Of a DNA stretch of 64,000 bases, positions 1 through 64,000 are shown piece by piece. The stretch's first letter is position 1. Every line of letters begins with the position of its first letter. The position numbers and the translations under genes are program-made. The notes under the pieces are model-generated. The model did no database searches and had not been told where the DNA came from. It saw only the letters and a program-made list of their open reading frames with translations. Source of the DNA: Prevotella sp. (GTDB lineage: Bacteria > Bacteroidota > Bacteroidia > Bacteroidales > Bacteroidaceae); NCBI GenBank assembly GCA_017470055.1, contig JAFUFD010000054.1:62001-126000 (forward strand). The letters run 5' to 3'.

Positions 1-1729
1 GAGCCTGTTCCATATCGCCCTTCACGTCATTCGTTGCCTTCAACTGGTCGGGGGTGTCCTCATAGAGGAATGATGCCTCCAGTTCCTGTTGCATGAAACT
101 GTCGGCACTAAAGGCAAAGCCTTTTTCTCGTTTACGTGCCGCATAGAGTTTGATGAGGTCACGGGCGATGTCCTTCAGTTTGTTTTTGGTACGCTCCTTC
201 ATCCGTTCCCACTGACCAGTGCCTAATTGGGAGAGGCGAGGCGGTTCCCCATTATCCTGCGCCTTGTATTTGCTGACTTTATAGAGGGAATGGATAGACA
301 CATAGATGGAGCCTCCGCCCTGGTAGATGATTTTGATCATCTCCTGGTATTTCGGAGAACTCGGAGTGCCTGGAGTACTCTGAATGGGCATTCTGACGAG
401 ACCGCCAAACTTACCGATACCATGGTCGACATGGACAATATAATCGCCGACCTCAAACTGTTGGATTTCCTTGAGGGTGAGTGCCGCCTTACCACTACGA
501 GCCTTGTCGGAGCGCAGCGAGTATTTATGGAAACGGTCGAAGATCTCATGGTCGGTGAAGACACAGCAGTGGCTGTCGTGGTCGATGAAGCCGGAATGAA
601 GGGAATGGTCAACGTAATTGGCGGTGAGCGGTGGTTGACCGTTGTCTGTTGACAAGATGTCATGGAGACGGTCTAACTGTTTCTGACTATCGGCAAGAAC
701 ATAGAGGTGATAACCCTTCGACTGGTAGTCAGCAAAAGACTGGCGGAGCAGGTCGAAGTTCTTATGGAACAAAGGCTGTGGAGAGGTGTGGAACGACAGG
801 GTGACATCTGGTTTCACAGAAGGACGTTGTCCGAACTCAACCTGACGGAAGCCCTTTAGTTCACTCTTCCACTGGGCTCCATTGATTACCTGTACCTCCT
901 CTGGATTTGCCTCCTGACAAGTGCGGTCGATAGCGTCATGGACGTATTGGAAGTCCTTGGCGATGATGAGAGAAGAGGGAGGGAGGAAGGAGAGGAAGGA
1001 GGTGTACTGCGACACTGTCGCAGTACAGGAGACAGGAGAGACGACGCTCACCTGCTCCCGTTTATCCCGTGAGAGTTGGTCTTCCACCTCGAAGGTACGG
1101 ATAGAGTCGATATCATCACCAAAGAAGTCGATACGGAAGGGATACTCACTACTGAAACTATAGACATCGAGGATTGAGCCACGCAAGGCAAACTGCCCGG
1201 GCTCGTAGACGTAGTCGACCTCATGGAAATCCAAGTCTCTGAGGGTCTTGACAATCTCATCCACTACAACCGTCTGTCCTTGACGTAACACCAGTGTATG
1301 ACGCTCCAACTGCTGTTTGGACATCACCTGCTCGGCGATGGCGGAAGGATAGGTGACGATATAAGATGGATGATGTAAGATGGATGATGTAAGAGAGGTG
1401 AGGACCTCGGTACGGAGGATCTCATTGGCGGAATCACGCTGGGCGAACTTAATGGCACGGCGGAAGGAGGAGGGGAAGAAAAGGACATGCTCCTCGCCCT
1501 GTAGTTGTTTGAGGTCGTGATAGAAATAGCCTGCCTCCTCTTCGTCGTTGAGGAGGAAGACGGTTAACGGTTGGCGGTTAGCGGATAGCGAAGCGAAGAG
1601 CATCGGAGCGGAGGAGCCAACGAGTCCTTCGAGGAAAACCGATTTCACCGACTTTTCCCCTATCGTCTTTCTCAAGGCTTCCACTTGGGAAGCCTGTCCA
1701 TATAACTGTACTAACTCCTGTATCGTCAT
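1..1729 (-). CDS. mfd: Transcription-repair coupling factor Mfd, N-terminal part
   Basis: ATP-dependent translocase that removes RNA polymerase stalled at DNA lesions and recruits UvrA. The reading frame runs from the ATG at 1729 to the left edge, about 576 codons, so the helicase motor is outside the window. Visible in order: a UvrB-like homology module containing GQFALRGSILDVYS, an RNA-polymerase-interacting region with YQGGGSIYVSIHSLYKVSKY near residue 470, and the start of the helicase domain (EDTPDQLKATNDVKGDM near residue 557). The start overlaps the plsC stop by one base (TAATG), so translation is probably coupled. Codon phase agrees at widely spaced checkpoints, so no frameshift is apparent. 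Three short tandem repeats lie inside the coding sequence (351-386, 1362-1396, 1561-1595). Confidence 0.95.
   Translation of the reverse strand, partial: MTIQELVQLYGQASQVEALRKTIGEKSVKSVFLEGLVGSSAPMLFASLSANRQPLTVFLLNDEEEAGYFYHDLKQLQGEEHVLFFPSSFRRAIKFAQRDSANEILRTEVLTSLTSSILHHPSYIVTYPSAIAEQVMSKQQLERHTLVLRQGQTVVVDEIVKTLRDLDFHEVDYVYEPGQFALRGSILDVYSFSSEYPFRIDFFGDDIDSIRTFEVEDQLSRDKREQVSVVSPVSCTATVSQYTSFLSFLPPSSLIIAKDFQYVHDAIDRTCQEANPEEVQVINGAQWKSELKGFRQVEFGQRPSVKPDVTLSFHTSPQPLFHKNFDLLRQSFADYQSKGYHLYVLADSQKQLDRLHDILSTDNGQPPLTANYVDHSLHSGFIDHDSHCCVFTDHEIFDRFHKYSLRSDKARSGKAALTLKEIQQFEVGDYIVHVDHGIGKFGGLVRMPIQSTPGTPSSPKYQEMIKIIYQGGGSIYVSIHSLYKVSKYKAQDNGEPPRLSQLGTGQWERMKERTKNKLKDIARDLIKLYAARKREKGFAFSADSFMQQELEASFLYEDTPDQLKATNDVKGDMEQA
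351..386. repeat. Nine-base tandem repeat inside mfd
   Basis: Units ttcggagaa, ctcggagtg, cctggagta, ctctgaatg. It encodes a Ser/Thr/Pro-rich insertion (PIQSTPGTPSSPKYQ) just before the RNA-polymerase-interacting core and resembles the dnaX repeat in unit length and ACTC/GAGT content. Confidence 0.65.
1362..1396. repeat. Seven-base tandem repeat inside mfd, first
   Basis: Units taagatg, gatgatg, taagatg, gatgatg, taagaga; 35 bases in strict 7-base register within coding sequence. Confidence 0.8.
1561..1595. repeat. Seven-base tandem repeat inside mfd, second
   Basis: Units cggttaa, cggttgg, cggttag, cggatag, cgaagcg. Encodes SLSANRQPLTV near residue 50 of Mfd. Confidence 0.8.
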
Positions 1730-2493
1730 TACTGATCTGGATTCTCCACAAAGCCCTGATATTCGGGGGCAAGGGAGGACATGATACTGTCGTACGCCTC
1801 TTGCATCGTAGTCTGGACATTCTCCGCACCCTGTCCTTTAGGAGGAATGGGCGGATGGATGGTCAGTGTCAACGGGTGCCAGTTGACGAAATGCCAGTCA
1901 CGCATACGGGGCATGACAAGAAACGAGCCATTGATGGTCATAGGGACGACCGACAACCGCAACTCATCCGCCAAGGCAAAAGCCCCTTTCTTAAAGACTC
2001 CCATGTGACCGGTGAAACTACGGGCTCCCTCGGGAAACACGACCACGCTACAATTACCTGTCTCCAAGGTTTGACGTGCTTTCTCGTAGGTCGCCTTCAC
2101 CTTACTGGGTCCCCTTTTGTCTACGAAGATCTGATGCGACTTGGCACAGGCATACCCGACAAAGGGAATCTTCCGCAACTGGTATTTCATCATCCATTTG
2201 AAGTTCCTGCCCAAGTAACCATATATCAGAAAGATGTCAAAAGCCCCTTGATGGTTCGCCACGAAGACATACGACTGGTCGGTTGACAAATGCTCCTCAC
2301 CCTCTACCTTGACAGGCAGGAGGAAGGCACGGGTGATGACCCTTGCCCACCAACGCCCCGGGTAATAGCCCCAATAATGACCATCGCCCAAGGTACAACC
2401 GATACCGACGACAACAGCCGTCCATATCGTCATCAGAATCGTCACAGGGACTGCGATGAGCAACTGGTAGATTCGATAGAGCAACTTAACCAT
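1729..2493 (-). CDS. plsC: 1-acyl-sn-glycerol-3-phosphate acyltransferase (PlsC family)
   Basis: Membrane enzyme that acylates lysophosphatidate to phosphatidate in phospholipid synthesis. The 254-residue protein has an N-terminal hydrophobic segment (about residues 10-35). The HX4D catalytic motif NHQGAFD has its His at 81 and Asp at 86, and the substrate-binding motif FPEGARS is at 153-159. The length is normal for the family. It lies between the glycosyltransferase gene and mfd, all on the same strand with tiny spacers, so they are likely cotranscribed. The exact acyl-donor preference cannot be read from sequence. Confidence 0.93.
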   Translation of the reverse strand: MVKLLYRIYQLLIAVPVTILMTIWTAVVVGIGCTLGDGHYWGYYPGRWWARVITRAFLLPVKVEGEEHLSTDQSYVFVANHQGAFDIFLIYGYLGRNFKWMMKYQLRKIPFVGYACAKSHQIFVDKRGPSKVKATYEKARQTLETGNCSVVVFPEGARSFTGHMGVFKKGAFALADELRLSVVPMTINGSFLVMPRMRDWHFVNWHPLTLTIHPPIPPKGQGAENVQTTMQEAYDSIMSSLAPEYQGFVENPDQ

Positions 2494-2494
2494 G

Positions 2495-2515
2495 AACCTT
2501 TAACCTCTAAACTAT
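2495..2515. repeat. Seven-base repeat at the glycosyltransferase-plsC junction
   Basis: Units aaccttt, aacctct, aaactat. It spans the spacer and the glycosyltransferase stop codon. Confidence 0.6.
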
Positions 2516-3253
2516 CTTCGGATATTTCCGAGTCCAACCATCCCAGCGTAAGCGCATGACACCAAAGAACGCCTCGCCGAAGATACCACTCGACATCTTG
2601 GAAGTGCCCTCCCTGCGGTTGACGAAGATGACGGGTACCTCTTTGATCTTAAAACCAATCTTATAGGCGGTGAACTTCATCTCTATCTGGAAGGCATAGC
2701 CCTTAAAACGGATCTTATCGAGTTCGATAGTCTGGAGCACTCTGCGACGGTAGCATTTGAAGCCTGCCGTGGTGTCATGAACCTGAAAGCCTGTAATGAA
2801 ACGCACATATTTTGAGGCGAAATAACTCATCAGGACTCTACCCATGGGCCAGTTGACGACATTCACCCCACTGACATAACGACTGCCAATGGCGAGATCG
2901 TAGTTCTCATCAGCACAAGCGGCATAAAGACGTGGGAGGTCATTGGGGTCGTGACTGAAGTCGGCATCCATCTCGAAGATATAGTCATACGTCCGCTCCA
3001 ATGCCCACTTGAAACCAGTGATATAGGCGGTGCCAAGTCCTTGTTTTCCACTCCTCTCAAGGATAAACAGGCGGTCGGCAAACTCCGTTGCCATGAGTCC
3101 CTTGACGATGGTGGCGGTCCCATCAGGAGAGCCATCGTCAACGATGAGGATGTGGAACGACTTCTCCAAGGCGAATATCGCACGGATAATCTTCTCGATA
3201 TTCTCCTTCTCGTTGTAAGTTGGTATAATAACTATGCTGTCACTTTCGTTCAT
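2507..3253 (-). CDS. Polyprenol-phosphate mannosyltransferase-like GT2 glycosyltransferase (Dpm1 type)
   Basis: GT2 family enzyme resembling dolichol-phosphate mannose synthase. It probably transfers a sugar from a nucleotide sugar to a polyprenyl phosphate at the inner membrane. The start region IVIIPTYNEKENIEKIIRAI and LIVDDGSPDGT (about 37-46) form the nucleotide-binding part, and EMDADFSHDP supplies the DxD metal motif (D96, D98). At 248 residues it has the catalytic domain only, with no C-terminal membrane segments. A -7 box TACCTTTGC (3261-3269, minus) lies just upstream, and a seven-base repeat sits beyond it. The sugar is not determinable. Confidence 0.9.
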   Translation of the reverse strand: MNESDSIVIIPTYNEKENIEKIIRAIFALEKSFHILIVDDGSPDGTATIVKGLMATEFADRLFILERSGKQGLGTAYITGFKWALERTYDYIFEMDADFSHDPNDLPRLYAACADENYDLAIGSRYVSGVNVVNWPMGRVLMSYFASKYVRFITGFQVHDTTAGFKCYRRRVLQTIELDKIRFKGYAFQIEMKFTAYKIGFKIKEVPVIFVNRREGTSKMSSGIFGEAFFGVMRLRWDGWTRKYPKIV

Positions 3254-3278
3254 AACCGATGCAAAGGTAATAAATATA

Positions 3279-3306
3279 ATTGAAAGTTGAGAGTTGAAAC
3301 TTGAAA
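3279..3306. repeat. Seven-base repeat upstream of the glycosyltransferase promoter
   Basis: Units attgaaa, gttgaga, gttgaaa, cttgaaa, between the -7 box at 3261 and the metallophosphoesterase stop. Confidence 0.75.
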
Positions 3307-3309
3307 ATT

Positions 3310-4296
3310 TTATTTTTTACGATGTAAAGTGATGACGACAATCTCACCGGGGATACCTAAGCGGAAGGGGATGAGGGCTCCAAGCCCTGTAGAGATAAAC
3401 ATAGAACGGGCTCCCTCATGAACCCAGCCACCATACTCCTTATAACTCAACGAGGCGGGGGATAGTCCCAACAACCTCACTTGTCCCCCATGAGTATGAC
3501 CGCTCAACGTCAATTGCGCCTGACACTCAGGGAGTATCTTCTCACGCCATGCGGTGGGATCATGCTGAAGAAGGATGATGAAAGGCGATTGGTTGTTGGC
3601 GATTGGCTGTTGGCTACGAATACCTTCCAATGTTTTCTTAACATCACCACGACGGGGCATTCGTTTGATAGTGCCCCAGTTCTCCATCCCTGCAATGACT
3701 ATCGAGTCACTATCCCGATGGATGACACGATGCTCATTCATGAGAAGTGTCCACCCTGCCTGTCGCTCCAACTCCTGCGTCTTCTTACAATTCGCCTCCT
3801 TGGTCAGAGAGTCGTCTGGTTGATAGATCGCATAGTCGTGGTTGCCCAAAACGGAATACAGACCGTCAGGGGCTTTCAGACGACGGAGTTGAGGAAGATG
3901 CTCGACGAGTTCTTCGGGATAGACATTCTGCAGGTCACCCGTAAACACAATCATATCCGGATGCTGCGCCAACATACTGTCTACCGCCCTTTCCAGCATC
4001 CACTTCCTGCTCCCTGTCATGGTACCGATATGCGCATCGGAAAACTGGACGATGCGATAGCCGTCGAAAGCGGCGGGGATATCCTCGCTGGCATATTCTA
4101 TATGGCGGACTTCCAACTGCTGATAGCCTACAAACAGTCCATACAGGCAAAACAGGATGGCGAGGAGCGCAAGGACTACTCCCGTCTTCCTCCCCCAACG
4201 ACGGGGCAAGAGATAACGGCAAAGGAGATACACCACCAAAGGGGTCACTAAGAAAGTGACTATGAGGAAAAAGGGGATGGCGTAGCGAGCAATCAT
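3310..4296 (-). CDS. Membrane-anchored metallophosphoesterase
   Basis: Calcineurin-like phosphoesterase of the YkuE/YaeI type. Two N-terminal membrane segments (about residues 5-28 and 40-58) precede the catalytic domain. Metal-binding motifs appear in the usual order: SDAHIGT (D87, H89), FTGDLQN (D121), LGNHDY, LLQHDP and SGHTHGGQ. Its length of 328 residues is ordinary. The segment GIRSQQPIANNQSPF is encoded by a seven-base tandem repeat (3585-3612) and is probably an inserted loop. The substrate is unknown; relatives have been linked to lipid or nucleotide phosphoester cleavage. It follows the MetH-activation gene across a repeat-filled 18-base spacer. Confidence 0.88.
   Translation of the reverse strand: MIARYAIPFFLIVTFLVTPLVVYLLCRYLLPRRWGRKTGVVLALLAILFCLYGLFVGYQQLEVRHIEYASEDIPAAFDGYRIVQFSDAHIGTMTGSRKWMLERAVDSMLAQHPDMIVFTGDLQNVYPEELVEHLPQLRRLKAPDGLYSVLGNHDYAIYQPDDSLTKEANCKKTQELERQAGWTLLMNEHRVIHRDSDSIVIAGMENWGTIKRMPRRGDVKKTLEGIRSQQPIANNQSPFIILLQHDPTAWREKILPECQAQLTLSGHTHGGQVRLLGLSPASLSYKEYGGWVHEGARSMFISTGLGALIPFRLGIPGEIVVITLHRKK
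3585..3612. repeat. Seven-base repeat inside the metallophosphoesterase gene
   Basis: Units gcgattg, gttgttg, gcgattg, gctgttg. Encodes SQQPIANNQSP. Confidence 0.75.
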
Positions 4297-4297
4297 A

Positions 4298-4325
4298 GGG
4301 TTAGCGATTAGGGGTTAGAGGTTAG
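4298..4325. repeat. Seven-base repeat at the metallophosphoesterase/MetH-activation junction
   Basis: Units gggttag, cgattag, gggttag, aggttag. It makes the last codons and stop of the MetH-activation gene and the whole spacer up to the next gene. Confidence 0.85.
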
Positions 4326-5109
4326 CGAGAAGGTATTTACGAAGCACCTCGACGGGAAGACCTCGCCGCCGGGCATAGTCTTGCAGTTGGTCTTCCCCGA
4401 TCTTTCCGATAGAGAAATAATGCGCAGCAGGAAGTGCCATCATCAAGCCACTGACACTGGCATGGGGCTTCATGGCACCGTGCTCCGTGAGTCGAATACC
4501 AATCTGTCGGAACTCCAGGAGTTTGTCGAGAACGAAGTTCAGACTGGTGTCTGGCAGCGAGGGATAGCCGACAGCGGGACGGATGCCCTGAAACTTCTCG
4601 GCATGCAGTTCCCCCATCGTCAGATGCTCGTCAGGCGCATAGCCCCATATCTCCTTACGAACCTCCTCATGGAGCCTCTCCGCTGCCGCTTCTGCAAGAC
4701 GGTCGGCAAGCAGTTGCACCATCATCTTCTGATAGGTATCACGGTCGAAATCAGTCTCCAAACCATGGTCTACAGAGGTAGCAAAGACACCGATATGATC
4801 GTGTTGGGGATGGATGAAGTCGGAGAGGCAGAGGTGTTCACTGCCTGCCTCTTGCTGGCGGAGGAAAGGACAGCGACAAGGTTGCTGCATAGAAGGCGAC
4901 GAGAGGATGATGTCATCCCCTTCGCTATGTGCCTCGAAGAGTTGGAAGAGAGCATAGGCATGGTATTTCCCGTCGAGTTGGGAGAGCATCTGCTCCGCCT
5001 CTGCCCTACTCTGTTGCTGTTGGTCGGGAGTACGCAACTGCCACGCATAGTAGAAATACGCCCAGTTGATATAGGGCTGCAGGTCGTGTATCTCGTAGGT
5101 ACGTCTCAT
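4315..5109 (-). CDS. Stand-alone cobalamin-dependent methionine synthase activation domain protein
   Basis: Corresponds to the C-terminal S-adenosylmethionine-binding activation domain of MetH, which reductively remethylates inactive cob(II)alamin. The start LQPYINWAYFYYAWQL and the core IRPAVGYPSLPD followed by LTEHGAMKPHASVSGLMMAL and YFSIGKIGEDQLQDYA match that domain, with RPAxGYP binding AdoMet. No homocysteine, folate or cobalamin domain is present in its 264 residues, so it must act in trans on a MetH encoded elsewhere. The start overlaps the pyrC stop by four bases (ATGA). Its last codons and stop are made by a seven-base repeat (4298-4325). Confidence 0.88.
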   Translation of the reverse strand: MRRTYEIHDLQPYINWAYFYYAWQLRTPDQQQQSRAEAEQMLSQLDGKYHAYALFQLFEAHSEGDDIILSSPSMQQPCRCPFLRQQEAGSEHLCLSDFIHPQHDHIGVFATSVDHGLETDFDRDTYQKMMVQLLADRLAEAAAERLHEEVRKEIWGYAPDEHLTMGELHAEKFQGIRPAVGYPSLPDTSLNFVLDKLLEFRQIGIRLTEHGAMKPHASVSGLMMALPAAHYFSIGKIGEDQLQDYARRRGLPVEVLRKYLLANL

Positions 5110-6458
5110 CTGAAAGCGATCTCTTCTCCAATATAGTCGGTATCTACTTTCCCGTCGACATAGACGGTATGTCCGTTACACAGGGTGCGCTCCACTTTCC
5201 AAAGGAAGGTATGTCCCTCCATCGGACTCCATCCGCACTTACTCAAGATGCAGGAAGGGGTGACCGTCCAACCCGTGTTTGGACGTACCATCACCAAATC
5301 GGCACGATAGCCTGGACGAATAAACCCACGCTGGCGTATGTCAAACAGACGGGCTGGGTTATGGCACATCAACTCCACCAGTCGCTCCAGGCTCAAGACA
5401 CCCTCATCAACGAGTTCGAGCATCGTCACCAGGGAGAACTGTATCATGGGCATACCACTTGCCGCTCTGGCGCATTCTCCCTCTTTCTGAGACAGGAGAT
5501 GAGGAGCATGGTCGGTGCCAACGACGGTAATCCTGCCATCGTTCAGCGCTTGCTGCAATGCCTCTCTGTCCCGCTCTGTCTTCACGGCAGGATTGCATTT
5601 GATGCGTGTCCCTAAGGAATGGTAGTCACGGTCGGAGAAATAGAGGTGGGAGACGGTGGCTTCAGCGGTGATAGAAGGATGCGACGATGTCGCATCATAG
5701 GGGACAGGTTCCAGCAGTTCCAGTTCCTTGGCGGTGGTGAGATGGGCGACATGCAGGCAGGCATGATGCTTACGGGCAAGTTCTACGGCGAGTCTCGTAC
5801 TCTCATAGCAAGCCTCCACACTACGTATCTCGGGATGATGCGTCACCTTGGGGTCATCTCCATATCTCGCCTTAGCCTCAGCCATGTTACGATTGATGAT
5901 GGCTGTGTCCTCACAATGTGCCATCAGAGGCAGTCTGGCGGTCTTGAAGATACGCTCTAAGGATTCCCTCCTGTCTACCAACATGTTTCCTGTGGAAGAG
6001 CCCATGAAGAGTTTGATGCCCGGTATGCGGTGGACATCCAACTGTGCGAAACTATCGACATTATCATTGGTAGCGCCATAGAAGAAACTGTAATTGACAT
6101 GACTCTTCTGTCGGGCAATAGCGAATTTCTGCTCTAATGCCTCTAAGGTCGTTGTTTGGGGATTGGTATTGGGCATGTCGAAGAAAGAGGTGACACCCCC
6201 TGCTGCTGCGGCACGACTCTCACTATCGATATCGGCTTTCTCGGTAAGTCCCGGCTCACGGAAATGCACATGGTCATCAATGATGCCCGGAAGGATGTAA
6301 CAGCCCGTGGCGTTGATGACTTCACTGTCTGCGATTTGCGGTAAGCGGTTTGCGGTAAGCGGCAATATCTCGACGATATTACCATCCTCGATGATCAGCG
6401 TACCATCGAAGGTACGACCTTCATTGACAATCGTTCCACCTTCGATGACTATTCTCAT
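5106..6458 (-). CDS. pyrC: Dihydroorotase
   Basis: Zinc amidohydrolase converting carbamoyl-aspartate to dihydroorotate in pyrimidine synthesis. Motifs: DDHVHFREPG (His63, His65 metal ligands), GIKLFMGSS (the lysine that becomes the carboxylated bridge), MAHCEDTA, HVAHLTT and GTDHAPH (catalytic Asp). The length of 450 residues fits class I dihydroorotases. Residues about 32-45, LPLTANRLPQIADS, are encoded by a 35-base seven-mer repeat (6331-6365). It is translationally coupled to the downstream MetH-activation gene and starts 7 bases after the lipoprotein stop. Hydantoinase or allantoinase is less likely given the length and the HFREPG motif. Confidence 0.92.
   Translation of the reverse strand: MRIVIEGGTIVNEGRTFDGTLIIEDGNIVEILPLTANRLPQIADSEVINATGCYILPGIIDDHVHFREPGLTEKADIDSESRAAAAGGVTSFFDMPNTNPQTTTLEALEQKFAIARQKSHVNYSFFYGATNDNVDSFAQLDVHRIPGIKLFMGSSTGNMLVDRRESLERIFKTARLPLMAHCEDTAIINRNMAEAKARYGDDPKVTHHPEIRSVEACYESTRLAVELARKHHACLHVAHLTTAKELELLEPVPYDATSSHPSITAEATVSHLYFSDRDYHSLGTRIKCNPAVKTERDREALQQALNDGRITVVGTDHAPHLLSQKEGECARAASGMPMIQFSLVTMLELVDEGVLSLERLVELMCHNPARLFDIRQRGFIRPGYRADLVMVRPNTGWTVTPSCILSKCGWSPMEGHTFLWKVERTLCNGHTVYVDGKVDTDYIGEEIAFR
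6331..6365. repeat. Seven-base repeat inside pyrC
   Basis: Units gcgattt, gcggtaa, gcggttt, gcggtaa, gcggcaa. Encodes LPLTANRLPQIAD between two N-terminal strands of dihydroorotase. Confidence 0.85.
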
Positions 6459-6465
6459 ATAGTGA

Positions 6466-7179
6466 CTATTTCTGTGGTTCCTCGCCCAGTCCGTTCATCC
6501 GGTTCTCGTTCTCCTGGGCTGTCTGATAGTAGTCTTTCACGTAAGGATCGCTCTTGAACTTCGCCGTTGCCTTCGACATGATATCCTCTATCTGGGGAGT
6601 CAAGATGGGATAGCGATACTGACTGGTGATCATCATAAAGACACCGGGACCCAGCACATTGTCGAAATTCGACTCGATGAACCTCATCACCAGGTCGTCC
6701 TCCTCCTTGGCTATCTTTGTAGCCTCTGCGGAAAGTTGACGGTTGATGTCGTCCTCCTCTATACCTTCCAGTAACATCTGACTCTGCTTATGGGAGAGTT
6801 CGTTCATCTGATTAGTCAACTGGTTGTGCTTATCGATGAACTTATACAAAGAGTCGTTCATGGGAGTACCACCCACCAACTGACGCACATTGTCAATACG
6901 GATGGTGATGTCGCCTTTCTCCAGAACTACGGGCATGATGCTCTCATCGTCCATGTACAGGCTTGCCATTCGAATAGTATCGAGAAGACCCGTGAAATGG
7001 AACTCACCATGCACCACGTCACAGGAGTCTATCGTCTTATATTCATTATTCTTAATAGCCTTCAGGTATAGTTTACTGCCATCCAACGCAGAGACAGTAG
7101 AAGTGCCTTCCACGTTATAAGAACTGGCGCACGACGCTAAGAGCGCCATTATGGCAGGTAATAAAAGAAGTTTCTTCAT
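6466..7179 (-). CDS. DUF4369-type lipoprotein
   Basis: A 237-residue predicted lipoprotein: signal MKKLLLLPAIMALLASC with the lipobox cysteine at residue 17. The N-terminal half (YLKAIKN..., VVLEKGDITIRID) resembles DUF4369, the domain that in Bacteroidetes often precedes a TlpA-like thioredoxin domain. No CxxC thioredoxin motif follows; the C-terminal half is helical and charged. Probably a periplasmic or outer-membrane lipoprotein of unknown role. A -7 box TACATTTGC (7200-7208) is 20 bases upstream, so it heads the transcript that continues into pyrC. Confidence 0.82.
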   Translation of the reverse strand: MKKLLLLPAIMALLASCASSYNVEGTSTVSALDGSKLYLKAIKNNEYKTIDSCDVVHGEFHFTGLLDTIRMASLYMDDESIMPVVLEKGDITIRIDNVRQLVGGTPMNDSLYKFIDKHNQLTNQMNELSHKQSQMLLEGIEEDDINRQLSAEATKIAKEEDDLVMRFIESNFDNVLGPGVFMMITSQYRYPILTPQIEDIMSKATAKFKSDPYVKDYYQTAQENENRMNGLGEEPQK

Positions 7180-7284
7180 ATACTTTGTTCATTTTCTCGG
7201 CAAATGTACAACGATGGATTGAAAAGAAGAAAAATATTTGCGCAATTTAATACATTTGCGCAAATATTAGCGTTTTTTTGCCTA

Positions 7285-7677
7285 CTATGACTCTTTTTCC
7301 AACTCATTTGCGATTCGGTGACTGGTATAAAGTTGTAATATGGCTGCCACCAACAGGATGACAATCCAGTTGTTGTGTACATATTTAATATATACAAGGA
7401 AATCAAGACTCAGGAAATTCGCCTGACTGGCAAACATCATCAGGGCGGCTATCAGGAAAAGGACATCGCTGATGAGCATGATGCGACGAAGACGACGGAT
7501 GGTGAAATTCGTCCCCTCATAGGTCTGGCGCATCTGGATAGCCGCAAAAAGCAAGGCACCTGGAGCAAAAACATACGGAGCCCACGACTGGACGAAAAGA
7601 CTGGCACCCGAGCCTATCACCATCAACATGCCTCCCAAGAGCATCAGGAGGGTCTCTATCTTACTCAACTGCCTCAT
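7285..7677 (-). CDS. Small membrane protein with four predicted segments, function unknown
   Basis: The chosen start MRQLSKIETLLMLLG gives 130 residues with four hydrophobic segments (around residues 8-25, 30-48, 65-85 and 105-122). A start 14 codons further up is open but overlaps more of the preceding gene. It overlaps the divIC 3' end by 17 bases, implying coupled translation with a divisome gene, yet no functional motif is recognised. Conserved small membrane proteins at this position are common in Bacteroidales; no function is asserted. Confidence 0.75.
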   Translation of the reverse strand: MRQLSKIETLLMLLGGMLMVIGSGASLFVQSWAPYVFAPGALLFAAIQMRQTYEGTNFTIRRLRRIMLISDVLFLIAALMMFASQANFLSLDFLVYIKYVHNNWIVILLVAAILQLYTSHRIANELEKES

Positions 7678-8008
7678 TCTCGGAAAGTAATGTCTGGGGG
7701 TGATCACCACTGAAGACAAAGATATCCTCGTCGTCCTCCTTCATGAAATAACGCTCACGGGCTATCTTCTCTATCGCCTTGGGATTGCTGTTGAGCATCT
7801 TGATCTGCTGCTGGTCGTGCTTATACCGCGCTGTCTGACGATTGATCTCGTCCTGCAACTCGCCAATACGCTCCTGATTCTTGAAATGATGCCATACACT
7901 GCTCTCATCCACAAAACCGATCAGGATAACGGCAATAACTGTCACCACCGCATATTTCAGCCATGGCAGACGATAGAGTCTCTCGAATATGTGCTTCAGT
8001 CGTTTCAT
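7661..8008 (-). CDS. Septum formation initiator (DivIC/FtsB family)
   Basis: Small bitopic divisome protein. The start MKRLKHIFERLYRLPWLKYA was chosen because the twelve upstream in-frame codons fall in the promoter and a seven-base repeat. One membrane helix (about 18-38) is followed by a coiled coil (IGELQDEINRQTARYKHDQQQIKML) and the family signature IEKIARERYFMKEDDEDIFVF. It is 115 residues long, normal for the family. The -7 box TATCTTTGC (8016-8024) directly precedes the start. It diverges from dnaX over a short shared promoter region. Confidence 0.88.
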   Translation of the reverse strand: MKRLKHIFERLYRLPWLKYAVVTVIAVILIGFVDESSVWHHFKNQERIGELQDEINRQTARYKHDQQQIKMLNSNPKAIEKIARERYFMKEDDEDIFVFSGDHPQTLLSENEAVE

Positions 8009-8015
8009 AATTTTT

Positions 8016-8024
8016 GCAAAGATA
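8016..8024 (-). promoter_or_regulatory. -7 promoter box of divIC
   Basis: Minus-strand TATCTTTGC fits the Bacteroidetes sigma-ABfr -7 consensus TAnnTTTG, eight bases from the divIC start. TTTG copies in the adjacent seven-base repeat could act as -33 elements. Confidence 0.75.
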
Positions 8025-8032
8025 CAAAATAA

Positions 8033-8060
8033 TTCATAGTTCAAAGTTCAAAGTTCATAT
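8033..8060. repeat. Seven-base tandem repeat between divIC and dnaX
   Basis: Four units with exact 7-base register: ttcatag, ttcaaag, ttcaaag, ttcatat. It occupies the divergent promoter region. Confidence 0.85.
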
Positions 8061-8068
8061 TTTTTTTG

Positions 8069-8077
8069 TATTTTTGC
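8069..8077 (+). promoter_or_regulatory. -7 promoter box of dnaX
   Basis: TATTTTTGC matches TAnnTTTGC and lies 15 bases before the dnaX ATG. Confidence 0.7.
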
Positions 8078-8092
8078 AAGAAATTTATGTGA

Positions 8093-9895
8093 ATGATGGA
8101 AGAATATATTGTATCGGCGCGGAAATACAGACCGACCTCGTTTGACACGGTGGTGGGGCAACAGGCGCTGACGACCACGCTGAAGAATGCGGTGAAGAGC
8201 GGGAAACTCGCCCACGCCTATCTCTTCTGCGGCCCCAGGGGGGTGGGTAAGACCACCTGTGCCCGTATCTTCGCCAAGGCTATCAACTGCCTGACACCTA
8301 CCGAGGAAGGGGAGGCTTGCGGACATTGCGAGAGTTGCCAGGCGTTCAACGAGCAGCGTTCGTTTAACATCTTCGAGTTGGACGCTGCCTCCAACAACTC
8401 TGTAGAGCACATCAAGACGCTGATGGAACAGACACGCATCCCGCCACAGGTCGGGAAGTACAAAGTGTTTATCATCGACGAGGTGCACATGCTCTCCACT
8501 GCCGCCTTCAACGCTTTCCTGAAGACATTGGAGGAGCCCCCCGCACATGTCATCTTCATTCTCGCTACGACAGAGAAGCATAAGATACTGCCCACCATCC
8601 TGAGCCGTTGCCAGATCTATGACTTCGAGCGGATGACAGTACGTAACACCATCGACCATCTGAGGTCTGTCGCTGAGAAAGAGGGCATCCAATATGAGGA
8701 GCAGGCTCTTGCCGTCATTGCGGAGAAGGCTGATGGCGGTATGCGCGACGCCCTGAGCATCTTCGACCAGGCTGCCTCTTTCTGTCAAGGGAACATCACC
8801 TATCAGAAAGTCATCGAGGACTTGAACGTGCTGGATGCGGAATACTATTTCCAGATCATCGACCTCGCTATTAATAATAAGGTGAGTGACATCATGGTAC
8901 TGCTCAACCAAATCATCAACAAAGGCTTTGACGGAGGGCTCCTGATAGGCGGTCTTGCCAAGCATGTGCGTAACGTGCTGATGGCGAAAGACCCGCAGAC
9001 ACTGCCTTTGCTGGAGGTCAGCGACCAACAGCGGGAGCGTTACCAGGAGCAGGCAAGGAAGTGTGAGACACGTATACTCTACGAGGCTCTGCGACTGATG
9101 AACCAGTGTGACATCAACTACCGACAGTCGTCTAACAAGCGGCTACTGGTGGAACTGACCCTTATCGAGATAGCCCAGATCACGCAACCCGACGAGGGGG
9201 TTGGCAGTGGGCGTAAGCCCAGAAGATTGAAATCCCTGTTTAAGCATTTGATGGCACAGTCTCAGCCCAAGAAAGCAACCCCACAGGTAGTTGCGACTGA
9301 GCATCGTGAACCATCTCAAAATTCTCAGAGCACTCAGAGTCCTTCGAGTTCTCAAAGTACTCCGATCGCTCCAACGACCCCTTATTCCCCCTCTTCCCGC
9401 CCGCAGTTGAAGAAAGCGGTGGGCTTCTCGTGGAACAACCTGCGAGAGAAAGCGAAGCCCAAAGGCAAGATGCAGATCATCCCCGGCACACTGAGTGCCA
9501 ACGACCCTAACGCCCGTGTGAAAGACGAGCACGAAGTGTTCTCACAGCAAGACCTGGAGTTACAATGGATGATGATGTGCAACCGCATGCCCCAGCATCT
9601 GAATGGTATTGCCACCCGTATGAAGAACATGAGCCCCGTCATCACTGAGATTCCTCGTGTGGAGGTGGTGGTAGACAACCAACTTGCCTACGACCAGATG
9701 ATGGAAATCAGGGGCAGTATCGTCAACACACTGAAACTATATCTACATAACAACTCCATCACCCTCGACATGAAGATTGCGGAACATCATGAGAAAGTGC
9801 GTGTCCTCACTCGAAAAGAACAGTTCGAACTGATGGAGAAAGGAAATCCCGCAGTAGCGAAACTGCGGGACCTCTTAGATTTGGAGTTGGCTTAA
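8093..9895 (+). CDS. dnaX: DNA polymerase III subunits gamma/tau
   Basis: Clamp-loader ATPase of the replisome. It has Walker A GPRGVGKT (47-54), a zinc site formed by Cys66, 76, 79 and 82 (CGHCESC), Walker B IIDEVHML (about 127-134) and an arginine-finger region LSRCQIYDFERM. A Ser/Gln/Thr-rich linker around residues 408-430 is encoded by a nine-base tandem repeat (9314-9367), followed by a C-terminal tau-like domain. Two ATGs stand in tandem at 8093 and 8096; either could initiate. Its TAA overlaps the convergent asnA stop within TTAA, so no separate terminator lies between them. Length is 600 residues. Confidence 0.95.
   Translation: MMEEYIVSARKYRPTSFDTVVGQQALTTTLKNAVKSGKLAHAYLFCGPRGVGKTTCARIFAKAINCLTPTEEGEACGHCESCQAFNEQRSFNIFELDAASNNSVEHIKTLMEQTRIPPQVGKYKVFIIDEVHMLSTAAFNAFLKTLEEPPAHVIFILATTEKHKILPTILSRCQIYDFERMTVRNTIDHLRSVAEKEGIQYEEQALAVIAEKADGGMRDALSIFDQAASFCQGNITYQKVIEDLNVLDAEYYFQIIDLAINNKVSDIMVLLNQIINKGFDGGLLIGGLAKHVRNVLMAKDPQTLPLLEVSDQQRERYQEQARKCETRILYEALRLMNQCDINYRQSSNKRLLVELTLIEIAQITQPDEGVGSGRKPRRLKSLFKHLMAQSQPKKATPQVVATEHREPSQNSQSTQSPSSSQSTPIAPTTPYSPSSRPQLKKAVGFSWNNLREKAKPKGKMQIIPGTLSANDPNARVKDEHEVFSQQDLELQWMMMCNRMPQHLNGIATRMKNMSPVITEIPRVEVVVDNQLAYDQMMEIRGSIVNTLKLYLHNNSITLDMKIAEHHEKVRVLTRKEQFELMEKGNPAVAKLRDLLDLELA
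9314..9367. repeat. Nine-base tandem repeat inside dnaX
   Basis: Six units of nine bases, such as tctcagagc, actcagagt, tctcaaagt and actccgatc. It encodes the three-residue-periodic S/Q/T-rich linker of DnaX. The unit is close to the palindrome ACTCWGAGT. Confidence 0.75.
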
Positions 9896-10929
9896 ATCAA
9901 CGTCATTCCCAACCTCTTGCATTCTTTACGCATATCGTCAGGCCAGATAGAAGCCTGTATCTCTCCGATATGTCCTTTGTGCAGGAGCACCATACACAAG
10001 CGACTCTGTCCGATACCACCGCCAATACTCAATGGCAACTCGTCGTTGAGCAGTTTCTGATGGAAATACAGCCCCTCACGCTCCTCCTTGCCCTCTAACT
10101 TCAATTGACGGAGCAAAGAGTCCTTGTCGACACGAATACCCATCGACGACAGTTCGAAGGAACGCCCTAAGACGGGATACCAGATGAGGATATCGCCATT
10201 AAGTCCTGCCAGGCCATTCTCACCGATGGTCGACCAGTCGTCATAGTCCGGGGCACGACCATCATGTTTCTCCCCGTTAGACAGTTTTCCACCAATACCG
10301 ATGATAAAAACGGCACCGTAAGCCTCGCAGATAGCATCCTCACGCTCCTTAGGTGTCTTGTCGGGATACATCTTCAGCAGTTCCTCCGCATGAATGAAGG
10401 TGATTTTCTCAGGCAAGAAGGGCTTGATCTGCGGATAAGTCTCGCAGGTCAGGTATTCCGTGCGACGGATAGCGGCATAGATACGCTCCACCACATTCTT
10501 CAGATAGGCGACAGTACGCTGCTCCTTCGTGATGACTGCCTCCCAGTCCCACTGGTCGACATACAGGGAATGGAGGTTATCCAGTTCCTCATCCGCACGG
10601 ATAGCGTTCATATCGGTATAGATGCCATAGCCAGGCTCTATCTGATACTCAGCGAGGGAGAGACGCTTCCATTTCGCCAAAGAGTGAACCACCTCCGCAC
10701 GGGCATCCCCTAAGTCCTTGATAGGGAAGGTCACGGCACGCTCCACTCCATTCAGGTCGTCGTTGATACCCAGTCCTTTGAGTACGAACAAAGGGGCTGT
10801 CACACGACGCAAGCGCAGTTCCGTCGATATATTCTGTTGGAAGAACTCCTTAATCAATTTAATGCCCTGCTCCGTCTGTTTCGTGTCGAGCAGGGACTGG
10901 TAATCGATTGGTTTAATCAGTTGACTCAT
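9892..10929 (-). CDS. asnA: Aspartate-ammonia ligase (ammonia-dependent asparagine synthetase)
   Basis: Forms asparagine from aspartate, ammonia and ATP; a class-II aminoacyl-tRNA-synthetase-like fold. Recognised from RVTAPLFVLKGLGINDDLNG, YGIYTDMNAIRADEELDNLH, VDQWDWEAVI and the C-terminal SIGGGIGQSRLCMVLLHKGH. At 345 residues it is slightly longer than the E. coli protein but complete. A -7 box TACCTTTGC (10954-10962) precedes it. A glutamine-dependent asnB is also present (43.8 kb), so the cell has both routes to asparagine. Confidence 0.95.
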   Translation of the reverse strand: MSQLIKPIDYQSLLDTKQTEQGIKLIKEFFQQNISTELRLRRVTAPLFVLKGLGINDDLNGVERAVTFPIKDLGDARAEVVHSLAKWKRLSLAEYQIEPGYGIYTDMNAIRADEELDNLHSLYVDQWDWEAVITKEQRTVAYLKNVVERIYAAIRRTEYLTCETYPQIKPFLPEKITFIHAEELLKMYPDKTPKEREDAICEAYGAVFIIGIGGKLSNGEKHDGRAPDYDDWSTIGENGLAGLNGDILIWYPVLGRSFELSSMGIRVDKDSLLRQLKLEGKEEREGLYFHQKLLNDELPLSIGGGIGQSRLCMVLLHKGHIGEIQASIWPDDMRKECKRLGMTLI

Positions 10930-10953
10930 GTCTCTATGTGTTATTTTGCGACT

Positions 10954-10962
10954 GCAAAGGTA
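10954..10962 (-). promoter_or_regulatory. -7 promoter box of asnA
   Basis: Minus-strand TACCTTTGC, 25 bases before the asnA ATG. Confidence 0.75.
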
Positions 10963-11073
10963 CTACTTTTAAACTAATCTGCAAGGAAAATTCTAAAATA
11001 TTTTGCAAAATGACACGAAATTTATTTATTTCCTTTCATTTTGCGCATGCCCTATATTATTAAAAGAGTTTAA

Positions 11074-11108
11074 AACTCTGAATTCTAAACTCTAAACTCT
11101 AAACTTTT
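11074..11108. repeat. Seven-base tandem repeat upstream of tRNA-Arg
   Basis: Five units in register: aactctg, aattcta, aactcta, aactcta, aactttt. It ends three bases before the tRNA promoter box. Confidence 0.85.
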
Positions 11109-11111
11109 TCG

Positions 11112-11120
11112 TACCTTTGC
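11112..11120 (+). promoter_or_regulatory. -7 promoter box of tRNA-Arg
   Basis: TACCTTTGC ends nine bases before the mature tRNA 5' end, so the primary transcript has almost no leader. Confidence 0.75.
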
Positions 11121-11129
11121 ACTCCAAAA

Positions 11130-11203
11130 GGTCCCGTAGCTTAGTTGAATAGAGCGTCAGATTCCGGTTCTGAAGGTCTTGGGTTTGAATCCCAACGGGA
11201 TCA
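11130..11203 (+). tRNA. tRNA-Arg(CCG)
   Basis: A full cloverleaf can be folded. Acceptor GGTCCCG/CGGGATC has discriminator A, the D-arm is GCTT/GAGC, and anticodon stem TCAGA/TCTGA holds loop TTCCGGT (anticodon CCG). The T-arm is TTGGG/CCCAA with loop TTTGAAT. CCA is not encoded. The last bases are repeated at 11301-11317, marking this gene as an integration target. Confidence 0.93.
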
Positions 11204-11215
11204 CAAAAAGGAATT

Positions 11216-11260
11216 CCCCCGAATAGAAAGTTTACTTTCGATTTCGGAGGTTTTTCTTTT
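11216..11260 (+). terminator. Rho-independent terminator after tRNA-Arg
   Basis: Imperfect stem cccccgaatagaaag / ctttcgatttcggagg with a TTTA loop, followed by tttttctttt. It ends the tRNA transcript. Confidence 0.75.
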
Positions 11261-11300
11261 TGAGGATCAGCCCGTGGCAGGGTAAGGGATGGACGAAGTC

Positions 11301-11317
11301 AATCCCAACGGGATCAC
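11301..11317 (+). repeat. Direct copy of the tRNA-Arg 3' end (attachment-site-like)
   Basis: Seventeen bases, aatcccaacgggatcac, are identical to 11188-11204 in the tRNA T-arm and acceptor. Such duplications form when an element integrates into a tRNA and restores its 3' end. No integrase and no third copy were seen in the window, so it may be a leftover of a lost or degraded element. Confidence 0.65.
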
Positions 11318-11335
11318 GATGAGTTTGAACGTTAC

Positions 11336-11380
11336 AAACGAGTCGTTTGAAGCCTCCATTCACCCTGTTTGGAGGCTTCA
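11336..11380. repeat. Palindromic intergenic repeat, copy 1
   Basis: Contains the near-palindrome AAACGAGTCGTTT (11336-11348) and a 10-bp stem GAAGCCTCCA/TGGAGGCTTC (11349-11358 with 11370-11379). The same modules occur in a different order at 43717-43778. On the minus strand it lies after the Bro-N remnant and could act as a terminator. Confidence 0.65.
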
Positions 11381-11402
11381 TTCATTACAAATTTCACTCT
11401 TC

Positions 11403-11695
11403 TTGCTCATAGTAATAGGAATAGTCGATGCCCTTTATGAAGATTTCTCGGTCATACGCTTCTTCCCATCAGAAGCTGTAAATTTCAGTTGGGTAGTATC
11501 ACTAACCAACTCACTATGTTCTTTACGCAACTTTGCTTTCAGATACTTCCAGTAGTTGCGGTTCTTCTCATGGTCATCTTGCTGATTGATAGCCCCCACG
11601 ATGTCAAGAGCCGAAAACCACCAAAGATTGCGCTCCTCGTCCCATACGGCACGAACCTTATGGTCTTTATAAAACCGGATTGATATCTTGCTCAT
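11403..11695 (-). pseudogene. Bro-N domain gene remnant, probably an internally deleted Bro-N/Fic fusion
   Basis: The minus-strand frame from 11695 encodes a Bro-N (phage antirepressor-like) domain: RFYKDHKVRAVWDEERNLWW, FSALDIVGAI and LVSDTTQLKFTASDGKKRM. It stops at 11435 after only 86 residues, just where such proteins normally continue. In another frame the DNA right after the junction reads REIFIKGIDYSYYYEQEE and then stops (about 11403). From memory of the family this looks like the C-terminus of Fic/DOC-type proteins. The simplest reading is a deletion joining the two ends out of frame; the Fic assignment of the tail is inference. Confidence 0.6.
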
Positions 11696-11710
11696 GATTA
11701 CCTATGCCTA

Positions 11711-12841
11711 CTATTTCTTTAGGAACTTACAGAACTCAACAAGACTGCGCTGAATGACACTGCCTACTTGTAACTGCTCTTTATACAGGGCTACCATCGT
11801 TGGTGACATGCTTCGGTTCAAAGCAAAGCGCACCACTTCCATGTCAGCATCTTTGCACAGAACAATGCCGATACTTGGATTCTCATTCGACCGGCGTTCT
11901 TCTTGGTCTAATGCTTCCAAGTAGAACTCCAATTGTCCCAAATCTTTTGGATGAAATTCGGTAGTCTTCAACTCAATGGCAACCATACATTGCAGCAGTC
12001 TGTGATAAAAGAGCAAATCTACTTTGAATGTCTTGCTGCCCACCGTTACCCTGTGCTCCTCATCGATAAACAGGAAGTCCTTACCCATTTCCAGAATAAA
12101 GTCCTTCATGTGTGCAATAATCTCCTTCCTTAACTTCGTCTCTTTGTACTCCAAAGGAAGTCCCAGCATTTCAAGATACACCCTGTCCTTGAAAAGAAGC
12201 GATGAGGTTGGGTAAGTCTTTGTCATCATCTCCGATTGCACATCTTTTCCGCCAAACAACGAATTAATCGTGTTGGTTTTTATTGCTCGCAGAAGTTCTT
12301 TGTTCTCCAGATGTTCCTTCCCTGCATAAAGCATATAGAATAGGCGTTCCGTGTCAGATTTACATCTGTTCAAAATTATCTGGTGATTCGTCCAACCTGT
12401 TGCAAATAGCACGTTCGGAATTTGTGCCATTTTAAATGGCACAATTAAACTTCCATCAATTTGTGCCGTTTCAAATGGCACAATATCACCATACTTCGAC
12501 ATATCCATTTCTTCTATCAATGCAGAGAAAGATGCGGTAGTGTAGGTATCGTACAATTGAACCATTTTATATAGTGTACGATAACTCCAGCCTCTTGCTG
12601 CTGGATTTTTTGTCCGTATATAATCAGATAGTTGTCTGACGACTCCATCACCCCATGCAGATGTCTTTAGTTTGTGTGAGACATATCCTCCAACTTCCCA
12701 CACCATTGACATTGACTCGTTGTTAACAACACGTACAACCCTTTTCCGATGAGTTGCAATGATGCTGTATACGGTTTCAAACTCCTCTCTATGATTCAGA
12801 AGTTCATCACCCAAATTTGTTTTTTCTATATTGTCACTCAT
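11711..12841 (-). CDS. DUF1016/YhcG-family PDDEXK nuclease domain protein
   Basis: An N-terminal DUF1016 helical region (VNNESMSMVWEVGGYVSHKL, ARGWSYRTLYKMVQLY) is followed by a PDDEXK nuclease-like domain. There KVDLLFYHRLLQCMVAIELK gives the D...ELK active site, and GQLEFYLEALDQEER supplies the trailing Gln. The family is frequent in defence islands and next to restriction systems; its activity here is not proven. The start MSDNIEK at 12841 is preferred over one five codons upstream because the -7 box TAACTTTGC (12853-12861) would leave no room. 376 residues, apparently intact. Confidence 0.85.
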   Translation of the reverse strand: MSDNIEKTNLGDELLNHREEFETVYSIIATHRKRVVRVVNNESMSMVWEVGGYVSHKLKTSAWGDGVVRQLSDYIRTKNPAARGWSYRTLYKMVQLYDTYTTASFSALIEEMDMSKYGDIVPFETAQIDGSLIVPFKMAQIPNVLFATGWTNHQIILNRCKSDTERLFYMLYAGKEHLENKELLRAIKTNTINSLFGGKDVQSEMMTKTYPTSSLLFKDRVYLEMLGLPLEYKETKLRKEIIAHMKDFILEMGKDFLFIDEEHRVTVGSKTFKVDLLFYHRLLQCMVAIELKTTEFHPKDLGQLEFYLEALDQEERRSNENPSIGIVLCKDADMEVVRFALNRSMSPTMVALYKEQLQVGSVIQRSLVEFCKFLKK

Positions 12842-12852
12842 AATTCTTGCTT

Positions 12853-12861
12853 GCAAAGTTA
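12853..12861 (-). promoter_or_regulatory. -7 promoter box of the DUF1016 gene
   Basis: Minus-strand TAACTTTGC, eleven bases before the start. It lies mostly in the spacer after the GIY-YIG gene stop. Confidence 0.6.
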
Positions 12862-12867
12862 TACAAT

Positions 12868-13182
12868 TTATTCCAATTGCTTCCTATATACAGCATCTAA
12901 TGTTTGACCGTCTTTGTCTTTCCAGACGAGCCAACCGTTATTGCTACTACCAATGCAGAAATCGGCTGCAGTGCTGGGGCTTGGGAACGCCTTAGGCTTT
13001 GTTGCCTCATCCTCACCCAACAAGATATAAAATGCAGGTGTCTGCAACTCCTGTCGCTCATTCGGAATAGAAAGATTAGAACGAGGAATCACATACATCT
13101 GGCAAATCTTATTGCTGATGAACACATACTGAGTTCCTTTCAGATCTCCGTCTATCAGATATGTTGTTATAGTTTTGCCCAT
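12868..13182 (-). pseudogene. GIY-YIG/DUF4357 protein with internal deletion
   Basis: The 104-residue frame begins like Bacteroidales GIY-YIG nuclease family proteins (MGKTITTYLIDGDLKGTQY, then TPAFYILLGEDEATKPKA). It then jumps straight to a DUF4357-like C-terminus (SPSTAADFCIGSSNNGWLVW, KDKDGQTLDAVYRKQLE). Full family members, as I recall them, have some 150-200 residues between these blocks, including the YIG half of the nuclease motif and its catalytic Arg and Glu. The junction is in frame, so a small protein could still be made, but not an active GIY-YIG nuclease. Confidence 0.65.
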
Positions 13183-13337
13183 GATCTTCAGTCTTCATTT
13201 ATAGTTCACTCTAAGGAAACCTTGCTCATTAATAAAAGTTACGTATACACTTAAAGTCTTATTATTGCAAATTATTGTTATTCGCAGGCTTTTGTGTCCA
13301 TCTCCAGAGACTGTTAATTATATATGGAGAGAATTAA
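13183..13337. other. AT-rich spacer
   Basis: No open frame is supported here. A short inverted repeat TCTCCA...TGGAGA (about 13301-13328) lies just downstream of the HEPN-like gene and could stabilise its 3' end; it lacks a clear T-tract. Confidence 0.4.
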
Positions 13338-14063
13338 TTAATGTTGTTCGTAATTGATAAGATGGACAAGTTCCTCTAAAACTATCCTAAGTCCTGCTTT
13401 TATAGAATCAACATCAGACTTTTTCGCATTGAATCGCCTATTATGTGCACTCAAATCTCCCATCTTCTTAATTTTGGGAAGTTCCTGCGCTGTGTTACGC
13501 CCAATAGTCCATAACGTTTTTTCTTCCAATAGGCAATCAATCAGATCCCCACAAAAAAGATAATTGTTGTTTTTATCTAAAATGCGTTCTTTAATTCCCC
13601 TATGTTCAAATAGTTCAATTGTCAAAGTTTCTATTAATCGCCTCAGCATTACCAAGCAGCCATCATATATCCCATAATCGTAACATAAGATGGCCTGACG
13701 TGCGGTTTTCTTCAAGTAATCCCGTGTATTATCAAAGATATCTATTGGAAATAAGTCCGTCGATGGAGCCTTTACTTTTATTTCACCGATATCATCAGCA
13801 ATAGCATCAGACACCTTTTTAGATAAAACATAACCATCTTTCCCCTTTAATAATCGCTTTGCTCCTTTTTCTTTAGAGAGGTAGGCGGATATATTGGAAT
13901 ATGATGGCAAATGCAGTTGGACAAAACAATCATCAATAGCTTTTGCTGTAAAAGACTCTTTTCCTAAGTATGTAACCAAGAAATAGCCGAAATATGGAAT
14001 TTGCTCAGATGGCTTTTTGTCTTCAAAACCATCTATTCGTTCAATATACTCTTCAAGTGTCAT
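13338..14063 (-). CDS. DUF4145/HEPN-like protein, last gene of the type III R-M operon
   Basis: 241 residues. The N-terminal 95 residues look like a winged-helix module (YFGYFLVTYLG..., IDDCFVQLHLPSYSNISAYL, GYVLSKKVSDAIADDI). The C-terminal half is helical and resembles DUF4145: LVMLRRLIETLTIELF, then IKKMGDLSAHNRRF at the position where HEPN-type domains carry their Asn/His signature. HEPN domains are often ribonucleases or toxins in defence systems, but catalysis here is inference. Its ATG overlaps the stop of the zinc-ribbon gene (ATGA), so the two proteins are probably made in fixed ratio and may form a complex. Confidence 0.7.
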   Translation of the reverse strand: MTLEEYIERIDGFEDKKPSEQIPYFGYFLVTYLGKESFTAKAIDDCFVQLHLPSYSNISAYLSKEKGAKRLLKGKDGYVLSKKVSDAIADDIGEIKVKAPSTDLFPIDIFDNTRDYLKKTARQAILCYDYGIYDGCLVMLRRLIETLTIELFEHRGIKERILDKNNNYLFCGDLIDCLLEEKTLWTIGRNTAQELPKIKKMGDLSAHNRRFNAKKSDVDSIKAGLRIVLEELVHLINYEQH

Positions 14064-15187
14064 TGAATTTTCATTTTTTGTTCAACTTCGTTAATACCTT
14101 GAGTTGTCACATTTAGATTAGAGACATTTTCTATCCATCCTTTTTTGCTGATTGTATCAATAAGACTTTGGTATATATCATTAGGTATTGTTAATTTCAG
14201 ATGCCGATAACATGTATATATATGGTCTTGGTTAACAGCATCTATACAAAGAATCTGCTTTAAATAATACACAAACAAAAGATTTATCTGGGGAGAACTT
14301 TTACCATATTTATAATGCTCCATAAAAACGTCCAGAGTTTCTTTGTTTTTTGGCATTAAATCCAAATCCCTAACAAGTTGCGGGTTCTTCCGTTTAGATG
14401 AAACTTTGGCGGTTGTTGTTTGACCACTACCGCCATTAGATTTCCACGCCCCTTCTATTGTTTTATCAAATACTTCATTGAGAATCTCTTTTGCTTTCTC
14501 CTCCCCTTCTGGAGACAATTCTAACGTATCATTATCTGCAATAATGTAAGAACGATGCTTAGACAACCATGCACGGAAACCACCATCATAAATATTTTCT
14601 TTTTTCAATATATTATTCACATCTTCTCGAGTTACCTCTTTCCGGACAACTACTTTATAATATAAAAGGAATAATAAGCAAATTCGAGCTTGTTGGTCAC
14701 GCTTCGAATTCGCTTTCAAACGTTTCTCATATAATACTATAGACTCTCCTTTGACAGTGAAGATGTTGTTTATCTTATTAAGGTCTTCAGTATTACCAGG
14801 ATTAATATTATTTATTTCAATGGCTGGATCAACTACTTCTTGTGCATTAGCGTCTTCTGTTTGCGAGATTCGTAATAAAGACTGATGCTGTTGTGTGCTA
14901 GGATTACGTTTAATCGGTAAAAACTGAGCAAATACATCAACTACATTTCCTGCTGTTTCATCTGAGAAAGAAGCTTCAAAAGATTTCCCGGTTTCTGTTT
15001 CTGAATATTTAATATGATTTACATTCGCTTGCACTTGACGTAGTTTTATCTCTTTTCCACAATAAACACATATTGGGGAGTTCGCTATTAAAGGCTCTCC
15101 ACAACCCAGACAGATAATCTGCTTATTACACTTATAACAAAACTTTGCCCCATTTGGCATTTCCTGATTACAAAACTGACATTTCAT
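14060..15187 (-). CDS. Double zinc-ribbon protein with two winged-helix-like modules
   Basis: 375 residues, no named family recognised. Eight cysteines at 3, 6, 17, 20, 26, 29, 40 and 43 form two CxxC-CxxC zinc ribbons. A middle region carries FEASFSDETAGNVVDVFAQF. Two similar modules follow: one from about 168 (LLFLLYYKVVVRKEVTREDV, ending LELSPEGEEKAKEILNEV) and one from about 290 (LLFVYYLKQILCIDAVNQDH, ending LNVTTQGINEVEQKM). Both have the length and pattern of winged helices. It sits 14 bases behind mod and overlaps the HEPN-like gene. A DNA- or protein-binding partner of the restriction enzyme is plausible but unproven. Confidence 0.65.
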   Translation of the reverse strand: MKCQFCNQEMPNGAKFCYKCNKQIICLGCGEPLIANSPICVYCGKEIKLRQVQANVNHIKYSETETGKSFEASFSDETAGNVVDVFAQFLPIKRNPSTQQHQSLLRISQTEDANAQEVVDPAIEINNINPGNTEDLNKINNIFTVKGESIVLYEKRLKANSKRDQQARICLLFLLYYKVVVRKEVTREDVNNILKKENIYDGGFRAWLSKHRSYIIADNDTLELSPEGEEKAKEILNEVFDKTIEGAWKSNGGSGQTTTAKVSSKRKNPQLVRDLDLMPKNKETLDVFMEHYKYGKSSPQINLLFVYYLKQILCIDAVNQDHIYTCYRHLKLTIPNDIYQSLIDTISKKGWIENVSNLNVTTQGINEVEQKMKIQ

Positions 15188-15201
15188 ATGCTTCTCGATT
15201 A

Positions 15202-17103
15202 TTAGTTAAAATCATGTTCCAATTGATAGATTGTCTCGTCCCCACAGATATTGCGGATTTTCATGCGGAGGGGCTTGTTGTCACTATTGATGGTGGCATC
15301 CCAGAAGTCTTGGGACTTGATGCCGTTGCGGATGGCGTATCCGAGGCGGTCTATCTTGATTTCAGCATCGCTGTGCCAAGGGGCTTTCTCGTCGGCAGTG
15401 GTGCAGTCAAGGCTTATCCATTCGATGGTTTCAAGTCCTTCTTCACTGATGACAATAGATTTGAATTCTTTTTCCTTACCTTTGGCTTTCTGTTGCAATG
15501 TCTGTTGCTGCCCTTTCAGATTGATTTCATCAATCTTGCGAAGAACACGGTCACTATGGAAACTCTTGATTTCTACTTTCCAGCCCGTCCAAAGGGCATC
15601 GTGGGTTTCACTAACTTCCCATTTGGCTTCATCTTCCACTACCACATCATCCAACACTTGTTTCAGGTCTCGGAGTTCGATGTCAATAGTTGTTTGGTCG
15701 TTCTGCTCTTTGATGAACTGCTCAATTTCCTGTTTGTCTGTAATGTCAATGTAATAGACAATAACGCGTTTCGTCTCATCTGGCAAATCGGGCAGAGCCT
15801 CACGGATGATTCGATTCATCAAGGGCTTATCGAGCAAACGGGTACTGCTGTCCATCAAGTTGGGCAGATAGACGGGCATCATACCATATTTCGTATCTAC
15901 GATGCTTCCTTCCCAAAATTTGTCAAGCGCATCTTCGTTTCGCAGTCCTTTTATCAAGCTTTTCAATTTGTCCATCGTCTGAACAGGATTACGATAAAGT
16001 GATACACCGTCTATAATTTCAAATACATCAAATTCTACCTTGTCTGCCAACAAACGGTCTCTGGTTGTTTGAATGCTATTTACATTGATGTCACAATGAA
16101 TAAAGTTGCGTCCTAATTTGTTTGCTACAGCAGCGGTTACACCACTCCCTCCAAAGAAATCTGCAACCAACATACCCTCATTACTACTGGCTTTTATAAT
16201 ACGCTCTAATAGGGCTTCTGGCTTTTGAGTAGAGTAATTCTTCGCTTGTTCAGAATTGCCTTTTACAACAGATAATTGCCATACTGTTTCGGGAATTTTA
16301 CCCATTTCTGCGTCTTTAGCAGTATATTCGAACCTTTTCCCTTGAGAATTTATCAAATAACGAGTTGTTTTATAACGTTCTTTTGATGCCTCTAATAGAG
16401 GTATTCGGACATCATCTCCATTGAACACAAAGTTTTCATCCTTTTTGTACCAAAAAATTGTATCATGTTTTGGGACAAATTTAGATTCTGGTCGACCAGG
16501 TGAGTCTGGATAATACCAAATTATCTCATTTAAAAAGTTTTGTTCTCCAAAGACTTCATCCATCAATATCTTCACATAATGTCCTATATGGTAATCCAAA
16601 TGCACATAAATACTTGCATCATCGCTCATGATGCTCTTCATAGCCATGAGGTTCTCATACATCCAGTTGAGATAACGCTCTTTATCCCATATATCACCAT
16701 ACATCTTTTCTTCAAAGGCTTTCAGTTCCTCAATGTCAAGTTCGCTTTCAGCCTGAGCAATCGCTGCAGCCACCTTTGGATTTCGACGTATATACACTTT
16801 CTTGGCATAGTCGGCACCACTGGCAAAGGGTGGGTCAACATAAATAAGATCAATAAAGATTCCTTTGTCTTTCAGATAAGCACAAGCGGAAAGACACTCG
16901 CCCCTAATCACCATATTGTGATTGGGATTATCACCTACTTGCTCTTTTAACTCCATCTCATAGAGAGGCATGCCCCGTTCTATACGTTCTATGACTTGAT
17001 CGTTGTCACGATAGCGCAGCACACGCTTGGTGCGCACAAAGTTGTCTAATATTGCTTGCCCTTCAAGCGTATTGGGGAAATAGGGAACGTATTTGATAGC
17101 CAT
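15202..17103 (-). CDS. Type III restriction-modification DNA methyltransferase (Mod)
   Basis: Beta-class N6-adenine methyltransferase of 633 residues. Motif IV DPPF is at 90-93 and precedes the AdoMet-binding motif I DFFGGSG (about 315-321), the beta-class order. The N-terminal IERGMPLYEMELKEQV and ENLMAMKSIMSDDASIYVHL are typical of Mod subunits. Residues from about 340 on form the target-recognition and subunit-contact region. It is 12 bases downstream of res, so the order is res-mod, opposite to the classical mod-res. No simple repeat tract suggesting phase variation was seen. Target sequence unknown. Confidence 0.9.
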   Translation of the reverse strand: MAIKYVPYFPNTLEGQAILDNFVRTKRVLRYRDNDQVIERIERGMPLYEMELKEQVGDNPNHNMVIRGECLSACAYLKDKGIFIDLIYVDPPFASGADYAKKVYIRRNPKVAAAIAQAESELDIEELKAFEEKMYGDIWDKERYLNWMYENLMAMKSIMSDDASIYVHLDYHIGHYVKILMDEVFGEQNFLNEIIWYYPDSPGRPESKFVPKHDTIFWYKKDENFVFNGDDVRIPLLEASKERYKTTRYLINSQGKRFEYTAKDAEMGKIPETVWQLSVVKGNSEQAKNYSTQKPEALLERIIKASSNEGMLVADFFGGSGVTAAVANKLGRNFIHCDINVNSIQTTRDRLLADKVEFDVFEIIDGVSLYRNPVQTMDKLKSLIKGLRNEDALDKFWEGSIVDTKYGMMPVYLPNLMDSSTRLLDKPLMNRIIREALPDLPDETKRVIVYYIDITDKQEIEQFIKEQNDQTTIDIELRDLKQVLDDVVVEDEAKWEVSETHDALWTGWKVEIKSFHSDRVLRKIDEINLKGQQQTLQQKAKGKEKEFKSIVISEEGLETIEWISLDCTTADEKAPWHSDAEIKIDRLGYAIRNGIKSQDFWDATINSDNKPLRMKIRNICGDETIYQLEHDFN

Positions 17104-17115
17104 AGCTTATATGAT

Positions 17116-19968
17116 TTACATGTTAAAGAATTCTTTAATGGCAGCAAGCGTCTTCTGGCGGCGCTGCTCTGCGGTTAGTGTATCTTCTAAGTAGAGGAAG
17201 TCGAAACGCTGATAGTCAAACTTCTCATTGTTTTTCTTTATCCATTCTGACTCCATGAACTTCCGACGGTCAACAAACTTAGCAGCATAGCCCTCGCCTT
17301 TGGTCTCGATGATGATGACCTTATCTATTTGCCCGTCTTCATTTCGGCTCAGCATAAGGAAGTCCGGTACATACTTTCCAATGTAATGCCATTGTTTGCC
17401 CACCTTATTATAACAATTGATCTTGAATTGAGTTAAAGTATCGTCACCATTGAAATAGACTTCTAGGGCTTTTCCCTTAATCAATGGTAATATCTCTTTG
17501 GAGAAATAATCAATCTCCAATCCACTATCAAAATGATATGGTAAATAATGGTATGTTTGCGAACGCTCAGGATGAGGGTCTGCTTGTGGTTGAAGTACGG
17601 AAGCAGGCAATTTTCCTTGTTTAACCATCAGTTCAAGCATAGTTCTTTCTTCTGGGCTAAGCGTGGGGTGGTCTGCAGGTTTTTCGTCCCATTCCATGAT
17701 TTCGTGTACATCCTGTTGAGATGGGTAATAGTTCTCATTGTCTTCAACAGGAGATAAGAACTTCTCTATTTGCAAGAGCTGGGCTTGTTCAGGAACGACT
17801 TCTTCCATCACTTTGAAATCTCGGATAGGAGCAAAAGCCTGACGGATTAGTGAACGTATGCGCTGATGGTCGTAACGTTTATTTTCTATTACTAAACCAT
17901 CTTTCTCCGTTGTTATCTTGCTGAAGATACGGCGCAGTTCAACCTCGTAGGTTTTGAGTTCTTTTACAGACAGTATTCCGAAACTCTCTTTCGAAATCTG
18001 CTGCAACCACCATTGAAATGAAATAGTGGTTGATTCATTGTTTTCCTGCTCATATGATGCAAGCAGTTTACCTTCCATGTTCTGCTGATGAATCAATGAA
18101 ATGGCTGATTCGACCATCATCTTTTCATCCTGTAAACGCTGTTGGGGATTATTGGCATCATCTACTATCAGTGTCTCATAACTTACCTTCAATTGGTAGA
18201 AGTCAATGGGCGGCACCTGCATACGCTCCATACGGGAGAAGCGTTCTATCAGTTTGGGGGTAGATGGCGATTTGCTGCTAAACTCTTTAAGCGTAATATT
18301 CTGTTGCTGTTCCAACTGACGGTTGAGTTTGTCGGCATTGAATTTGTTCAGCCATATCAGGGCAGTCTCTTGGCTGTGCTTAACGACCTGACGAAGACAA
18401 CGACAACTGGTTTGTAATACCATGTTAGTAGGGCAAACTCCCTTTTGCGGAAGAATGACACCCGTCAGGCTTTTGCAATCCCAGCCTTCTTTACCTATTT
18501 GGACAAGAAGAACTATCTTTTTCTTTGATATTGTGGTGTCTAATGATGCAAACTCCGTTCCAGAACCCTCTGGCTGCGGATATTGTTTATTGCCTCCATG
18601 ATACTTCAAAACAACATCCGTTGGATTTAGACCATACGAGGCGACAATTTCAGCAACAAGTGGATAAATAGTTTCTTCCAATGTCTCTATTTGTCCACAA
18701 TAAATTGCCAATTTCGCACAAGTGCCGTTAGCATATTCTGTATCACGATATTTATCAAGGAACTCCTTGACGCCATTAGTAACAATGGCTTCCATATCAT
18801 TATCAGAGAATTTTACGTCAGGAACTTTAAGGAAATTGCCAATACCTTCAATCAGCGGATAGTAATACACCACATTGGCAAGGTCGGTGTTCCTGATGGA
18901 AAACTCATCAGATAATGCTAACCGCTCAGCACCATCCAAATAGGGCGTACCAGAGAAACCGAGGACAGAATTAAAGGTGTTCTTTTCTGTCCATTTATTG
19001 ACAACTTGCCTTAGTTTGATTTCTCCATCAGCGGCATGGTGGACCTCATCAATATAGATAGCAAGATTGGGAAGATTACCGATGATTTCTCTTAGTTCAT
19101 TAGCAAGTTTTATCCTCTCCAATTCCCCTTCGTCAAAAAGTGATAACTCATAATTATCAGAATAACGGTCAAGGATAACTTTTTCTGCATTTGTGATGGC
19201 GACCAGACCTATTAAGTCTTCTAATGGCTGATGGTTATTGATTTTTTGGGCATTAGGATTCTTGATACGATTGCTTTTGTTGGTAGTCTTCTGCTCGTCA
19301 AGGATTTCAAACTTTATCAGTCGTTTCAACTGGGTCGCAGTAGGTTCAGGAATAATCCATGCAGGGTCAAATTCTTTGATATGCTTCAAACTCGGCACAA
19401 TAGAAGACTTCAAACCAGAAGGAGCCATCACCATGAAATTATGGGCAAAGCATGGATTATCTAACTCATTGATAGCAAAATACAAATCCAAATAGATGAA
19501 GGCTGCCATTAGATAGGTCTTGCCTGCACCCATTGGGAGACTGAAAATATAGTCCGTATAAGTAACGTCATAGAATATCTGTTTGAACGTTGCTTCGTAA
19601 TCTATCTCATCTGCATGCTGCTTGATATAGGAGTCCAATTCTGGAGCAAGTTGTTTCCCCTTTTTGTCTTTTAGACGTGAGTATTGAAAAAGGGCAACTG
19701 CAGCCTTATTGGTACTGAATATTTTTCTTGCTGTTTCTGTCAGTTCAACTTGTCCGATATTCGTATCATTGAAGACACCATCTACAAAAAGTTTCCATAA
19801 CGGCTGATTCTTGCAGGCAATTTTCAAAAACAAATAGGTTTTGATTGCCTCCAACTGTGCATCACGCATCATTCCTCGCTGCTCTATATATTGAAACAGT
19901 TTACTGATGGGGCAATCATCAGATGTCAACCATTCATTCCGTTTTTTTTCTATTAGTTTATAGAACAT
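17116..19968 (-). CDS. Type III restriction enzyme, helicase-nuclease subunit (Res)
   Basis: 950 residues. SF2 helicase motor: motif I PMGAGKT (about 145-151), DEAD-box-equivalent IYIDEVHHAADG, motif III-like GFSGTPYLDG, and later QIGKEGWDCKSL with LQTSCRCLRQ containing the arginine fingers. The C-terminus has a PDDEXK nuclease: YVPDFLML (D869) and IIIETKGEGYA (E888, K890). All expected motifs are present, so it looks functional. It is the first gene of a four-gene operon driven by the -7 box at 19988-19996, and requires the adjacent Mod for site recognition. Confidence 0.92.
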   Translation of the reverse strand: MFYKLIEKKRNEWLTSDDCPISKLFQYIEQRGMMRDAQLEAIKTYLFLKIACKNQPLWKLFVDGVFNDTNIGQVELTETARKIFSTNKAAVALFQYSRLKDKKGKQLAPELDSYIKQHADEIDYEATFKQIFYDVTYTDYIFSLPMGAGKTYLMAAFIYLDLYFAINELDNPCFAHNFMVMAPSGLKSSIVPSLKHIKEFDPAWIIPEPTATQLKRLIKFEILDEQKTTNKSNRIKNPNAQKINNHQPLEDLIGLVAITNAEKVILDRYSDNYELSLFDEGELERIKLANELREIIGNLPNLAIYIDEVHHAADGEIKLRQVVNKWTEKNTFNSVLGFSGTPYLDGAERLALSDEFSIRNTDLANVVYYYPLIEGIGNFLKVPDVKFSDNDMEAIVTNGVKEFLDKYRDTEYANGTCAKLAIYCGQIETLEETIYPLVAEIVASYGLNPTDVVLKYHGGNKQYPQPEGSGTEFASLDTTISKKKIVLLVQIGKEGWDCKSLTGVILPQKGVCPTNMVLQTSCRCLRQVVKHSQETALIWLNKFNADKLNRQLEQQQNITLKEFSSKSPSTPKLIERFSRMERMQVPPIDFYQLKVSYETLIVDDANNPQQRLQDEKMMVESAISLIHQQNMEGKLLASYEQENNESTTISFQWWLQQISKESFGILSVKELKTYEVELRRIFSKITTEKDGLVIENKRYDHQRIRSLIRQAFAPIRDFKVMEEVVPEQAQLLQIEKFLSPVEDNENYYPSQQDVHEIMEWDEKPADHPTLSPEERTMLELMVKQGKLPASVLQPQADPHPERSQTYHYLPYHFDSGLEIDYFSKEILPLIKGKALEVYFNGDDTLTQFKINCYNKVGKQWHYIGKYVPDFLMLSRNEDGQIDKVIIIETKGEGYAAKFVDRRKFMESEWIKKNNEKFDYQRFDFLYLEDTLTAEQRRQKTLAAIKEFFNM

Positions 19969-19987
19969 ATCTTCTTACTATTCAGTT

Positions 19988-19996
19988 GCAAAGGTA
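19988..19996 (-). promoter_or_regulatory. -7 promoter box of the res-mod operon
   Basis: Minus-strand TACCTTTGC, 19 bases before the res ATG. It is the only box seen between res and the AbiJ-like gene. Confidence 0.7.
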
Positions 19997-20011
19997 CTAT
20001 TTCTATTTGTT

Positions 20012-20821
20012 CTAAGCAAACTTTCCATTCAAATAGTTAATAAAAGCAGTACATGTAACCAGCATAAACTTTGCTTCATGGTAAGTTGGTACATAAGTTC
20101 CGTTTTCATCCATCAATTCATGACGAATGCCACTTTGCTTTTCATTAACGTAATTATATAAATTACTAAATGCTGCTTTCAACTGTGGATGAAGCAATCC
20201 ATGTTTCTTCTCTAAAGCAGATAAGGCTTTCCCTAAATCATTCTCTCCCGCCATTTCTCGACAAAGAGCACCAACAGCAGATATAGACTCTTTAATTGAA
20301 TTTCTATAATCAGGGGCTTCTTTGTCTGCTAAATGTAATAAAGCACGATTTAGATGCTCTTTTATGTTGCCTTTTGCATTATTGATAGCCTCTTCAATAC
20401 TCTCTATCTCTTCTTTTGCTGTTATAGGTGTTACACGATTGTTTATGATCCTATATCCATAGTTAAGACGTTCAAATTCTGAATTAAGCTCAGATGCGAA
20501 TCTTTTACAAGAAGAAAAATCCCTAATTCGATAGAAATAATCAATTAAAAATTCTATTAAGTCCAGTTTTTTATACCACTCTATTTTGTCATTGGTAATA
20601 TATGGATTAATCATATCATAGTATGACCGAGAAGAAAAGCCTTCTCCTTTTTCATTAAAAAAATGTACACATACTTCTCTTTGTATTTCTGGAATATCAA
20701 TGTCATATTTCAAGTTGTCAAAACAATTGAATATAGCATTTACTATCCCTTTCGGCATACATTCAACAATAATTGCCTCAGAGGGTTTTATATATCCATA
20801 TCTTTCTGAAAATAAATTCAT
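20012..20821 (-). CDS. AbiJ_NTD4/HEPN-like abortive-infection family protein
   Basis: 269 residues. The N-terminus (LFSERYGYIKPSEAIIVECM and following helices) resembles the AbiJ N-terminal domain 4 found in abortive-infection proteins. The C-terminal third is a helical HEPN-like domain with the characteristic SGIRHELMDE followed by EAKFMLVTCTAFINYL. GIRH is typical of this group. It lies upstream of res on the same strand but is separated by a promoter. Expression probably starts from the duplicated control region at 21.0 kb through a 51-codon frame. The function in phage exclusion is inferred from the family only. Confidence 0.7.
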   Translation of the reverse strand: MNLFSERYGYIKPSEAIIVECMPKGIVNAIFNCFDNLKYDIDIPEIQREVCVHFFNEKGEGFSSRSYYDMINPYITNDKIEWYKKLDLIEFLIDYFYRIRDFSSCKRFASELNSEFERLNYGYRIINNRVTPITAKEEIESIEEAINNAKGNIKEHLNRALLHLADKEAPDYRNSIKESISAVGALCREMAGENDLGKALSALEKKHGLLHPQLKAAFSNLYNYVNEKQSGIRHELMDENGTYVPTYHEAKFMLVTCTAFINYLNGKFA

Positions 20822-20859
20822 ATTACTTCTAATAAAATGATTCTTTTTCTTTCCTTATC

Positions 20860-21015
20860 TCATCCAACCCCTTCCGCTATACGAGAAATACTTAGTATCT
20901 TGATAGGCTCTTGACGTATCAAGTCCTTTGCCTTGATGCTGATGGTTGGAAGAAAGTCGGCAAGAGGACGACTTTGCGGTTTGTGAGGATCACCATTCTG
21001 TTGATTATTCGACAT
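20860..21015 (-). CDS. 51-residue open frame of unknown function preceding the AbiJ-like gene
   Basis: Starts MSNNQQNGDPHKPQSRPLAD and ends EPIKILSISRIAEGVG. The first six codons and everything upstream match the start of the Fic gene almost perfectly, then the sequences part. It ends 38 bases before the AbiJ-like ATG. Either a real small protein or a truncated gene that kept a shared promoter and start. No domain recognised. Confidence 0.45.
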   Translation of the reverse strand: MSNNQQNGDPHKPQSRPLADFLPTISIKAKDLIRQEPIKILSISRIAEGVG

Positions 21016-21111
21016 ATATCTATGATTATTTTGGTACAAATATACAAAAAAGATAGCAAAGGGGGCTCTTTATTTCTCTCTTTTTTGTATCTTTTAGCAA
21101 AAGGTTATTGC
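20999..21111 (-). repeat. Duplicated control region, copy A (AbiJ side)
   Basis: Direct repeat of 22134-22246. Block 20999-21061 differs from 22134-22196 at one position. An 18-base centre is diverged, then cttttttgtatcttttagca (21080-21099) is identical. It contains an inverted repeat ATACAAAAAAG (21042-21052) / CTTTTTTGTAT (21080-21090) and a -7-like TATATTTG (21037-21044, minus). The terminal 15 bases are inverted relative to copy B. Confidence 0.85.
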
Positions 21112-21118
21112 TTTTCTA

Positions 21119-22150
21119 CTACTTAACTTCCCAATGACCAGTTTTGTTGCTACCTACTCTGACTATCAGTCCTTGATTCTTCAATTCGCCAAGACGACGT
21201 TTGATGGTAGCCTCTGATACGCCAAGTTTCGATGCGTATTCTGCATAGTTGAGGGTTCCATCCTTTGCAAGGACCTGATATAGTTGTTGCTTTATCGGGT
21301 CAGAAATTGAATTTATCGGGTCAGAAGGAGTCGTTATCGGGTCAGAAGATTGTGATTTCTTATATTCCCCAATCTCTTTATTGATATTCCTGATATGTTC
21401 TTCCAGCATAAAGGAGCGGAATGGAGCAAGCGAATCCTGCTCTCGAGAATCAACCAGAGCCTGAATATATTCCGCTTTGTCCTCCTTAATGATTTTTACA
21501 GGAACTAAACCAAATTCGTATTGCAGATGGTTCATTATCAAGCGAGACATACGTCCGTTACCGTCCACCCACGGATGAATGGTCACCAACTGATAGTGGG
21601 CATCAAAACTTAACAGATATTTGGCGATCTCATCGTCTGTCTGGAGTAATTGACGGCGATGCTCGTTTAGTTGTTGACAGAACTCCGCTAACTTCATAGG
21701 AACTTTCTGGAAATTCATATATGAGCGACCGCCAATGCCAGCCGTTACACCCACCAAGCGCAAGTCACCTTTTGACGCATCAGAAACTCCTTGTGCTGTA
21801 TTGTAGATTCCACCAGTATTCTTCATCACAACAGCAGACATATCTTTCAGCATATCAATAGAGAAGTCCTTGTGCTCGTGAGCCAATCGCATAGAATATT
21901 CGTAGGCTGCTTTTAGGTCGATATTCATCATTTGCTCCTGTATACTTCGCCCTTTGGCAGAGATGCCTTCATCAAACAACAACTGGTTTTCTATCTCCGT
22001 TACCGTCGATCCTTCTATTGCCGTAGAGTGGGTGATCAGAGAATATAGATAGAACTTCTGGTAGTCTATCTGCTCCGCTATACCCAGAGAACGGTATTCG
22101 TCCAAAGTCCTAAGAAGTATTTGTGCCAATATTTGTTGATTGTTCGACAT
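21119..22150 (-). CDS. Fic family protein with C-terminal winged helix
   Basis: Predicted protein AMP-transferase. The start MSNNQQILAQ at 22150 is chosen because eight upstream codons lie in the promoter. It has the class II inhibitory motif STAIEG (about residues 42-47), the catalytic loop HPWVDGNGRMSR (about 192-203; consensus HPFxDGNGRxxR), and a linker of three SDPI-type heptapeptides. The C-terminal winged helix (NYAEYASKLGVSEATIKRRL) suggests DNA binding and possibly autoregulation through the inverted repeat in its own promoter. 343 residues, intact. The target protein is unknown. Confidence 0.88.
   Translation of the reverse strand: MSNNQQILAQILLRTLDEYRSLGIAEQIDYQKFYLYSLITHSTAIEGSTVTEIENQLLFDEGISAKGRSIQEQMMNIDLKAAYEYSMRLAHEHKDFSIDMLKDMSAVVMKNTGGIYNTAQGVSDASKGDLRLVGVTAGIGGRSYMNFQKVPMKLAEFCQQLNEHRRQLLQTDDEIAKYLLSFDAHYQLVTIHPWVDGNGRMSRLIMNHLQYEFGLVPVKIIKEDKAEYIQALVDSREQDSLAPFRSFMLEEHIRNINKEIGEYKKSQSSDPITTPSDPINSISDPIKQQLYQVLAKDGTLNYAEYASKLGVSEATIKRRLGELKNQGLIVRVGSNKTGHWEVK
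21292..21347. repeat. 21-base minisatellite in the Fic linker
   Basis: Three copies of ttatcgggtcagaa at exactly 21-base spacing (21292, 21313, 21334) encode heptapeptides beginning SDPI. Gain or loss of units would change linker length without a frameshift. Confidence 0.8.
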
Positions 22151-22246
22151 ATATCTATGATTATTTTGGTACAAATATACAAAAAAGATAGCAAAGGAAT
22201 CTCTTTACTACCATCTTTTTTGTATCTTTTAGCAATAACCTTTTGC
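22134..22246 (-). repeat. Duplicated control region, copy B (Fic promoter)
   Basis: Partner of 20999-21111. Inverted repeat arms are at 22177-22187 and 22215-22225, the -7-like TATATTTG at 22172-22179 (minus). The arms are conserved while the 18-base centre differs, as expected for a selected operator. Its terminal 15 bases (22232-22246) are the reverse complement of those in copy A. Confidence 0.85.
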
Positions 22247-22264
22247 ATTTCCCTCGATTTTTCG

Positions 22265-22273
22265 TATCTTTGC
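22265..22273 (+). promoter_or_regulatory. -7 promoter box of pepT
   Basis: TATCTTTGC, 25 bases before the pepT ATG. TTTTGC about 18 bases upstream (22241-22246) may be the -33 element and lies in the flipped 15-mer of repeat copy B. Confidence 0.75.
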
Positions 22274-22298
22274 GACCAAATAACTATTTTAACGACAA

Positions 22299-23522
22299 AT
22301 GGATATTACAGAACGATTTCTAAACTACACGAAGTTTGATACACAGTCGGCAGAGGAGAGCGACAGTGTACCGAGTACCAGCAAGCAACTGATTTTCGCA
22401 GAATACTTGAGGAAAGAACTCGAACGGGAGGGCTTTGACGATGTGGAACTGGACGAGAAAGGCTACCTCTATGCCACGCTGAAGGCGAATGTCAAAGGCG
22501 ATATCCCCACTATCGGGTTTATCTCGCATTACGATACGTCACCAGACTGCAGTGGCGCGGATATCAAACCACAGATTGTACACAACTACGACGGCTCAGA
22601 CATCTTGCTCTCCGAGGGGATCGTGTCGAGTCCAAAGAAATTCCCGGAGTTGTTGCAGCATGTCGGTGAAGACTTGATTGTGACAGACGGTCACACCCTG
22701 TTGGGTGCTGACGACAAGGCGGGTATCGCAGAGATCATTCAGGCGATGGTCTACTTGCAGGAGCATAAGGAAATCAAGCATGGTAAAATCCGTGTCGCCT
22801 TCAACCCTGATGAGGAGATTGGTATGGGCGCCCATCATTTCGACGTGGAGAAGTTCGGTTGTGAGTGGGCATATACGATGGACGGTGGCGATGTCGGCGA
22901 ACTGGAGTTCGAGAACTTCAACGCCGCCTCTGCGAAGATCACCATCAAGGGTGTCAGTGTGCATCCTGGCTATGCCAAGGGTAAGATGGTGAATGCCAAC
23001 GCCCTTGCCGCTGAGTTCGCCAAGATGTTGCCAGAGGACGAGACCCCCGAGACTACCGAGGGCTATCAGGGTTTCTACCACCTGTTAGGCATCCAGTCGA
23101 ATATCGAGCAGGCGAAGATGAGTTATATCATCCGTGACCACGACCGTGATAAGTTCGAGGACCGTAAGCGTTTCGTCCAACTCTGCGCGGAGAAGATGAA
23201 TGAGAAATACGGCGAGGGCACTGTTGTTGCCGTGGTCAGCGACCAATATTATAATATGAAGGAGAAGATCGACCCCCAGATGCATGTCATCGACCTTGTG
23301 CTGAGAGCCATGCAAGAGACTGGTGTCGCTCCGAAAGTCAAGCCCATCCGTGGTGGAACGGACGGAGCCCAGTTGTCGTTCAAGGGTCTCCCCTGCCCCA
23401 ACATCTTCGCTGGTGGTGTGAATTTCCACGGCCCCTATGAGTTTGTCTCTATCCAGTCGATGGAGAAAGCGATGGCGGTCATCGTCAAGATCTGTGAGTT
23501 GACAGCGGGGTATAATGATTAG
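22299..23522 (+). CDS. pepT: Peptidase T (tripeptide aminopeptidase)
   Basis: Dinuclear zinc M20 peptidase that releases the N-terminal residue of tripeptides in the cytoplasm. Visible motifs: [20 protein letters not shown] (metal His and catalytic Asp), [13 protein letters not shown] (bridging Asp), [14 protein letters not shown] (catalytic Glu pair) and the C-terminal [19 protein letters not shown]. The length of 407 residues is exactly typical. It marks the return to core DNA after the defence island. Confidence 0.96.
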
Positions 23523-23548
23523 TTCATAGTTAAGAATCAGAAGAGGAT

Positions 23549-25807
23549 ATGGCGGAGTTACCAGCATTGATTAACGACCTTGCGCTGATACTGGTATCGG
23601 CAGGTATTGTGACCTTGATCTTCAAGAAACTCAAGCAGCCATTGGTTTTGGGTTATATCGTGGCTGGTTTCCTGGTAAGTCCCCACATGCCCTATACCGC
23701 CTCCGTGGCAGACACAGAGAACATCCATCTGTGGGCGGACATCGGTGTGATGTTCCTTCTGTTCTCCTTAGGTCTTGATTTCTCGTTCAAGAAAATCCTG
23801 AAGATGGGAGCCTCCCCGATTATCTCCACCGTCACGATTATCTTTTTTATGTCCGTACTGGGTGTGATGGTCGGACAACTCTTTGGCTGGAGCAAGATGG
23901 ACTGTATCTTCCTTGGAGGTATGCTCGCCATGAGTTCCACCACCATTATCTATAAGGCTTTCGATGACTTAGGATTGCGCCAGCAACAGTTTGCGGGACT
24001 GGTAATGAGTGTCCTGATTCTGGAGGATATCCTTGCCATTGTGATGATGGTGATGCTAAGTGCCATTGCCAGTGGCAACAACCCTGACGGAGGACAGATG
24101 TTAGGCTCTGTCATGAAGATCGGCTTCTTCCTCGTACTATGGTTAGTGGTCGGTATCTTTGCCGTTCCCCAGTTCCTGCGCAAGGTTAGGACACTGGTCA
24201 ATGCGGAGGTATTGCTTGTTGTCTCTTTAGGACTCTGCTGTGCCATGGCGGTATTCTCCACGAAGGTAGGCTTCTCGTCTGCCTTTGGAGCCTTTATCAT
24301 GGGTAGCATCCTTGCCGAGACCATCGAGGCGGAGCGTATCGAGAAACTGGTAGAGCCCGTGAAGAACCTGTTTGGCGCCATCTTCTTCGTGTCAGTAGGT
24401 ATGTTGGTAGACCCGAAAATCCTCGTGGACTATGCCATACCCATCGTCTCACTGGTACTGACCATCCTGATAGGACAGAGTGTTTTCGGCTCCTTCGCCT
24501 TTATGTTAGGAGGCGAGTCGTTGAAGTCGGCGATGCGATGCGGTTTCTCAATGGCACAGATTGGTGAGTTCTCCTTCATCATCGCCTCCTTGGGACTGTC
24601 GTTAGGAGTGATCAGCGACTTCCTCTATCCGGTGGTCGTTGCCGTCTCAGTCATCACCACCTTCCTGACACCTTATATGATACGCCTTGCCACTCCCGCC
24701 TATAATAGTCTGGAGCGCAGGTTGCCCAATAAACTCATCAAGTTGCTCAACAACCTGTCGATGAGTCATCCCAACACCACGGAGCAGAGCAAGTGGAAGA
24801 AACTGTTGACGCAGATGACCCTCAACACCATTGTCTACTCCATCCTTACGACAGCGACGATTACCGTGATGTTCACCTTCGTGCTGCCCGTCACCCGTAA
24901 GATGCTGCCAGGATGGGAACTCCACTGGTATGCCAATGCCATCACGGGAATACTGACCATCCTATTCATCTCCCCCTTCCTACGTGCCATGGTGATGAAG
25001 AAGAACCACAGCGAGGAATGGAAGGCATTGTGGGCAGAGAGCAATATCAACCGTCTGCCCCTGCTGTTTACCGTCTTGGTCCGTGGGCTGATCGCTGTCG
25101 GCTTCATTTTCTATATCTGCAATTTCCTGAGCCGTTTCTCCAGTGCGGTGATGATTACCATCGGCATCATTGTCGTGGTGCTAATCATCCTGTCCCGCTC
25201 TATCAAGCAACGCAGCATCAGACTGGAGCGACTGTTTATCCTCAACCTGCGTTCCCGTGACATCGCCGCCCAGGTGCATGGCAAGAAGCGTCCGCTCTAC
25301 GAGGGGAAACTCCTCGACCGTGACGTGCATATCGCCGTCTTCGATGTACCGATGGACACACAGTGGATGGGCAGTACTCTGAAGCAGTTGAACTTCGGAC
25401 AGAAATACGGTATTCATATCACCAGCATCCTACGTGCCAACCATCGCCTGAACATCCCTGACGGTGACTATGTCCTTTATCCTGGCGACAAGTTGGAGGT
25501 AATAGGCAGTGACGACCAGTTAGCGAAGTTCAGACAAGCGGTGGAGAGTGAGACCTTCGGCGAGGACCTCCATCTGGAGGATCGTGAGATGAAGTTGCGC
25601 CAGATGATTATCGGCAGCGACAGTCCGTTTATCGGCAAGACACTGATAGAGAGTGGCATCCGTGACATCTATAGTTGTATGGTCGTCGGCTTGGAGGAAG
25701 GAAAGGAGAACCTCTCGTCAGTGAGTCCACACCGTAAGTTCCAAGAGGGTGACATCCTTTGGATTGTAGGAGAGGAAGAGGCGTTGCAAGCGTTGCTTAA
25801 TGGTTAG
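23549..25807 (+). CDS. CPA2 monovalent cation:proton antiporter with C-terminal TrkA_C domains
   Basis: Inner-membrane antiporter related to KefB/YbaL. The first 400 residues contain about 12 hydrophobic helices with the family motifs LGYIVAGFLVSPHMPYT, LFSLGLDFSF and GGMLAMSSTTIIYKAFDDLG. A second hydrophobic stretch (about 430-555) is followed by cytoplasmic regulatory modules with RCK/TrkA_C features (MGSTLKQLNFGQKYGIHITS, IPDGDYVLYPGDKLEVIGSD). Full length at 752 residues. It follows pepT by 26 bases. The transported ion (K or Na) cannot be decided. The stop codon lies in a seven-base repeat. Confidence 0.9.
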   Translation: MAELPALINDLALILVSAGIVTLIFKKLKQPLVLGYIVAGFLVSPHMPYTASVADTENIHLWADIGVMFLLFSLGLDFSFKKILKMGASPIISTVTIIFFMSVLGVMVGQLFGWSKMDCIFLGGMLAMSSTTIIYKAFDDLGLRQQQFAGLVMSVLILEDILAIVMMVMLSAIASGNNPDGGQMLGSVMKIGFFLVLWLVVGIFAVPQFLRKVRTLVNAEVLLVVSLGLCCAMAVFSTKVGFSSAFGAFIMGSILAETIEAERIEKLVEPVKNLFGAIFFVSVGMLVDPKILVDYAIPIVSLVLTILIGQSVFGSFAFMLGGESLKSAMRCGFSMAQIGEFSFIIASLGLSLGVISDFLYPVVVAVSVITTFLTPYMIRLATPAYNSLERRLPNKLIKLLNNLSMSHPNTTEQSKWKKLLTQMTLNTIVYSILTTATITVMFTFVLPVTRKMLPGWELHWYANAITGILTILFISPFLRAMVMKKNHSEEWKALWAESNINRLPLLFTVLVRGLIAVGFIFYICNFLSRFSSAVMITIGIIVVVLIILSRSIKQRSIRLERLFILNLRSRDIAAQVHGKKRPLYEGKLLDRDVHIAVFDVPMDTQWMGSTLKQLNFGQKYGIHITSILRANHRLNIPDGDYVLYPGDKLEVIGSDDQLAKFRQAVESETFGEDLHLEDREMKLRQMIIGSDSPFIGKTLIESGIRDIYSCMVVGLEEGKENLSSVSPHRKFQEGDILWIVGEEEALQALLNG

Positions 25808-25829
25808 CGGTTAGCCTTTAGAGTTAGCC
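25802..25829. repeat. Seven-base repeat between convergent antiporter and lptD genes
   Basis: Units ggttagc, ggttagc, ctttaga, gttagcc. It provides the antiporter TAG stop (25805-25807) and fills the gap between the convergent stops. No hairpin terminator is evident here. Confidence 0.75.
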
Positions 25830-25830
25830 A

Positions 25831-28650
25831 TCAATACCACTGTACGGAATTAGAGTAACTGCTGCGCTTATCGTATTTTAAGGCATCGGTAAGCGTGGCG
25901 GCATTGCATCGGAACGAGAAATTATAACTGGTATAGGGCGCCAGCACCACGGAGCATGACATATTAAAACAATGCAGGTCACGTGACAGGGACGCCGTGG
26001 TCATCGATATCTTATGGTTGTCGAAGTCATAGCCAGAGGAGAACGATATATTCCAACCGTCAGAGATACGGATATTACCACTGACATTCAGGTTCTGCGT
26101 GAACTTATACGGATAGCGCATTGTGTCGTAATTGAACTTTCCACCCGTATTCTCACGCATCGTGACACCATAGCCGAAACTCAGCGACCAAGGCACGTTG
26201 AACAGCATATAGCCATCCTCGTCAGTCTCTGCCTTACCTGCGTTCTCTTTCTTGGCACCATGCTTTCCCGCCTCCATCTTGTCGTCGACATTCGTCTCTA
26301 CCCCGGAGTCGTAGTCATCATCCTTATTGTCCTTATCCTTGTCCTTCTTCACCTTCTCACCTCTGAGCCATTTGAAGAAATTCGCCACCTTCGTGTTATC
26401 CAGCGTATATGAGAGGTTTTGCGACATACCTTGGAATCGTCCAAAGCGCCCCTTGCTATACTCCGTACGGTTACCGATATAGGGTCGTGCTCCCACAGAG
26501 TCAGCCTCGTAGGCATAGGTGGCGAAGACGGCATTCAGGTTGAGGGTGTAACTCTTCGAGAGTTTCAGTCGCAAACGGGTCGACAGGTCGCTCCATGGGC
26601 GCTCCTTCGCTGCCATGTTATACGACATCGAGGCTCCCAACTCGTCAATAATACTGATCTTCTTGAATCCTGTCGAGTCGTCATCACTCCTGACCTTCAT
26701 CTCGATATTGTTTTTGACATCCATCGAGATACTTCCCGTCTTACCCTTTCCCGGTACGCCATAGAGCGTTCCTGTGTAGGGAGAGTACTCCACCAGTGAG
26801 GTGTTGCCATTGGCATCCGTCTTCAGATAGGTGTCATAGTAGCCATAGCGGGAGGCACTGAAGTCCGGGGCATAACTGATACTGACAGAAGGTGTGAAGA
26901 CGTGACGGACGGCGACAATCTTATCACCAAAGAGTTTGCGGTTGGGCACGTACATACCATAGAGTGTGGTAGATGCGGACATCGACATGTTCCAATCGTA
27001 CACATTATTAAATCCTGTGATAGTGTCGATCACCTCCCTTTGGTTCTCCACATCCCACGAGCGGTTGTAACGCTGGGTGTACATACGGTCGGTGAAATTG
27101 AACGAAGCCGAGAGGTTCAGGTAGTCAAACAAGGTGAAGTTGCCACTGATAGGAATATTATGCCTCATTCCGTTACGCCAGTCTCTTGTCAGACTGGAGT
27201 GCATCAACTTGTCCTCCTTGGTGGAGATGGAGTTGCTCAACTGTCCTGTATACGACATCGAGATTTTCTCATACCAACGCTCCTTACCTGCGGCATGCTT
27301 ACGCTTGAAAGGATAGAAACGGGCAATGGAGATATTCAGGTCAGGCAACGTCAGGGCAACGGTCGAGTCACGCATGTTCTGGTTGAGGTTGAAAGTGGAA
27401 CTCAGCGACATACCGATGCTACTGAATGTCGTGCTCCAACTGACAGAACTGGTACGTGTCGACTGGGTCATTGCCTGCGGGTTATACATGGAGGTGAGGT
27501 TGTTGCGCTCGTAACTCGTCGTGGCGAAGTTGACACTTGCCGACAATGTAGAAAACGGATTCGCCTTAGCATCCTGCCGGTGGCTCCACTGTACCTTGAA
27601 ACTCGTCTGCTTAGAGTAGTCGGGCATATTCTTCTCACCCGTCACCGTACTCTGGTAACTGGCAAAGAACGAGCCACTGTACTTATAGCGCTTACGGTAG
27701 TTGGTGGCAGCAGAGATACCCCATGAGCCCTTCGTGTAAATCTCACCCAAGAGTTTCAGGTCCATTTTATCATTGATGGCAAAATAATAGCCGCCGTCAC
27801 GCAGATAGAATCCACGGGAGGTCTCATCACCGTATGTCGGCATGATGAAACCACTCGAATAACTCTTCGTGAAGGGAAAGAAGCCGTATGGGATGGCAAA
27901 AGGCAAGGGCACATCAGCAACCACAAGGTAGGCAGGACCGAACACCACGTCCTTACCGGGGCGCACCTTAGCACGTGACAGGGCGATATAGAAGTCGGGA
28001 TGGGGCTCGTCACAAGTGGTATAACGCCCGTGTTGCAGGAACAACTCACCTTTATCATTACGCTTCGAGAGTTCCGACACCATAAAACCATCGTCCTGCT
28101 GGGTGTACACATTCTGTATCAAACCTTTCTTCGTCTTGAAGTTGAAAGCCATCGTGTCACTCTCATAGGTATCATTACCCATCTGGAATACAGGGGTTCC
28201 GAACTTCTTTCCCGTCGTGTCACGGGCACCCGTGGCATGCACCAGGCTAGAGTCCATCTGCATGTATATCTGCTCACTCTGCAAATCCATGTCCTGATAC
28301 TTCACATGAGAGTTACCAAACAGGCGGGCGATACCAGAGCCAGCCTCATAGGTCATCGAGTCCTCTGCCTGATACTCAACAGGCGCATCGATACCGTTCT
28401 TACGCTCACGGTTCAGACTGTCGGCATGCAGCGAGTCGTCTATCGCCTTGTTATGCTTGAAGATAGCGAGTTGCAGGGAGTCCATCTTCATCGTGTCCAC
28501 CACTGCGGTCTGCGTGGTATCCTTGGATGCTGAGTCGACAGCGACAGAATCCCTGCCTTTCTCGTCCTGTGGGAAGGCAAAACGGGGAATCTCCGCCATC
28601 ACGAAAGTAAGGACGAAGAGCAGTACGATGATGAGCGTATTTTTTCTCAC
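25831..28650 (-). CDS. lptD: LPS assembly outer-membrane protein LptD (Bacteroidetes type)
   Basis: Outer-membrane translocon for lipopolysaccharide. After a hydrophobic N-terminus comes an OstA/LptA-like domain (ARLFGNSHVKYQDMDLQSEQ and repeats), then a large beta-barrel rich in alternating aromatic strands, ending in WY (SSYSNSVQWY), a normal barrel terminus. No ATG start is present: the frame opens with TTG at 28659 or GTG at 28650. GTG is chosen because it begins MRKNTLIIVLLFVLTFVMAE. A box TACCTTTG lies at 28657-28664, very close to it. About 939 residues. Confidence 0.88.
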   Translation of the reverse strand: MRKNTLIIVLLFVLTFVMAEIPRFAFPQDEKGRDSVAVDSASKDTTQTAVVDTMKMDSLQLAIFKHNKAIDDSLHADSLNRERKNGIDAPVEYQAEDSMTYEAGSGIARLFGNSHVKYQDMDLQSEQIYMQMDSSLVHATGARDTTGKKFGTPVFQMGNDTYESDTMAFNFKTKKGLIQNVYTQQDDGFMVSELSKRNDKGELFLQHGRYTTCDEPHPDFYIALSRAKVRPGKDVVFGPAYLVVADVPLPFAIPYGFFPFTKSYSSGFIMPTYGDETSRGFYLRDGGYYFAINDKMDLKLLGEIYTKGSWGISAATNYRKRYKYSGSFFASYQSTVTGEKNMPDYSKQTSFKVQWSHRQDAKANPFSTLSASVNFATTSYERNNLTSMYNPQAMTQSTRTSSVSWSTTFSSIGMSLSSTFNLNQNMRDSTVALTLPDLNISIARFYPFKRKHAAGKERWYEKISMSYTGQLSNSISTKEDKLMHSSLTRDWRNGMRHNIPISGNFTLFDYLNLSASFNFTDRMYTQRYNRSWDVENQREVIDTITGFNNVYDWNMSMSASTTLYGMYVPNRKLFGDKIVAVRHVFTPSVSISYAPDFSASRYGYYDTYLKTDANGNTSLVEYSPYTGTLYGVPGKGKTGSISMDVKNNIEMKVRSDDDSTGFKKISIIDELGASMSYNMAAKERPWSDLSTRLRLKLSKSYTLNLNAVFATYAYEADSVGARPYIGNRTEYSKGRFGRFQGMSQNLSYTLDNTKVANFFKWLRGEKVKKDKDKDNKDDDYDSGVETNVDDKMEAGKHGAKKENAGKAETDEDGYMLFNVPWSLSFGYGVTMRENTGGKFNYDTMRYPYKFTQNLNVSGNIRISDGWNISFSSGYDFDNHKISMTTASLSRDLHCFNMSCSVVLAPYTSYNFSFRCNAATLTDALKYDKRSSYSNSVQWY

Positions 28651-28656
28651 GGGGGA

Positions 28657-28664
28657 CAAAGGTA
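28657..28664 (-). promoter_or_regulatory. -7-like box at the lptD start
   Basis: Minus-strand TACCTTTG, only six bases from the GTG start. If used, transcription would begin on or beside the start codon; otherwise lptD is read from the HD-gene promoter. Confidence 0.45.
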
Positions 28665-28708
28665 CTAATAAGTGAGAAGATTACAAAATAAATTAATTTA
28701 TTTTTTCT

Positions 28709-29203
28709 TTATTCAAACCTTTTAGCCCATGCCAGAAACTTTTCCACTCCCGCATGACCGAATCTCTCCAACGACTGTGCCGTCTCCACTACGGAACGGA
28801 CATGGTCTGGTGAGGATTTGGAGTAGAACTTATCGGCATAGCAGATGATCTGCTCCTCCAACGTCTCCGGCTCATAGCCGGGAAGTCCTGTCCCTGTATG
28901 ACGCTCAGCGACCCTTGCATGACGGGGAAAGCCCTCCGCACGAAGGATATCCCCACCAATCGGTCCATGCTTGATATAAGGCTCCGTACCCTCACAATAG
29001 ATGGAGGGGGCATGACAGCGGAACACCCCGATGTCATGAAGCATTGCTGCCTCCTCTAAGAACTGGCGGTCGACAGGCAGTTCCTTGTGCTTGTCGACAA
29101 TGAGCAGAGCACGGTCGGCAACTTGCCTACTGTGCTTGATGAGTAGCCTGCGGAGCGCATTATCCACAGGATAGTATTTATCGATAATCGACTGATAGTC
29201 CAT
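28709..29203 (-). CDS. HD-domain phosphohydrolase
   Basis: 164 residues, small HDIG-type protein. Metal ligands are seen in IKHSRQVADRALLI, AAMLHDIGVFRCHAP (the HD pair) and IKHGPIGGDILRAEGF, with HTGTG and ICYADKFYSK completing the site. Related Bacteroidetes proteins are annotated only as HD-domain hydrolases; the substrate is unknown. It precedes lptD by about 60 bases on the same strand. Confidence 0.85.
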   Translation of the reverse strand: MDYQSIIDKYYPVDNALRRLLIKHSRQVADRALLIVDKHKELPVDRQFLEEAAMLHDIGVFRCHAPSIYCEGTEPYIKHGPIGGDILRAEGFPRHARVAERHTGTGLPGYEPETLEEQIICYADKFYSKSSPDHVRSVVETAQSLERFGHAGVEKFLAWAKRFE

Positions 29204-29396
29204 GCTATTGAATTAATTTTGCCACAAAATTACGAAATAATGCTGACATACGAAAGCATTTTTGGATGATTAACGCAGTTCTCTACAGATAGTGAGCAAC
29301 TTGAAGCGCATCAATTCTTGACTTAATATCTTGGCTTAATACCCTGCAATTTTGCACATTTCCTCTTGAAATGCCCATTATTGGGGAAATTATTCG

Positions 29397-29405
29397 TAAA
29401 TTTGC
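29397..29405 (+). promoter_or_regulatory. -7 promoter box of the DUF4377 lipoprotein gene
   Basis: TAAATTTGC, 23 bases before the ATG. Confidence 0.7.
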
Positions 29406-29428
29406 GCCCAAATAACAAATAATTATAT

Positions 29429-29821
29429 ATGAAAACAATGAAGATTTGGAGACTCGCCTTTGCGATGCTTGCTGCCTTCTCCCTCTCCTCTTGCAGCAGC
29501 GACGACAACGACAAGGACATCACCAAGGAGATTAACATGAGTGTTTCCGCTGAACCGGGCGTTATGTACGATCTCTTCGACAACATGGGAGAGCATCCCA
29601 TCGAGTGCATGCGGGTGATGACGGAGGACTATCCAGGACAATGGCAGGACCTGTACTTCAGCGACGTCAAGGGTTTCACCTACGAAAGAGGTCATGAATA
29701 CGAACTGCGTGTGAAGCGCACGATTTTGGCTAACCCGCCACAAGATGCCAGCGACCGTACATATGAACTGGTGCGCATCCTCGCTGACAAGAAGGTGGAA
29801 GACACAATAAAGAAGAAGTAA
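29429..29821 (+). CDS. DUF4377 lipoprotein
   Basis: 130 residues: signal peptide with lipobox SLSSC (Cys at about 24), then a DUF4377-like domain (IECMRVMTEDYPGQWQDLYF, GFTYERGHEYELRVKRT, PPQDASDRTYELVRILA). The two acidic stretches after the cysteine (SSDDNDKD) resemble an export signal for surface lipoproteins of Bacteroidetes. Function unknown. It stands alone between the HD gene and a structured intergenic region. Confidence 0.85.
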   Translation: MKTMKIWRLAFAMLAAFSLSSCSSDDNDKDITKEINMSVSAEPGVMYDLFDNMGEHPIECMRVMTEDYPGQWQDLYFSDVKGFTYERGHEYELRVKRTILANPPQDASDRTYELVRILADKKVEDTIKKK

Positions 29822-30279
29822 TCAAGTGTATTCAGAATGAAATCATATTTGAGATAGTCCCTGTTTTGTTAAGAAAAATTGTCGAAAAACATGTATGGAT
29901 TTTTAGTGCTTTTAGAAATTAAGGAAGCAAAAACAGGGGATTTTCAGGCTAAAATCGACGAAGACCGTACCTTCGACGGACGATAGTAGGCTCCTCACGA
30001 CTGTGAGGAGGCACCTCACGATCACGAAGAGCCTACCTTTTCGCATTTGTAACTTACAAAAATTACTCAGAAGGCTACAAAAACATGCTTTTTCCACTCA
30101 AATTTGAGTCTTTTAGGAGTACTTTTTCGGTTCAAAAACATGCAACGAACTCAGTATCAATAAGATACGGAAACCTCTCATATTTCGCATATTTGAGACC
30201 AAGTTTGGACTTGGTGGATTTCGCACGAAATATGAGAGGCTCTTTGTCAATTATTTTTAACCCCTTTGGCTGTCTGGGT
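29822..30279. other. Long intergenic region with two strong inverted-repeat structures
   Basis: No convincing open frame. Structure 1 (29986-30036): outer arms GTAGGCTC/GAGCCTAC enclose a perfect 8-bp hairpin CTCCTCAC-gact-GTGAGGAG. Structure 2 (30174-30239): perfect 14-bp arms CCTCTCATATTTCG/CGAAATATGAGAGG enclose a second perfect stem ACCAAGT-ttgg-ACTTGGT. The sequence aaaaacatgc occurs twice between them. It may hold a small RNA or a degraded mobile palindrome; no -7 box clearly reads into it. Confidence 0.6.
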
Positions 30280-30317
30280 AACAAAGAAGCCCCTGGTCTC
30301 AGGGGGCTTCTTTTGTT
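30280..30317. terminator. Bidirectional rho-independent terminator
   Basis: Stem AAGAAGCCCC/GGGGCTTCTT with loop TGGTCTCA-G, flanked by aacaa on the left and TTTTGTT on the right. It abuts the TAA stop of the OadA-like gene (minus strand) and also stops rightward transcription. Confidence 0.85.
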
Positions 30318-32088
30318 ATTCGCTACGCTCTATCCAAGCAAGATTGTCGCCACGGCGCACCTTGGCACCCTGTTTGGCGACGACCTCGACGAGTTTGCCA
30401 CCCAATGCGGCAGGGATAGGAACAATCTCGCCCCATGGCGCCTGGATGTAACAGAAGGTGTCGCCCTCCTTATATTGCTGTCCGATGAACGGTTCGAGAC
30501 AAGGCTCACAAGCACCCTCGCCAGAGAACTCATAATAGACCTGTCCTGCGATAGGAGCGGTCAGCGCATCAGCCTTGGCATGCTTGAAGGCGGCAAGTTC
30601 CTCAGGTGACATCTTGGTACCCAGTTTCGCATCCTTCGCCTTCTGCAGGTCGGCAAGGAAGTTCTTCTTCGCCTGCCCGCTCTTGTAGTTGCGATACTGC
30701 TCGGGGTGCATGGCGAGTTCGAAGAGTTCCTCGTCATCCTGTCCGTACTCCCAACCGTTCTCGTCCATCTCCTTACGGAAATCATCGAGGGCATTGGGCA
30801 GGAGCGTATGCGGGTCGACGTCGGTAAACTCACGCCCTTGTTTCTTGGCGAGTTCAACGAGTTCCGGATCTATCGTGCCTGGAATCTTACCACTCTTGCC
30901 AAGAATCATGCCCCACATCGAGTCATCCATCATCACGAAGCGTCCCTTGCCCTGCTCAATGGTCAGCAGGTTCATCAAGGCGATGTTCTTCACATACTGT
31001 GAGAACGGTGTCACCAATGGGGGATAGCCCACACGAGGCCATACATACTCCACCTCATTGAAGAGTTTCACGAGCATATCGTCTGTCGACAACTCTGGCT
31101 CGCCCTTCTTCGCACGGCTCTTGTTGATGACACTATGGATGCCACCGAGGTCTGCCATCATCGAGCCCATCATACCGCCAGGCAGTCCACAGCCCAGCAA
31201 GAGGCTCGACATATGCTTGTTGGCAGGGTTGATGAAGTAGCCTAACCAGTCGTCAATGAACTCCTGGGTAAGACTTCTTGCCTGCATATAGGCATTCATA
31301 TTGATATCCTCCACCTCGAAGCCCTCGTTCCTCAGCATCGACTGGACGGAGATGATGTCGGGATGCACCTTACCCCATGACAGCGGCTCAATGGCGGTAT
31401 CGATGATGTCCGCACCGTTGTTGCAGACCTCTAAGATAGATGCCATCGACAGACCTGGTCCTGAGTGACCATGATACTGGATGATGATATCGGGATGCTT
31501 GGTCTTGATACTCTTCGTCAGGGCTCCCAGCAGAGCGGGCTGTCCGATGCCTGCCATGTCCTTCAGGCATATCTCCTCCGCTCCTGCGGCGATGACCTCG
31601 TCGGCAATGGCGGAATAATACTCTACGGTATGCACAGGTGAGGTGGTGATACACAGGGTAGCCTGCGGAATCATGCCTGCCTCTTTCGCCCATTTGATGC
31701 TGGGGATGATATTGCGGGTATCGTTCAAGCCGCAGAAGATACGAGGGATATCCACACCCTGCGCCTTTTTCACCTTATACATCAAGGCACGCACATCGTC
31801 AGGAACGGGATACATACGCAGGGCATTCAAACCACGGTCGAGCATATGGGTCTGGATGCCCACCTCGTTGAAGGGTTTACAGAAAGCACGAACGGCGGCA
31901 TTAGGATTTTCGCCGGCAAGCAGATTGACTTGTTCAAAGGCACCTCCATTAGTCTCCACACGGGCAAAGCAACCCATGTCAATAATCACTGGGGCAATAC
32001 GCTCCAACTGGTCCTTACGAGGCTGGAACTTGCCCGATGACTGCCACATGTCACGATAAACGAGACTGAACTTGATTTTCTTTTTCAT
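30316..32088 (-). CDS. Oxaloacetate decarboxylase alpha / pyruvate carboxylase B-like carboxyltransferase
   Basis: 590 residues. A TIM-barrel carboxyltransferase domain occupies the first 300 (VYRDMWQSSGKFQP, ICLKDMAGIG with the lysine expected to be carbamylated, IQYHGHSGPGLSMASI with metal His ligands). A conserved helical domain and a C-terminal biotinyl-like domain follow. The latter lacks the biotin-attachment tetrapeptide AMKM: it reads FCYIQAPWGEIVPIPA where the lysine hairpin should be. A separate biotin carrier would therefore be needed, or the domain is structural. Its own promoter box is at 32124-32132, and a strong terminator follows it. Confidence 0.85.
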   Translation of the reverse strand: MKKKIKFSLVYRDMWQSSGKFQPRKDQLERIAPVIIDMGCFARVETNGGAFEQVNLLAGENPNAAVRAFCKPFNEVGIQTHMLDRGLNALRMYPVPDDVRALMYKVKKAQGVDIPRIFCGLNDTRNIIPSIKWAKEAGMIPQATLCITTSPVHTVEYYSAIADEVIAAGAEEICLKDMAGIGQPALLGALTKSIKTKHPDIIIQYHGHSGPGLSMASILEVCNNGADIIDTAIEPLSWGKVHPDIISVQSMLRNEGFEVEDINMNAYMQARSLTQEFIDDWLGYFINPANKHMSSLLLGCGLPGGMMGSMMADLGGIHSVINKSRAKKGEPELSTDDMLVKLFNEVEYVWPRVGYPPLVTPFSQYVKNIALMNLLTIEQGKGRFVMMDDSMWGMILGKSGKIPGTIDPELVELAKKQGREFTDVDPHTLLPNALDDFRKEMDENGWEYGQDDEELFELAMHPEQYRNYKSGQAKKNFLADLQKAKDAKLGTKMSPEELAAFKHAKADALTAPIAGQVYYEFSGEGACEPCLEPFIGQQYKEGDTFCYIQAPWGEIVPIPAALGGKLVEVVAKQGAKVRRGDNLAWIERSE

Positions 32089-32123
32089 AGATAAATAGAC
32101 CTATACGTGTTGTTAAAGTTTTT

Positions 32124-32132
32124 GCAAAGTTA
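32124..32132 (-). promoter_or_regulatory. -7 promoter box of the OadA-like gene
   Basis: Minus-strand TAACTTTGC, 36 bases before the ATG, giving a short leader. Confidence 0.7.
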
Positions 32133-32151
32133 CGAAAAAACAACGATTAAA

Positions 32152-32172
32152 CAATTGAGAATTGAGAATTAT
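32152..32172. repeat. Seven-base repeat in a divergent promoter region
   Basis: Units caattga, gaattga, gaattat lie between the divergent -7 boxes at 32124 and 32176. Confidence 0.65.
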
Positions 32173-32175
32173 TTA

Positions 32176-32184
32176 TAACTTTGC
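32176..32184 (+). promoter_or_regulatory. -7 promoter box of the 32.2-kb lipoprotein gene
   Basis: TAACTTTGC, 18 bases before the ATG. Confidence 0.72.
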
Positions 32185-32202
32185 GGAAAATTTAGATTTG
32201 TT

Positions 32203-32952
32203 ATGAAGAAATCAATCCTTATCATCCTCTCCGCTCTATGCCTTTTCGCATGCGGAGGGAAGAGAGATTCGGCGAAGGAGGAGACCACCGCAGCACTACA
32301 AAATATGCCTGGTGACTCCACCCGCTACGGACTCGCCTGCGACGGATGCACAGACTCTATTCTTGTCCTGCTCCCCTTCTCCGGGGCAAACCCTGACACC
32401 TTTGATGTCATCAATGCCTTCCAGCAGCATCGGGTGCTCGGTCGTCCACAGGTGGGCGACGAACTTGCCGTCATCCTGAATCCTGAGGACAAGGAGGAAG
32501 TGCTGATGGTCATCAACATCGAGGAGATCAAAGGCGAGTGGTGCTATCAGGTGATGCCCACCTTCCGCAACTTAGAGAATATGCCCCAACGGATGCAACG
32601 GCGGATGATGGAGCGTATCCCCGACTCGGTGAAGCAGAAGTTGCTGGTACCTCGTGAGTATGGTCTCCGACTGAAGCGGGGCAACGTGGCACAGTCGTTT
32701 GGCGCAAGCAGGAACAGGAATGCTGACCAGATGAGCCCAGTGGAATATCCGAAACTGAGACGCTACGGGGAGTGGCGACTGTATAACGGACAGTTATTAT
32801 TAGGTACCGACACCTCCAGTTTCGCTAATAACGAGAAGAAAGCCAGAGAGTATGACACCGTGACCATCCAATTGCTCCGACACGACTCCCTCGTACTCAA
32901 GTTCAAGGACCATGAGCAGGGCTATTATCGTAAGACTAACAATAACCAATAA
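32203..32952 (+). CDS. Predicted lipoprotein, function unknown
   Basis: 249 residues. Signal MKKSILIILSALCLFAC with the lipobox cysteine at 17 and a GGKR tether. The mature part contains LACDGCTDSILVLLPFSG, PQVGDELAVILNPEDKEEVL and a basic stretch with repeated Met/Arg (MPQRMQRRMMERIP). No catalytic motif recognised. It ends 7 bases before the GH43 gene and probably shares its transcript, so it may work on the same surface glycan, but that is inference. Confidence 0.8.
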   Translation: MKKSILIILSALCLFACGGKRDSAKEETTAALQNMPGDSTRYGLACDGCTDSILVLLPFSGANPDTFDVINAFQQHRVLGRPQVGDELAVILNPEDKEEVLMVINIEEIKGEWCYQVMPTFRNLENMPQRMQRRMMERIPDSVKQKLLVPREYGLRLKRGNVAQSFGASRNRNADQMSPVEYPKLRRYGEWRLYNGQLLLGTDTSSFANNEKKAREYDTVTIQLLRHDSLVLKFKDHEQGYYRKTNNNQ

Positions 32953-32959
32953 ATAAAAA

Positions 32960-34615
32960 ATGATGAAAAAAACAATCTCTTATCTGTCTTTCGCAGGACT
33001 CATGGCAGGTTTCCTGCTGACAGCCTGTGGCACAAGCGGCACACCTACCGCAGAGAAGCAACAAGGTCTCACGACCGTTGGCAACCCTTACCTGCCCCTT
33101 TGGGAGCATATCCCTGATGGAGAGCCCTACGTTTTCGAGGACCCTGACCAGCCAGGAAAATATCGCGTTTATATTTATGGCTCGCACGATGATCTGATTG
33201 ATGCCTATTGCGGGCGAGATCAGGTGGTGTGGTCCGCCTCTGTCGACAGCCTCAACAACTGGCGATATGACGGTGTCATCCTCGTGGTTGACAAGAACGC
33301 TAAAGGGGAGCCTTTCGACTCCGCAAGTACCGCTGATGTACTCTATGCCCCTGATGTCACCCTCGTGACTGACAAGGACGGTAAAAAGACGTACTATCTT
33401 TTCCCCAACGACCAGACGGGCTATCGCAATGGGCTGATTGCCAAGAGCGACCGTCCTGACGGACCTTTCGAGGTTTGCAACTGGAATGCCGATGACCCCG
33501 TCAAGGTGGATGGTATCTATGGCTTCGACCCTGCTGTATTCGTCGATGACGATGGCAAGGTATATGGCTACTGGGGTTTTGGACACTCGATGGCCGCTGA
33601 GATTGACCCTGCCACAATGTGTACGGTGAAGCCTGGCACGGAGGTGGTCGACGGCATGATCTCTGGTTTCAAGGAGCCAGGCAAGTTCCGCTTCTTTGAG
33701 GCTTCCTCCATCCGCAAGGTCAAGGACAAGTATGTGTTTATCTACAGCCGCTTCACGGAGGAGGGCGAGTTCGGGCTGCCCACTACCAACTATACCCTCG
33801 CCTACGCTTATAGCGACAAGCCGTTAGGTCCCTGGACGTATGGCGGCACCATCATTGACGGTCGTGGTCGTGAGAAGGACGAGCAGGGCAATGTCATCGC
33901 CTCTGGCAATGTGTCTGGCAACACGCATGGCAGCATCTGCGAGATCAACGGTCAGTGGTACGTGTTCTACCACCGCCAGTCGGGACTCAACGAGTTTGCC
34001 CGTCAGGCAATGGTGGCTCCTATCGAGGTAAAAGTGGAGGAAGGTGCCGGTGGCAAGGTAGAGATCAGCGAGGGAGAATACAACTCCGAGGGCTTTGCCC
34101 TGAACGGTCTGGACCCGCTGGAGCGTCACTCCGCAGGTATCTGTTGCTGGTACACAGGACCGAAGGTTGCTATCCATGAGTGGCCCAACAACAAGTTCTT
34201 CGGCTCGTATGTGGCTGCAGGTTACGGCACGGATGATAAGTTTGAGGCCCCCTACGACCTGCGTAACAACTCGAATGATGTCATCAACAATACCGATGGC
34301 TCTATCGTAGGCTATAAGTATTTCAACTTTGATGCGACGAAAGGCAGGAAGGATGTGCGACTGTTGCTGAACCTGATTCCTGAGGGTATCGACGGAAAGA
34401 TTACCATTATGGCAGACCGTCCTTGGGCATCCCAGGGTGGAAAGGAACTGGGCGCTATCGAACTGAAGGCGGATATGCCGAAGCAATTACAGGAGTTAAC
34501 AGCAAACCTGCCAGCCCTTGGGGAACTGACAGGTAAGCATGCTATCTTCTTCCTCTTCTCGTCCGACACGAAAGAGAAGTCACTGTGTACTTTAAGAGAT
34601 TTCGTCTTCGAGTAA
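32960..34615 (+). CDS. Glycoside hydrolase family 43-type lipoprotein
   Basis: 551 residues. Signal and lipobox LLTAC, then a five-bladed propeller start typical of GH43: GEPYVFEDPDQPGKYRVYIY. The fingerprint continues with VLYAPDVTLV (central Asp), KFRFFEASSIRKV (candidate acid Glu) and NTHGSICEINGQWYVFYHRQ. The last 170 residues form a beta-sandwich-like accessory region. Likely an exported alpha-L-arabinofuranosidase, beta-xylosidase or galactan-active enzyme; the substrate is not decidable. No SusC/SusD pair is adjacent, so it is not part of a standard polysaccharide-utilisation locus here. Confidence 0.88.
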   Translation: MMKKTISYLSFAGLMAGFLLTACGTSGTPTAEKQQGLTTVGNPYLPLWEHIPDGEPYVFEDPDQPGKYRVYIYGSHDDLIDAYCGRDQVVWSASVDSLNNWRYDGVILVVDKNAKGEPFDSASTADVLYAPDVTLVTDKDGKKTYYLFPNDQTGYRNGLIAKSDRPDGPFEVCNWNADDPVKVDGIYGFDPAVFVDDDGKVYGYWGFGHSMAAEIDPATMCTVKPGTEVVDGMISGFKEPGKFRFFEASSIRKVKDKYVFIYSRFTEEGEFGLPTTNYTLAYAYSDKPLGPWTYGGTIIDGRGREKDEQGNVIASGNVSGNTHGSICEINGQWYVFYHRQSGLNEFARQAMVAPIEVKVEEGAGGKVEISEGEYNSEGFALNGLDPLERHSAGICCWYTGPKVAIHEWPNNKFFGSYVAAGYGTDDKFEAPYDLRNNSNDVINNTDGSIVGYKYFNFDATKGRKDVRLLLNLIPEGIDGKITIMADRPWASQGGKELGAIELKADMPKQLQELTANLPALGELTGKHAIFFLFSSDTKEKSLCTLRDFVFE

Positions 34616-34633
34616 TTCCGATCTCCCGAAATA

Positions 34634-35095
34634 TCAAATCACCTGATGGCTGAGCATTCGTTGCTCGGCCATCTTTTCGTATTTCGTCCCTGGCTGTCCG
34701 TAGTTGGCGTAGGGGTAGATGGAGATACCGCCACGAGGGGTGAAGAGTCCCACCACCTCTATATATTTAGGCTCCATCAGTCGCACCAGGTCCTTCATGA
34801 TGGTGTTCACACAGTCCTCATGGAAATCGCCATGGTTACGGAAGGAGAACAAATAGAGTTTCAGACTCTTCGACTCCACCATGCGCTTGCCAGGGATATA
34901 CATGATCTTGATCTCCGCAAAGTCGGGCTGACCCGTAATCGGACAAAGTGACGTGAACTCAGGACAGTTGAACTGCACCCAGTAGTCATTGTCGGGGTGC
35001 TTGTTCTCGAAAGTCTCCAGCACTTCAGGGGCATAGTCCATCCGATACTCCGTCTTCTTACCCAACTGCTGCAGGTTGTCTTGCTCTCTGTTCAT
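34634..35095 (-). CDS. queF: NADPH-dependent 7-cyano-7-deazaguanine reductase (preQ1 synthase)
   Basis: Reduces preQ0 to preQ1 in queuosine biosynthesis. The 153-residue short form: catalytic Cys51 in [13 protein letters not shown] with the partner Asp58, the NADPH-binding stretch [20 protein letters not shown], and [12 protein letters not shown]. Its start overlaps the stop of the upstream transporter gene by four bases, so the two are coupled and share the riboswitch-like leader at 35787-35834. Confidence 0.95.
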
Positions 35096-35781
35096 AGTTT
35101 GTTGATTTTAAAGATGTTATAGGAGATATCCTTATCGTAGACATCCTCATGGTCATGCTCCTTGGTAAACTTCACTACCCGCATGGTGACGGGCAGGGCA
35201 ACCACCTCATACAAGGTCTTCAGCACCACCTGTGTGATGACCAGCGAGGGCATCTCCTCCCAAGGCAACACAAAGGAGAAGGCAAGGGGGAAGAAGATCA
35301 GCGAGTCGGTGAGTTCGCCAAAGACGGTACTCAGAATGGCACGTGCCGAGAAATGCCTACCTCCTGACGAGAGTTTCATGCGACTCATCACATAGGCATT
35401 GATGAACGAGCCGGCAAGGAAGGCTACAAACGAGGCGGCAGCGATACGGGGAGCGAGCCCGAAGATGCTGTGGAACGCCTCATTACGGTCCCAATACGAC
35501 GCACCTGGTATCACGTCAGCCAATGCCGCCATAGCGACGAAGAAGAAGTTCATGGCGAAACCCATCCAGATGAGCAGACGGGCACGGCGATAGCCCCATA
35601 CCTCACACACCACATCATTGATGATGTAACTGACGGGGAATACCAACAAGCCACCTGTGAAATTAGCGATACCAAACGAGATTTGCTTTGTCTCCAATAC
35701 GTTTGCCGTAATCAGGCAGACGCAGAACAGCGTGCAGAAAAGCATAAACAGCACACTGACTTTCCGATTGTTCTGTTCCAT
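35092..35781 (-). CDS. Queuosine precursor transporter (YhhQ/VUT family)
   Basis: 229 residues with six or seven hydrophobic helices. It begins [20 protein letters not shown]; the 32 upstream codons of the longest frame fall in the structured leader and are rejected. Family features: [32 protein letters not shown] and the C-terminal [16 protein letters not shown]. It imports preQ0, preQ1 or queuine-type bases; adjacency to queF favours preQ0/preQ1 supply. Probably controlled by the preQ1-type aptamer ahead of it. Confidence 0.9.
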
Positions 35782-35786
35782 AAATT

Positions 35787-35834
35787 CTTGTTTTGTTAAA
35801 GGGGGTGCACCCGAAGGCTTCGCAAGTACCCCTG
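35787..35834 (-). promoter_or_regulatory. Candidate preQ1-I riboswitch upstream of the transporter-queF operon
   Basis: On the minus strand AGGGGU (35833-35828) can pair with ACCCCCU as P1. The loop holds CUUG, able to pair with CAAG in the A-rich tail UUAACAAAACAAG. That tail is the same as I remember for the Thermoanaerobacter preQ1-I aptamer. The loop is longer than usual and contains an extra hairpin CGAAG-CC-UUCG. It sits between the -7 box and the ATG of a queuosine-precursor transporter, the expected place. The fold was drawn by eye only. Confidence 0.55.
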
Positions 35835-35845
35835 CATTTGCGGGT

Positions 35846-35854
35846 GCAAAATTA
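35846..35854 (-). promoter_or_regulatory. -7 promoter box of the transporter-queF operon
   Basis: Minus-strand TAATTTTGC. Starting about seven bases downstream, the transcript would begin just before the P1 strand of the candidate riboswitch. Confidence 0.65.
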
Positions 35855-35979
35855 CAAATAAGTGAGAAGAAAACCAAATTTTATTTGAGTTTTCTCGAAC
35901 GTGAGTAATTTCGAGACGAAGTCTCAAAGGTATATATTATTATGGGAAAATCCAAATTTAAAGCCGTAAATCAATAAAA

Positions 35980-35997
35980 AGTACAAAATATCATACT
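35980..35997. promoter_or_regulatory. HipB-type operator, distal
   Basis: Imperfect 18-base palindrome agtacaaaatatcatact. It shares AGTAC and ATCATACT with the proximal site 61 bases downstream. The two sites bracket the hip promoter. Confidence 0.6.
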
Positions 35998-36025
35998 TTT
36001 GCTTGTGCATAACAAAATAATTTGC

Positions 36026-36034
36026 TATATTTGC
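36026..36034 (+). promoter_or_regulatory. -7 promoter box of the hipBST operon
   Basis: TATATTTGC, 28 bases before the hipB ATG and between the two palindromic operators. Confidence 0.7.
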
Positions 36035-36040
36035 ACCCAA

Positions 36041-36058
36041 AGTACGATAAATCATACT
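36041..36058. promoter_or_regulatory. HipB-type operator, proximal
   Basis: Palindrome agtacgataaatcatact (AGTAnGATnnATCnTACT) ends four bases before the hipB ATG. Binding would block transcription, as in other hip operons. Confidence 0.65.
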
Positions 36059-36062
36059 CGAT

Positions 36063-36266
36063 ATGGATATAGGTTCAGTCATTAAGGAACGAAGAGCATT
36101 GCTGGGAATCTCACAGCAAGACTTAGCCGACTACTCTGGCATAGGCATCTCGACGGTGAAGGATATTGAACGAGGTGTTGGCAACCCATCACTACAGACT
36201 ATCACAAAGATTCTCGACGTGGTGGGCTTGGAGATGGTGTTGCAAATAAAACAGACTGTCAAATAA
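36063..36266 (+). CDS. hipB: HipB-like HTH antitoxin/repressor
   Basis: 67 residues, a single helix-turn-helix of the Xre/HTH_3 class: IKERRALLGISQQDLADYSG and GISTVKDIERGVGNPSLQTI. It is shorter than E. coli HipB but carries the full DNA-binding fold. It precedes hipS by 7 bases. It presumably binds the two palindromes around its promoter and, with HipS, controls the HipT kinase. Confidence 0.85.
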   Translation: MDIGSVIKERRALLGISQQDLADYSGIGISTVKDIERGVGNPSLQTITKILDVVGLEMVLQIKQTVK

Positions 36267-36273
36267 ATAGACT

Positions 36274-36600
36274 ATGAGAAAAGTAAATGTATATTATGGC
36301 GACACCTATGCAGGGCAACTCGTTGAACTGTCAAGGGGCAGTTATAAGTTCACCTATGACGACACCTTTCTGCATGACAGCAATACCCCGCCTGTATCTG
36401 TCAATCTTCCCAAAAGACAAAAGACGTATCACGCCGACCATATCTTTCCTGTCTTCACTAATATGCTACCAGAAGGCGCCAACCGCAGAGCCCTGTGCAG
36501 AGCCAGGAAAGTCGACGAGACCGACTTCTTTGGCATGTTAGAGATGATTTGTGGTATGGATGCCATCGGCAAGTTTGTACTAAAGAAAGCAGAAAAATGA
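36274..36600 (+). CDS. hipS: HipS-like antitoxin (HipA N-terminal subdomain)
   Basis: 108 residues corresponding to the N-terminal subdomain of HipA, encoded as a separate protein: VNVYYGDTYAGQLVEL, FTYDDTFLHDS, PPVSVNLPKR and FPVFTNMLPEGANRRAL. In HipBST systems this piece (HipS, 103 residues in E. coli O127) is the kinase-neutralising antitoxin. It is not a frameshifted HipA: it ends cleanly in TGA that overlaps the hipT ATG (ATGA at 36597-36600). Confidence 0.82.
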   Translation: MRKVNVYYGDTYAGQLVELSRGSYKFTYDDTFLHDSNTPPVSVNLPKRQKTYHADHIFPVFTNMLPEGANRRALCRARKVDETDFFGMLEMICGMDAIGKFVLKKAEK

Positions 36601-37604
36601 AAAAGATAGACGTTTGTCCCTCAACACTACGCCAAGGGTTTGACACATACTCCCCCCAGGCTATCAAGGAACTCTTTGACGGACAGGTTGTCTCTCCCTA
36701 TATTGATCTTGACTTTGAGAAAGAGAGCGACCAGCAACAGGCACGGGATAATATGAATAATATGTCAATCTCTGGCGCACAAGAGAAATTCTCCGCCATC
36801 ATCGACAAAGGGAAAATCCGATTGACACATGATGGAGAACAGGCAACCTATATTCTCAAGCCTGCACCTTTTAATCTGAGTCTCTCCACTCGAAAACAGA
36901 TTCCCGCAAACGAACACGTCACGATGCAGATTGCATCACAGATATACGGCATACGCACGGCTGTCAACGGACTATGCTTCAGTCGCAGCGGGCAGCCAGT
37001 ATATATTACCAAGAGATTTGATGTTAACAATGGCATGAAGGACTGTACACAAGAGGATTTCGCAGCCATTTTACAGATGACAGAGGAGAATAGTGACAGT
37101 AACTTCAAATATCATGGCAACTATGCCCAGATCGCTGATGCCATCAAACAGTTCGTTCCAGCATGGATTCCACAGATGGAACAGTTCTTCAGAATGGTGG
37201 TATTCAATTATCTCTTTGCCAATGAGGATGCCCACATGAAAAATTTCTCCCTGGTAAACCGCAAAGGCGAGTATTTTCTTGCCCCAGCCTACGATCTTAT
37301 CAATACCTGCATCCACATCCAGAGTGGTAGTGATCTTGGACTATTAGACGGTCTTTCTCCTAACATAGAGAAGAGTGATATTTACACCAGAACTGGACAT
37401 CCTTGCCGTTTGGACTTCGAGCGTTTTGCTGACAGGATTGGATTACCCCAAAAGCGTGCTGACATGGTGCTTGACATGTTTATGCAGATACCACAAAGCA
37501 CCTACTCTTTGATAGATCAATCTTTCTTGAATGACAAAATGAAGCGGACATATAAACGAGTCTTAGAGGAAAGACTTGTCCGATTCATTCGAAAGTCAGA
37601 GTAA
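36597..37604 (+). CDS. hipT: HipT-like serine/threonine kinase toxin
   Basis: 335 residues, HipA kinase core without the N-terminal subdomain. The ATG at 36597 is chosen for the ATGA overlap; a longer frame overlaps hipS. With this start the regulatory motif SIS is at Ser57-Ile-Ser59, the same numbers as the autophosphorylated pair of E. coli HipT. Catalytic residues follow in FANEDAHMKNFSLV (Asp211) and LAPAYDL (Asp233). GAQEKFSAII forms the Gly-rich loop region. Known HipT phosphorylates tryptophanyl-tRNA synthetase; the target here is presumed by family. The motifs look intact. Confidence 0.87.
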   Translation: MKKIDVCPSTLRQGFDTYSPQAIKELFDGQVVSPYIDLDFEKESDQQQARDNMNNMSISGAQEKFSAIIDKGKIRLTHDGEQATYILKPAPFNLSLSTRKQIPANEHVTMQIASQIYGIRTAVNGLCFSRSGQPVYITKRFDVNNGMKDCTQEDFAAILQMTEENSDSNFKYHGNYAQIADAIKQFVPAWIPQMEQFFRMVVFNYLFANEDAHMKNFSLVNRKGEYFLAPAYDLINTCIHIQSGSDLGLLDGLSPNIEKSDIYTRTGHPCRLDFERFADRIGLPQKRADMVLDMFMQIPQSTYSLIDQSFLNDKMKRTYKRVLEERLVRFIRKSE

Positions 37605-37818
37605 AACCTGCTCCCAAAGGGAATAGCCGTTTTCAATTCTATGAAAAAACAGTGGCTGTGTTCCTGTAGCAGGGATAGCAGGGTTATAAACTTTTTTCGG
37701 CAAAGGTCAGAGATTCTGCTGAAACAACCAAATGAATTTGATCTATTTTGATCTTTTCAAATTTGGTAAGATCTTTAAAAAACTTCCACGGATCATTTGG
37801 ATCATCCAAAATTATTAC
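37605..37818. other. Spacer between hipT and the helicase-nuclease gene
   Basis: No gene supported. It contains a cluster of five GATC sites (37740, 37750, 37770, 37791, 37800), an imperfect inverted repeat CCAAAT...ATTTGG (about 37728-37766) and a direct repeat GGATCAT (twice between 37790 and 37805), all just upstream of the next promoter. Confidence 0.5.
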
Positions 37819-37827
37819 TATCTTTGC
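37819..37827 (+). promoter_or_regulatory. -7 promoter box of the helicase-nuclease gene
   Basis: TATCTTTGC with a 66-base AT-rich leader before the ATG. Confidence 0.7.
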
Positions 37828-37893
37828 AAAAAGTAATAAACTACATAACCTATAGTAAAATTTCTTCTATTAAAATAGAATTGTTTTTAACAC

Positions 37894-40623
37894 ATGATAG
37901 ACCCGAATGAAAATCTTATATATATTGACGGGGAAAGTAAAACAAAGGAAATAGAATACTGTCAATATGTAAATGGAAGGGGGATCTATGCGGTAAAATT
38001 TACAAGTAGTCCCAAACTATATCACTATAAAAGGGAAAAGGTATTGTGGATGAGAAACCCGTCAATTTTGAATCCTAAAGACTATAAAATAGTTCACAGA
38101 GGAAGACCTTGCGAAAATATCACAACTTTGCTGTTATTCACAAGTGGTTTTAGAAGGTTCTTTCATATTCAATATGCCAGTAAAAGAATGATCGATTATT
38201 CTGAAAATGAGATAGAAATAATTCTATCTTGCCTTTCCAATAATAGGTCGCAAAATGTTTTTAATTATTTCAAAGATGTTGCATACGCTAATCCTTTAGA
38301 AACAGATGAAGGAAGGAAAATACTTGCTGCTCAATATGATAAAATAGATTTTATTAATGATGAAATGGCAATCGCTCCTTATCTGTATCCTCAAAAATAT
38401 AAGAATAAAAGTCGCTATCATGATAATCTGATATTCCCTTTCAGTTGTAATAACAGCCAGGTAAATGCTGTCCGACAAGCATTTACCCAACAAATCAGTA
38501 TAATACAAGGTCCTCCAGGAACAGGTAAGACTCAAACTATCTTAAATATTATTGCGAATATCCTTTTAATGGGCAAAACGGTTATTATTGTGTCTAATAA
38601 CAATTCTGCCACAGATAATGTGTTAGAAAAACTGACCAAGTATAATCTTGACTTTTTAGTAGCCCCTTTAGGAAATCAAGAGAACAAACAACAATTTATC
38701 GCAAACCAGAAAGATAAAAGACGTTATCCAGACGAGTTGCAGAACTGGAATTACCAGATTACAGATAATAATATAAAACATGAATTAGCCGAACTCCAGA
38801 AGATTTTCACACTGCAAGAAAAACAAGCATTGCTACGTCAGGAATTATCTGCTACAGAAATAGAATGGGAACATTTTAAGCATGATTTTGGCGAGGACAT
38901 AGACATACAGACTGAGGCATCCTCTGAAAGCATTCTAAAATTCATGGCAGAAACAAGTCTTCGTGCGGATAAAGTTACTGACACTCTTTGGTCAAGAATC
39001 AAATGGTGGATACGTCATTTCATATACAAATATTACTATAAAATCAATTCTGAGTTTCTAAGTACTTCACCTGAATTGGCTATAAACAAAATCCATTATC
39101 TATTCTATAAAAAGAGAATAGAGGAACTTCAAAAGGAACTTGGGGAAATTAGTGCAGAACTCGATCAATCTGATGTTTTACAATTAACCAAGCAACTAAA
39201 TGAAAAATCGCAAAGGATCTTACAATTGAGTCTTTACAATAAATTTGGGAAATCACATGAGCCATACACTATCAAAGAAGATTCTCTCTATTTTGAAGCA
39301 AATGAGGTTATTAAAGAATTCCCAATTATTCTAAGTACTACCTTTTCTGCACAAAATAGTCTTCATAATATGGTGTATGACTATTTAATAATGGATGAAG
39401 CCTCACAAGTGTCACCAGAAACAGGAGTTCTCGCTCTTTCTTGTGCAAAGAATGCTATTATTGTTGGTGACAATATGCAACTGCCTAATGTTGTAAGCAG
39501 AGAGATGAAAGAGAAACTTGATGTTATTCTGAATAAATATGATGTAGACAAAGGTTATGATTGCAGTTCAAATAGTTTTTTGCAATCAATAATTAAGATT
39601 ATTCCTTCGGTACCTCAAACGCTGCTACGGGAGCATTATCGTTGCGCTCCAGACATTATAGAGTTTTGTAATCAGAAATTCTACGGAGGCAACCTTATCA
39701 TTATGACAAAAAATGATAACGATAACACTCTTTATGTAAAGAGAACTTCAAAAGGAAATTTATCTCGTCAGCATACTAACCAAAGAGAAGTGGATGTAAT
39801 CTGTAATGAAATACTTCCTTCACTTTGCTATGATAAAAATGAAATCGGCATAATCGCTCCCTACAGAGATCAAGTAGGAATTATAAAAAATGCTGTCGGA
39901 AATGAAATTGACGTAGCAACAGTTCATAAGTTCCAAGGAAGAGAAAAAGATGTGATTATTATAAGTGTAGTGGATTCTCAAATATCTGATTTTGCTGATA
40001 ATCCCAATTTACTAAATGTTGCGATATCGAGGGCGAAGAAAAAATTGGTTATTGTAGTTTCTGGCAATGAACAAGAACGAAAAGGAAATATAACTGACTT
40101 GTTAGATTATATCGAGTACCACCAACATGGACAAGTAGCGGAAAGTCGTATTCATTCTATCTATGATATGTTGTATAAGCAATACGATTCTATAAGATTT
40201 GATTATCTGAAAACTCACACAAAAGTATCAGAATATGACTCGGAGAATTTGACATATGCATTAATAGAAGATATCATCAAGAACAATCCTACCTATTCCT
40301 GTCTTGATGTATTATGTCATTATCCCATGAACATGTTAATTAAAGATTATTCCCCATTGTCCGACGAAGAAAGAAAGTATGCCAGCCATCATTCAACCCA
40401 CATGGATTTCTTGATTTATAACAAAGTAAGCAAAAAACCTTTACTTGCAATAGAAGTTGATGGCTGGACATATCATCAAAAAGGGAGTAAACAGTCTGAG
40501 CGAGATAATATGAAAAATCACATATTACCACTATATGGGGTAGACATCTTAAGACTTTCTACTACAGGAAGCGAGGAACAGAAATCAATAGAAGAAAAAA
40601 TGAAAGTTCTATTGGGGGAATAA
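37894..40623 (+). CDS. SF1 (DNA2/NAM7-type) helicase with C-terminal Vsr/MTES_1575-like nuclease domain
   Basis: 909 residues. An N-terminal region of about 190 residues is unrecognised. The helicase has motif I GPPGTGKTQT (about 206-215), motif II DYLIMDEASQVSPETG, HYRCAPDIIEFCN and VATVHKFQGREKDVIIISVV with NVAISRAKKKLVIVVSG. A charged insertion with coiled-coil character separates motifs I and II. The C-terminus carries a PDDEXK nuclease: HMDFLIYN (D838) and LLAIEVDGWTYH (E854, D856), then the RD..K...L..YG pattern. Strongly AT-rich compared with the surrounding core genes, so probably acquired. Single-gene helicase-nucleases of this build are common in defence islands; the role here is inferred. 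Confidence 0.85.
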   Translation: MIDPNENLIYIDGESKTKEIEYCQYVNGRGIYAVKFTSSPKLYHYKREKVLWMRNPSILNPKDYKIVHRGRPCENITTLLLFTSGFRRFFHIQYASKRMIDYSENEIEIILSCLSNNRSQNVFNYFKDVAYANPLETDEGRKILAAQYDKIDFINDEMAIAPYLYPQKYKNKSRYHDNLIFPFSCNNSQVNAVRQAFTQQISIIQGPPGTGKTQTILNIIANILLMGKTVIIVSNNNSATDNVLEKLTKYNLDFLVAPLGNQENKQQFIANQKDKRRYPDELQNWNYQITDNNIKHELAELQKIFTLQEKQALLRQELSATEIEWEHFKHDFGEDIDIQTEASSESILKFMAETSLRADKVTDTLWSRIKWWIRHFIYKYYYKINSEFLSTSPELAINKIHYLFYKKRIEELQKELGEISAELDQSDVLQLTKQLNEKSQRILQLSLYNKFGKSHEPYTIKEDSLYFEANEVIKEFPIILSTTFSAQNSLHNMVYDYLIMDEASQVSPETGVLALSCAKNAIIVGDNMQLPNVVSREMKEKLDVILNKYDVDKGYDCSSNSFLQSIIKIIPSVPQTLLREHYRCAPDIIEFCNQKFYGGNLIIMTKNDNDNTLYVKRTSKGNLSRQHTNQREVDVICNEILPSLCYDKNEIGIIAPYRDQVGIIKNAVGNEIDVATVHKFQGREKDVIIISVVDSQISDFADNPNLLNVAISRAKKKLVIVVSGNEQERKGNITDLLDYIEYHQHGQVAESRIHSIYDMLYKQYDSIRFDYLKTHTKVSEYDSENLTYALIEDIIKNNPTYSCLDVLCHYPMNMLIKDYSPLSDEERKYASHHSTHMDFLIYNKVSKKPLLAIEVDGWTYHQKGSKQSERDNMKNHILPLYGVDILRLSTTGSEEQKSIEEKMKVLLGE

Positions 40624-40797
40624 TGAAAAGTATCTCATCTGACATCCTTCCATTTTACATTTACGAAAGACTATTCTTGCTCTGGCAAGCGGCTTCGTTG
40701 GTGACTCATTGATCCCAAATTTGAGGTTACTTATACCATAATCTTCATGGTCACTGAAGATAGTTGTTGTTTATTTTGCTATCTCCAATAATCTTCG

Positions 40798-40806
40798 TAT
40801 CTTTGC
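40798..40806 (+). promoter_or_regulatory. -7 promoter box of the 40.8-kb lipoprotein gene
   Basis: TATCTTTGC, 26 bases before the ATG at 40833. Confidence 0.72.
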
Positions 40807-40832
40807 AGGAAATAACTAAAAAACATAGAACT

Positions 40833-41441
40833 ATGAAAAAATTACCTTTATTTTTGATATTACTAATATGTATTGCTTCATGTAATACAAATAGTAAGAC
40901 AAAAATTGTTGATGGAGAAAAACAGAAGACTAGCGATACTGTTTTTAACGCAAAAATTCAAGGCGTGTTTTTTGACACACCATTCGGCTCAAGTAAAGCG
41001 GAGGTAATAAAGAATTTCAAAAACCATGGGCTAAGATTCATTAATTATACTAGTACCGAGACTTTATTACACTTTTCACCCCAAAGAGGAAAATATTTTA
41101 GTTTTGGAAATATGTCTTGGGAAATGGTGGATGTAGAAGTGTCGAATGACAAATTCTATTTTATTCGTTTTATGAACACTAGCGAAGATAAGGCTACAAC
41201 GATACAGGCTTATGAGAATTTGCTTGCAACGGTCTCTGCAAAATATGAGATGATGGAAGAGACTCCAGAAGATACGATGATATATAGGGTGGCTGCTGGC
41301 TATACAGAATCTATACCTCATCGTGTTGTCATTGTTTCCTGCTTTAAGTATGAAACTATTAGTCGAAAGATGCTTCAAGGCATTTCCTTAGAATATGCCG
41401 ATGGAAAATTTTATGAAGATGAAGTGAGTGATGAACTATAA
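40833..41441 (+). CDS. Predicted lipoprotein, function unknown
   Basis: 202 residues from MKKLPLFLILLICIASC (lipobox Cys17); the 23 codons upstream in the same frame lie across the promoter and are dropped. The mature part begins polar (NTNSKTKIVDGEKQ) and then has FFDTPFGSSKAEVIKNFKNH, similar in style to small Bacteroidales secreted proteins with a start-of-domain FG.S..EV motif. AT-rich like the helicase gene. It ends 21 bases before a second lipoprotein gene. Confidence 0.75.
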   Translation: MKKLPLFLILLICIASCNTNSKTKIVDGEKQKTSDTVFNAKIQGVFFDTPFGSSKAEVIKNFKNHGLRFINYTSTETLLHFSPQRGKYFSFGNMSWEMVDVEVSNDKFYFIRFMNTSEDKATTIQAYENLLATVSAKYEMMEETPEDTMIYRVAAGYTESIPHRVVIVSCFKYETISRKMLQGISLEYADGKFYEDEVSDEL

Positions 41442-41462
41442 AAATAACTAAAACTTAGAACT

Positions 41463-41870
41463 ATGACGAAAATGAGATTTTTGAGCATTCTGATGCTCAT
41501 AGTAATGACAATGCCATTGTTGGTGGCATGTGGGGATGATGACGATAATGGACTCTCTGGAAATGAATTAGTCAATAAAGCAGTTGGCACATGGATGTGC
41601 GTAGAAAGTACAGATGCTGCACAAGGCTATTCTTATGATGGTTTGATGGTTGGCAAGGAGGTAACCATCAAGGCAGATGGTACTTATACTTCAACCGCTC
41701 CTACCTTCGGCTATTCAGGCACCTATACGATTAGCGGAAACAAAATCACTGCCAAAAGTTCAAGCGGAACATTCGTCGTCACCGTATCAATCAGTGGGGA
41801 TAGAATGACATGGAGTGGTACCGCCAGCAATGGCACCACGTTCCGATACGTCTTTACCAGGGAATCGTAA
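41463..41870 (+). CDS. Lipocalin-like lipoprotein
   Basis: 135 residues. Signal with lipobox LLVAC followed by the acidic tether GDDDDNG, typical of surface-exported Bacteroidetes lipoproteins. The rest is a small beta-barrel/sandwich of the lipocalin-like type (VGTWMCVESTDAAQG, KADGTYTSTAPTFGYSGTYT, MTWSGTASNGTTFRYVFTR). Ligand unknown. A perfect hairpin starts at its stop codon. Confidence 0.78.
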   Translation: MTKMRFLSILMLIVMTMPLLVACGDDDDNGLSGNELVNKAVGTWMCVESTDAAQGYSYDGLMVGKEVTIKADGTYTSTAPTFGYSGTYTISGNKITAKSSSGTFVVTVSISGDRMTWSGTASNGTTFRYVFTRES

Positions 41871-41912
41871 ACCACAATCCGCACAGTCTTCAGTGACTGT
41901 GCGGATTGTGGT
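41871..41912. terminator. Perfect 18-bp hairpin after the lipocalin-like gene
   Basis: Arms 41871-41888 and 41895-41912 are exactly complementary around the loop TTCAGT. The following T-tract is weak (ttgtaa), so it may work as a terminator in both directions or as an mRNA 3' cap. Confidence 0.75.
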
Positions 41913-41945
41913 TTGTAATCTATGTAATCGTTTCGATATTATGAA

Positions 41946-42125
41946 TTACAGGTTGCTAACGAGTGTCTGAATCTTTTGTTTTGTCTCGCCCGTTTTCTGC
42001 TCGTCCATCTTTGCCGTGACGATGCCACTGTCCTCTGCATGCCAGTAGTTGCAGATGTCGTGATAGATACAAAATTTCCGATAAAGTCGTGTATCTAATT
42101 GAAAAATATTGTATCTTTGCAGAGA
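41946..42125 (-). pseudogene. 3' remnant of an unidentified gene
   Basis: A 59-codon frame open on the minus strand with no start codon. Its C-terminal part reads IYHDICNYWHAEDSGIVTAK and MDEQKTGETKQKIQTLVSNL before a TAA. The composition and clean end look like the tail of a real protein. The upstream part runs into the promoter of the next gene and was presumably lost by rearrangement. Family not identified. Confidence 0.4.
42112..42120 (+). promoter_or_regulatory. -7 promoter box of the AlkZ-related gene
   Basis: TATCTTTGC, 17 bases before the ATG at 42138. Confidence 0.72.
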
Positions 42126-42137
42126 TTACTATAATTT

Positions 42138-42815
42138 ATGCAGATGATGAACAAACAAGATATTTATTCGGCAGCCGGACTGATTGCCTATATTCAAGAG
42201 GTGGGATTCCTGCCTTTGCTGGATAGTGGCATTGACGGATTCTCTGCCGAGGAGGTCGTATCTGACGACTGCCGATATGTGGTGTTTCCCGACGGTGGGT
42301 GGGACTGGCCGCTATGGAAATGGAAGGGTCCCATTGTGACGGAGGGCAACTGCGTCTATGGCAAGTTCTTTGACAAGAAAGCAGGGTTTATCAGTCGTGA
42401 GTGGTGGGCTGACTTCTACAACTATCGGCGCAGCAAACATCCTGTCCCCGCTGAGGGCTCGATAGAGGAGGCAATCCTGTTGACACTACAGGAGAGCGGA
42501 AGTCTTATCACCCGTGAGTTACGTGCCGCTTGCGGTTTCGATGGTCCAAAGATGCGCAGTAAGTTCGACGGTTATGTCACCCGTCTCCAGATGGGGTGCT
42601 ATATCGTGACGGAGGATTTCGTCTACCCCACAGACAAACATGGCAGGGAATATGGCTGGGGATGGTCGCTGCTGACTACTCCAGAGGCACTTTATGGACG
42701 CTCCGCCTGTCGCACAACAGTCACTCCCGAGGAGTCGTTCCGTCGTATGGCGGCACATTGCCGTAAACTGTTACCTCACGCCACAGACAAGCAGATCCAA
42801 AAAATCTTAGGATAA
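42138..42815 (+). CDS. AlkZ-related winged-helix protein
   Basis: 225 residues. It matches in memory the Bacteroidetes group called AlkZ-related: FLPLLDSGIDGFSAEE, YVVFPDGGWDWPLWKWKGPI, AGFISREWWADFYNYRRSKH, ITRELRAACGFDGPKMRSKF and YGWGWSLLTTPE. AlkZ/YcaQ proteins are DNA glycosylases that unhook interstrand crosslinks, but the catalytic QxQ motif of true YcaQ is not seen, so activity is uncertain. It stands alone with its own promoter. A start one or two codons in (MMNKQD, MNKQD) is equally possible. Confidence 0.7.
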   Translation: MQMMNKQDIYSAAGLIAYIQEVGFLPLLDSGIDGFSAEEVVSDDCRYVVFPDGGWDWPLWKWKGPIVTEGNCVYGKFFDKKAGFISREWWADFYNYRRSKHPVPAEGSIEEAILLTLQESGSLITRELRAACGFDGPKMRSKFDGYVTRLQMGCYIVTEDFVYPTDKHGREYGWGWSLLTTPEALYGRSACRTTVTPEESFRRMAAHCRKLLPHATDKQIQKILG

Positions 42816-42840
42816 ATTTGGGATTTTGCTCACTTAATCG

Positions 42841-42848
42841 TACCTTTG
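42841..42848 (+). promoter_or_regulatory. -7 promoter box of the TlpA-like gene
   Basis: TACCTTTG, 23 bases before the ATG at 42872. Confidence 0.65.
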
Positions 42849-42871
42849 TAACGAAAAAATTCAAACTAGAT

Positions 42872-43711
42872 ATGAAAAGACTGATTACATTGGCACTGAT
42901 GGCTGTTACGATGACGGCACAGGCACAGACAACAAACGACCCCTACAAACCACTGATGGACGCTTACGACCAGCAGGCTGACAACATCCTGAAAGAGTAT
43001 CGTGCCATCCATGAGAAAGACCCTAAGGGGGAACTTCCAGAGAGTAAGGCAAAGGCGAAAATCCTCTCTGATCGCCTTGACTCGATTGGTGAATTACAGT
43101 TAAGACTCATCAAGGAGATTATCCATGACAACCGTGACAACCAACTGCCTGCGAAATATATCAAGGACGCTATGTACCAGTTCAGTTACGAGGAACTGAA
43201 AGACGCCCTTGACCCCAAGACCGCCTACTATAACAATCCTGACCTGGACATCCCCAAGAGACTTCTTGCTGGTTATGAGAAGCGTAAGCCTGGTATCCAG
43301 TTTCATGAGTTGACGATGAAAGATCCCGTTGACCAGGATGTGACGCTGAGTCAGTGGGTAGGCAAAGGCAACTATGTGCTTGTCGACTTCTGGGCATCAT
43401 GGTGTGGTCCCTGCCGTCAGGAGATGCCATTTGTTGTCACCGCCTACGACAAATACCAAAGCAAGGGCTTCAACGTAGTAGGCGTTTCCTTCGACCAGAA
43501 GAAAGACGCTTGGGTGAAGGGTATTCAGCAACTCGGTATGAAATGGCCGCAGATGAGTGACCTGAAGGGATGGAAATGCGCTGCTTCCGAGGCGTATGGC
43601 ATCAGCAGCATTCCCTCCAATGTCCTCGTTGACCCCACAGGGAAAATTGTCGCCATGGACTTACGAAGTGAGAAACTTCTTGGTAAGTTGAAAGAAATCT
43701 ACGGAGAATAA
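42872..43711 (+). CDS. TlpA-like periplasmic thioredoxin
   Basis: 279 residues. A signal peptide MKRLITLALMAVTMTAQAQ is cleaved after AQAQ, then a 140-residue helical N-terminal domain, then a thioredoxin fold with active site FWASWCGPCRQEMPF and cis-Pro loop ISSIPSNVLVDP. A disulfide oxidoreductase of the TlpA/ResA type, probably reducing periplasmic thiols. The start upstream in the same frame is rejected because it would span the promoter box. Confidence 0.88.
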   Translation: MKRLITLALMAVTMTAQAQTTNDPYKPLMDAYDQQADNILKEYRAIHEKDPKGELPESKAKAKILSDRLDSIGELQLRLIKEIIHDNRDNQLPAKYIKDAMYQFSYEELKDALDPKTAYYNNPDLDIPKRLLAGYEKRKPGIQFHELTMKDPVDQDVTLSQWVGKGNYVLVDFWASWCGPCRQEMPFVVTAYDKYQSKGFNVVGVSFDQKKDAWVKGIQQLGMKWPQMSDLKGWKCAASEAYGISSIPSNVLVDPTGKIVAMDLRSEKLLGKLKEIYGE

Positions 43712-43716
43712 TTCAA

Positions 43717-43778
43717 ATGAAGCCTCCAAACGAGTCGTTTGGAGGCTTCATTTATGGTGAATGGAGGCTCCATTCACC
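43717..43778. terminator. Double hairpin between convergent genes; palindromic repeat copy 2
   Basis: Hairpin 1: perfect 15-bp stem ATGAAGCCTCCAAAC/GTTTGGAGGCTTCAT around gagtc. Hairpin 2: perfect 10-bp stem GGTGAATGGA/TCCATTCACC around ggc. They fill the gap between the TlpA-like and asnB stops and can end transcription from both sides. The modules recur rearranged at 11336-11380. Confidence 0.75.
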
Positions 43779-43780
43779 TG

Positions 43781-45478
43781 CTAATACGCTTGTTCGTGGA
43801 CACCCTTCACGGCACGTCCACTGGGGTCGTTCATATTCTTGAAAGCCTCATCCCATTCTAAGGCGATTGCGGTAGAGCAGGCAATACTTGCCTCACTGGG
43901 AACACTCCGTGCCGCACTGTCGCTGGGGAAATGCTCTGCGAAGATAGAGCGATAGTAATATTCCTCCTTGTTCTGGGGAGGATTGATAGGGAACCGCTCT
44001 GCGGCATGCGCCATCTGCTCATCAGTCACAGCCTTCGAAGTTATCTCTTTCAGGGTATCAATCCACGAATACCCTACCCCATCCGAAAACTGCTCTTTCT
44101 GTCGCCATACAATCTCATCGGGCAACATATCGGAAAATGCCTCACGGACAATCCGTTTCTCCATTGTCGCACCTGGACACATCTTCGCTGCGGGATTGGT
44201 ACGCATGGCAACATCCAGAAACTCCTTGTCGAGGAAGGGGACACGTCCCTCCACGCCCCATGCCGACAGGCTCTTGTTAGCACGGAGGCAGTCGTAGAGA
44301 TGGAGTTTGGAGAGTTTGCGCACCGTCTCCTCATGGAAAGCCCTTGCGTCAGGTGCCTTATGGAAATAGAGGTAGCCGCCGAATATCTCATCAGCGCCCT
44401 CTCCAGAGAGTACCATCTTGATACCCATCGACTTGATGACACGGGCAAGGAGATACATTGGGGTAGAGGCACGAACCGTCGTCACGTCATACGTCTCGAT
44501 GAAATAGATGACATCACGGATGGCATCGAGTCCCTCCTGAATGGTATAGTTGATTTCATGATGCACCGTACCGATATGGTCGGCAACAAGTTTTGCCTTG
44601 GCAAGATCAGGGGCACCTTTCAGTCCTACAGCGAAAGAATGCAGACGAGGCCAGTATGCCTTGGTCTGGGAATCATCCTCAATACGCATCTCGGAATATA
44701 TCTCAGCGATAGCGGAGATGACACTGCTGTCAAGTCCACCACTCAGCAATACCCCATAGGGCACATCACTCATCAACTGGCGCTTGACGGCGGCACGAAG
44801 TGCTTGACGGATATCCTCTGAACTTGCCCCATTGTCCTTCACTGCCTCATAGTCCATCCAGTCACGGTGATAATATCGTCGCATCTTTCCCTCCTTGCTT
44901 GAATAATAATGTCCTGGAAGGAATGGCTCATAATGGTCACACTGTCCCATCCCCGATGTTTCATCGCCTACCCGTAGCCCTTCTAACGCCTTCAACTCCG
45001 AAGCGACATACACCTTACCGTCTGAGTCATAGCCAATATATAGAGGTATGACACCAATCGGGTCACGGGCTATCAGAAACTCATCCTTCTCCTCATCATA
45101 AAGAGCAAAGGCGAAGATACCACTGAGGTCTTCCAGAAAGTCGATGCCTTTATCCCGATAGAGAGCAAGGATTACCTCACAGTCAGAGCCTGTCTGAAAA
45201 TCATACTTGCCCTCATACCGCTTACGAATCTCCTGATGGTTATATATCTCTCCATTGACGGCAAGTATCTGCTTGCCATCTGGCGAGACCAAAGGCTGTC
45301 CACCCGACTCAGGATCGACAATACTCAGTCGCTCATGGGCAAGAATGGCAGAGCCACCACAGTAGATTCCACTCCAGTCAGGACCACGATGACGGATCTT
45401 CTGACTCATACGCAATGCTTGCTGACGCAACTCCTGCGTCTGCTCCTTCACATTAAATATCGCTACGATTCCACACAT
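43781..45478 (-). CDS. asnB: Asparagine synthase (glutamine-hydrolysing)
   Basis: Class II amidotransferase. Cys2 is the nucleophile (MCGIVAIFNVKEQ), followed by HERLSIVDPESGGQP and the ATP-pyrophosphatase loop LLSGGLDSSVISA (about residue 245). LSGEGADEIFGGYLYFHKAP and GVEGRVPFLDKEFLD complete the synthetase domain. 565 residues, full length. Last gene of the minus-strand pyrG-purF-asnB group; 15 bases separate it from the preceding stop. Confidence 0.95.
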   Translation of the reverse strand: MCGIVAIFNVKEQTQELRQQALRMSQKIRHRGPDWSGIYCGGSAILAHERLSIVDPESGGQPLVSPDGKQILAVNGEIYNHQEIRKRYEGKYDFQTGSDCEVILALYRDKGIDFLEDLSGIFAFALYDEEKDEFLIARDPIGVIPLYIGYDSDGKVYVASELKALEGLRVGDETSGMGQCDHYEPFLPGHYYSSKEGKMRRYYHRDWMDYEAVKDNGASSEDIRQALRAAVKRQLMSDVPYGVLLSGGLDSSVISAIAEIYSEMRIEDDSQTKAYWPRLHSFAVGLKGAPDLAKAKLVADHIGTVHHEINYTIQEGLDAIRDVIYFIETYDVTTVRASTPMYLLARVIKSMGIKMVLSGEGADEIFGGYLYFHKAPDARAFHEETVRKLSKLHLYDCLRANKSLSAWGVEGRVPFLDKEFLDVAMRTNPAAKMCPGATMEKRIVREAFSDMLPDEIVWRQKEQFSDGVGYSWIDTLKEITSKAVTDEQMAHAAERFPINPPQNKEEYYYRSIFAEHFPSDSAARSVPSEASIACSTAIALEWDEAFKNMNDPSGRAVKGVHEQAY

Positions 45479-45493
45479 AATATACTCCTTTTT

Positions 45494-47233
45494 TTATAGT
45501 TGTGACTTCAATACTTGCTCCACATAATCCACAAAAGCCTGATTAACCAGTCGTGTTCCGCCAGGTGTCGGATAATGTCCTGTGAAATACCAGTCGCCAG
45601 GATGGTGAGGACAAGCCTCATGCAGTCCCTCAATACTCTGATAGACGAGTTCCACAGGACTGCGCATTCCTTCCGGACGAAGCATCTCCACAATCTTACG
45701 GTTGATCTCCTCAACGGTGAATGGCTCGTAGATGGCACGGACATGATTCTCACTGGTTGGCGCAGACTTGCAGGCACGGTAGGTGTCGGCTATTAACTGC
45801 TGCATGCCACGCTCTTGTATCAAGGCAATAGCAGCACGGAAGGCACATAGTTCTTCCAGATGCGACATGTCGATACCATAATAGTCGGGATAGCGGATCT
45901 GTGGTGAACTGGACACCATCACGATCTTCTTGGGATGCAGGCGATCGAGAATCTTGAAGATGCTCTCCCGCAAAGTGGTGCCACGCACGATACTATCATC
46001 GATGATGACGAGATTATCCACATAGGGTGTCAGACTGCCATAAGTGACATCATAGACATGAGCGGCGAGGTCGTTACGCTCCGTACCCTCTGTGATAAAG
46101 GTGCGCAGTTTGATATCCTTCCACACCACTTTCTCAATACGCACGTCATGGTCCAATCGTCGGAAACCGTCTGTCATCCCATAAAAGGCAACTTCTGCCG
46201 TATTGGGGATATAGGAGAAAACGGTATGGGTGACATCACCATCGATTGCCTTCAGGATAGGCTGCATCAGTTGCTCTCCCAAGCGTTTACGCTCCTGATA
46301 GATATCCCTGTCGGATCCACGACTGAAATAGATACGCTCAAACGAGCAGGCACTTAACTGCTGCGGGGAAAGAATCTGCTCAATGGCACTCTCCCCACTC
46401 TTACGGACAATCAGCGACTGTCCAGGCTCCAACTCATGGATGTCCTCTGCGGCAAGGTCGAAGGTGGTCTGTATCACAGGACGCTCACTGGCAAGGACAA
46501 CCACCTCGTCGTCCTGATAGTAAAAGGCGGGACGGATGCCCCAAGGATCACGGACGGCAAAGAGTTCACCACTGCCTGTCAGTCCACACATCACATAGCC
46601 TCCATCGAAATGGGGCATCGTCTGGCGCAGGACATTACCCATCTGTACGTGGTCGTCAATATACTGGGTGATGGCAGTACCCTCCAGTCCCTGCTCCTTG
46701 GCGATGGCATAGAGTCGCTCCACCTCACGGTCGAGGCGGTGTCCCATCAACTCCAAGGTGATATAGGAGTCGCCATAGATGCGAGGCGATTGTCCCTGAC
46801 TGGTGAGATAGGCAAACACCTCATCGATATTCGTCATATTAAAGTTACCACACAGGCAGAGGTTCTTCGCCCTCCAGTTGTTACGACGTAGGAAGGGATG
46901 CACATAGGTCAGTCCGCTCTTACCTGTCGTGGAATAGCGGAGGTGCCCCATATAAAGTTGCCCTAAGAAAGAGTCGTCAATACGTTTGAAGATCTCCGTG
47001 ATTGCCTCCTTTCCCTCAGCACGCTCACGAAACATATACTCTGTTCCCGCTTTTGCGTTGAGGTTGACACAGGCGATACCGGCGCCCTCCTGTCCCCGGT
47101 TATGCTGTTTCTCCATCAGCAGGTAGAGTTTATGGAGCCCCCAATGCCTCGTTCCGTATTTCTGCTGGTAGTACTCCAGTGGCTTCAACAGGCGTATCAA
47201 CGCCACACCACACTCATGCTTTAACTGTTCCAT
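45494..47233 (-). CDS. PurF-like glutamine amidophosphoribosyltransferase
   Basis: Class II glutaminase plus phosphoribosyltransferase. The start MEQLKHECGVALIRLLKP implies a short propeptide removed to expose the nucleophile Cys8 (CGVALIR). Downstream are RGQEGAGIA, GHLRYSTTGKSGLTYVHPF and the PRPP-binding loop VIIDDSIVRGTTLRES. About 579 residues, longer than standard PurF and with a divergent central part; Bacteroidetes homologues carry the same name. If a second canonical purF exists elsewhere, this copy might act on a different acceptor. It overlaps the pyrG 3' end by 20 bases. Confidence 0.85.
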   Translation of the reverse strand: MEQLKHECGVALIRLLKPLEYYQQKYGTRHWGLHKLYLLMEKQHNRGQEGAGIACVNLNAKAGTEYMFRERAEGKEAITEIFKRIDDSFLGQLYMGHLRYSTTGKSGLTYVHPFLRRNNWRAKNLCLCGNFNMTNIDEVFAYLTSQGQSPRIYGDSYITLELMGHRLDREVERLYAIAKEQGLEGTAITQYIDDHVQMGNVLRQTMPHFDGGYVMCGLTGSGELFAVRDPWGIRPAFYYQDDEVVVLASERPVIQTTFDLAAEDIHELEPGQSLIVRKSGESAIEQILSPQQLSACSFERIYFSRGSDRDIYQERKRLGEQLMQPILKAIDGDVTHTVFSYIPNTAEVAFYGMTDGFRRLDHDVRIEKVVWKDIKLRTFITEGTERNDLAAHVYDVTYGSLTPYVDNLVIIDDSIVRGTTLRESIFKILDRLHPKKIVMVSSSPQIRYPDYYGIDMSHLEELCAFRAAIALIQERGMQQLIADTYRACKSAPTSENHVRAIYEPFTVEEINRKIVEMLRPEGMRSPVELVYQSIEGLHEACPHHPGDWYFTGHYPTPGGTRLVNQAFVDYVEQVLKSQL

Positions 47234-48824
47234 CACTACAAGTTTTTACAAACGACATGAACAAGGGGTGCGGATGAAGTACGGTAGAAGAATACTCGGG
47301 ATGGAACTGCGTGCCGATATACCATCGTAAAGTAGGTATCTCGACAATCTCCACCAGATGGGCGGTAGGATTGACACCTACCAGTCGCATTCCCTTTTGC
47401 TCATACTCTTCCGCAAACTGGTTATTGAACTCATAGCGATGACGGTGACGCTCCTTGATAAGGAGTTTGCCACCATACGCCTCGGCAGTCTTGCTACCCG
47501 CTATCAGTTCGCAATCGTAAGCACCCAATCGCATAGTACCTCCCATCTCGGTGATGGTCTTCTGCTCTTCCATCAGGTCGATGACTGGATGCGTGGTCTG
47601 GGGATTCATCTCACAACTGTTGGCATCAGCATAGCCCAACACATTGCGGGCGAACTCGATGACCATCATCTGCATGCCCAGACAAATACCAAAAGTGGGG
47701 ATGTCGTGGGTACGAGTATATTCCGCCGCGATAATCTTCCCCTCTATCCCTCGCTGTCCGAACCCCGGACAAATGATAATGCCTGCCATACCGGCAAGTC
47801 TCTCCGCAACATTCTCACTGGTCACCTCCTCACTATTGATGAAATGGAGCCGTGCCTTCACATCATTATAGATACCTGCGAGATTGAGGCTCTCACGAAT
47901 ACTCTTATACGCATCTTGCAAGTCGTACTTACCCACCAGTCCGATATGGACCTCACGGGTGGCATTCCGCTGCTTGTCAAGGAAGTCATGCCAAGATGGC
48001 ATGGCTGGCATCTCTCCTACAGGAATACCAATCTTCCGCATGATAGCGGCATCCAGCCCTTGTCGCTGCATATTCACCGGCACCTCATAGATGCTGGGCA
48101 TGTCCTCGCTCTGTACGACACATTCGAGATCGACATTACAGAAGGAGGCGACCTTCATGCGCAAGGCATCGTCAAGGTGGCGCTCTGTGCGCAGGACGAG
48201 GATATCGGGCTGAATACCCATGCCCTGCAATTCCTTGACAGAGTGCTGGGTGGGCTTGGTCTTCAACTCGCCAGCGGCTTTCAGATAAGGAACGTAGGTG
48301 AGATGGACGCAGACGGCATTACGCCCCAGTTGCCAGCGCAACTGTCGGATAGCCTCCATGAAAGGGGCACTCTCGATATCACCGATAGTGCCACCCACCT
48401 CTGTGATGACAAAGTCAAGTCCTTCGTTCAATCCGTCTCGCAACATCCGCCGTTTGATCTCATCCGTGATATGAGGTACTACCTGAATCGTCTTCCCCAA
48501 ATAGTCACCATGACGCTCACGGTCGATGACCGTCTTATAGATACGTCCTGTAGTAATGGAGTTATTGCGGGTGGTCTCTATACCCGTAAACCGCTCGTAG
48601 TGTCCTAAGTCGAGATCGGTCTCCATACCATCGACAGTGACATAACACTCACCGTGCTCATAGGGGTTCAGTGTTCCTGGGTCGATGTTGATGTAAGGGT
48701 CAAACTTCTGAATAGTGACCTTATAGCCACGTGCCTGAAGCAGTTTTCCGATACTGGCAGAGATAATCCCCTTGCCGAGTGACGAAACAACACCGCCTGT
48801 TACGAAGATATACTTTGTTTCCAT
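47214..48824 (-). CDS. pyrG: CTP synthase
   Basis: Glutamine-dependent amination of UTP to CTP. The start METKYIFVTGGVVSSLGKG is unambiguous; the 31-codon upstream extension reads through the spacer. Synthase domain: PYINIDPGTLNPYEHGECYV, ERFTGIETTRNNSITTGRIY. The class I glutaminase domain has the nucleophile in FGICLGMQMM and the His-Glu pair in GTQFHPEYSS. 536 residues, full length. It lies downstream of the hairpin that ends the amt group. Confidence 0.97.
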   Translation of the reverse strand: METKYIFVTGGVVSSLGKGIISASIGKLLQARGYKVTIQKFDPYINIDPGTLNPYEHGECYVTVDGMETDLDLGHYERFTGIETTRNNSITTGRIYKTVIDRERHGDYLGKTIQVVPHITDEIKRRMLRDGLNEGLDFVITEVGGTIGDIESAPFMEAIRQLRWQLGRNAVCVHLTYVPYLKAAGELKTKPTQHSVKELQGMGIQPDILVLRTERHLDDALRMKVASFCNVDLECVVQSEDMPSIYEVPVNMQRQGLDAAIMRKIGIPVGEMPAMPSWHDFLDKQRNATREVHIGLVGKYDLQDAYKSIRESLNLAGIYNDVKARLHFINSEEVTSENVAERLAGMAGIIICPGFGQRGIEGKIIAAEYTRTHDIPTFGICLGMQMMVIEFARNVLGYADANSCEMNPQTTHPVIDLMEEQKTITEMGGTMRLGAYDCELIAGSKTAEAYGGKLLIKERHRHRYEFNNQFAEEYEQKGMRLVGVNPTAHLVEIVEIPTLRWYIGTQFHPEYSSTVLHPHPLFMSFVKTCSDGTVKA

Positions 48825-48858
48825 ATTTTGATTGTTTTGAGAGTTTGCGAAAAAGGGA

Positions 48859-48895
48859 GTCTTTGGACTCACGGCTGTAGCGTGAATCCAAAGAC
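48859..48895 (-). terminator. Terminator at the end of the P-II/amt/porin group
   Basis: Stem GTCTTTGGA/TCCAAAGAC extended by TCACG/CGTGA, loop gctgtag; on the minus strand followed by CTCCCTTTTTCGCAAAC. It overlaps the last codons of the porin-like gene. The tail CTTTTTCGCAAAC recurs after hairpins at 60.5 kb. Confidence 0.75.
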
Positions 48896-49561
48896 AAAAT
48901 AGGCTTTCTGCGAACAAGGGTTGGCAACTACCTGTGCGAATATCGGGACAGAGAAGGAGTCAGTGATCTTGATCGCCTTCGATGCCTTCAGGGCGACATT
49001 CGTCACCGCAAAGCCTGAGGTGTCATAATAAGTAGTCGCATAAGGTACGACACCTAACGTTCCCGTCCAGTCACAGGAAGCGAGTTTGAAAGGAGCATTC
49101 AACTCGAAATAGGAAGAGTACGCCCGCTTGCCTTTCTTATTCACCCCATCGTTCCCTGCGAAATTGGTATACCATGCGGCGGAAAGCAGTCCGAAGTCGT
49201 AGGCAACAGATGTCTCAAAGACATGACTGGTGTCATGTGCCTTATAATACAAGTACCGCTCCTCCGGCGAGTTAAACCAATAGTCTGTCACTCCAATGGT
49301 GAATCCACCTATGGTATAGGAGGCTGTCAAGTCAAACTCTTTCGTATCGTCAGACTTAACACCTACCGATCCCCATGCAGAGAGACTCAATCCTTTGTAA
49401 CCAATCCCCAGTGTGGGCTGGATGCTGACATTACCCGTATCCAAACCACGCCAGATATACTGACTAACGAAATCGGCTCCTATCGTAGCCTCTACTCCAT
49501 CCTGCGCATAGGTGGTGGCACCTGCCACCAATCCTAATGCAAATAAAACAATCTTTCTCAT
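48869..49561 (-). CDS. Outer-membrane beta-barrel (porin-like) protein next to amt
   Basis: 230 residues from MRKIVLFALGLVAGATTYAQ (signal peptide, cleavage after YAQ); 19 upstream codons are rejected as leader. The mature protein is a series of amphipathic strands (IGADFVSQYIWRGLDTGNVS, LTASYTIGGFTIGVTDYWF) ending in an aromatic-containing strand FVFGFTLQP. VSQYIWRGLD is typical of TorF-like putative porins. Its place behind amt suggests a channel for ammonium or small amines, which is inference. Confidence 0.78.
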   Translation of the reverse strand: MRKIVLFALGLVAGATTYAQDGVEATIGADFVSQYIWRGLDTGNVSIQPTLGIGYKGLSLSAWGSVGVKSDDTKEFDLTASYTIGGFTIGVTDYWFNSPEERYLYYKAHDTSHVFETSVAYDFGLLSAAWYTNFAGNDGVNKKGKRAYSSYFELNAPFKLASCDWTGTLGVVPYATTYYDTSGFAVTNVALKASKAIKITDSFSVPIFAQVVANPCSQKAYFVFGFTLQP

Positions 49562-49586
49562 ATTAATACCTATCATATCTATACCA

Positions 49587-50846
49587 TTATGAATTATAAC
49601 AACTCTCTCCATGCTCATAGATGTCTAGTCCCTCTTCCTCGACACGAGCCTCCACACGCAGACCGCTGATGCGCTTGAGACCATAGAACAATATAAAACC
49701 GCAAGCGGCTGCCCAAAGGTCAATCATCAGAATACCAAAGCACTCGGCGCCCAAAAAGCCCCAGCCATGTCCGTAGAAAGCACCGTTAGAGACGGAGAGT
49801 AAACCTGTCATCAGCGTACCAAGAATACCACAGACACCATGGACGCTGGATGCGCCGACAGGGTCGTCAATATGTAGTTTATGGTCGATGAACTCTATGG
49901 CGTAGACAAGGACTATTCCACAGAGCAGACCGATGATTACGGCACCGATAGGAGATACAAGATCACAACCTGCCGTAATACCCACCAAACCGGCAAGCAC
50001 GCCATTCAATGTCAATGACAAAGAGGGCTTTCCATACTTACACCATGTCAGGAACATCGTAGCCACACCACCTGCCACAGCAGCAAGATTGGTTGTCAGG
50101 AATACGTGTGAGATGGCAATACGGTTGACCTCCCCACTTGCCGCAAGTTGTGAGCCCGGGTTGAAGCCGAACCATCCCAACCAAAGAATGAATACCCCCA
50201 GCGACGCAAGGGCAAGGTTATGACCTGGAATAGCATGACTTCTCCTCTCCGCATCATATTTACCAATACGAGGACCCAGTGCCATAGCACCAACCAGCGC
50301 AAGTACGCCTCCGACACTATGTACGATTGCCGAACCAGCGAAATCGTGGAACACATCACCAAAGGTGGTCATCATAAAACTGTCAGCCGCATCATTACAG
50401 AGCCATCCACCGCCCCATGTCCAGTGTCCCTCAATAGGATAGATAAACAAAGAGATGACGGCACTATAAATGAGATACATCGAGAACTTTGTACGCTCTG
50501 CCATCGCACCACTGACGATAGTGGCAGAAGTAGCGCAGAACACCGTCTCGAAAATCAAGAAGCCCTCAACGGGCAGGTTACCTTTATAGAAAGAGAGGTC
50601 GCCCCAGTTGGGTGCTCCGATAAATCCAGCACCGTCACTTCCAAACATAAAGCCGAAACCTATGAAGAAGAACAATAACGAGCCGAACATGAAATCGACA
50701 AAGTTCTTCATCAAAATATTCGCCGTGTTCTTGCTACGTGTAAAACCTGCCTCACACAGGGCAAACCCCGGCTGCATCCAGAATACCAACATGGCGGCTA
50801 ATAGCATCCAAACGGTATCAAGTGATAATCCAATCTCATTCATCAT
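49587..50846 (-). CDS. amt: Ammonium transporter
   Basis: Amt/Mep/Rh channel of 419 residues with 11 helices. Signature stretches: MQPGFALCEAGFTRSKNTAN, DFAGSAIVHSVGGVLALVGA (first channel His) and DDPVGASSVHGVCGILGTLM (second channel His). The extra start region NEIGLSLDTVWMLLAAM is normal. It is 32 bases behind the P-II gene, the classical amt-glnK pairing in reversed order. Confidence 0.95.
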   Translation of the reverse strand: MMNEIGLSLDTVWMLLAAMLVFWMQPGFALCEAGFTRSKNTANILMKNFVDFMFGSLLFFFIGFGFMFGSDGAGFIGAPNWGDLSFYKGNLPVEGFLIFETVFCATSATIVSGAMAERTKFSMYLIYSAVISLFIYPIEGHWTWGGGWLCNDAADSFMMTTFGDVFHDFAGSAIVHSVGGVLALVGAMALGPRIGKYDAERRSHAIPGHNLALASLGVFILWLGWFGFNPGSQLAASGEVNRIAISHVFLTTNLAAVAGGVATMFLTWCKYGKPSLSLTLNGVLAGLVGITAGCDLVSPIGAVIIGLLCGIVLVYAIEFIDHKLHIDDPVGASSVHGVCGILGTLMTGLLSVSNGAFYGHGWGFLGAECFGILMIDLWAAACGFILFYGLKRISGLRVEARVEEEGLDIYEHGESCYNS

Positions 50847-50878
50847 CGTTGTGTTTATTTTGTGTTTGTGTTGTTATC

Positions 50879-51226
50879 CTATTTCTTGTCTCTTAATACT
50901 GTGTCACCACTCTCACCTGTGCGGATGGAGTAAGTATCAATCACATCACTGACAAAGATACGCCCGTCGCCTATCTCCCCTGTATGCGCTACCCGCAAGA
51001 TCACCTGAACCGTAGGCTCCAATAGAACATCTCGACAGACAATCGTCAATGCCACACGCTCTATCACATCCGTGCTATACTGGACACCACGGTAAATACG
51101 CTCCTGACGAGTATGACCAACACCATGAACATCGTGGTACTCAAACCAGTCGATATCCGAACTCAACAGGGCACGCTTCACATCCCCGAACTTGGTCTTA
51201 CGGATAATTGCCTCAATCTTTTTCAT
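50879..51226 (-). CDS. P-II family nitrogen regulator
   Basis: 115-residue trimeric sensor of 2-oxoglutarate and ATP/ADP. MKKIEAIIRKTKFGDVKRAL is the first strand-helix, GVGHTRQERIYRGVQYSTDV the T-loop carrying the tyrosine that can be uridylylated in relatives, and VAHTGEIGDGRIFVSDVIDT the B-loop ATP site. First gene of the amt transcript, so it most likely gates the adjacent Amt channel. Promoter box at 51294-51302. Confidence 0.93.
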   Translation of the reverse strand: MKKIEAIIRKTKFGDVKRALLSSDIDWFEYHDVHGVGHTRQERIYRGVQYSTDVIERVALTIVCRDVLLEPTVQVILRVAHTGEIGDGRIFVSDVIDTYSIRTGESGDTVLRDKK

Positions 51227-51293
51227 ACCTTAAATACTTTAATTAATAAATATAAACAACATGTTGCAAGTTACACTTTGTATTGTTTCTGCT

Positions 51294-51302
51294 GCAAAAT
51301 TA
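51294..51302 (-). promoter_or_regulatory. -7 promoter box of the P-II/amt operon
   Basis: Minus-strand TAATTTTGC, 67 bases before the P-II ATG, leaving a leader with the palindrome CAACATGTTG. Confidence 0.65.
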
Positions 51303-51501
51303 AAACATTTTGACAGAAACTTATCTTCTTTTTACTCATTTTGTTTTTAAACTTTTCAAAATAATATCAATTTGAAAGAAACAAGCGCTTAATGGTTTCA
51401 TTTTGAAAGCAAAAAGAAAAGAAAAGTAACAAAACGAAAGTTTGGAAAACTTTCTTGTTTGAAAGTTAAACAATTTCCGCCATCCAATTGACAATTTGAT
51501 A

Positions 51502-51510
51502 TAAATTTGC
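51502..51510 (+). promoter_or_regulatory. -7 promoter box of the gltB operon
   Basis: TAAATTTGC, 40 bases before the gltB ATG. Confidence 0.7.
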
Positions 51511-51550
51511 ACCCAGAAACAAAATAAAGTAAAGCATAAAGAAGGATCAT

Positions 51551-54500
51551 ATGACAAAACGTAAACTTCAAAGCCAAGAAATGGGACTATATCAAAGCCA
51601 ATATGAGCACGATGCTTGTGGAGTGGGTATGATCGTGAATATCCATGGTAACAAGAGTCATGAGTTGGTAGACCAAGCACTCCATGTACTGGAAAACATG
51701 CGGCACCGTGGTGCTGAAGTAGGCAAAGACGGTGATGGAGCAGGTATTATGGTTCAAATTCCGCATGAGTTTATCCTACTACAGGGCATCCCTGTACCAG
51801 AGAAGGGGAAATACGGAACTGGACTGGTATTCCTTCCAAAAGAGGAAAAGGCACAGAGCGAGATTCTCAGTGTAATGATTGAGGAAATAGAACGGGAGGG
51901 ACTACAATTGATGCACCTTCGCAACGTCCCCACTAATCCCGACTGTCTGGGTGACTCTGCATTGAGCACGGAGCCTGCCATCAAGCAGGTTTTCATTACA
52001 GGTGTGAGCGACGATAAGGTAAGTGTCTTCGCGCGAACCTTATATATTATCCGCAAGAAGATAGAGCGTCGCATCTTACACAAAGACTTTTATATCTGTT
52101 CGTTAAGCAACACTAACATTATATATAAAGGCATGTTGTCGTCGATGCAGGTAAGACAGTATTTCCCTGATCTGACGAATCCTTATTTTACAAGCGGACT
52201 GGCGCTGGTGCACTCACGATTCAGCACAAACACATTCCCTACGTGGTCATTAGCCCAGCCTTTCCGCTTGTTAGCCCATAATGGAGAGATCAACACCATC
52301 CGTGGTAACCGTGGCTGGATGAAGGCAAGGGAGAGTGTCTTAAGTAGTGAGGCATTGGGAGATATCAAGCAGATATCACCCATCATCCAAGAAGGGATGT
52401 CAGACTCCGCCAGCCTGGACAACGTTCTGGAGTTCTTTGTCATGTCAGGACTCTCACTACCCCATGCCATGAGCGTACTGGTACCAGAGAGTTTCAATGA
52501 CAAGAACCCGATATCCGAAGACCTGAAGGCTTTCTACGAGTATCATTCCATTTTGATGGAGCCCTGGGACGGTCCTGCTGCCTTACTTTTCAGCGATGGA
52601 CGTTTTGCAGGTGGTATGCTGGACCGTAATGGCCTGCGACCTGCCAGATACACCATCACCAAGAGCGACACCATCATTGTGGCGAGTGAGGTGGGTGTCA
52701 TGGACTTCGACCCGACAGAGATTGCGGAAAAAGGACGTTTACAGCCTGGGAAAATTCTGCTGATTGACACTCAAGAGGGCAAAATATACTATGACGGGGA
52801 GATTAAACAGCAATTGGCTGCGGAGCACCCCTACAGACAATGGTTGAGCACCAACCGTATTCAATTAGAGAAACTGAAGTCTGGACGGCATGTGGAGAAT
52901 GCCGTCGAGAATCTGTTACAGAAAGAAGTCATGTTTGGCTATGGTGCCGAGGATATCGATGCCACAATCGTGCCAATGGCTGTCAATGGTCAGGAGCCGA
53001 CAGCCTCCATGGGGAATGACACACCACTCGCTGTGTTGTCAGACAAGCCACAGACTTTCTTCAACTATTTCCGCCAGCAGTTTGCCCAAGTAACAAACCC
53101 TGCCATTGACTCTATCCGTGAGGAACTGGTGATGTCACTCACGGAATATATCGGGCGTGTGGGTACTGGCATTCTGAATCCAGACGAAACCAATTGTAAG
53201 ATGGTACGTCTGCCCCATCCGATTCTGAACAACACCCAATTGGATATCCTCTGTAATATCCGATACAAAGGATTCAACACAATCAAGTTGCCCATCCTGT
53301 TTGATGGGAAAAAGGGGACCGATGGACTACGTGAGGCCTTGGACGCACTCTGCCATCAGGCAGAGAAATCCGTAGACGAGGGATATAATTATATCATCCT
53401 TTCCGACCGTGAGGTAGATGAGACGCATGTCGCTATCCCCAGTCTACTTGCCGTCAGTGCTGTCCACCATTATCTGACGAGTGTAGGCAAGCGAGTACAG
53501 ACAGCACTCATTGTTGAGAGTGGAGAGATTCGTGAGACGATGCATGCCGCACTATTATTAGGCTATGGAGCCAGTGCCCTATGCCCCTATATGACTTTCG
53601 CCATTCTTGCCGATCTGGTGAAACAACATAAGATACAGGAAGACTACAATACCGCTGAGACAAATTACATCAAGGCTGTGAAAAAGGGACTCTTCAAAAT
53701 TATGGCGAAGATGGGAATCTCTACTATCCGCAGTTATCGTGGTGCCAAGATCTTCGAAAGCATAGGATTGAGTGAGAACCTGCTTAAAACCTATTTTGGA
53801 ACAGAGATAAGCACTATTGGAGGTATTGGACTGGAACGGATAGCCAAAGATGCCATAGCATTACATGAAACAGCCTATAAGAACGGAACAACATTCTTAG
53901 CCAATCAAGGTCAATTTCACTGGCGTAAAGATGGAATCAGACACGCTTGGAACCCTGAGACCATAGCGACATTGCAACTTGCCACAAGAACTGGCAATTA
54001 CGAGAAATTCAAGGAGTTCTCAAAACTCGTCGATGAGAAGGAATCACCTATATTCATCCGCGACTTCTTAGTATTCAAGAAGAGTCCTATCAACATTGAC
54101 GAGGTTGAGCCTGTGGAGAAGATCGTCAAGCACTTTGTGGCAGGTGCCATGTCGTTTGGTGCACTCTCCAAAGAGGCGCATGAGGCAATTTGCCTCGCCA
54201 TGAACAAACTGGGAGCACGTTCCAACACCGGTGAGGGAGGAGAAGACTCTGAGCGTTTCCATGAAACTTTTGACGGTATCAGCCTAAATAGTAAGACCAA
54301 ACAAGTGGCAAGTGGACGCTTTGGTGTGACGACAGAATATCTGGTAAACGCAGAAGAGATACAAATCAAGGTGGCACAAGGCGCCAAGCCTGGCGAAGGT
54401 GGACAACTGCCTGGCTTTAAGGTCAATGAAGTCATTGCCAAGACCCGTCACTCCATTCCAGGCATCAGTCTCATTAGTCCCCCACCTCACCATGACATCT

Positions 54501-56026
54501 ATAGCATTGAGGACCTTGCCCAGTTGATCTTCGACCTGAAGAATGTCAATCCCAAGGCAGCCATCTCGGTGAAACTCGTCGCAGAGAGCGGTGTGGGAAC
54601 CATTGCCGCTGGTGTGGCAAAAGCAAAGGCTGACCTGATTATCATCTCTGGTGCTGAAGGAGGCACTGGTGCAAGTCCTGCCTCCAGCATGCGTTTTGCA
54701 GGTATATCTCCTGAGATCGGACTGAGCGAGACTCAGCAGACACTCGTCAAAAACGGGCTCCGCTCACAGGTAAGGCTACAGGTAGACGGACAGATCAAGA
54801 CTGGTCGTGACATCGTGTTAATGGCACTACTGGGCGCAGAGGAGTTCGGTTTCGGAACAGCGGCACTCATTGTACTGGGCTGTGTCATGATGCGCAAATG
54901 CAACCTGAACACTTGTCCGATGGGCGTGGCGACTCAGAATCCTGAGTTACGCAAGCATTTCATAGGACGTTATGAGTACCTGGTCAATTATTTCACATTC
55001 CTTGCACAAGAGGTACGAGAATACCTTGCCGAGATGGGATATAAGAGCCTGAACGATATCATAGGACATACGGAACTGATTGAGACCAAATCTTCTGTCC
55101 TTGACTTCAGTAGACTCTTGAACAAAGAGGAGGGGACGCTACACTTCACTGGCGACATTCATCAGCCAAGTGTTCCCCTTGGTATGCAGGGCACCATCCT
55201 TGACGAGCAGATGATCAGTGCCTCCACCAAAGCGATAGAAAGTGGCGAGGAAGTGAATCTCGACTACGCCATCAAGAATACCGACCGTGCCGTTGGTGCC
55301 ATGCTCTCAGGAACAATCGCCTTGAAACACGGTGAGGCAGGACTGCCTGACAACACTATCAATGTGAAGTTCAAAGGCTCTGCCGGTCAGTCGTTTGGTG
55401 CTTTCCTAACGAAAGGCATCTCTTTCAAACTGGAGGGTGAGACCAATGACTATTTTGCCAAAGGACTCTGTGGTGGACATATTGCCATTCTACCACCAAC
55501 CCGAAGCAATTTTTCCGCAGAGGACAATATCATCGCAGGAAACACTGGATTATATGGAGCCACGAGTGGCGAATTATACATCAATGGAAAGGTGGGTGAG
55601 CGTTTCGGAGTACGTAACTCTGGTGCTATTGCCGTCATCGAGGGCGCAGGCGACCATTGTTGTGAATACATGACAGGTGGACGTGTCGTCGTACTCGGTG
55701 AGACAGGGCGCAACTTTGCCGCTGGTATGTCGGGAGGTGTTGCCTACGTGTGGGACAAGCATCATACCTTCGACTACTTCTGTAACATGGATATGGTAGA
55801 GATTAATCTTGTGGAAGACAGTGTTAGCCGTAAGGAACTACATGAACTTATCCGCCAGCATTACCTATATACAGGCTCTAAACTCGCACGCACTATGCTT
55901 GATGACTGGCAACGATATGTGGAGGACTTCATCCAAGTAGTACCGATCGAGTATAAGCGTGTACTCCAGGAAGAGCAGATGAACAAACTCCGCCAGAAGA
56001 TTGCTGACATGCAGCGTGACTATTAA
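51551..56026 (+). CDS. gltB: Glutamate synthase (NADPH) large subunit
   Basis: 1491 residues. The N-terminal class II glutaminase exposes Cys23 (YEHDACGVGM) after a propeptide, and RGNRGWMKARES and HNGEINTIRG follow. The FMN-binding synthase domain has GAEGGTGASPASSMRFAGI. The 3Fe-4S cluster motif CVMMRKCNLNTCPMG has the Cx5Cx4C spacing. A C-terminal beta-helix domain is rich in Gly (GNTGLYGATSGELYINGKVG). Full length. First gene of the operon gltB-gltD-dapF-glnN. Confidence 0.97.
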   Translation: MTKRKLQSQEMGLYQSQYEHDACGVGMIVNIHGNKSHELVDQALHVLENMRHRGAEVGKDGDGAGIMVQIPHEFILLQGIPVPEKGKYGTGLVFLPKEEKAQSEILSVMIEEIEREGLQLMHLRNVPTNPDCLGDSALSTEPAIKQVFITGVSDDKVSVFARTLYIIRKKIERRILHKDFYICSLSNTNIIYKGMLSSMQVRQYFPDLTNPYFTSGLALVHSRFSTNTFPTWSLAQPFRLLAHNGEINTIRGNRGWMKARESVLSSEALGDIKQISPIIQEGMSDSASLDNVLEFFVMSGLSLPHAMSVLVPESFNDKNPISEDLKAFYEYHSILMEPWDGPAALLFSDGRFAGGMLDRNGLRPARYTITKSDTIIVASEVGVMDFDPTEIAEKGRLQPGKILLIDTQEGKIYYDGEIKQQLAAEHPYRQWLSTNRIQLEKLKSGRHVENAVENLLQKEVMFGYGAEDIDATIVPMAVNGQEPTASMGNDTPLAVLSDKPQTFFNYFRQQFAQVTNPAIDSIREELVMSLTEYIGRVGTGILNPDETNCKMVRLPHPILNNTQLDILCNIRYKGFNTIKLPILFDGKKGTDGLREALDALCHQAEKSVDEGYNYIILSDREVDETHVAIPSLLAVSAVHHYLTSVGKRVQTALIVESGEIRETMHAALLLGYGASALCPYMTFAILADLVKQHKIQEDYNTAETNYIKAVKKGLFKIMAKMGISTIRSYRGAKIFESIGLSENLLKTYFGTEISTIGGIGLERIAKDAIALHETAYKNGTTFLANQGQFHWRKDGIRHAWNPETIATLQLATRTGNYEKFKEFSKLVDEKESPIFIRDFLVFKKSPINIDEVEPVEKIVKHFVAGAMSFGALSKEAHEAICLAMNKLGARSNTGEGGEDSERFHETFDGISLNSKTKQVASGRFGVTTEYLVNAEEIQIKVAQGAKPGEGGQLPGFKVNEVIAKTRHSIPGISLISPPPHHDIYSIEDLAQLIFDLKNVNPKAAISVKLVAESGVGTIAAGVAKAKADLIIISGAEGGTGASPASSMRFAGISPEIGLSETQQTLVKNGLRSQVRLQVDGQIKTGRDIVLMALLGAEEFGFGTAALIVLGCVMMRKCNLNTCPMGVATQNPELRKHFIGRYEYLVNYFTFLAQEVREYLAEMGYKSLNDIIGHTELIETKSSVLDFSRLLNKEEGTLHFTGDIHQPSVPLGMQGTILDEQMISASTKAIESGEEVNLDYAIKNTDRAVGAMLSGTIALKHGEAGLPDNTINVKFKGSAGQSFGAFLTKGISFKLEGETNDYFAKGLCGGHIAILPPTRSNFSAEDNIIAGNTGLYGATSGELYINGKVGERFGVRNSGAIAVIEGAGDHCCEYMTGGRVVVLGETGRNFAAGMSGGVAYVWDKHHTFDYFCNMDMVEINLVEDSVSRKELHELIRQHYLYTGSKLARTMLDDWQRYVEDFIQVVPIEYKRVLQEEQMNKLRQKIADMQRDY

Positions 56027-56058
56027 AAGTAAAGACGTAAAAAGTAAAAAGGTAGAAA
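56024..56058. repeat. Seven-base repeat forming the whole gltB-gltD spacer
   Basis: Units taaaagt, aaagacg, taaaaag, taaaaag, gtagaaa. It begins with the gltB stop codon and ends on the base before the gltD ATG. Confidence 0.85.
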
Positions 56059-57411
56059 ATGGGAAATCCAAAAGCATTTTTAGAGATACACCGCCAAGAG
56101 GCTGGTTATCGTCCTATTCACGATAGAATCCACGACTTTGGGGAGGTAGAGCAGACCCTGAACACCCGTGAGCGCAAACTACAGGCAAGTCGCTGTATGG
56201 ACTGTGGCGTACCTTTCTGCCATTGGGCATGTCCCTTAGGTAACAAGCCCCCAGAGTGGAATGACGCCTTGTATAAAGGTGACTGGGAACTTGCCTATCA
56301 GTTGCTTACCGCTACCAACCCTTTCCCTGAGTTTACAGGACGTATCTGCCCAGCCCTCTGTGAGAAGGCTTGTGTGCTGAATCTTATCGAGCATGAACCT
56401 ACCACCAACCGTGAGGACGAGTGTGCCATTACAGAGGCTGCTTTTCGGGAGGGATATATCTCCGCACAGCAACCCAAGCGCAATGGAAAATGCGTTGCTG
56501 TTATTGGAGCAGGTCCTGCAGGACTTGCCGCCGCCAATGCTTTGAACCAAAAAGGTTATCAAGTGACGGTCTTTGAGAAAAGTGAGGCTGCTGGCGGACT
56601 ATTACGATATGGTATTCCTAACTTCAAACTCAATAAGGCAATTATCGACCGACGAATACGACTACTGGAAGAGGAAGGTATTGAGTTCCGCTATGGTGAG
56701 GCTGTCGACTATGCTGCTGTGTCACAGCAGCAAACAGAACAGTATGATGCCATTATCATCGCCACAGGCACTCCTACAGCACGAGATCTCAACATCCCAG
56801 GACGTGACTTAAAGGGAGTCCACCTCGCACTCGAACTACTTGCCCAACAGAACCGCGTCCTTGCCGGTATGGAGTTCGCCAAGGACGAGCGTATCACCGC
56901 AAAAGGGAAAGATGTGCTTGTCATCGGTGGCGGCGACACGGGCAGCGATTGTATTGGGACAGCACACCGCCAAGGGTGTAAGAGTGTCACACAGATTGAG
57001 ATCATGCCTAAACCCGTAGAAGGACCTGTTGACCCGAAGAACCCATGGCCTAACTTCCCTCGGACACTAAAAACAACAAGTAGTCATGAGGAAGGGTGTG
57101 TCCGCCGCTGGAACATCAACACACTGGAGTTCCTTGGAAAGGATGGTAAGTTGACGGGAGTGAAAGTTCAAGAGATTGACTGGCAACCTGACCCGAATGG
57201 TGGTCGCCCGCTAATGGCGGAAAAGGGAGAACCCGAGATTATCAAGGCAGAACTGGTATTGCTTGCCATGGGATTCCTCAGACCTGAGCATCCGCAATAC
57301 CCTGAGAACGTATTCGTATGCGGTGATGCCGCCAATGGTGCCTCACTGGTCGTACGTGCCATGGCAAGTGGTATTCAAACCGCAGAGAAAGTTGACCAAT
57401 ATTTAAAATAG
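56059..57411 (+). CDS. gltD: Glutamate synthase small subunit
   Basis: 450 residues. It feeds NADPH electrons to GltB. Cysteine clusters for two 4Fe-4S centres lie in CMDCGVPFCHWACPLGN and CPALCEKACVLN. The FAD site is VAVIGAGPAGLAAANALNQK and the NADPH site VLVIGGGDTGSDCIGTAHRQ. Full length. dapF starts on the next base after its stop. Confidence 0.96.
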   Translation: MGNPKAFLEIHRQEAGYRPIHDRIHDFGEVEQTLNTRERKLQASRCMDCGVPFCHWACPLGNKPPEWNDALYKGDWELAYQLLTATNPFPEFTGRICPALCEKACVLNLIEHEPTTNREDECAITEAAFREGYISAQQPKRNGKCVAVIGAGPAGLAAANALNQKGYQVTVFEKSEAAGGLLRYGIPNFKLNKAIIDRRIRLLEEEGIEFRYGEAVDYAAVSQQQTEQYDAIIIATGTPTARDLNIPGRDLKGVHLALELLAQQNRVLAGMEFAKDERITAKGKDVLVIGGGDTGSDCIGTAHRQGCKSVTQIEIMPKPVEGPVDPKNPWPNFPRTLKTTSSHEEGCVRRWNINTLEFLGKDGKLTGVKVQEIDWQPDPNGGRPLMAEKGEPEIIKAELVLLAMGFLRPEHPQYPENVFVCGDAANGASLVVRAMASGIQTAEKVDQYLK

Positions 57412-58227
57412 ATGAGCAAGATAAGATTTACCAAGATGCATGGAGCAGGCAACGACTATATCTATGTCGACACCATGCGATATCCTATTTCCGATCCGTC
57501 TGCCTTAGCAATCCAATGGAGTGACCGCCATCAGGGGATTGGCTCCGACGGTCTGGTACTTATTGGAGTGTCCACTGTACCTGAGGCAGATTTCTCCATG
57601 AGAATTTTCAATGCCGATGGATCAGAGGCGATGATGTGTGGGAATGCCTCCCGCTGTATTGGCAAATATCTCTACGAGCGAGGGTTGACCAGCAAAACAA
57701 GTATACGTCTGCTAACGCTCTCGGGTATCAAGACACTCCTCCTGCATGTCAGCAACGGGATAGTAGATAGTGTCACTGTCGATATGCTGGAGCCGACATT
57801 GGAGGACGACAGGCTTTATCAACCTACTGCTGGGTTGGACGAAGGCACCTTCGTGTCAATGGGTAACCCACATTATGTCATCTTCACTGATGATGTTGAC
57901 ATCGTCGAGAAGAAAGGCAGGATACTGGAGCACCATCTCGCATTCCCTGAGCGTTGTAACATAGAGTTTGCCCAAATTCTCTCTGACGGAAGCATCCGGA
58001 CTCGCGTCTGGGAACGAGGCAGTGGTATCACCTGCGCATGCGGAACAGGTGCCTGTGCCACTGCCGTCGCAGCGGTATTGACTGGACGGGCTGGTCGACA
58101 ATCAGACATCGTGATGGACGGTGGCACACTCCATATCGAGTGGAATGAGCAAGACCAACACGTCTACATGACAGGTCCCGCAGCATTTGTCTTCGATGGA
58201 GAAATAGATACAAACATTCATTCATAA
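57412..58227 (+). CDS. dapF: Diaminopimelate epimerase
   Basis: Cofactor-free racemase converting LL- to meso-diaminopimelate for peptidoglycan and lysine. The two catalytic thiols are in [10 protein letters not shown] and [26 protein letters not shown] marks the N-terminal substrate loop, and [12 protein letters not shown] is also typical. 271 residues. Zero spacing to gltD and 18 bases to glnN place it firmly inside the ammonium-assimilation operon. Confidence 0.95.
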
Positions 58228-58245
58228 CACAAATACAAAACAATT

Positions 58246-60462
58246 ATGGAAACATTAAGATTTCAAGTTGTCGGTGAGGCCTTCAAGAAAAAGCCACTCG
58301 ACGTAGAAGTACCCGCAGAGAGACCTGCCAGTTATTTTGGCAGAAAAGTCTTCAACCGTGAGAAGATGTATAAATACCTGCCAAAGGATGTATATGAGAA
58401 GATGATTGACGTAATGGACAATGGCACTCGACTCGACCGTCAGATTGCCGATGCCGTCGCCGCTGGCATGAAGCAATGGGCAACCGAGAACGGTGTCACC
58501 CATTATACTCATTGGTTCCAGCCTCTGACAGAGGGAACTGCGGAGAAGCACGACTCGTTCATTGAGCACGACGGCAAGGGTGGCATGGTAGAGGAGTTTA
58601 CTGGCAAACTACTCGTCCAGCAGGAGCCTGACGCCTCTTCCTTCCCCAGTGGTGGTATTCGTTCCACTTTTGAGGCACGTGGCTATTCCGCCTGGGATCC
58701 AACCTCACCAGTATTCATCATCGATGATACCCTGTGCATCCCTACCGTTTTCATCAGTTATAGCGGTGAGGCACTCGACTATAAGGCTCCCCTACTCCGT
58801 GCACTCCATGCCGTGAATGTCGCTGCCACTGACGTATGCCATTATTTCGACCCAGAAGTGAAGAAGGTGACTTCTAACCTTGGATGGGAGCAGGAGTATT
58901 TCCTCGTGGACGAGGGACTCTATGCCGCCCGTCCTGACTTGCTACTGACTGGTCGTACCCTGATGGGACATGACTCGGCAAAGAACCAGCAGATGGATGA
59001 CCACTACTTTGGAAGTATTCCCGAGCGTGTGGCTGCCTTCATGAAAGAACTGGAGATTGTCGCTCTCGAACTGGGTATTCCCTGCAAGACCCGCCATAAC
59101 GAGGTGGCTCCCAACCAGTTTGAGTTGGCACCTATTTTTGAGGAGACGAATCTTGCTGTCGACCACAACATGCTGTTGATGTCGGTGATGAAACGTGTGG
59201 CTCGTAAACATGGATTCCGTGTATTGCTCCACGAGAAGCCCTTTGCTGGTATCAATGGCAGTGGTAAGCACAACAACTGGAGCCTGTCGACGGACAATGG
59301 CGTACTACTCCATGCCCCTGGCAAGACCCCAGAGCAGAACCTGCGCTTTGCCACTTTTATCGTAGAGACGTTGATGGGTGTCTATCGACACAATGGATTG
59401 TTGAAGGCAAGTATCATGTCGGCGACCAATGCCCACCGCTTAGGTGCCAACGAGGCACCCCCTGCCATCATCTCCTCTTTCCTTGGCAAACAGGTCAGTG
59501 AACTGCTTGACCATATCGAGAAGGCTGATGTGGAGGACATCCTCGCCATGGCAGGTAAACAGGGGCTGAAGATGGACATCCCTGAGATTCCTGAACTGTT
59601 CATAGACAATACAGACCGCAACCGAACCTCTCCCTTTGCCTTCACAGGTAACCGTTTCGAGTTCCGTGCCGTGGGTAGCGAGGCTAACTGCGCTTCTGCT
59701 ATGATCGCCCTTAACAGTGCTGTCGCTGAGGCACTCGTGGATTTCAAGAAACGGGTGGACGCTCGTATTCCAGAACTGGAGAAGAAACTGGCAGGCACAG
59801 AGCACAGTGCTACTTTCCATGCTATCATTGATGTACTCCGTGAGGATATCAAGACCTGTAAACCCATCCGCTTTGACGGCAACGGCTATAGTGACGAGTG
59901 GGTTCTGGAGGCTGAGAAGCGTGGGCTCGATGTTGAGAAGTCATGTCCGAAGATCTTCGAGCGTTATCTTGATCCAGAGTCTATCAGCATGTTCGAGGGA
60001 TTGGGCGTGATGACCAAGAAGGAACTGGAGGCACGTAATGAGGTAAAATGGGAGACCTACACCAAGAAGATACAGATTGAGGCTCGTGTATTGGGCGATC
60101 TCTCCATGAACCATATCATCCCTGTTGCCACTCGCTACCAGAGCCAGTTGCTGAAGAACGTGGAGAACATGGCAGAGGTGTTCCCTGCCGATAAGGCAGA
60201 GAGACTATCGGTACGCAACCTTAAACTGATTGAGGAGGTAGCGGAACGCACTGCTTCTATTGAGCGTCAGGTAGAGGAACTGGTCAATGCCCGTAAACTT
60301 GCCAACAAAATCGAGAACGAGCACGAGAAGGCTATTGCCTACCATGACAAGGTGGAGCCGAAACTCGACGACATCCGCTACCAGATCGATAAACTCGAAC
60401 TGATCGTTGACGATGCCCTGTGGCCACTGCCCAAGTATCGTGAACTGTTGTTCATCCGATAA
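58246..60462 (+). CDS. glnN: Glutamine synthetase type III
   Basis: 738 residues, the large dodecameric GS found in Bacteroidetes. Characteristic stretches: YTHWFQPLTEGTAEKHDSFI, SSFPSGGIRSTFEARGYSAW, LGWEQEYFLVDEGLYAARPD (metal Glu), KTRHNEVAPNQFELAPIFEE, INGSGKHNNWSLSTDNG and NRTSPFAFTGNRFEFRAVGS. Full length. Last gene of the operon; together with GltBD it forms the high-affinity GS/GOGAT cycle. Confidence 0.97.
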   Translation: METLRFQVVGEAFKKKPLDVEVPAERPASYFGRKVFNREKMYKYLPKDVYEKMIDVMDNGTRLDRQIADAVAAGMKQWATENGVTHYTHWFQPLTEGTAEKHDSFIEHDGKGGMVEEFTGKLLVQQEPDASSFPSGGIRSTFEARGYSAWDPTSPVFIIDDTLCIPTVFISYSGEALDYKAPLLRALHAVNVAATDVCHYFDPEVKKVTSNLGWEQEYFLVDEGLYAARPDLLLTGRTLMGHDSAKNQQMDDHYFGSIPERVAAFMKELEIVALELGIPCKTRHNEVAPNQFELAPIFEETNLAVDHNMLLMSVMKRVARKHGFRVLLHEKPFAGINGSGKHNNWSLSTDNGVLLHAPGKTPEQNLRFATFIVETLMGVYRHNGLLKASIMSATNAHRLGANEAPPAIISSFLGKQVSELLDHIEKADVEDILAMAGKQGLKMDIPEIPELFIDNTDRNRTSPFAFTGNRFEFRAVGSEANCASAMIALNSAVAEALVDFKKRVDARIPELEKKLAGTEHSATFHAIIDVLREDIKTCKPIRFDGNGYSDEWVLEAEKRGLDVEKSCPKIFERYLDPESISMFEGLGVMTKKELEARNEVKWETYTKKIQIEARVLGDLSMNHIIPVATRYQSQLLKNVENMAEVFPADKAERLSVRNLKLIEEVAERTASIERQVEELVNARKLANKIENEHEKAIAYHDKVEPKLDDIRYQIDKLELIVDDALWPLPKYRELLFIR

Positions 60463-60506
60463 TAACAGAATGATTCAGACAACTACTTCTTTTTTGGTTG
60501 TTTGAA

Positions 60507-60618
60507 GTTTGCGAAAGGTGAGTACAGAACTATGCTTGCATGAGTTCTGTCGAACCGAAGTCAAACTCGAACGTGAGTTCAAGTTGGCGAAAGGCACCGA
60601 CGCTGTGACAGCGTCGGT
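60507..60618 (-). terminator. Two successive stem-loops after the rplY-pth-antiporter operon
   Basis: Stem 1: perfect 11-bp ACCGACGCTGT/ACAGCGTCGGT (60596-60618), followed on the minus strand by GCCTTTCGCCAAC. On the plus strand it also ends glnN (ccttatttta). Stem 2: ACAGAACTATGC/GCATgAGTTCTGT (60524-60550), followed on the minus strand by ACTCACCTTTCGCAAAC. Between them AACTC-gaacgt-GAGTT (60565-60580) forms a small third stem. Confidence 0.75.
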
Positions 60619-60625
60619 CCTTATT

Positions 60626-61552
60626 TTATACGTTACTTAACAACCAACCAAGGTAGATAAGGTAGCCGATGACCAACACAGCACCCTCCCAACGCTCTAC
60701 CGTATACTTGGTACGGGAGAAAAGCCATACCAAAACAACAGACCCAAGCATCATGGAGAGATCAATAAGGGTGATGCCTTGTATCTGCAAAGGACTGATC
60801 GTTGCCGTGAGCCCCAATATCAACAGGATATTAAAGACATTGGAGCCGATGACATTGCCAATGGCTATTGCTGACTGTCCCTTACGTGCCGCCACAACGC
60901 TCGTGGCAAGTTCTGGCAAAGAGGTACCGCCTGCGACAACAGTCAGTCCGACAACACCCTCACTGACACCTAACGCATAGGCTACCTCAGACGCAGAATC
61001 GACAAAGACATTACTGCCGACGACCAAAAGGGCAAGTCCCAGAATGACATACAGGACACTTAGCCACGGATTCATGGACTTGACTTCCCCTTGCTCAGCC
61101 TCACCATTTTTTGCCTGCGATAAGGTATAATACATGAAGGCGGTGAAGCCTGCGAGCAGGACGACACCATCAAAACGACCCAGGAACGAGTCGAAGGCGA
61201 TAAGTATCAGCAACACGGAGGCTGCCACAGAGAAGGGGATATCCTTACGCACTGTACTCTTGCTAATCGTCATGGGGGCTACCATCGCAGCACAGCCCAC
61301 GATGAGCATAGCATTCATCGTATTCGAGCCCACCACATTACCAATCGCCATATCAGGCGTACCCTTCAATGCCGACACTATACTGACGAACAGTTCTGGG
61401 GCAGAAGTCCCTGCGGCAACAATCGTCAGACCAATGATAATCTCTGGTATGCTCATGCGACGAGCCAAGGCAGAGGCTCCCTCTGTCAGGCGGTCGGCAC
61501 CAAACAGAACCATCGCCACACCTATTATAATTAAAAGGACATCAAATATCAT
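60626..61552 (-). CDS. Calcium/sodium:proton antiporter (YrbG family)
   Basis: About 308 residues of the CaCA superfamily with ten hydrophobic helices in two repeats. The paired alpha-repeats are seen in GLTIVAAGTSAPELFVSIVS / MAIGNVVGSNTMNAMLIVG and in GLTVVAGGTSLPELATSVVA / IAIGNVIGSNVFNILLILG. The start [20 protein letters not shown] is chosen by comparison with YrbG; an ATG eight codons upstream is possible. It overlaps the end of the S4-domain gene. Confidence 0.9.
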   Translation of the reverse strand: MIFDVLLIIIGVAMVLFGADRLTEGASALARRMSIPEIIIGLTIVAAGTSAPELFVSIVSALKGTPDMAIGNVVGSNTMNAMLIVGCAAMVAPMTISKSTVRKDIPFSVAASVLLILIAFDSFLGRFDGVVLLAGFTAFMYYTLSQAKNGEAEQGEVKSMNPWLSVLYVILGLALLVVGSNVFVDSASEVAYALGVSEGVVGLTVVAGGTSLPELATSVVAARKGQSAIAIGNVIGSNVFNILLILGLTATISPLQIQGITLIDLSMMLGSVVLVWLFSRTKYTVERWEGAVLVIGYLIYLGWLLSNV

Positions 61553-61961
61553 CGTCGTCAAAATCAAATTCGTCAAAAGCCTCTAAGGAAGGACCGATAA
61601 ACTCATCCAAGGCACGACGCTCCTTCTTCGTAGGACGTCCCGTACCACGAGCACGATCGACAAAGCCGCTGATACGGTTCATCTCCAGCAACTCATACTG
61701 GTCAGCGGGAGTGACATTCTCATAGACCTCAGGAATGAGTTTCGCCCCTACTCGCTGCTCTATTGTTTTCAGGATTTTAAAGGAATAGGTAACAGGAGGT
61801 TTACGGACACTAACAACCTCGCCCACCTTCACCATTCTGGAAGGTTTCACGTTCATGCCGTTCATCGTCACACGACCGTTCTTGATGGCATCAACGGCAA
61901 TACTACGTGTCTTGAAGATACGTGCCGCCCACAGCCATTTGTCAACTCTTGCTTCCTCCAT
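61542..61961 (-). CDS. S4-domain RNA-binding protein (Hsp15/HslR-like)
   Basis: 139 residues. The S4 domain occupies the N-terminal 60: [41 protein letters not shown]. coli Hsp15 rescues nascent-chain-blocked 50S subunits. The C-terminus has [14 protein letters not shown] and an acidic tail ([10 protein letters not shown]). It overlaps the pth 3' end by 20 bases, in keeping with a ribosome-maintenance operon. Confidence 0.9.
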
Positions 61962-62529
61962 TCTTCCCTAACTTATTATATTGGTTCATGGTGATATCAA
62001 TACCCGCCAGCACGAAACTCTTGATGATATCTACCCCTAAGTCGATAGCGGGTTGCAGCACCTTCAGTTCGTCCTCGCTATAGCGACCTAAGACATAATC
62101 GATTTGCATACCCTGGGGATAGTCATTACCAATACCCATCCGCAAACGGGCATAGTTCTGACCGATGAGTTGCTGGATATGCCCCAGCCCATTATGCCCT
62201 CCGTTAGAGCCATTCGCCTTCAGGCGGAACTGTCCCAAGGGAATCGCCACATCGTCACTGATGACCAGCAGACGGTTCTGGTCGATATTCTCTTTGTTAA
62301 ACCAATAGCGTACGGCATTGCCACTTAGGTTCATATACGTAGAGGGTTTGAGGAGAAACACCTTACGACCTTTCAGACTCGTCTCGCATATAAAGCCATA
62401 GCGCTTATCCTCAAAAACAATATTGGACGCCTTCGCAAAAGCGTCCAATACCATAAATCCTGTATTGTGGCGGGTCATATCGTACTCATCACCGATGTTC
62501 CCCAAGCCAACAATCAAATACTTGTCCAT
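61942..62529 (-). CDS. pth: Peptidyl-tRNA hydrolase
   Basis: 195 residues. Recycles peptidyl-tRNA dropped from ribosomes. [20 protein letters not shown] contains the conserved Asn11 and catalytic His21; [36 protein letters not shown] and [14 protein letters not shown] complete the site. 11 bases behind rplY, the usual bacterial pairing. Confidence 0.96.
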
Positions 62530-62540
62530 TCTATGCTATA

Positions 62541-63143
62541 TTACTGAGCAGCCTCTTCTGCTGCAGCAGCCGAGCGAGAGGCACGTGTAGCCTTCACTGA
62601 GCATACGATAACCTCCTTTGAGGTAGCAATCTCCAGACCCTCGAACTGCAGAGAGCCAACCTTAATGCTCTTGCCAAGTTCCAGAGGAGTAACATCGATA
62701 TCGAGTTTCTCTGGAATGTTCTTATAAGGAGCGGTCACATTGATCTTACGAATCTGCAACTGGAGTTTACCACCATCACGTACACCCTGAGCATGACCAG
62801 TCAGGTTGACAGGAATACCAATTGTGATAGGCTTTGTCTCGTTGATCTCGAAGAAATCCACGTGCAGCACAGCGTCTGATGTCGGGTGGAACTGAATCTC
62901 CTTGATGACAGCCTTATGAGCCTCGCCATCGATGGTCAGGTTGACAACATATACATGAGGAGTATAGATAGCCTTACGCAGTTCTGTCATAGGAACTCCG
63001 AAAGAGAATGCCTCAGGCAGTCCTTTAGCGTCTTTCTTCTCACCATAAAGATTACAGGGAATCAATCCTTCCTTACGAAGCAACTTAGAGGCTTTTTTGC
63101 CTGTCTCGGTGCGCTTCTGACCGCTTACATTAATTTCTCTCAT
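62541..63143 (-). CDS. rplY: Ribosomal protein bL25, CTC form
   Basis: 200 residues: an N-terminal 5S-rRNA-binding L25 domain (KKASKLLRKEGLIPCNLYGE) plus the C-terminal CTC beta domain (PVNLTGHAQGVRDGGKLQLQ, LELGKSIKVGSLQFEGLEIA) and an Ala/Glu tail. First gene of rplY-pth-S4-antiporter; -7 box at 63216-63224. Confidence 0.95.
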   Translation of the reverse strand: MREINVSGQKRTETGKKASKLLRKEGLIPCNLYGEKKDAKGLPEAFSFGVPMTELRKAIYTPHVYVVNLTIDGEAHKAVIKEIQFHPTSDAVLHVDFFEINETKPITIGIPVNLTGHAQGVRDGGKLQLQIRKINVTAPYKNIPEKLDIDVTPLELGKSIKVGSLQFEGLEIATSKEVIVCSVKATRASRSAAAAEEAAQ

Positions 63144-63215
63144 AATAAATGTGTTACTCTAAATTAAGTTATACTTTTTTGCTTAATTCACCATCACACG
63201 ATGCGAAAAGCGGGT

Positions 63216-63224
63216 GCAAAGGTA
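63216..63224 (-). promoter_or_regulatory. -7 promoter box of the rplY operon
   Basis: Minus-strand TACCTTTGC, 72 bases before the rplY ATG, leaving a leader where autoregulation by L25 would be possible. Confidence 0.72.
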
Positions 63225-63287
63225 CGAAGAAGTAAGAGAAAAACAAAATAAATTCCGATTTATTTTCATTTTTCCAAAGGAAATGTG

Positions 63288-63296
63288 TACCTTTGC
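63288..63296 (+). promoter_or_regulatory. -7 promoter box of nusB
   Basis: TACCTTTGC, 37 bases before the nusB ATG. Confidence 0.72.
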
Positions 63297-63333
63297 ACGT
63301 GATAAGAGTATCAAACATGCTATTCTATAGAAT

Positions 63334-64000
63334 ATGATTAATCGAGAGATCATTAGAATTAAGGTAGTTCAGTTAACCTATGCGTACTATCAAAACGGTA
63401 ACAAGAACATTGAGGCAGCAGAGAAAGAACTTCTCTTCAGTCTCTCCAAGGCATATGACCTTTACAATTATCTGTTAGCACTTATTGTGGGAATTACCAG
63501 AGAGTCACGCCGTCATCTGGAGGTGGCACAGTCAAGGGCGAAACGAGAGGGGACGGAGATGCCCTCACAGAAATTTGCCTACAATCGCTTTGCCCTACAA
63601 CTGGAAGAGAACAAGATGTTGAACGAGTTCATGGAGACCAAGAAATTGAATTGGGACGATGAACCAGAATTCCTCAAGAAGATGTATCTTCAGATTATCG
63701 ATAGTCAGATATACCAAGACTATATGGCATCTGAGGAGGACGACTACGACAACGACCGTGAGTTATGGCGTAAACTCTATCGGACGCTGGTTCAGGACAA
63801 CACCGACCTTGATGCCCTTTTGGAGGAGCAAAGTCTCTATTGGAATGACGACAAGGAGGTGGTGGACACTTTCGTCTTGAAAACTATCAAGCGTTTTGAG
63901 GAGAAGAATCAGTCGAAACAGGAGTTATTGCCAGAATACAACAGTGACGAGGACAAGGACTATGCCCGTAAACTGTTCCGTGCCACCATTATGAATGCCG
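63334..64000 (+). CDS. nusB: Transcription antitermination factor NusB (Bacteroidetes long form), 5' part
   Basis: Open from the ATG at 63334 (MINREIIRIKVVQLTYAYYQ) to the window end, 222 codons and incomplete. Bacteroidetes NusB has an N-terminal helical extension of about 150 residues before the canonical domain; this fits the helical charged sequence seen (AEKELLFSLSKAYDLYNYLL, SEEDDYDNDRELWRKLYRTL). The conserved NusB fold proper is only beginning at the edge (DYARKLFRATIMNA). Confidence 0.85.
   Translation, partial: MINREIIRIKVVQLTYAYYQNGNKNIEAAEKELLFSLSKAYDLYNYLLALIVGITRESRRHLEVAQSRAKREGTEMPSQKFAYNRFALQLEENKMLNEFMETKKLNWDDEPEFLKKMYLQIIDSQIYQDYMASEEDDYDNDRELWRKLYRTLVQDNTDLDALLEEQSLYWNDDKEVVDTFVLKTIKRFEEKNQSKQELLPEYNSDEDKDYARKLFRATIMNA

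Follow-up and report, generated by a model that had tools for sequence, protein, structure and literature searches.

A res-mod Operon with Two Additional Genes

The window analyzed in this study is a stretch of 64,000 nucleotides from the genome of a gut bacterium, Prevotella sp. On its minus strand, four genes with open frames, namely res, mod, and two further genes denoted here A and B, follow each other with intervening gaps of 12, 14, and -4 bases. The first gene, res (17116..19968, 950 aa), encodes an SF2 helicase with a C-terminal PD-(D/E)XK-like nuclease, and mod (15202..17103, 633 aa) encodes a beta-class N6/N4 methyltransferase. Gene A (14060..15187, 375 aa) encodes a protein with a double zinc ribbon and two related domains, whereas the product of gene B (13338..14063, 241 aa) has an N-terminal domain common with A and a C-terminal DUF4145/HEPN-like domain. 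A box of the -7 type, TACCTTTG (19989..19996, minus strand), starts 28 bases ahead of the res start, with a TTG farther upstream. The Bacteroidetes -7 consensus is TAnnTTTG; it was not found within 200 bases of the starts of A or B, and its sole occurrence before mod, at position -178, lies within res. Based on this layout and on the positions of the boxes, the genes from res through B probably form one transcription unit. The initial annotation of this DNA had described the four-gene row, its gaps, and the single box before res, and the frames and the box scan confirm that description.

Immediately upstream of res is an AbiJ_NTD4 gene (20012..20821, minus strand; PADLOC candidate PDC-S32), which ends 43 bases before res and had gone unmentioned in the annotation. 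The same arrangement recurs in one other locus of the family, L128 (70% identity, gap of 43 bases). The island around the locus also contains Fic, YhcG, and DUF4357 genes.

In Mod, the DPPF motif (position 90) precedes FFGGSG (position 315), which is the motif order of the beta class, and the protein matches Pfam N6_N4_Mtase (E = 7.4e-51), PADLOC MTase_III (8.3e-56), and the EcoP15I Mod chain (2.7e-15). Res contains the helicase motifs GAGKT (147) and DEVH (307) and the nuclease motif PD...ETK at the C-terminus, so that the catalytic motifs claimed earlier for both proteins are indeed present. The Pfam ResIII domain was recognized in Res above the cut-off (29.1 bits; cut-off 22.5), RE_endonuc scored below it (17.9 bits; cut-off 23.4), and no solved structure was matched (best E = 0.0068 over 45 residues). 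Since Res matches no PADLOC REase_III model up to E = 1, we call the system type III-like. It resembles the EcoP15I-type systems in its beta-class Mod and in the combination of helicase and C-terminal nuclease motifs in Res, and differs from them in the missing REase_III match and in gene order, as res stands ahead of mod; in ordinary type III systems mod usually comes first.

The double zinc ribbon ascribed to A was recovered over the Pfam cut-off (DZR, E = 4.4e-8), with eight cysteines arranged as four CxxC. The middle and C-terminal domains of A are related to each other (hhalign, E = 2.2e-5), and the N-terminal domain of B is homologous to the C-terminal domain of A (E = 7.7e-9); we read these related domains as putative winged helices. 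The DUF4145/HEPN-like character of B stands as a weak match (E = 0.013), which at 15.9 bits remains under the cut-off of 23.1; in the alignment of B, four of six members match DUF4145 at E up to 1, the best at 2.7e-4. The catalytic motif RX4-6H is missing from the B proteins of the window and of L060, L061, L062, L064, L074, and L075, all seven of which retain the His, and is present in the HEPN-type partners of L057, L010, L076, L077, and L011. As B lacks this motif, its RNase activity is at most putative. The effector proposed in the annotation is thus weakened as an RNase, and a HEPN-type effector function of B is plausible. Against solved structures B had no match and A no useful one (best E = 0.32).

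A/B Pairs in Other Genomes

A search with A gave matches in seven of 251 genomes, only two of which (G000 and G163) extend past the zinc-ribbon stretch, and a scan of 84,980 species genomes yielded at least six loci, a lower bound because two peptide patterns were used. In all 11 aligned pairs A and B adjoin, with gaps from -8 to +10, though this adjacency is partly a matter of selection, since a pair was counted only where an A relative adjoined B or a HEPN-like gene. L011, the twelfth locus, has another kind of HEPN-like partner, which bears RNKRGIGH and is overlapped by A. Several partial matches were left out: a gene in G315 (L058) that shares 45% identity with B over the C-terminal half of B and has neither the N-terminal domain of B nor an A relative; genes in G390, G392, G635, and G1142 (L080, L081, L082, and L078, respectively), which match only the C-terminal part of B and have no adjoining A relative; and an N-terminal B match with an internal stop in G491 (L079). 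The latter is the sole other locus matching the N-terminal domain of B; no A relative was found there, and its frames matched nothing in the query set. G467 was also not counted.

The stand-alone loci were scanned with the type III Mod and Res profiles only, and these had no match near ten of the 12 distinct loci of A with a HEPN-type partner, the flank upstream of A being short in two of them (381 bases in L075 and 1087 in L057). The remaining two, the window and L060, are beside type III genes. Thus, so far as searched, homologs of A and B occur mostly away from res-mod, the finding that the annotation had named as telling against its own proposal. At five of nine stand-alone loci in Bacteroidota, TAnnTTTG occurs within 65 bases of A (mean of 0.55 in mononucleotide shuffles, with five reached in none of 2000), and the other four A genes also lack it. 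The box is near A in neither restriction-linked locus; since about 0.03 are expected per 65 bases, this absence is weak evidence alone.

A search for close relatives on mobile elements found none: window A had no match in plasmids, and window B had one partial plasmid match (58% covered) and none in phages. The B gene of L064 was likewise not matched in plasmids, and a search of viral contigs with few peptide patterns gave no confirmed relative of window A or B.

No named defense system was matched by the A/B family, in agreement with the annotation, which knew of none with such a composition. Neither a res-mod-zinc ribbon-HEPN operon nor an A/B pair is described in the titles and abstract starts of the open-licence literature, among the matches listed. 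Some B relatives have weak matches to PD-Lambda-5_A (4.4e-5 for L055, 8.2e-5 for L074) and to PD-T7-3 (1.3e-7 for L057, 0.0012 for L010), whereas the A and B proteins of the window match the models of neither system, nor any other in PADLOC, up to E = 1. Both systems come from a functional screen in E. coli (PMC9519451), whose report describes PD-lambda-5 as seemingly a compacted RM+Abi system. In L076 and L077, the B partners have a HEPN domain that matches the PADLOC candidate PDC-M34B (3.9e-14 and 3.2e-13, respectively); however, the A genes of these loci match no PDC-M34 model, and window B has no match to it. A/B makes up a small modular system, with a HEPN-type partner in the 12 loci counted and a variable catalytic motif.

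Genes behind mod and the Joint Exchange

Matches to res were found in 17 of 149 relatives and in 30 of 299 genomes of the genus, both counts taking in a few partial matches as well as the window genome itself. None of the 29 other res-mod loci of the family contains A or B, although these loci are not 29 independent events, since L042/L121 and L043/L122 each look like one orthologous site. In L044 mod is split over two frames, res is split likewise in L053, and the res gene of L125 is truncated by the contig end. The flanks of partial or degenerate Res matches (G720, G689, and G933) are outside the locus count. In five of the 29 loci, res and mod are separated by a gene on the same strand.

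With two loci that end less than 100 bases past mod (L049 and L052) excluded, 27 remain informative (more than 100 bases). A same-strand neighbor follows mod in 21 of them, and all 21 were scanned. In seven of the 27, the neighbor belongs to a defense family and lies no farther than 67 bases from mod: two are AbiH genes, apparently at a single orthologous site, two belong to SIR2_2, one is NACHT-like, one is GmrSD_N, and the last is a 204-aa gene followed by KwaB of Kiwa. Kiwa and AbiH are independent systems. The other 14 neighbors are not clear defense genes; five are housekeeping-like (among them, presumably, asnA, dnaX, and pepT), two are of the TerB type, 181 bases away, and seven have no clear family. 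The family thus provides a natural series in which related mod genes are followed by AbiH, SIR2, NACHT-like, GmrSD, Kiwa, or A/B, and which allows one to ask whether co-expression with restriction gives cooperation.

Over the tract 13250..19968 (minus strand), the window and the Prevotella genome of L059/L094 (G857) are 99.5-99.7% identical. From res to B, where identity is 99.7%, there are 21 mismatches in 6719 bases, compared with 347 in 6137 in the flank; the flanks are about 94% identical, and abiJ is 98.9% identical. The far lower mismatch rate from res to B indicates that the four genes were exchanged together. In the L059/L094 genome, a break in res, apparently due to an insertion sequence, has left A and B intact.

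In L060, the A/B pair follows a type III system of a different family from that of the window, with a Res protein that does match PADLOC REase_III (1.7e-160). A decayed copy of the 3' end of mod (15202..15247, minus strand) is retained there upstream of A. This remnant shows one origin, so the window and L060 are not two independent associations. Between the two loci, dN/dS is 0.14 in A and 0.07 in B. The pattern of L060 would also be expected if A/B depended functionally on a type III system.

A Probable Docked Defense Module and Its Alternatives

The annotation had assigned A and B to the restriction system. Its operon reading merges two things that we keep apart, an obligate restriction subunit and an independent module on a restriction promoter. 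A link to the system persists in the probable single transcription unit and the recent joint exchange, and the tight coupling of A to B is supported as well. A role of the two genes as components of type III restriction, on the other hand, is not supported, given the ten of 12 loci without type III genes recognized by the profiles, their absence from the 29 other family loci, and the use of the place behind mod by other defense genes; integral type III subunits were rejected on the count of 29 loci. With a probability of about two in three, we suggest that A/B is a self-standing two-gene defense module, docked in the restriction transcription unit and with no integral role in the restriction enzyme. 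It would have docked in this Prevotella lineage directly downstream of mod, in a type III-like operon that starts with res, and, having no promoter box of its own there, would be transcribed from the res promoter. The zinc ribbons and related domains of A suggest a sensor or regulator, and B would join an A-type domain at its N-terminus to a HEPN-type effector domain at its C-terminus. Restriction would be the first barrier and A/B would act apart from it, probably as a back-up in which A senses infection and B attacks RNA, leading to growth shutdown.

Alternatively, A/B may watch the type III enzyme, B being inactive while Res-Mod works and freed when phage infection blocks restriction or exceeds its capacity. 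The operonic position, the joint exchange, and the presence of the pair behind type III systems of two families are consistent with such a guardian, and HEPN genes are already known to accompany R-M systems. In PrrC-EcoprrI, a HEPN-type gene is likewise within an R-M operon, with a logic of restriction plus suicide, and other R-M-linked HEPN genes appear in PMC3710099 and PMC12707154. PrrC, however, has an ABC ATPase domain and is the HEPN anticodon nuclease of a type IC R-M locus, whereas the window has a zinc-ribbon partner, type III-like R-M, a B without RX4-6H, and no conserved linkage of the PrrC kind. Anantharaman et al. 2013 (PMC3710099) give DUF4145 as "in operon with R-M"; the available part of that article describes no zinc-ribbon partner of the A type for these HEPN genes, and window B is under the DUF4145 cut-off. 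Moreover, ten of the 12 loci have no recognized type III system, the 29 other family loci lack A/B, the window and L060 count as a single association, and A and B stay intact beside a split res. We therefore consider a guardian unlikely.

A broader proposal, that the 3' end of the operon is a general expression slot for mostly abortive modules and that A/B in this slot is a type III guardian, is likewise unlikely as a whole. In it, recombination would swap autonomous modules and thereby bring them under control of the restriction promoter, with A/B modular, a zinc-ribbon/winged-helix sensor with an interchangeable HEPN effector, and the guardian kept though the type III enzyme was replaced, as in L060.

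The docked module also has to be weighed against chance neighborhood in a defense island, with no transcriptional or functional link between the modules. The island setting and the varied genes behind mod would fit mere proximity, but the 14-base gap, the missing box before A, compared with its presence at five of nine stand-alone A genes, and the joint exchange of res through B make it improbable. Finally, it is very improbable that B is an RNA- or protein-binding regulator rather than a toxin and that A/B controls the expression or activity of the adjoining restriction genes: the loss of RX4-6H with retention of His in seven B proteins and the common domain of A and B would suit this role, but type III genes that could be regulated are absent from most loci, and the partners in five loci bear the motif. 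Because the motif varies, the A/B partners lend themselves to testing whether RNase activity has been gained or lost.

The four-gene operon and its exchange

The genes res (17116-19968), mod (15202-17103), A (14060-15187, double zinc ribbon) and B (13338-14063, weakly DUF4145/HEPN-like) are consecutive open frames on the minus strand, which bears out the row with spacing of 12, 14 and -4 bases described in the initial annotation. The single -7-type promoter box proposed ahead of res is likewise found, as a TAnnTTTG 28 bases 5' of the res start, and no such box occurs within 200 bases of the start of A or B. Mod is a beta-class N6/N4 methyltransferase, related to EcoP15I Mod along part of its length, and Res has helicase and PD-ExK-type motifs. 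The catalytic motifs expected of a type III R-M system are thus present, but Res reaches only 29.1 bits with ResIII and is recognised by none of the PADLOC models for type III Res, so that "type III-like" is the more cautious name.

The same operon occurs in a second Prevotella genome (loci L059 and L094), whose flanking genes are about 94% identical to those of the window. From res to B there are 21 mismatches in 6719 bases, compared with 347 in 6137 bases of flank (Fisher p 3.6e-86); identity falls about 90 bases beyond the B stop, and the upstream abiJ (98.9%) and Fic (96.1%) genes were also compared, abiJ being intermediate. The operon is real and co-inherited. Given near-identity between such flanks, res, mod, A and B were recently exchanged as one block, barring an error in the metagenome assemblies (6.84% contamination in the window genome). 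In the second genome res lies on two contig ends (L059 1-141 and L094 1-141; window 18690-18698), which carry about 140 bases absent from the window, show an 18-base inverted similarity and have 9 bases of res in common. An insertion sequence or other transposable element may therefore have entered res; res is probably broken there, whereas mod, A and B are intact.

A/B pairs in other genomes

Res matches were found in 17 of 149 relatives and 30 of 299 genus genomes, two overlapping sets; each count takes in the genome of the window as well as a few incomplete matches. In all 29 other loci examined (14 and 15 from the two Res searches), mod adjoins res or stands one gene off; neither A nor B occurs in any of them. 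A pattern scan for B over 84,980 genomes, one per species, gave six loci, L059-L064. In L060, A (77.5%) and B (93.8%) follow a different, canonical type III pair; in L061 (68% and 82%) no type III genes were seen; and the pairs of L062 and L063 (Mucilaginibacter) and L064 (Edaphocola) stand alone. Additional pairs are L074, L075, L057, L010, L076 and L077, and in L011 A overlaps the frame of another HEPN-like partner. The distance between A and B is -8 to +10 bases in 11/11 pairs.

With near-identical loci counted once, there are 12 distinct A loci. Profiles of the window Mod/Res family and of the L060 type III proteins detected type III genes, among the loci searched, in L060 only, that is, in 2/12 with the window included, the flank upstream of A being 381 bases in L075, 1087 in L057 and at least 6.7 kb in the others (L063 standing for L062). 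These counts, together with the 0/29 res-mod loci, speak against the initial proposal that A and B belong to the type III system; homologues lying mostly away from res-mod, which it had named as contrary evidence, are what is found in the loci examined. The most likely reading is that A and B make up an autonomous two-gene module, placed in a slot also used by other defence modules.

In hhalign comparisons, the N-terminal part of B is homologous to the C-terminal part of A (probability 95.8, E 7.7e-9), and the middle of A is more weakly similar to its own C-terminus (76.4, E 2.2e-5); B-N-terminal against A-mid (1.1, 0.05) and the control, B-C-terminal against A-C-terminal, were negative. Judging from the residue pattern, the common domains are putatively winged-helix. 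The C-terminal domain of window B and six relatives keeps the His and has no RX4-6H, the HEPN RNase motif, so window B is only a candidate RNase; the motif is present in five other partners. For instance, the zinc-ribbon-free A/B-like pair of the Ochrobactrum plasmid pLM19O1 (L010 11387-12753) has RNMAAH in B. In L076 the effector part of B is a RiboL-PSP-HEPN domain (2.1e-13); the L077 effector has a match to the same PADLOC model.

R-M combined with HEPN is an already published theme: one survey describes DUF4145 genes in operons with R-M and connects PrrC and at least 16 clades of HEPN proteins with R-M (PMC3710099), and R-M guardians appear in another report (PMC12707154). Within the literature searched, the A/B family, the differing HEPN effectors it uses and the range of modules found behind a single res-mod family are apparently new.

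In L061, A is immediately preceded by a tyrosine recombinase gene (5879-6784; Phage_integrase, 1e-38), and a short frame before A in L075 (89-322) resembles, by eye, the end of one; such a recombinase is a possible way for the pair to move.

The place behind mod

In 27 loci the sequence extends more than 100 bases beyond mod, and 21 of these have a same-strand neighbour there; all 21 were Pfam-scanned. Defence families follow in 7/21, at most 67 bases away: AbiH (L043 and L122, apparently one orthologous site), SIR2_2 (L044, L119), a NACHT-like protein (L050), GmrSD_N (L117) and, directly behind mod, a 204-aa gene followed by Kiwa KwaB (L124 7352-8909; E 6.5e-55). Since Kiwa and AbiH are independent systems, a gene does not count as a restriction component merely by following this mod. 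TerB-type genes stand 181 bases off in L042 and L121 (apparently one site), five neighbours look like housekeeping genes (L041, L054, L125, L127, L129), and seven have no clear family (L045, L046, L047, L118, L120, L128, L130). Two overlapping genes 94 bases behind mod in L045 (10412-12155), matching neither Pfam nor PADLOC, are a possible further docked module. Genes also occur between res and mod, namely YhcG (L041), PDDEXK_3 (L051), Bro-N (L052), ORF6N (L118) and RhuM (L120).

Of the stand-alone Bacteroidota loci, 5/9 have TAnnTTTG no more than 65 bases from A (shuffle mean 0.55; 0/2000 reach 5); the box is absent there in the window and L060. It is found within 150 bases of 0/12 genes behind mod in 11 relatives, a count weak alone, as few are expected by chance. 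Taken together, the boxes of stand-alone A and the boxless docked genes suggest that docked modules depend on the res promoter.

The L060 spacer before A holds a decayed copy of the 3' end of this mod family, with a local score of 47 (maximum 28 in 500 shuffles, 12-17 before four other A genes); the Mod tail is of the CGDE, AGDE or SGDE type in 16 aligned sequences. From this remnant we infer that the L060 pair formerly stood behind this mod and that a different type III pair subsequently took the place of the restriction genes.

The surrounding defence island

An AbiJ_NTD4 gene (20012-20821) is directly upstream of res, with a Fic gene farther out, and downstream lie a DUF4357 gene, a YhcG/DUF1016 gene (11711-12856) and a short, weakly BRO-like frame (11435-11695; E 0.086); the surroundings are a defence island. 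AbiJ_NTD4 is also directly 5' of res in the distant family locus L128 (11118-11936; 70% protein identity, gap 43), and may be a companion of res-mod. The YhcG/DUF1016 gene is missing from the same place in L059, where an open 222-aa frame (5982-6650) is kin to the BRO-like one. Between genes of the island sits a repeat that is about 139 bases long and can form a hairpin (DNA folding z-score -4.5), with two long copies in the window genome (window 22134-22272 and 20999-21116), three around a Schlafen/AlbA_2 gene in L094 (2450-2588, 4018-4121 and 5139-5277) and a 52-base piece 5' of the L060 type III operon (1582-1633).
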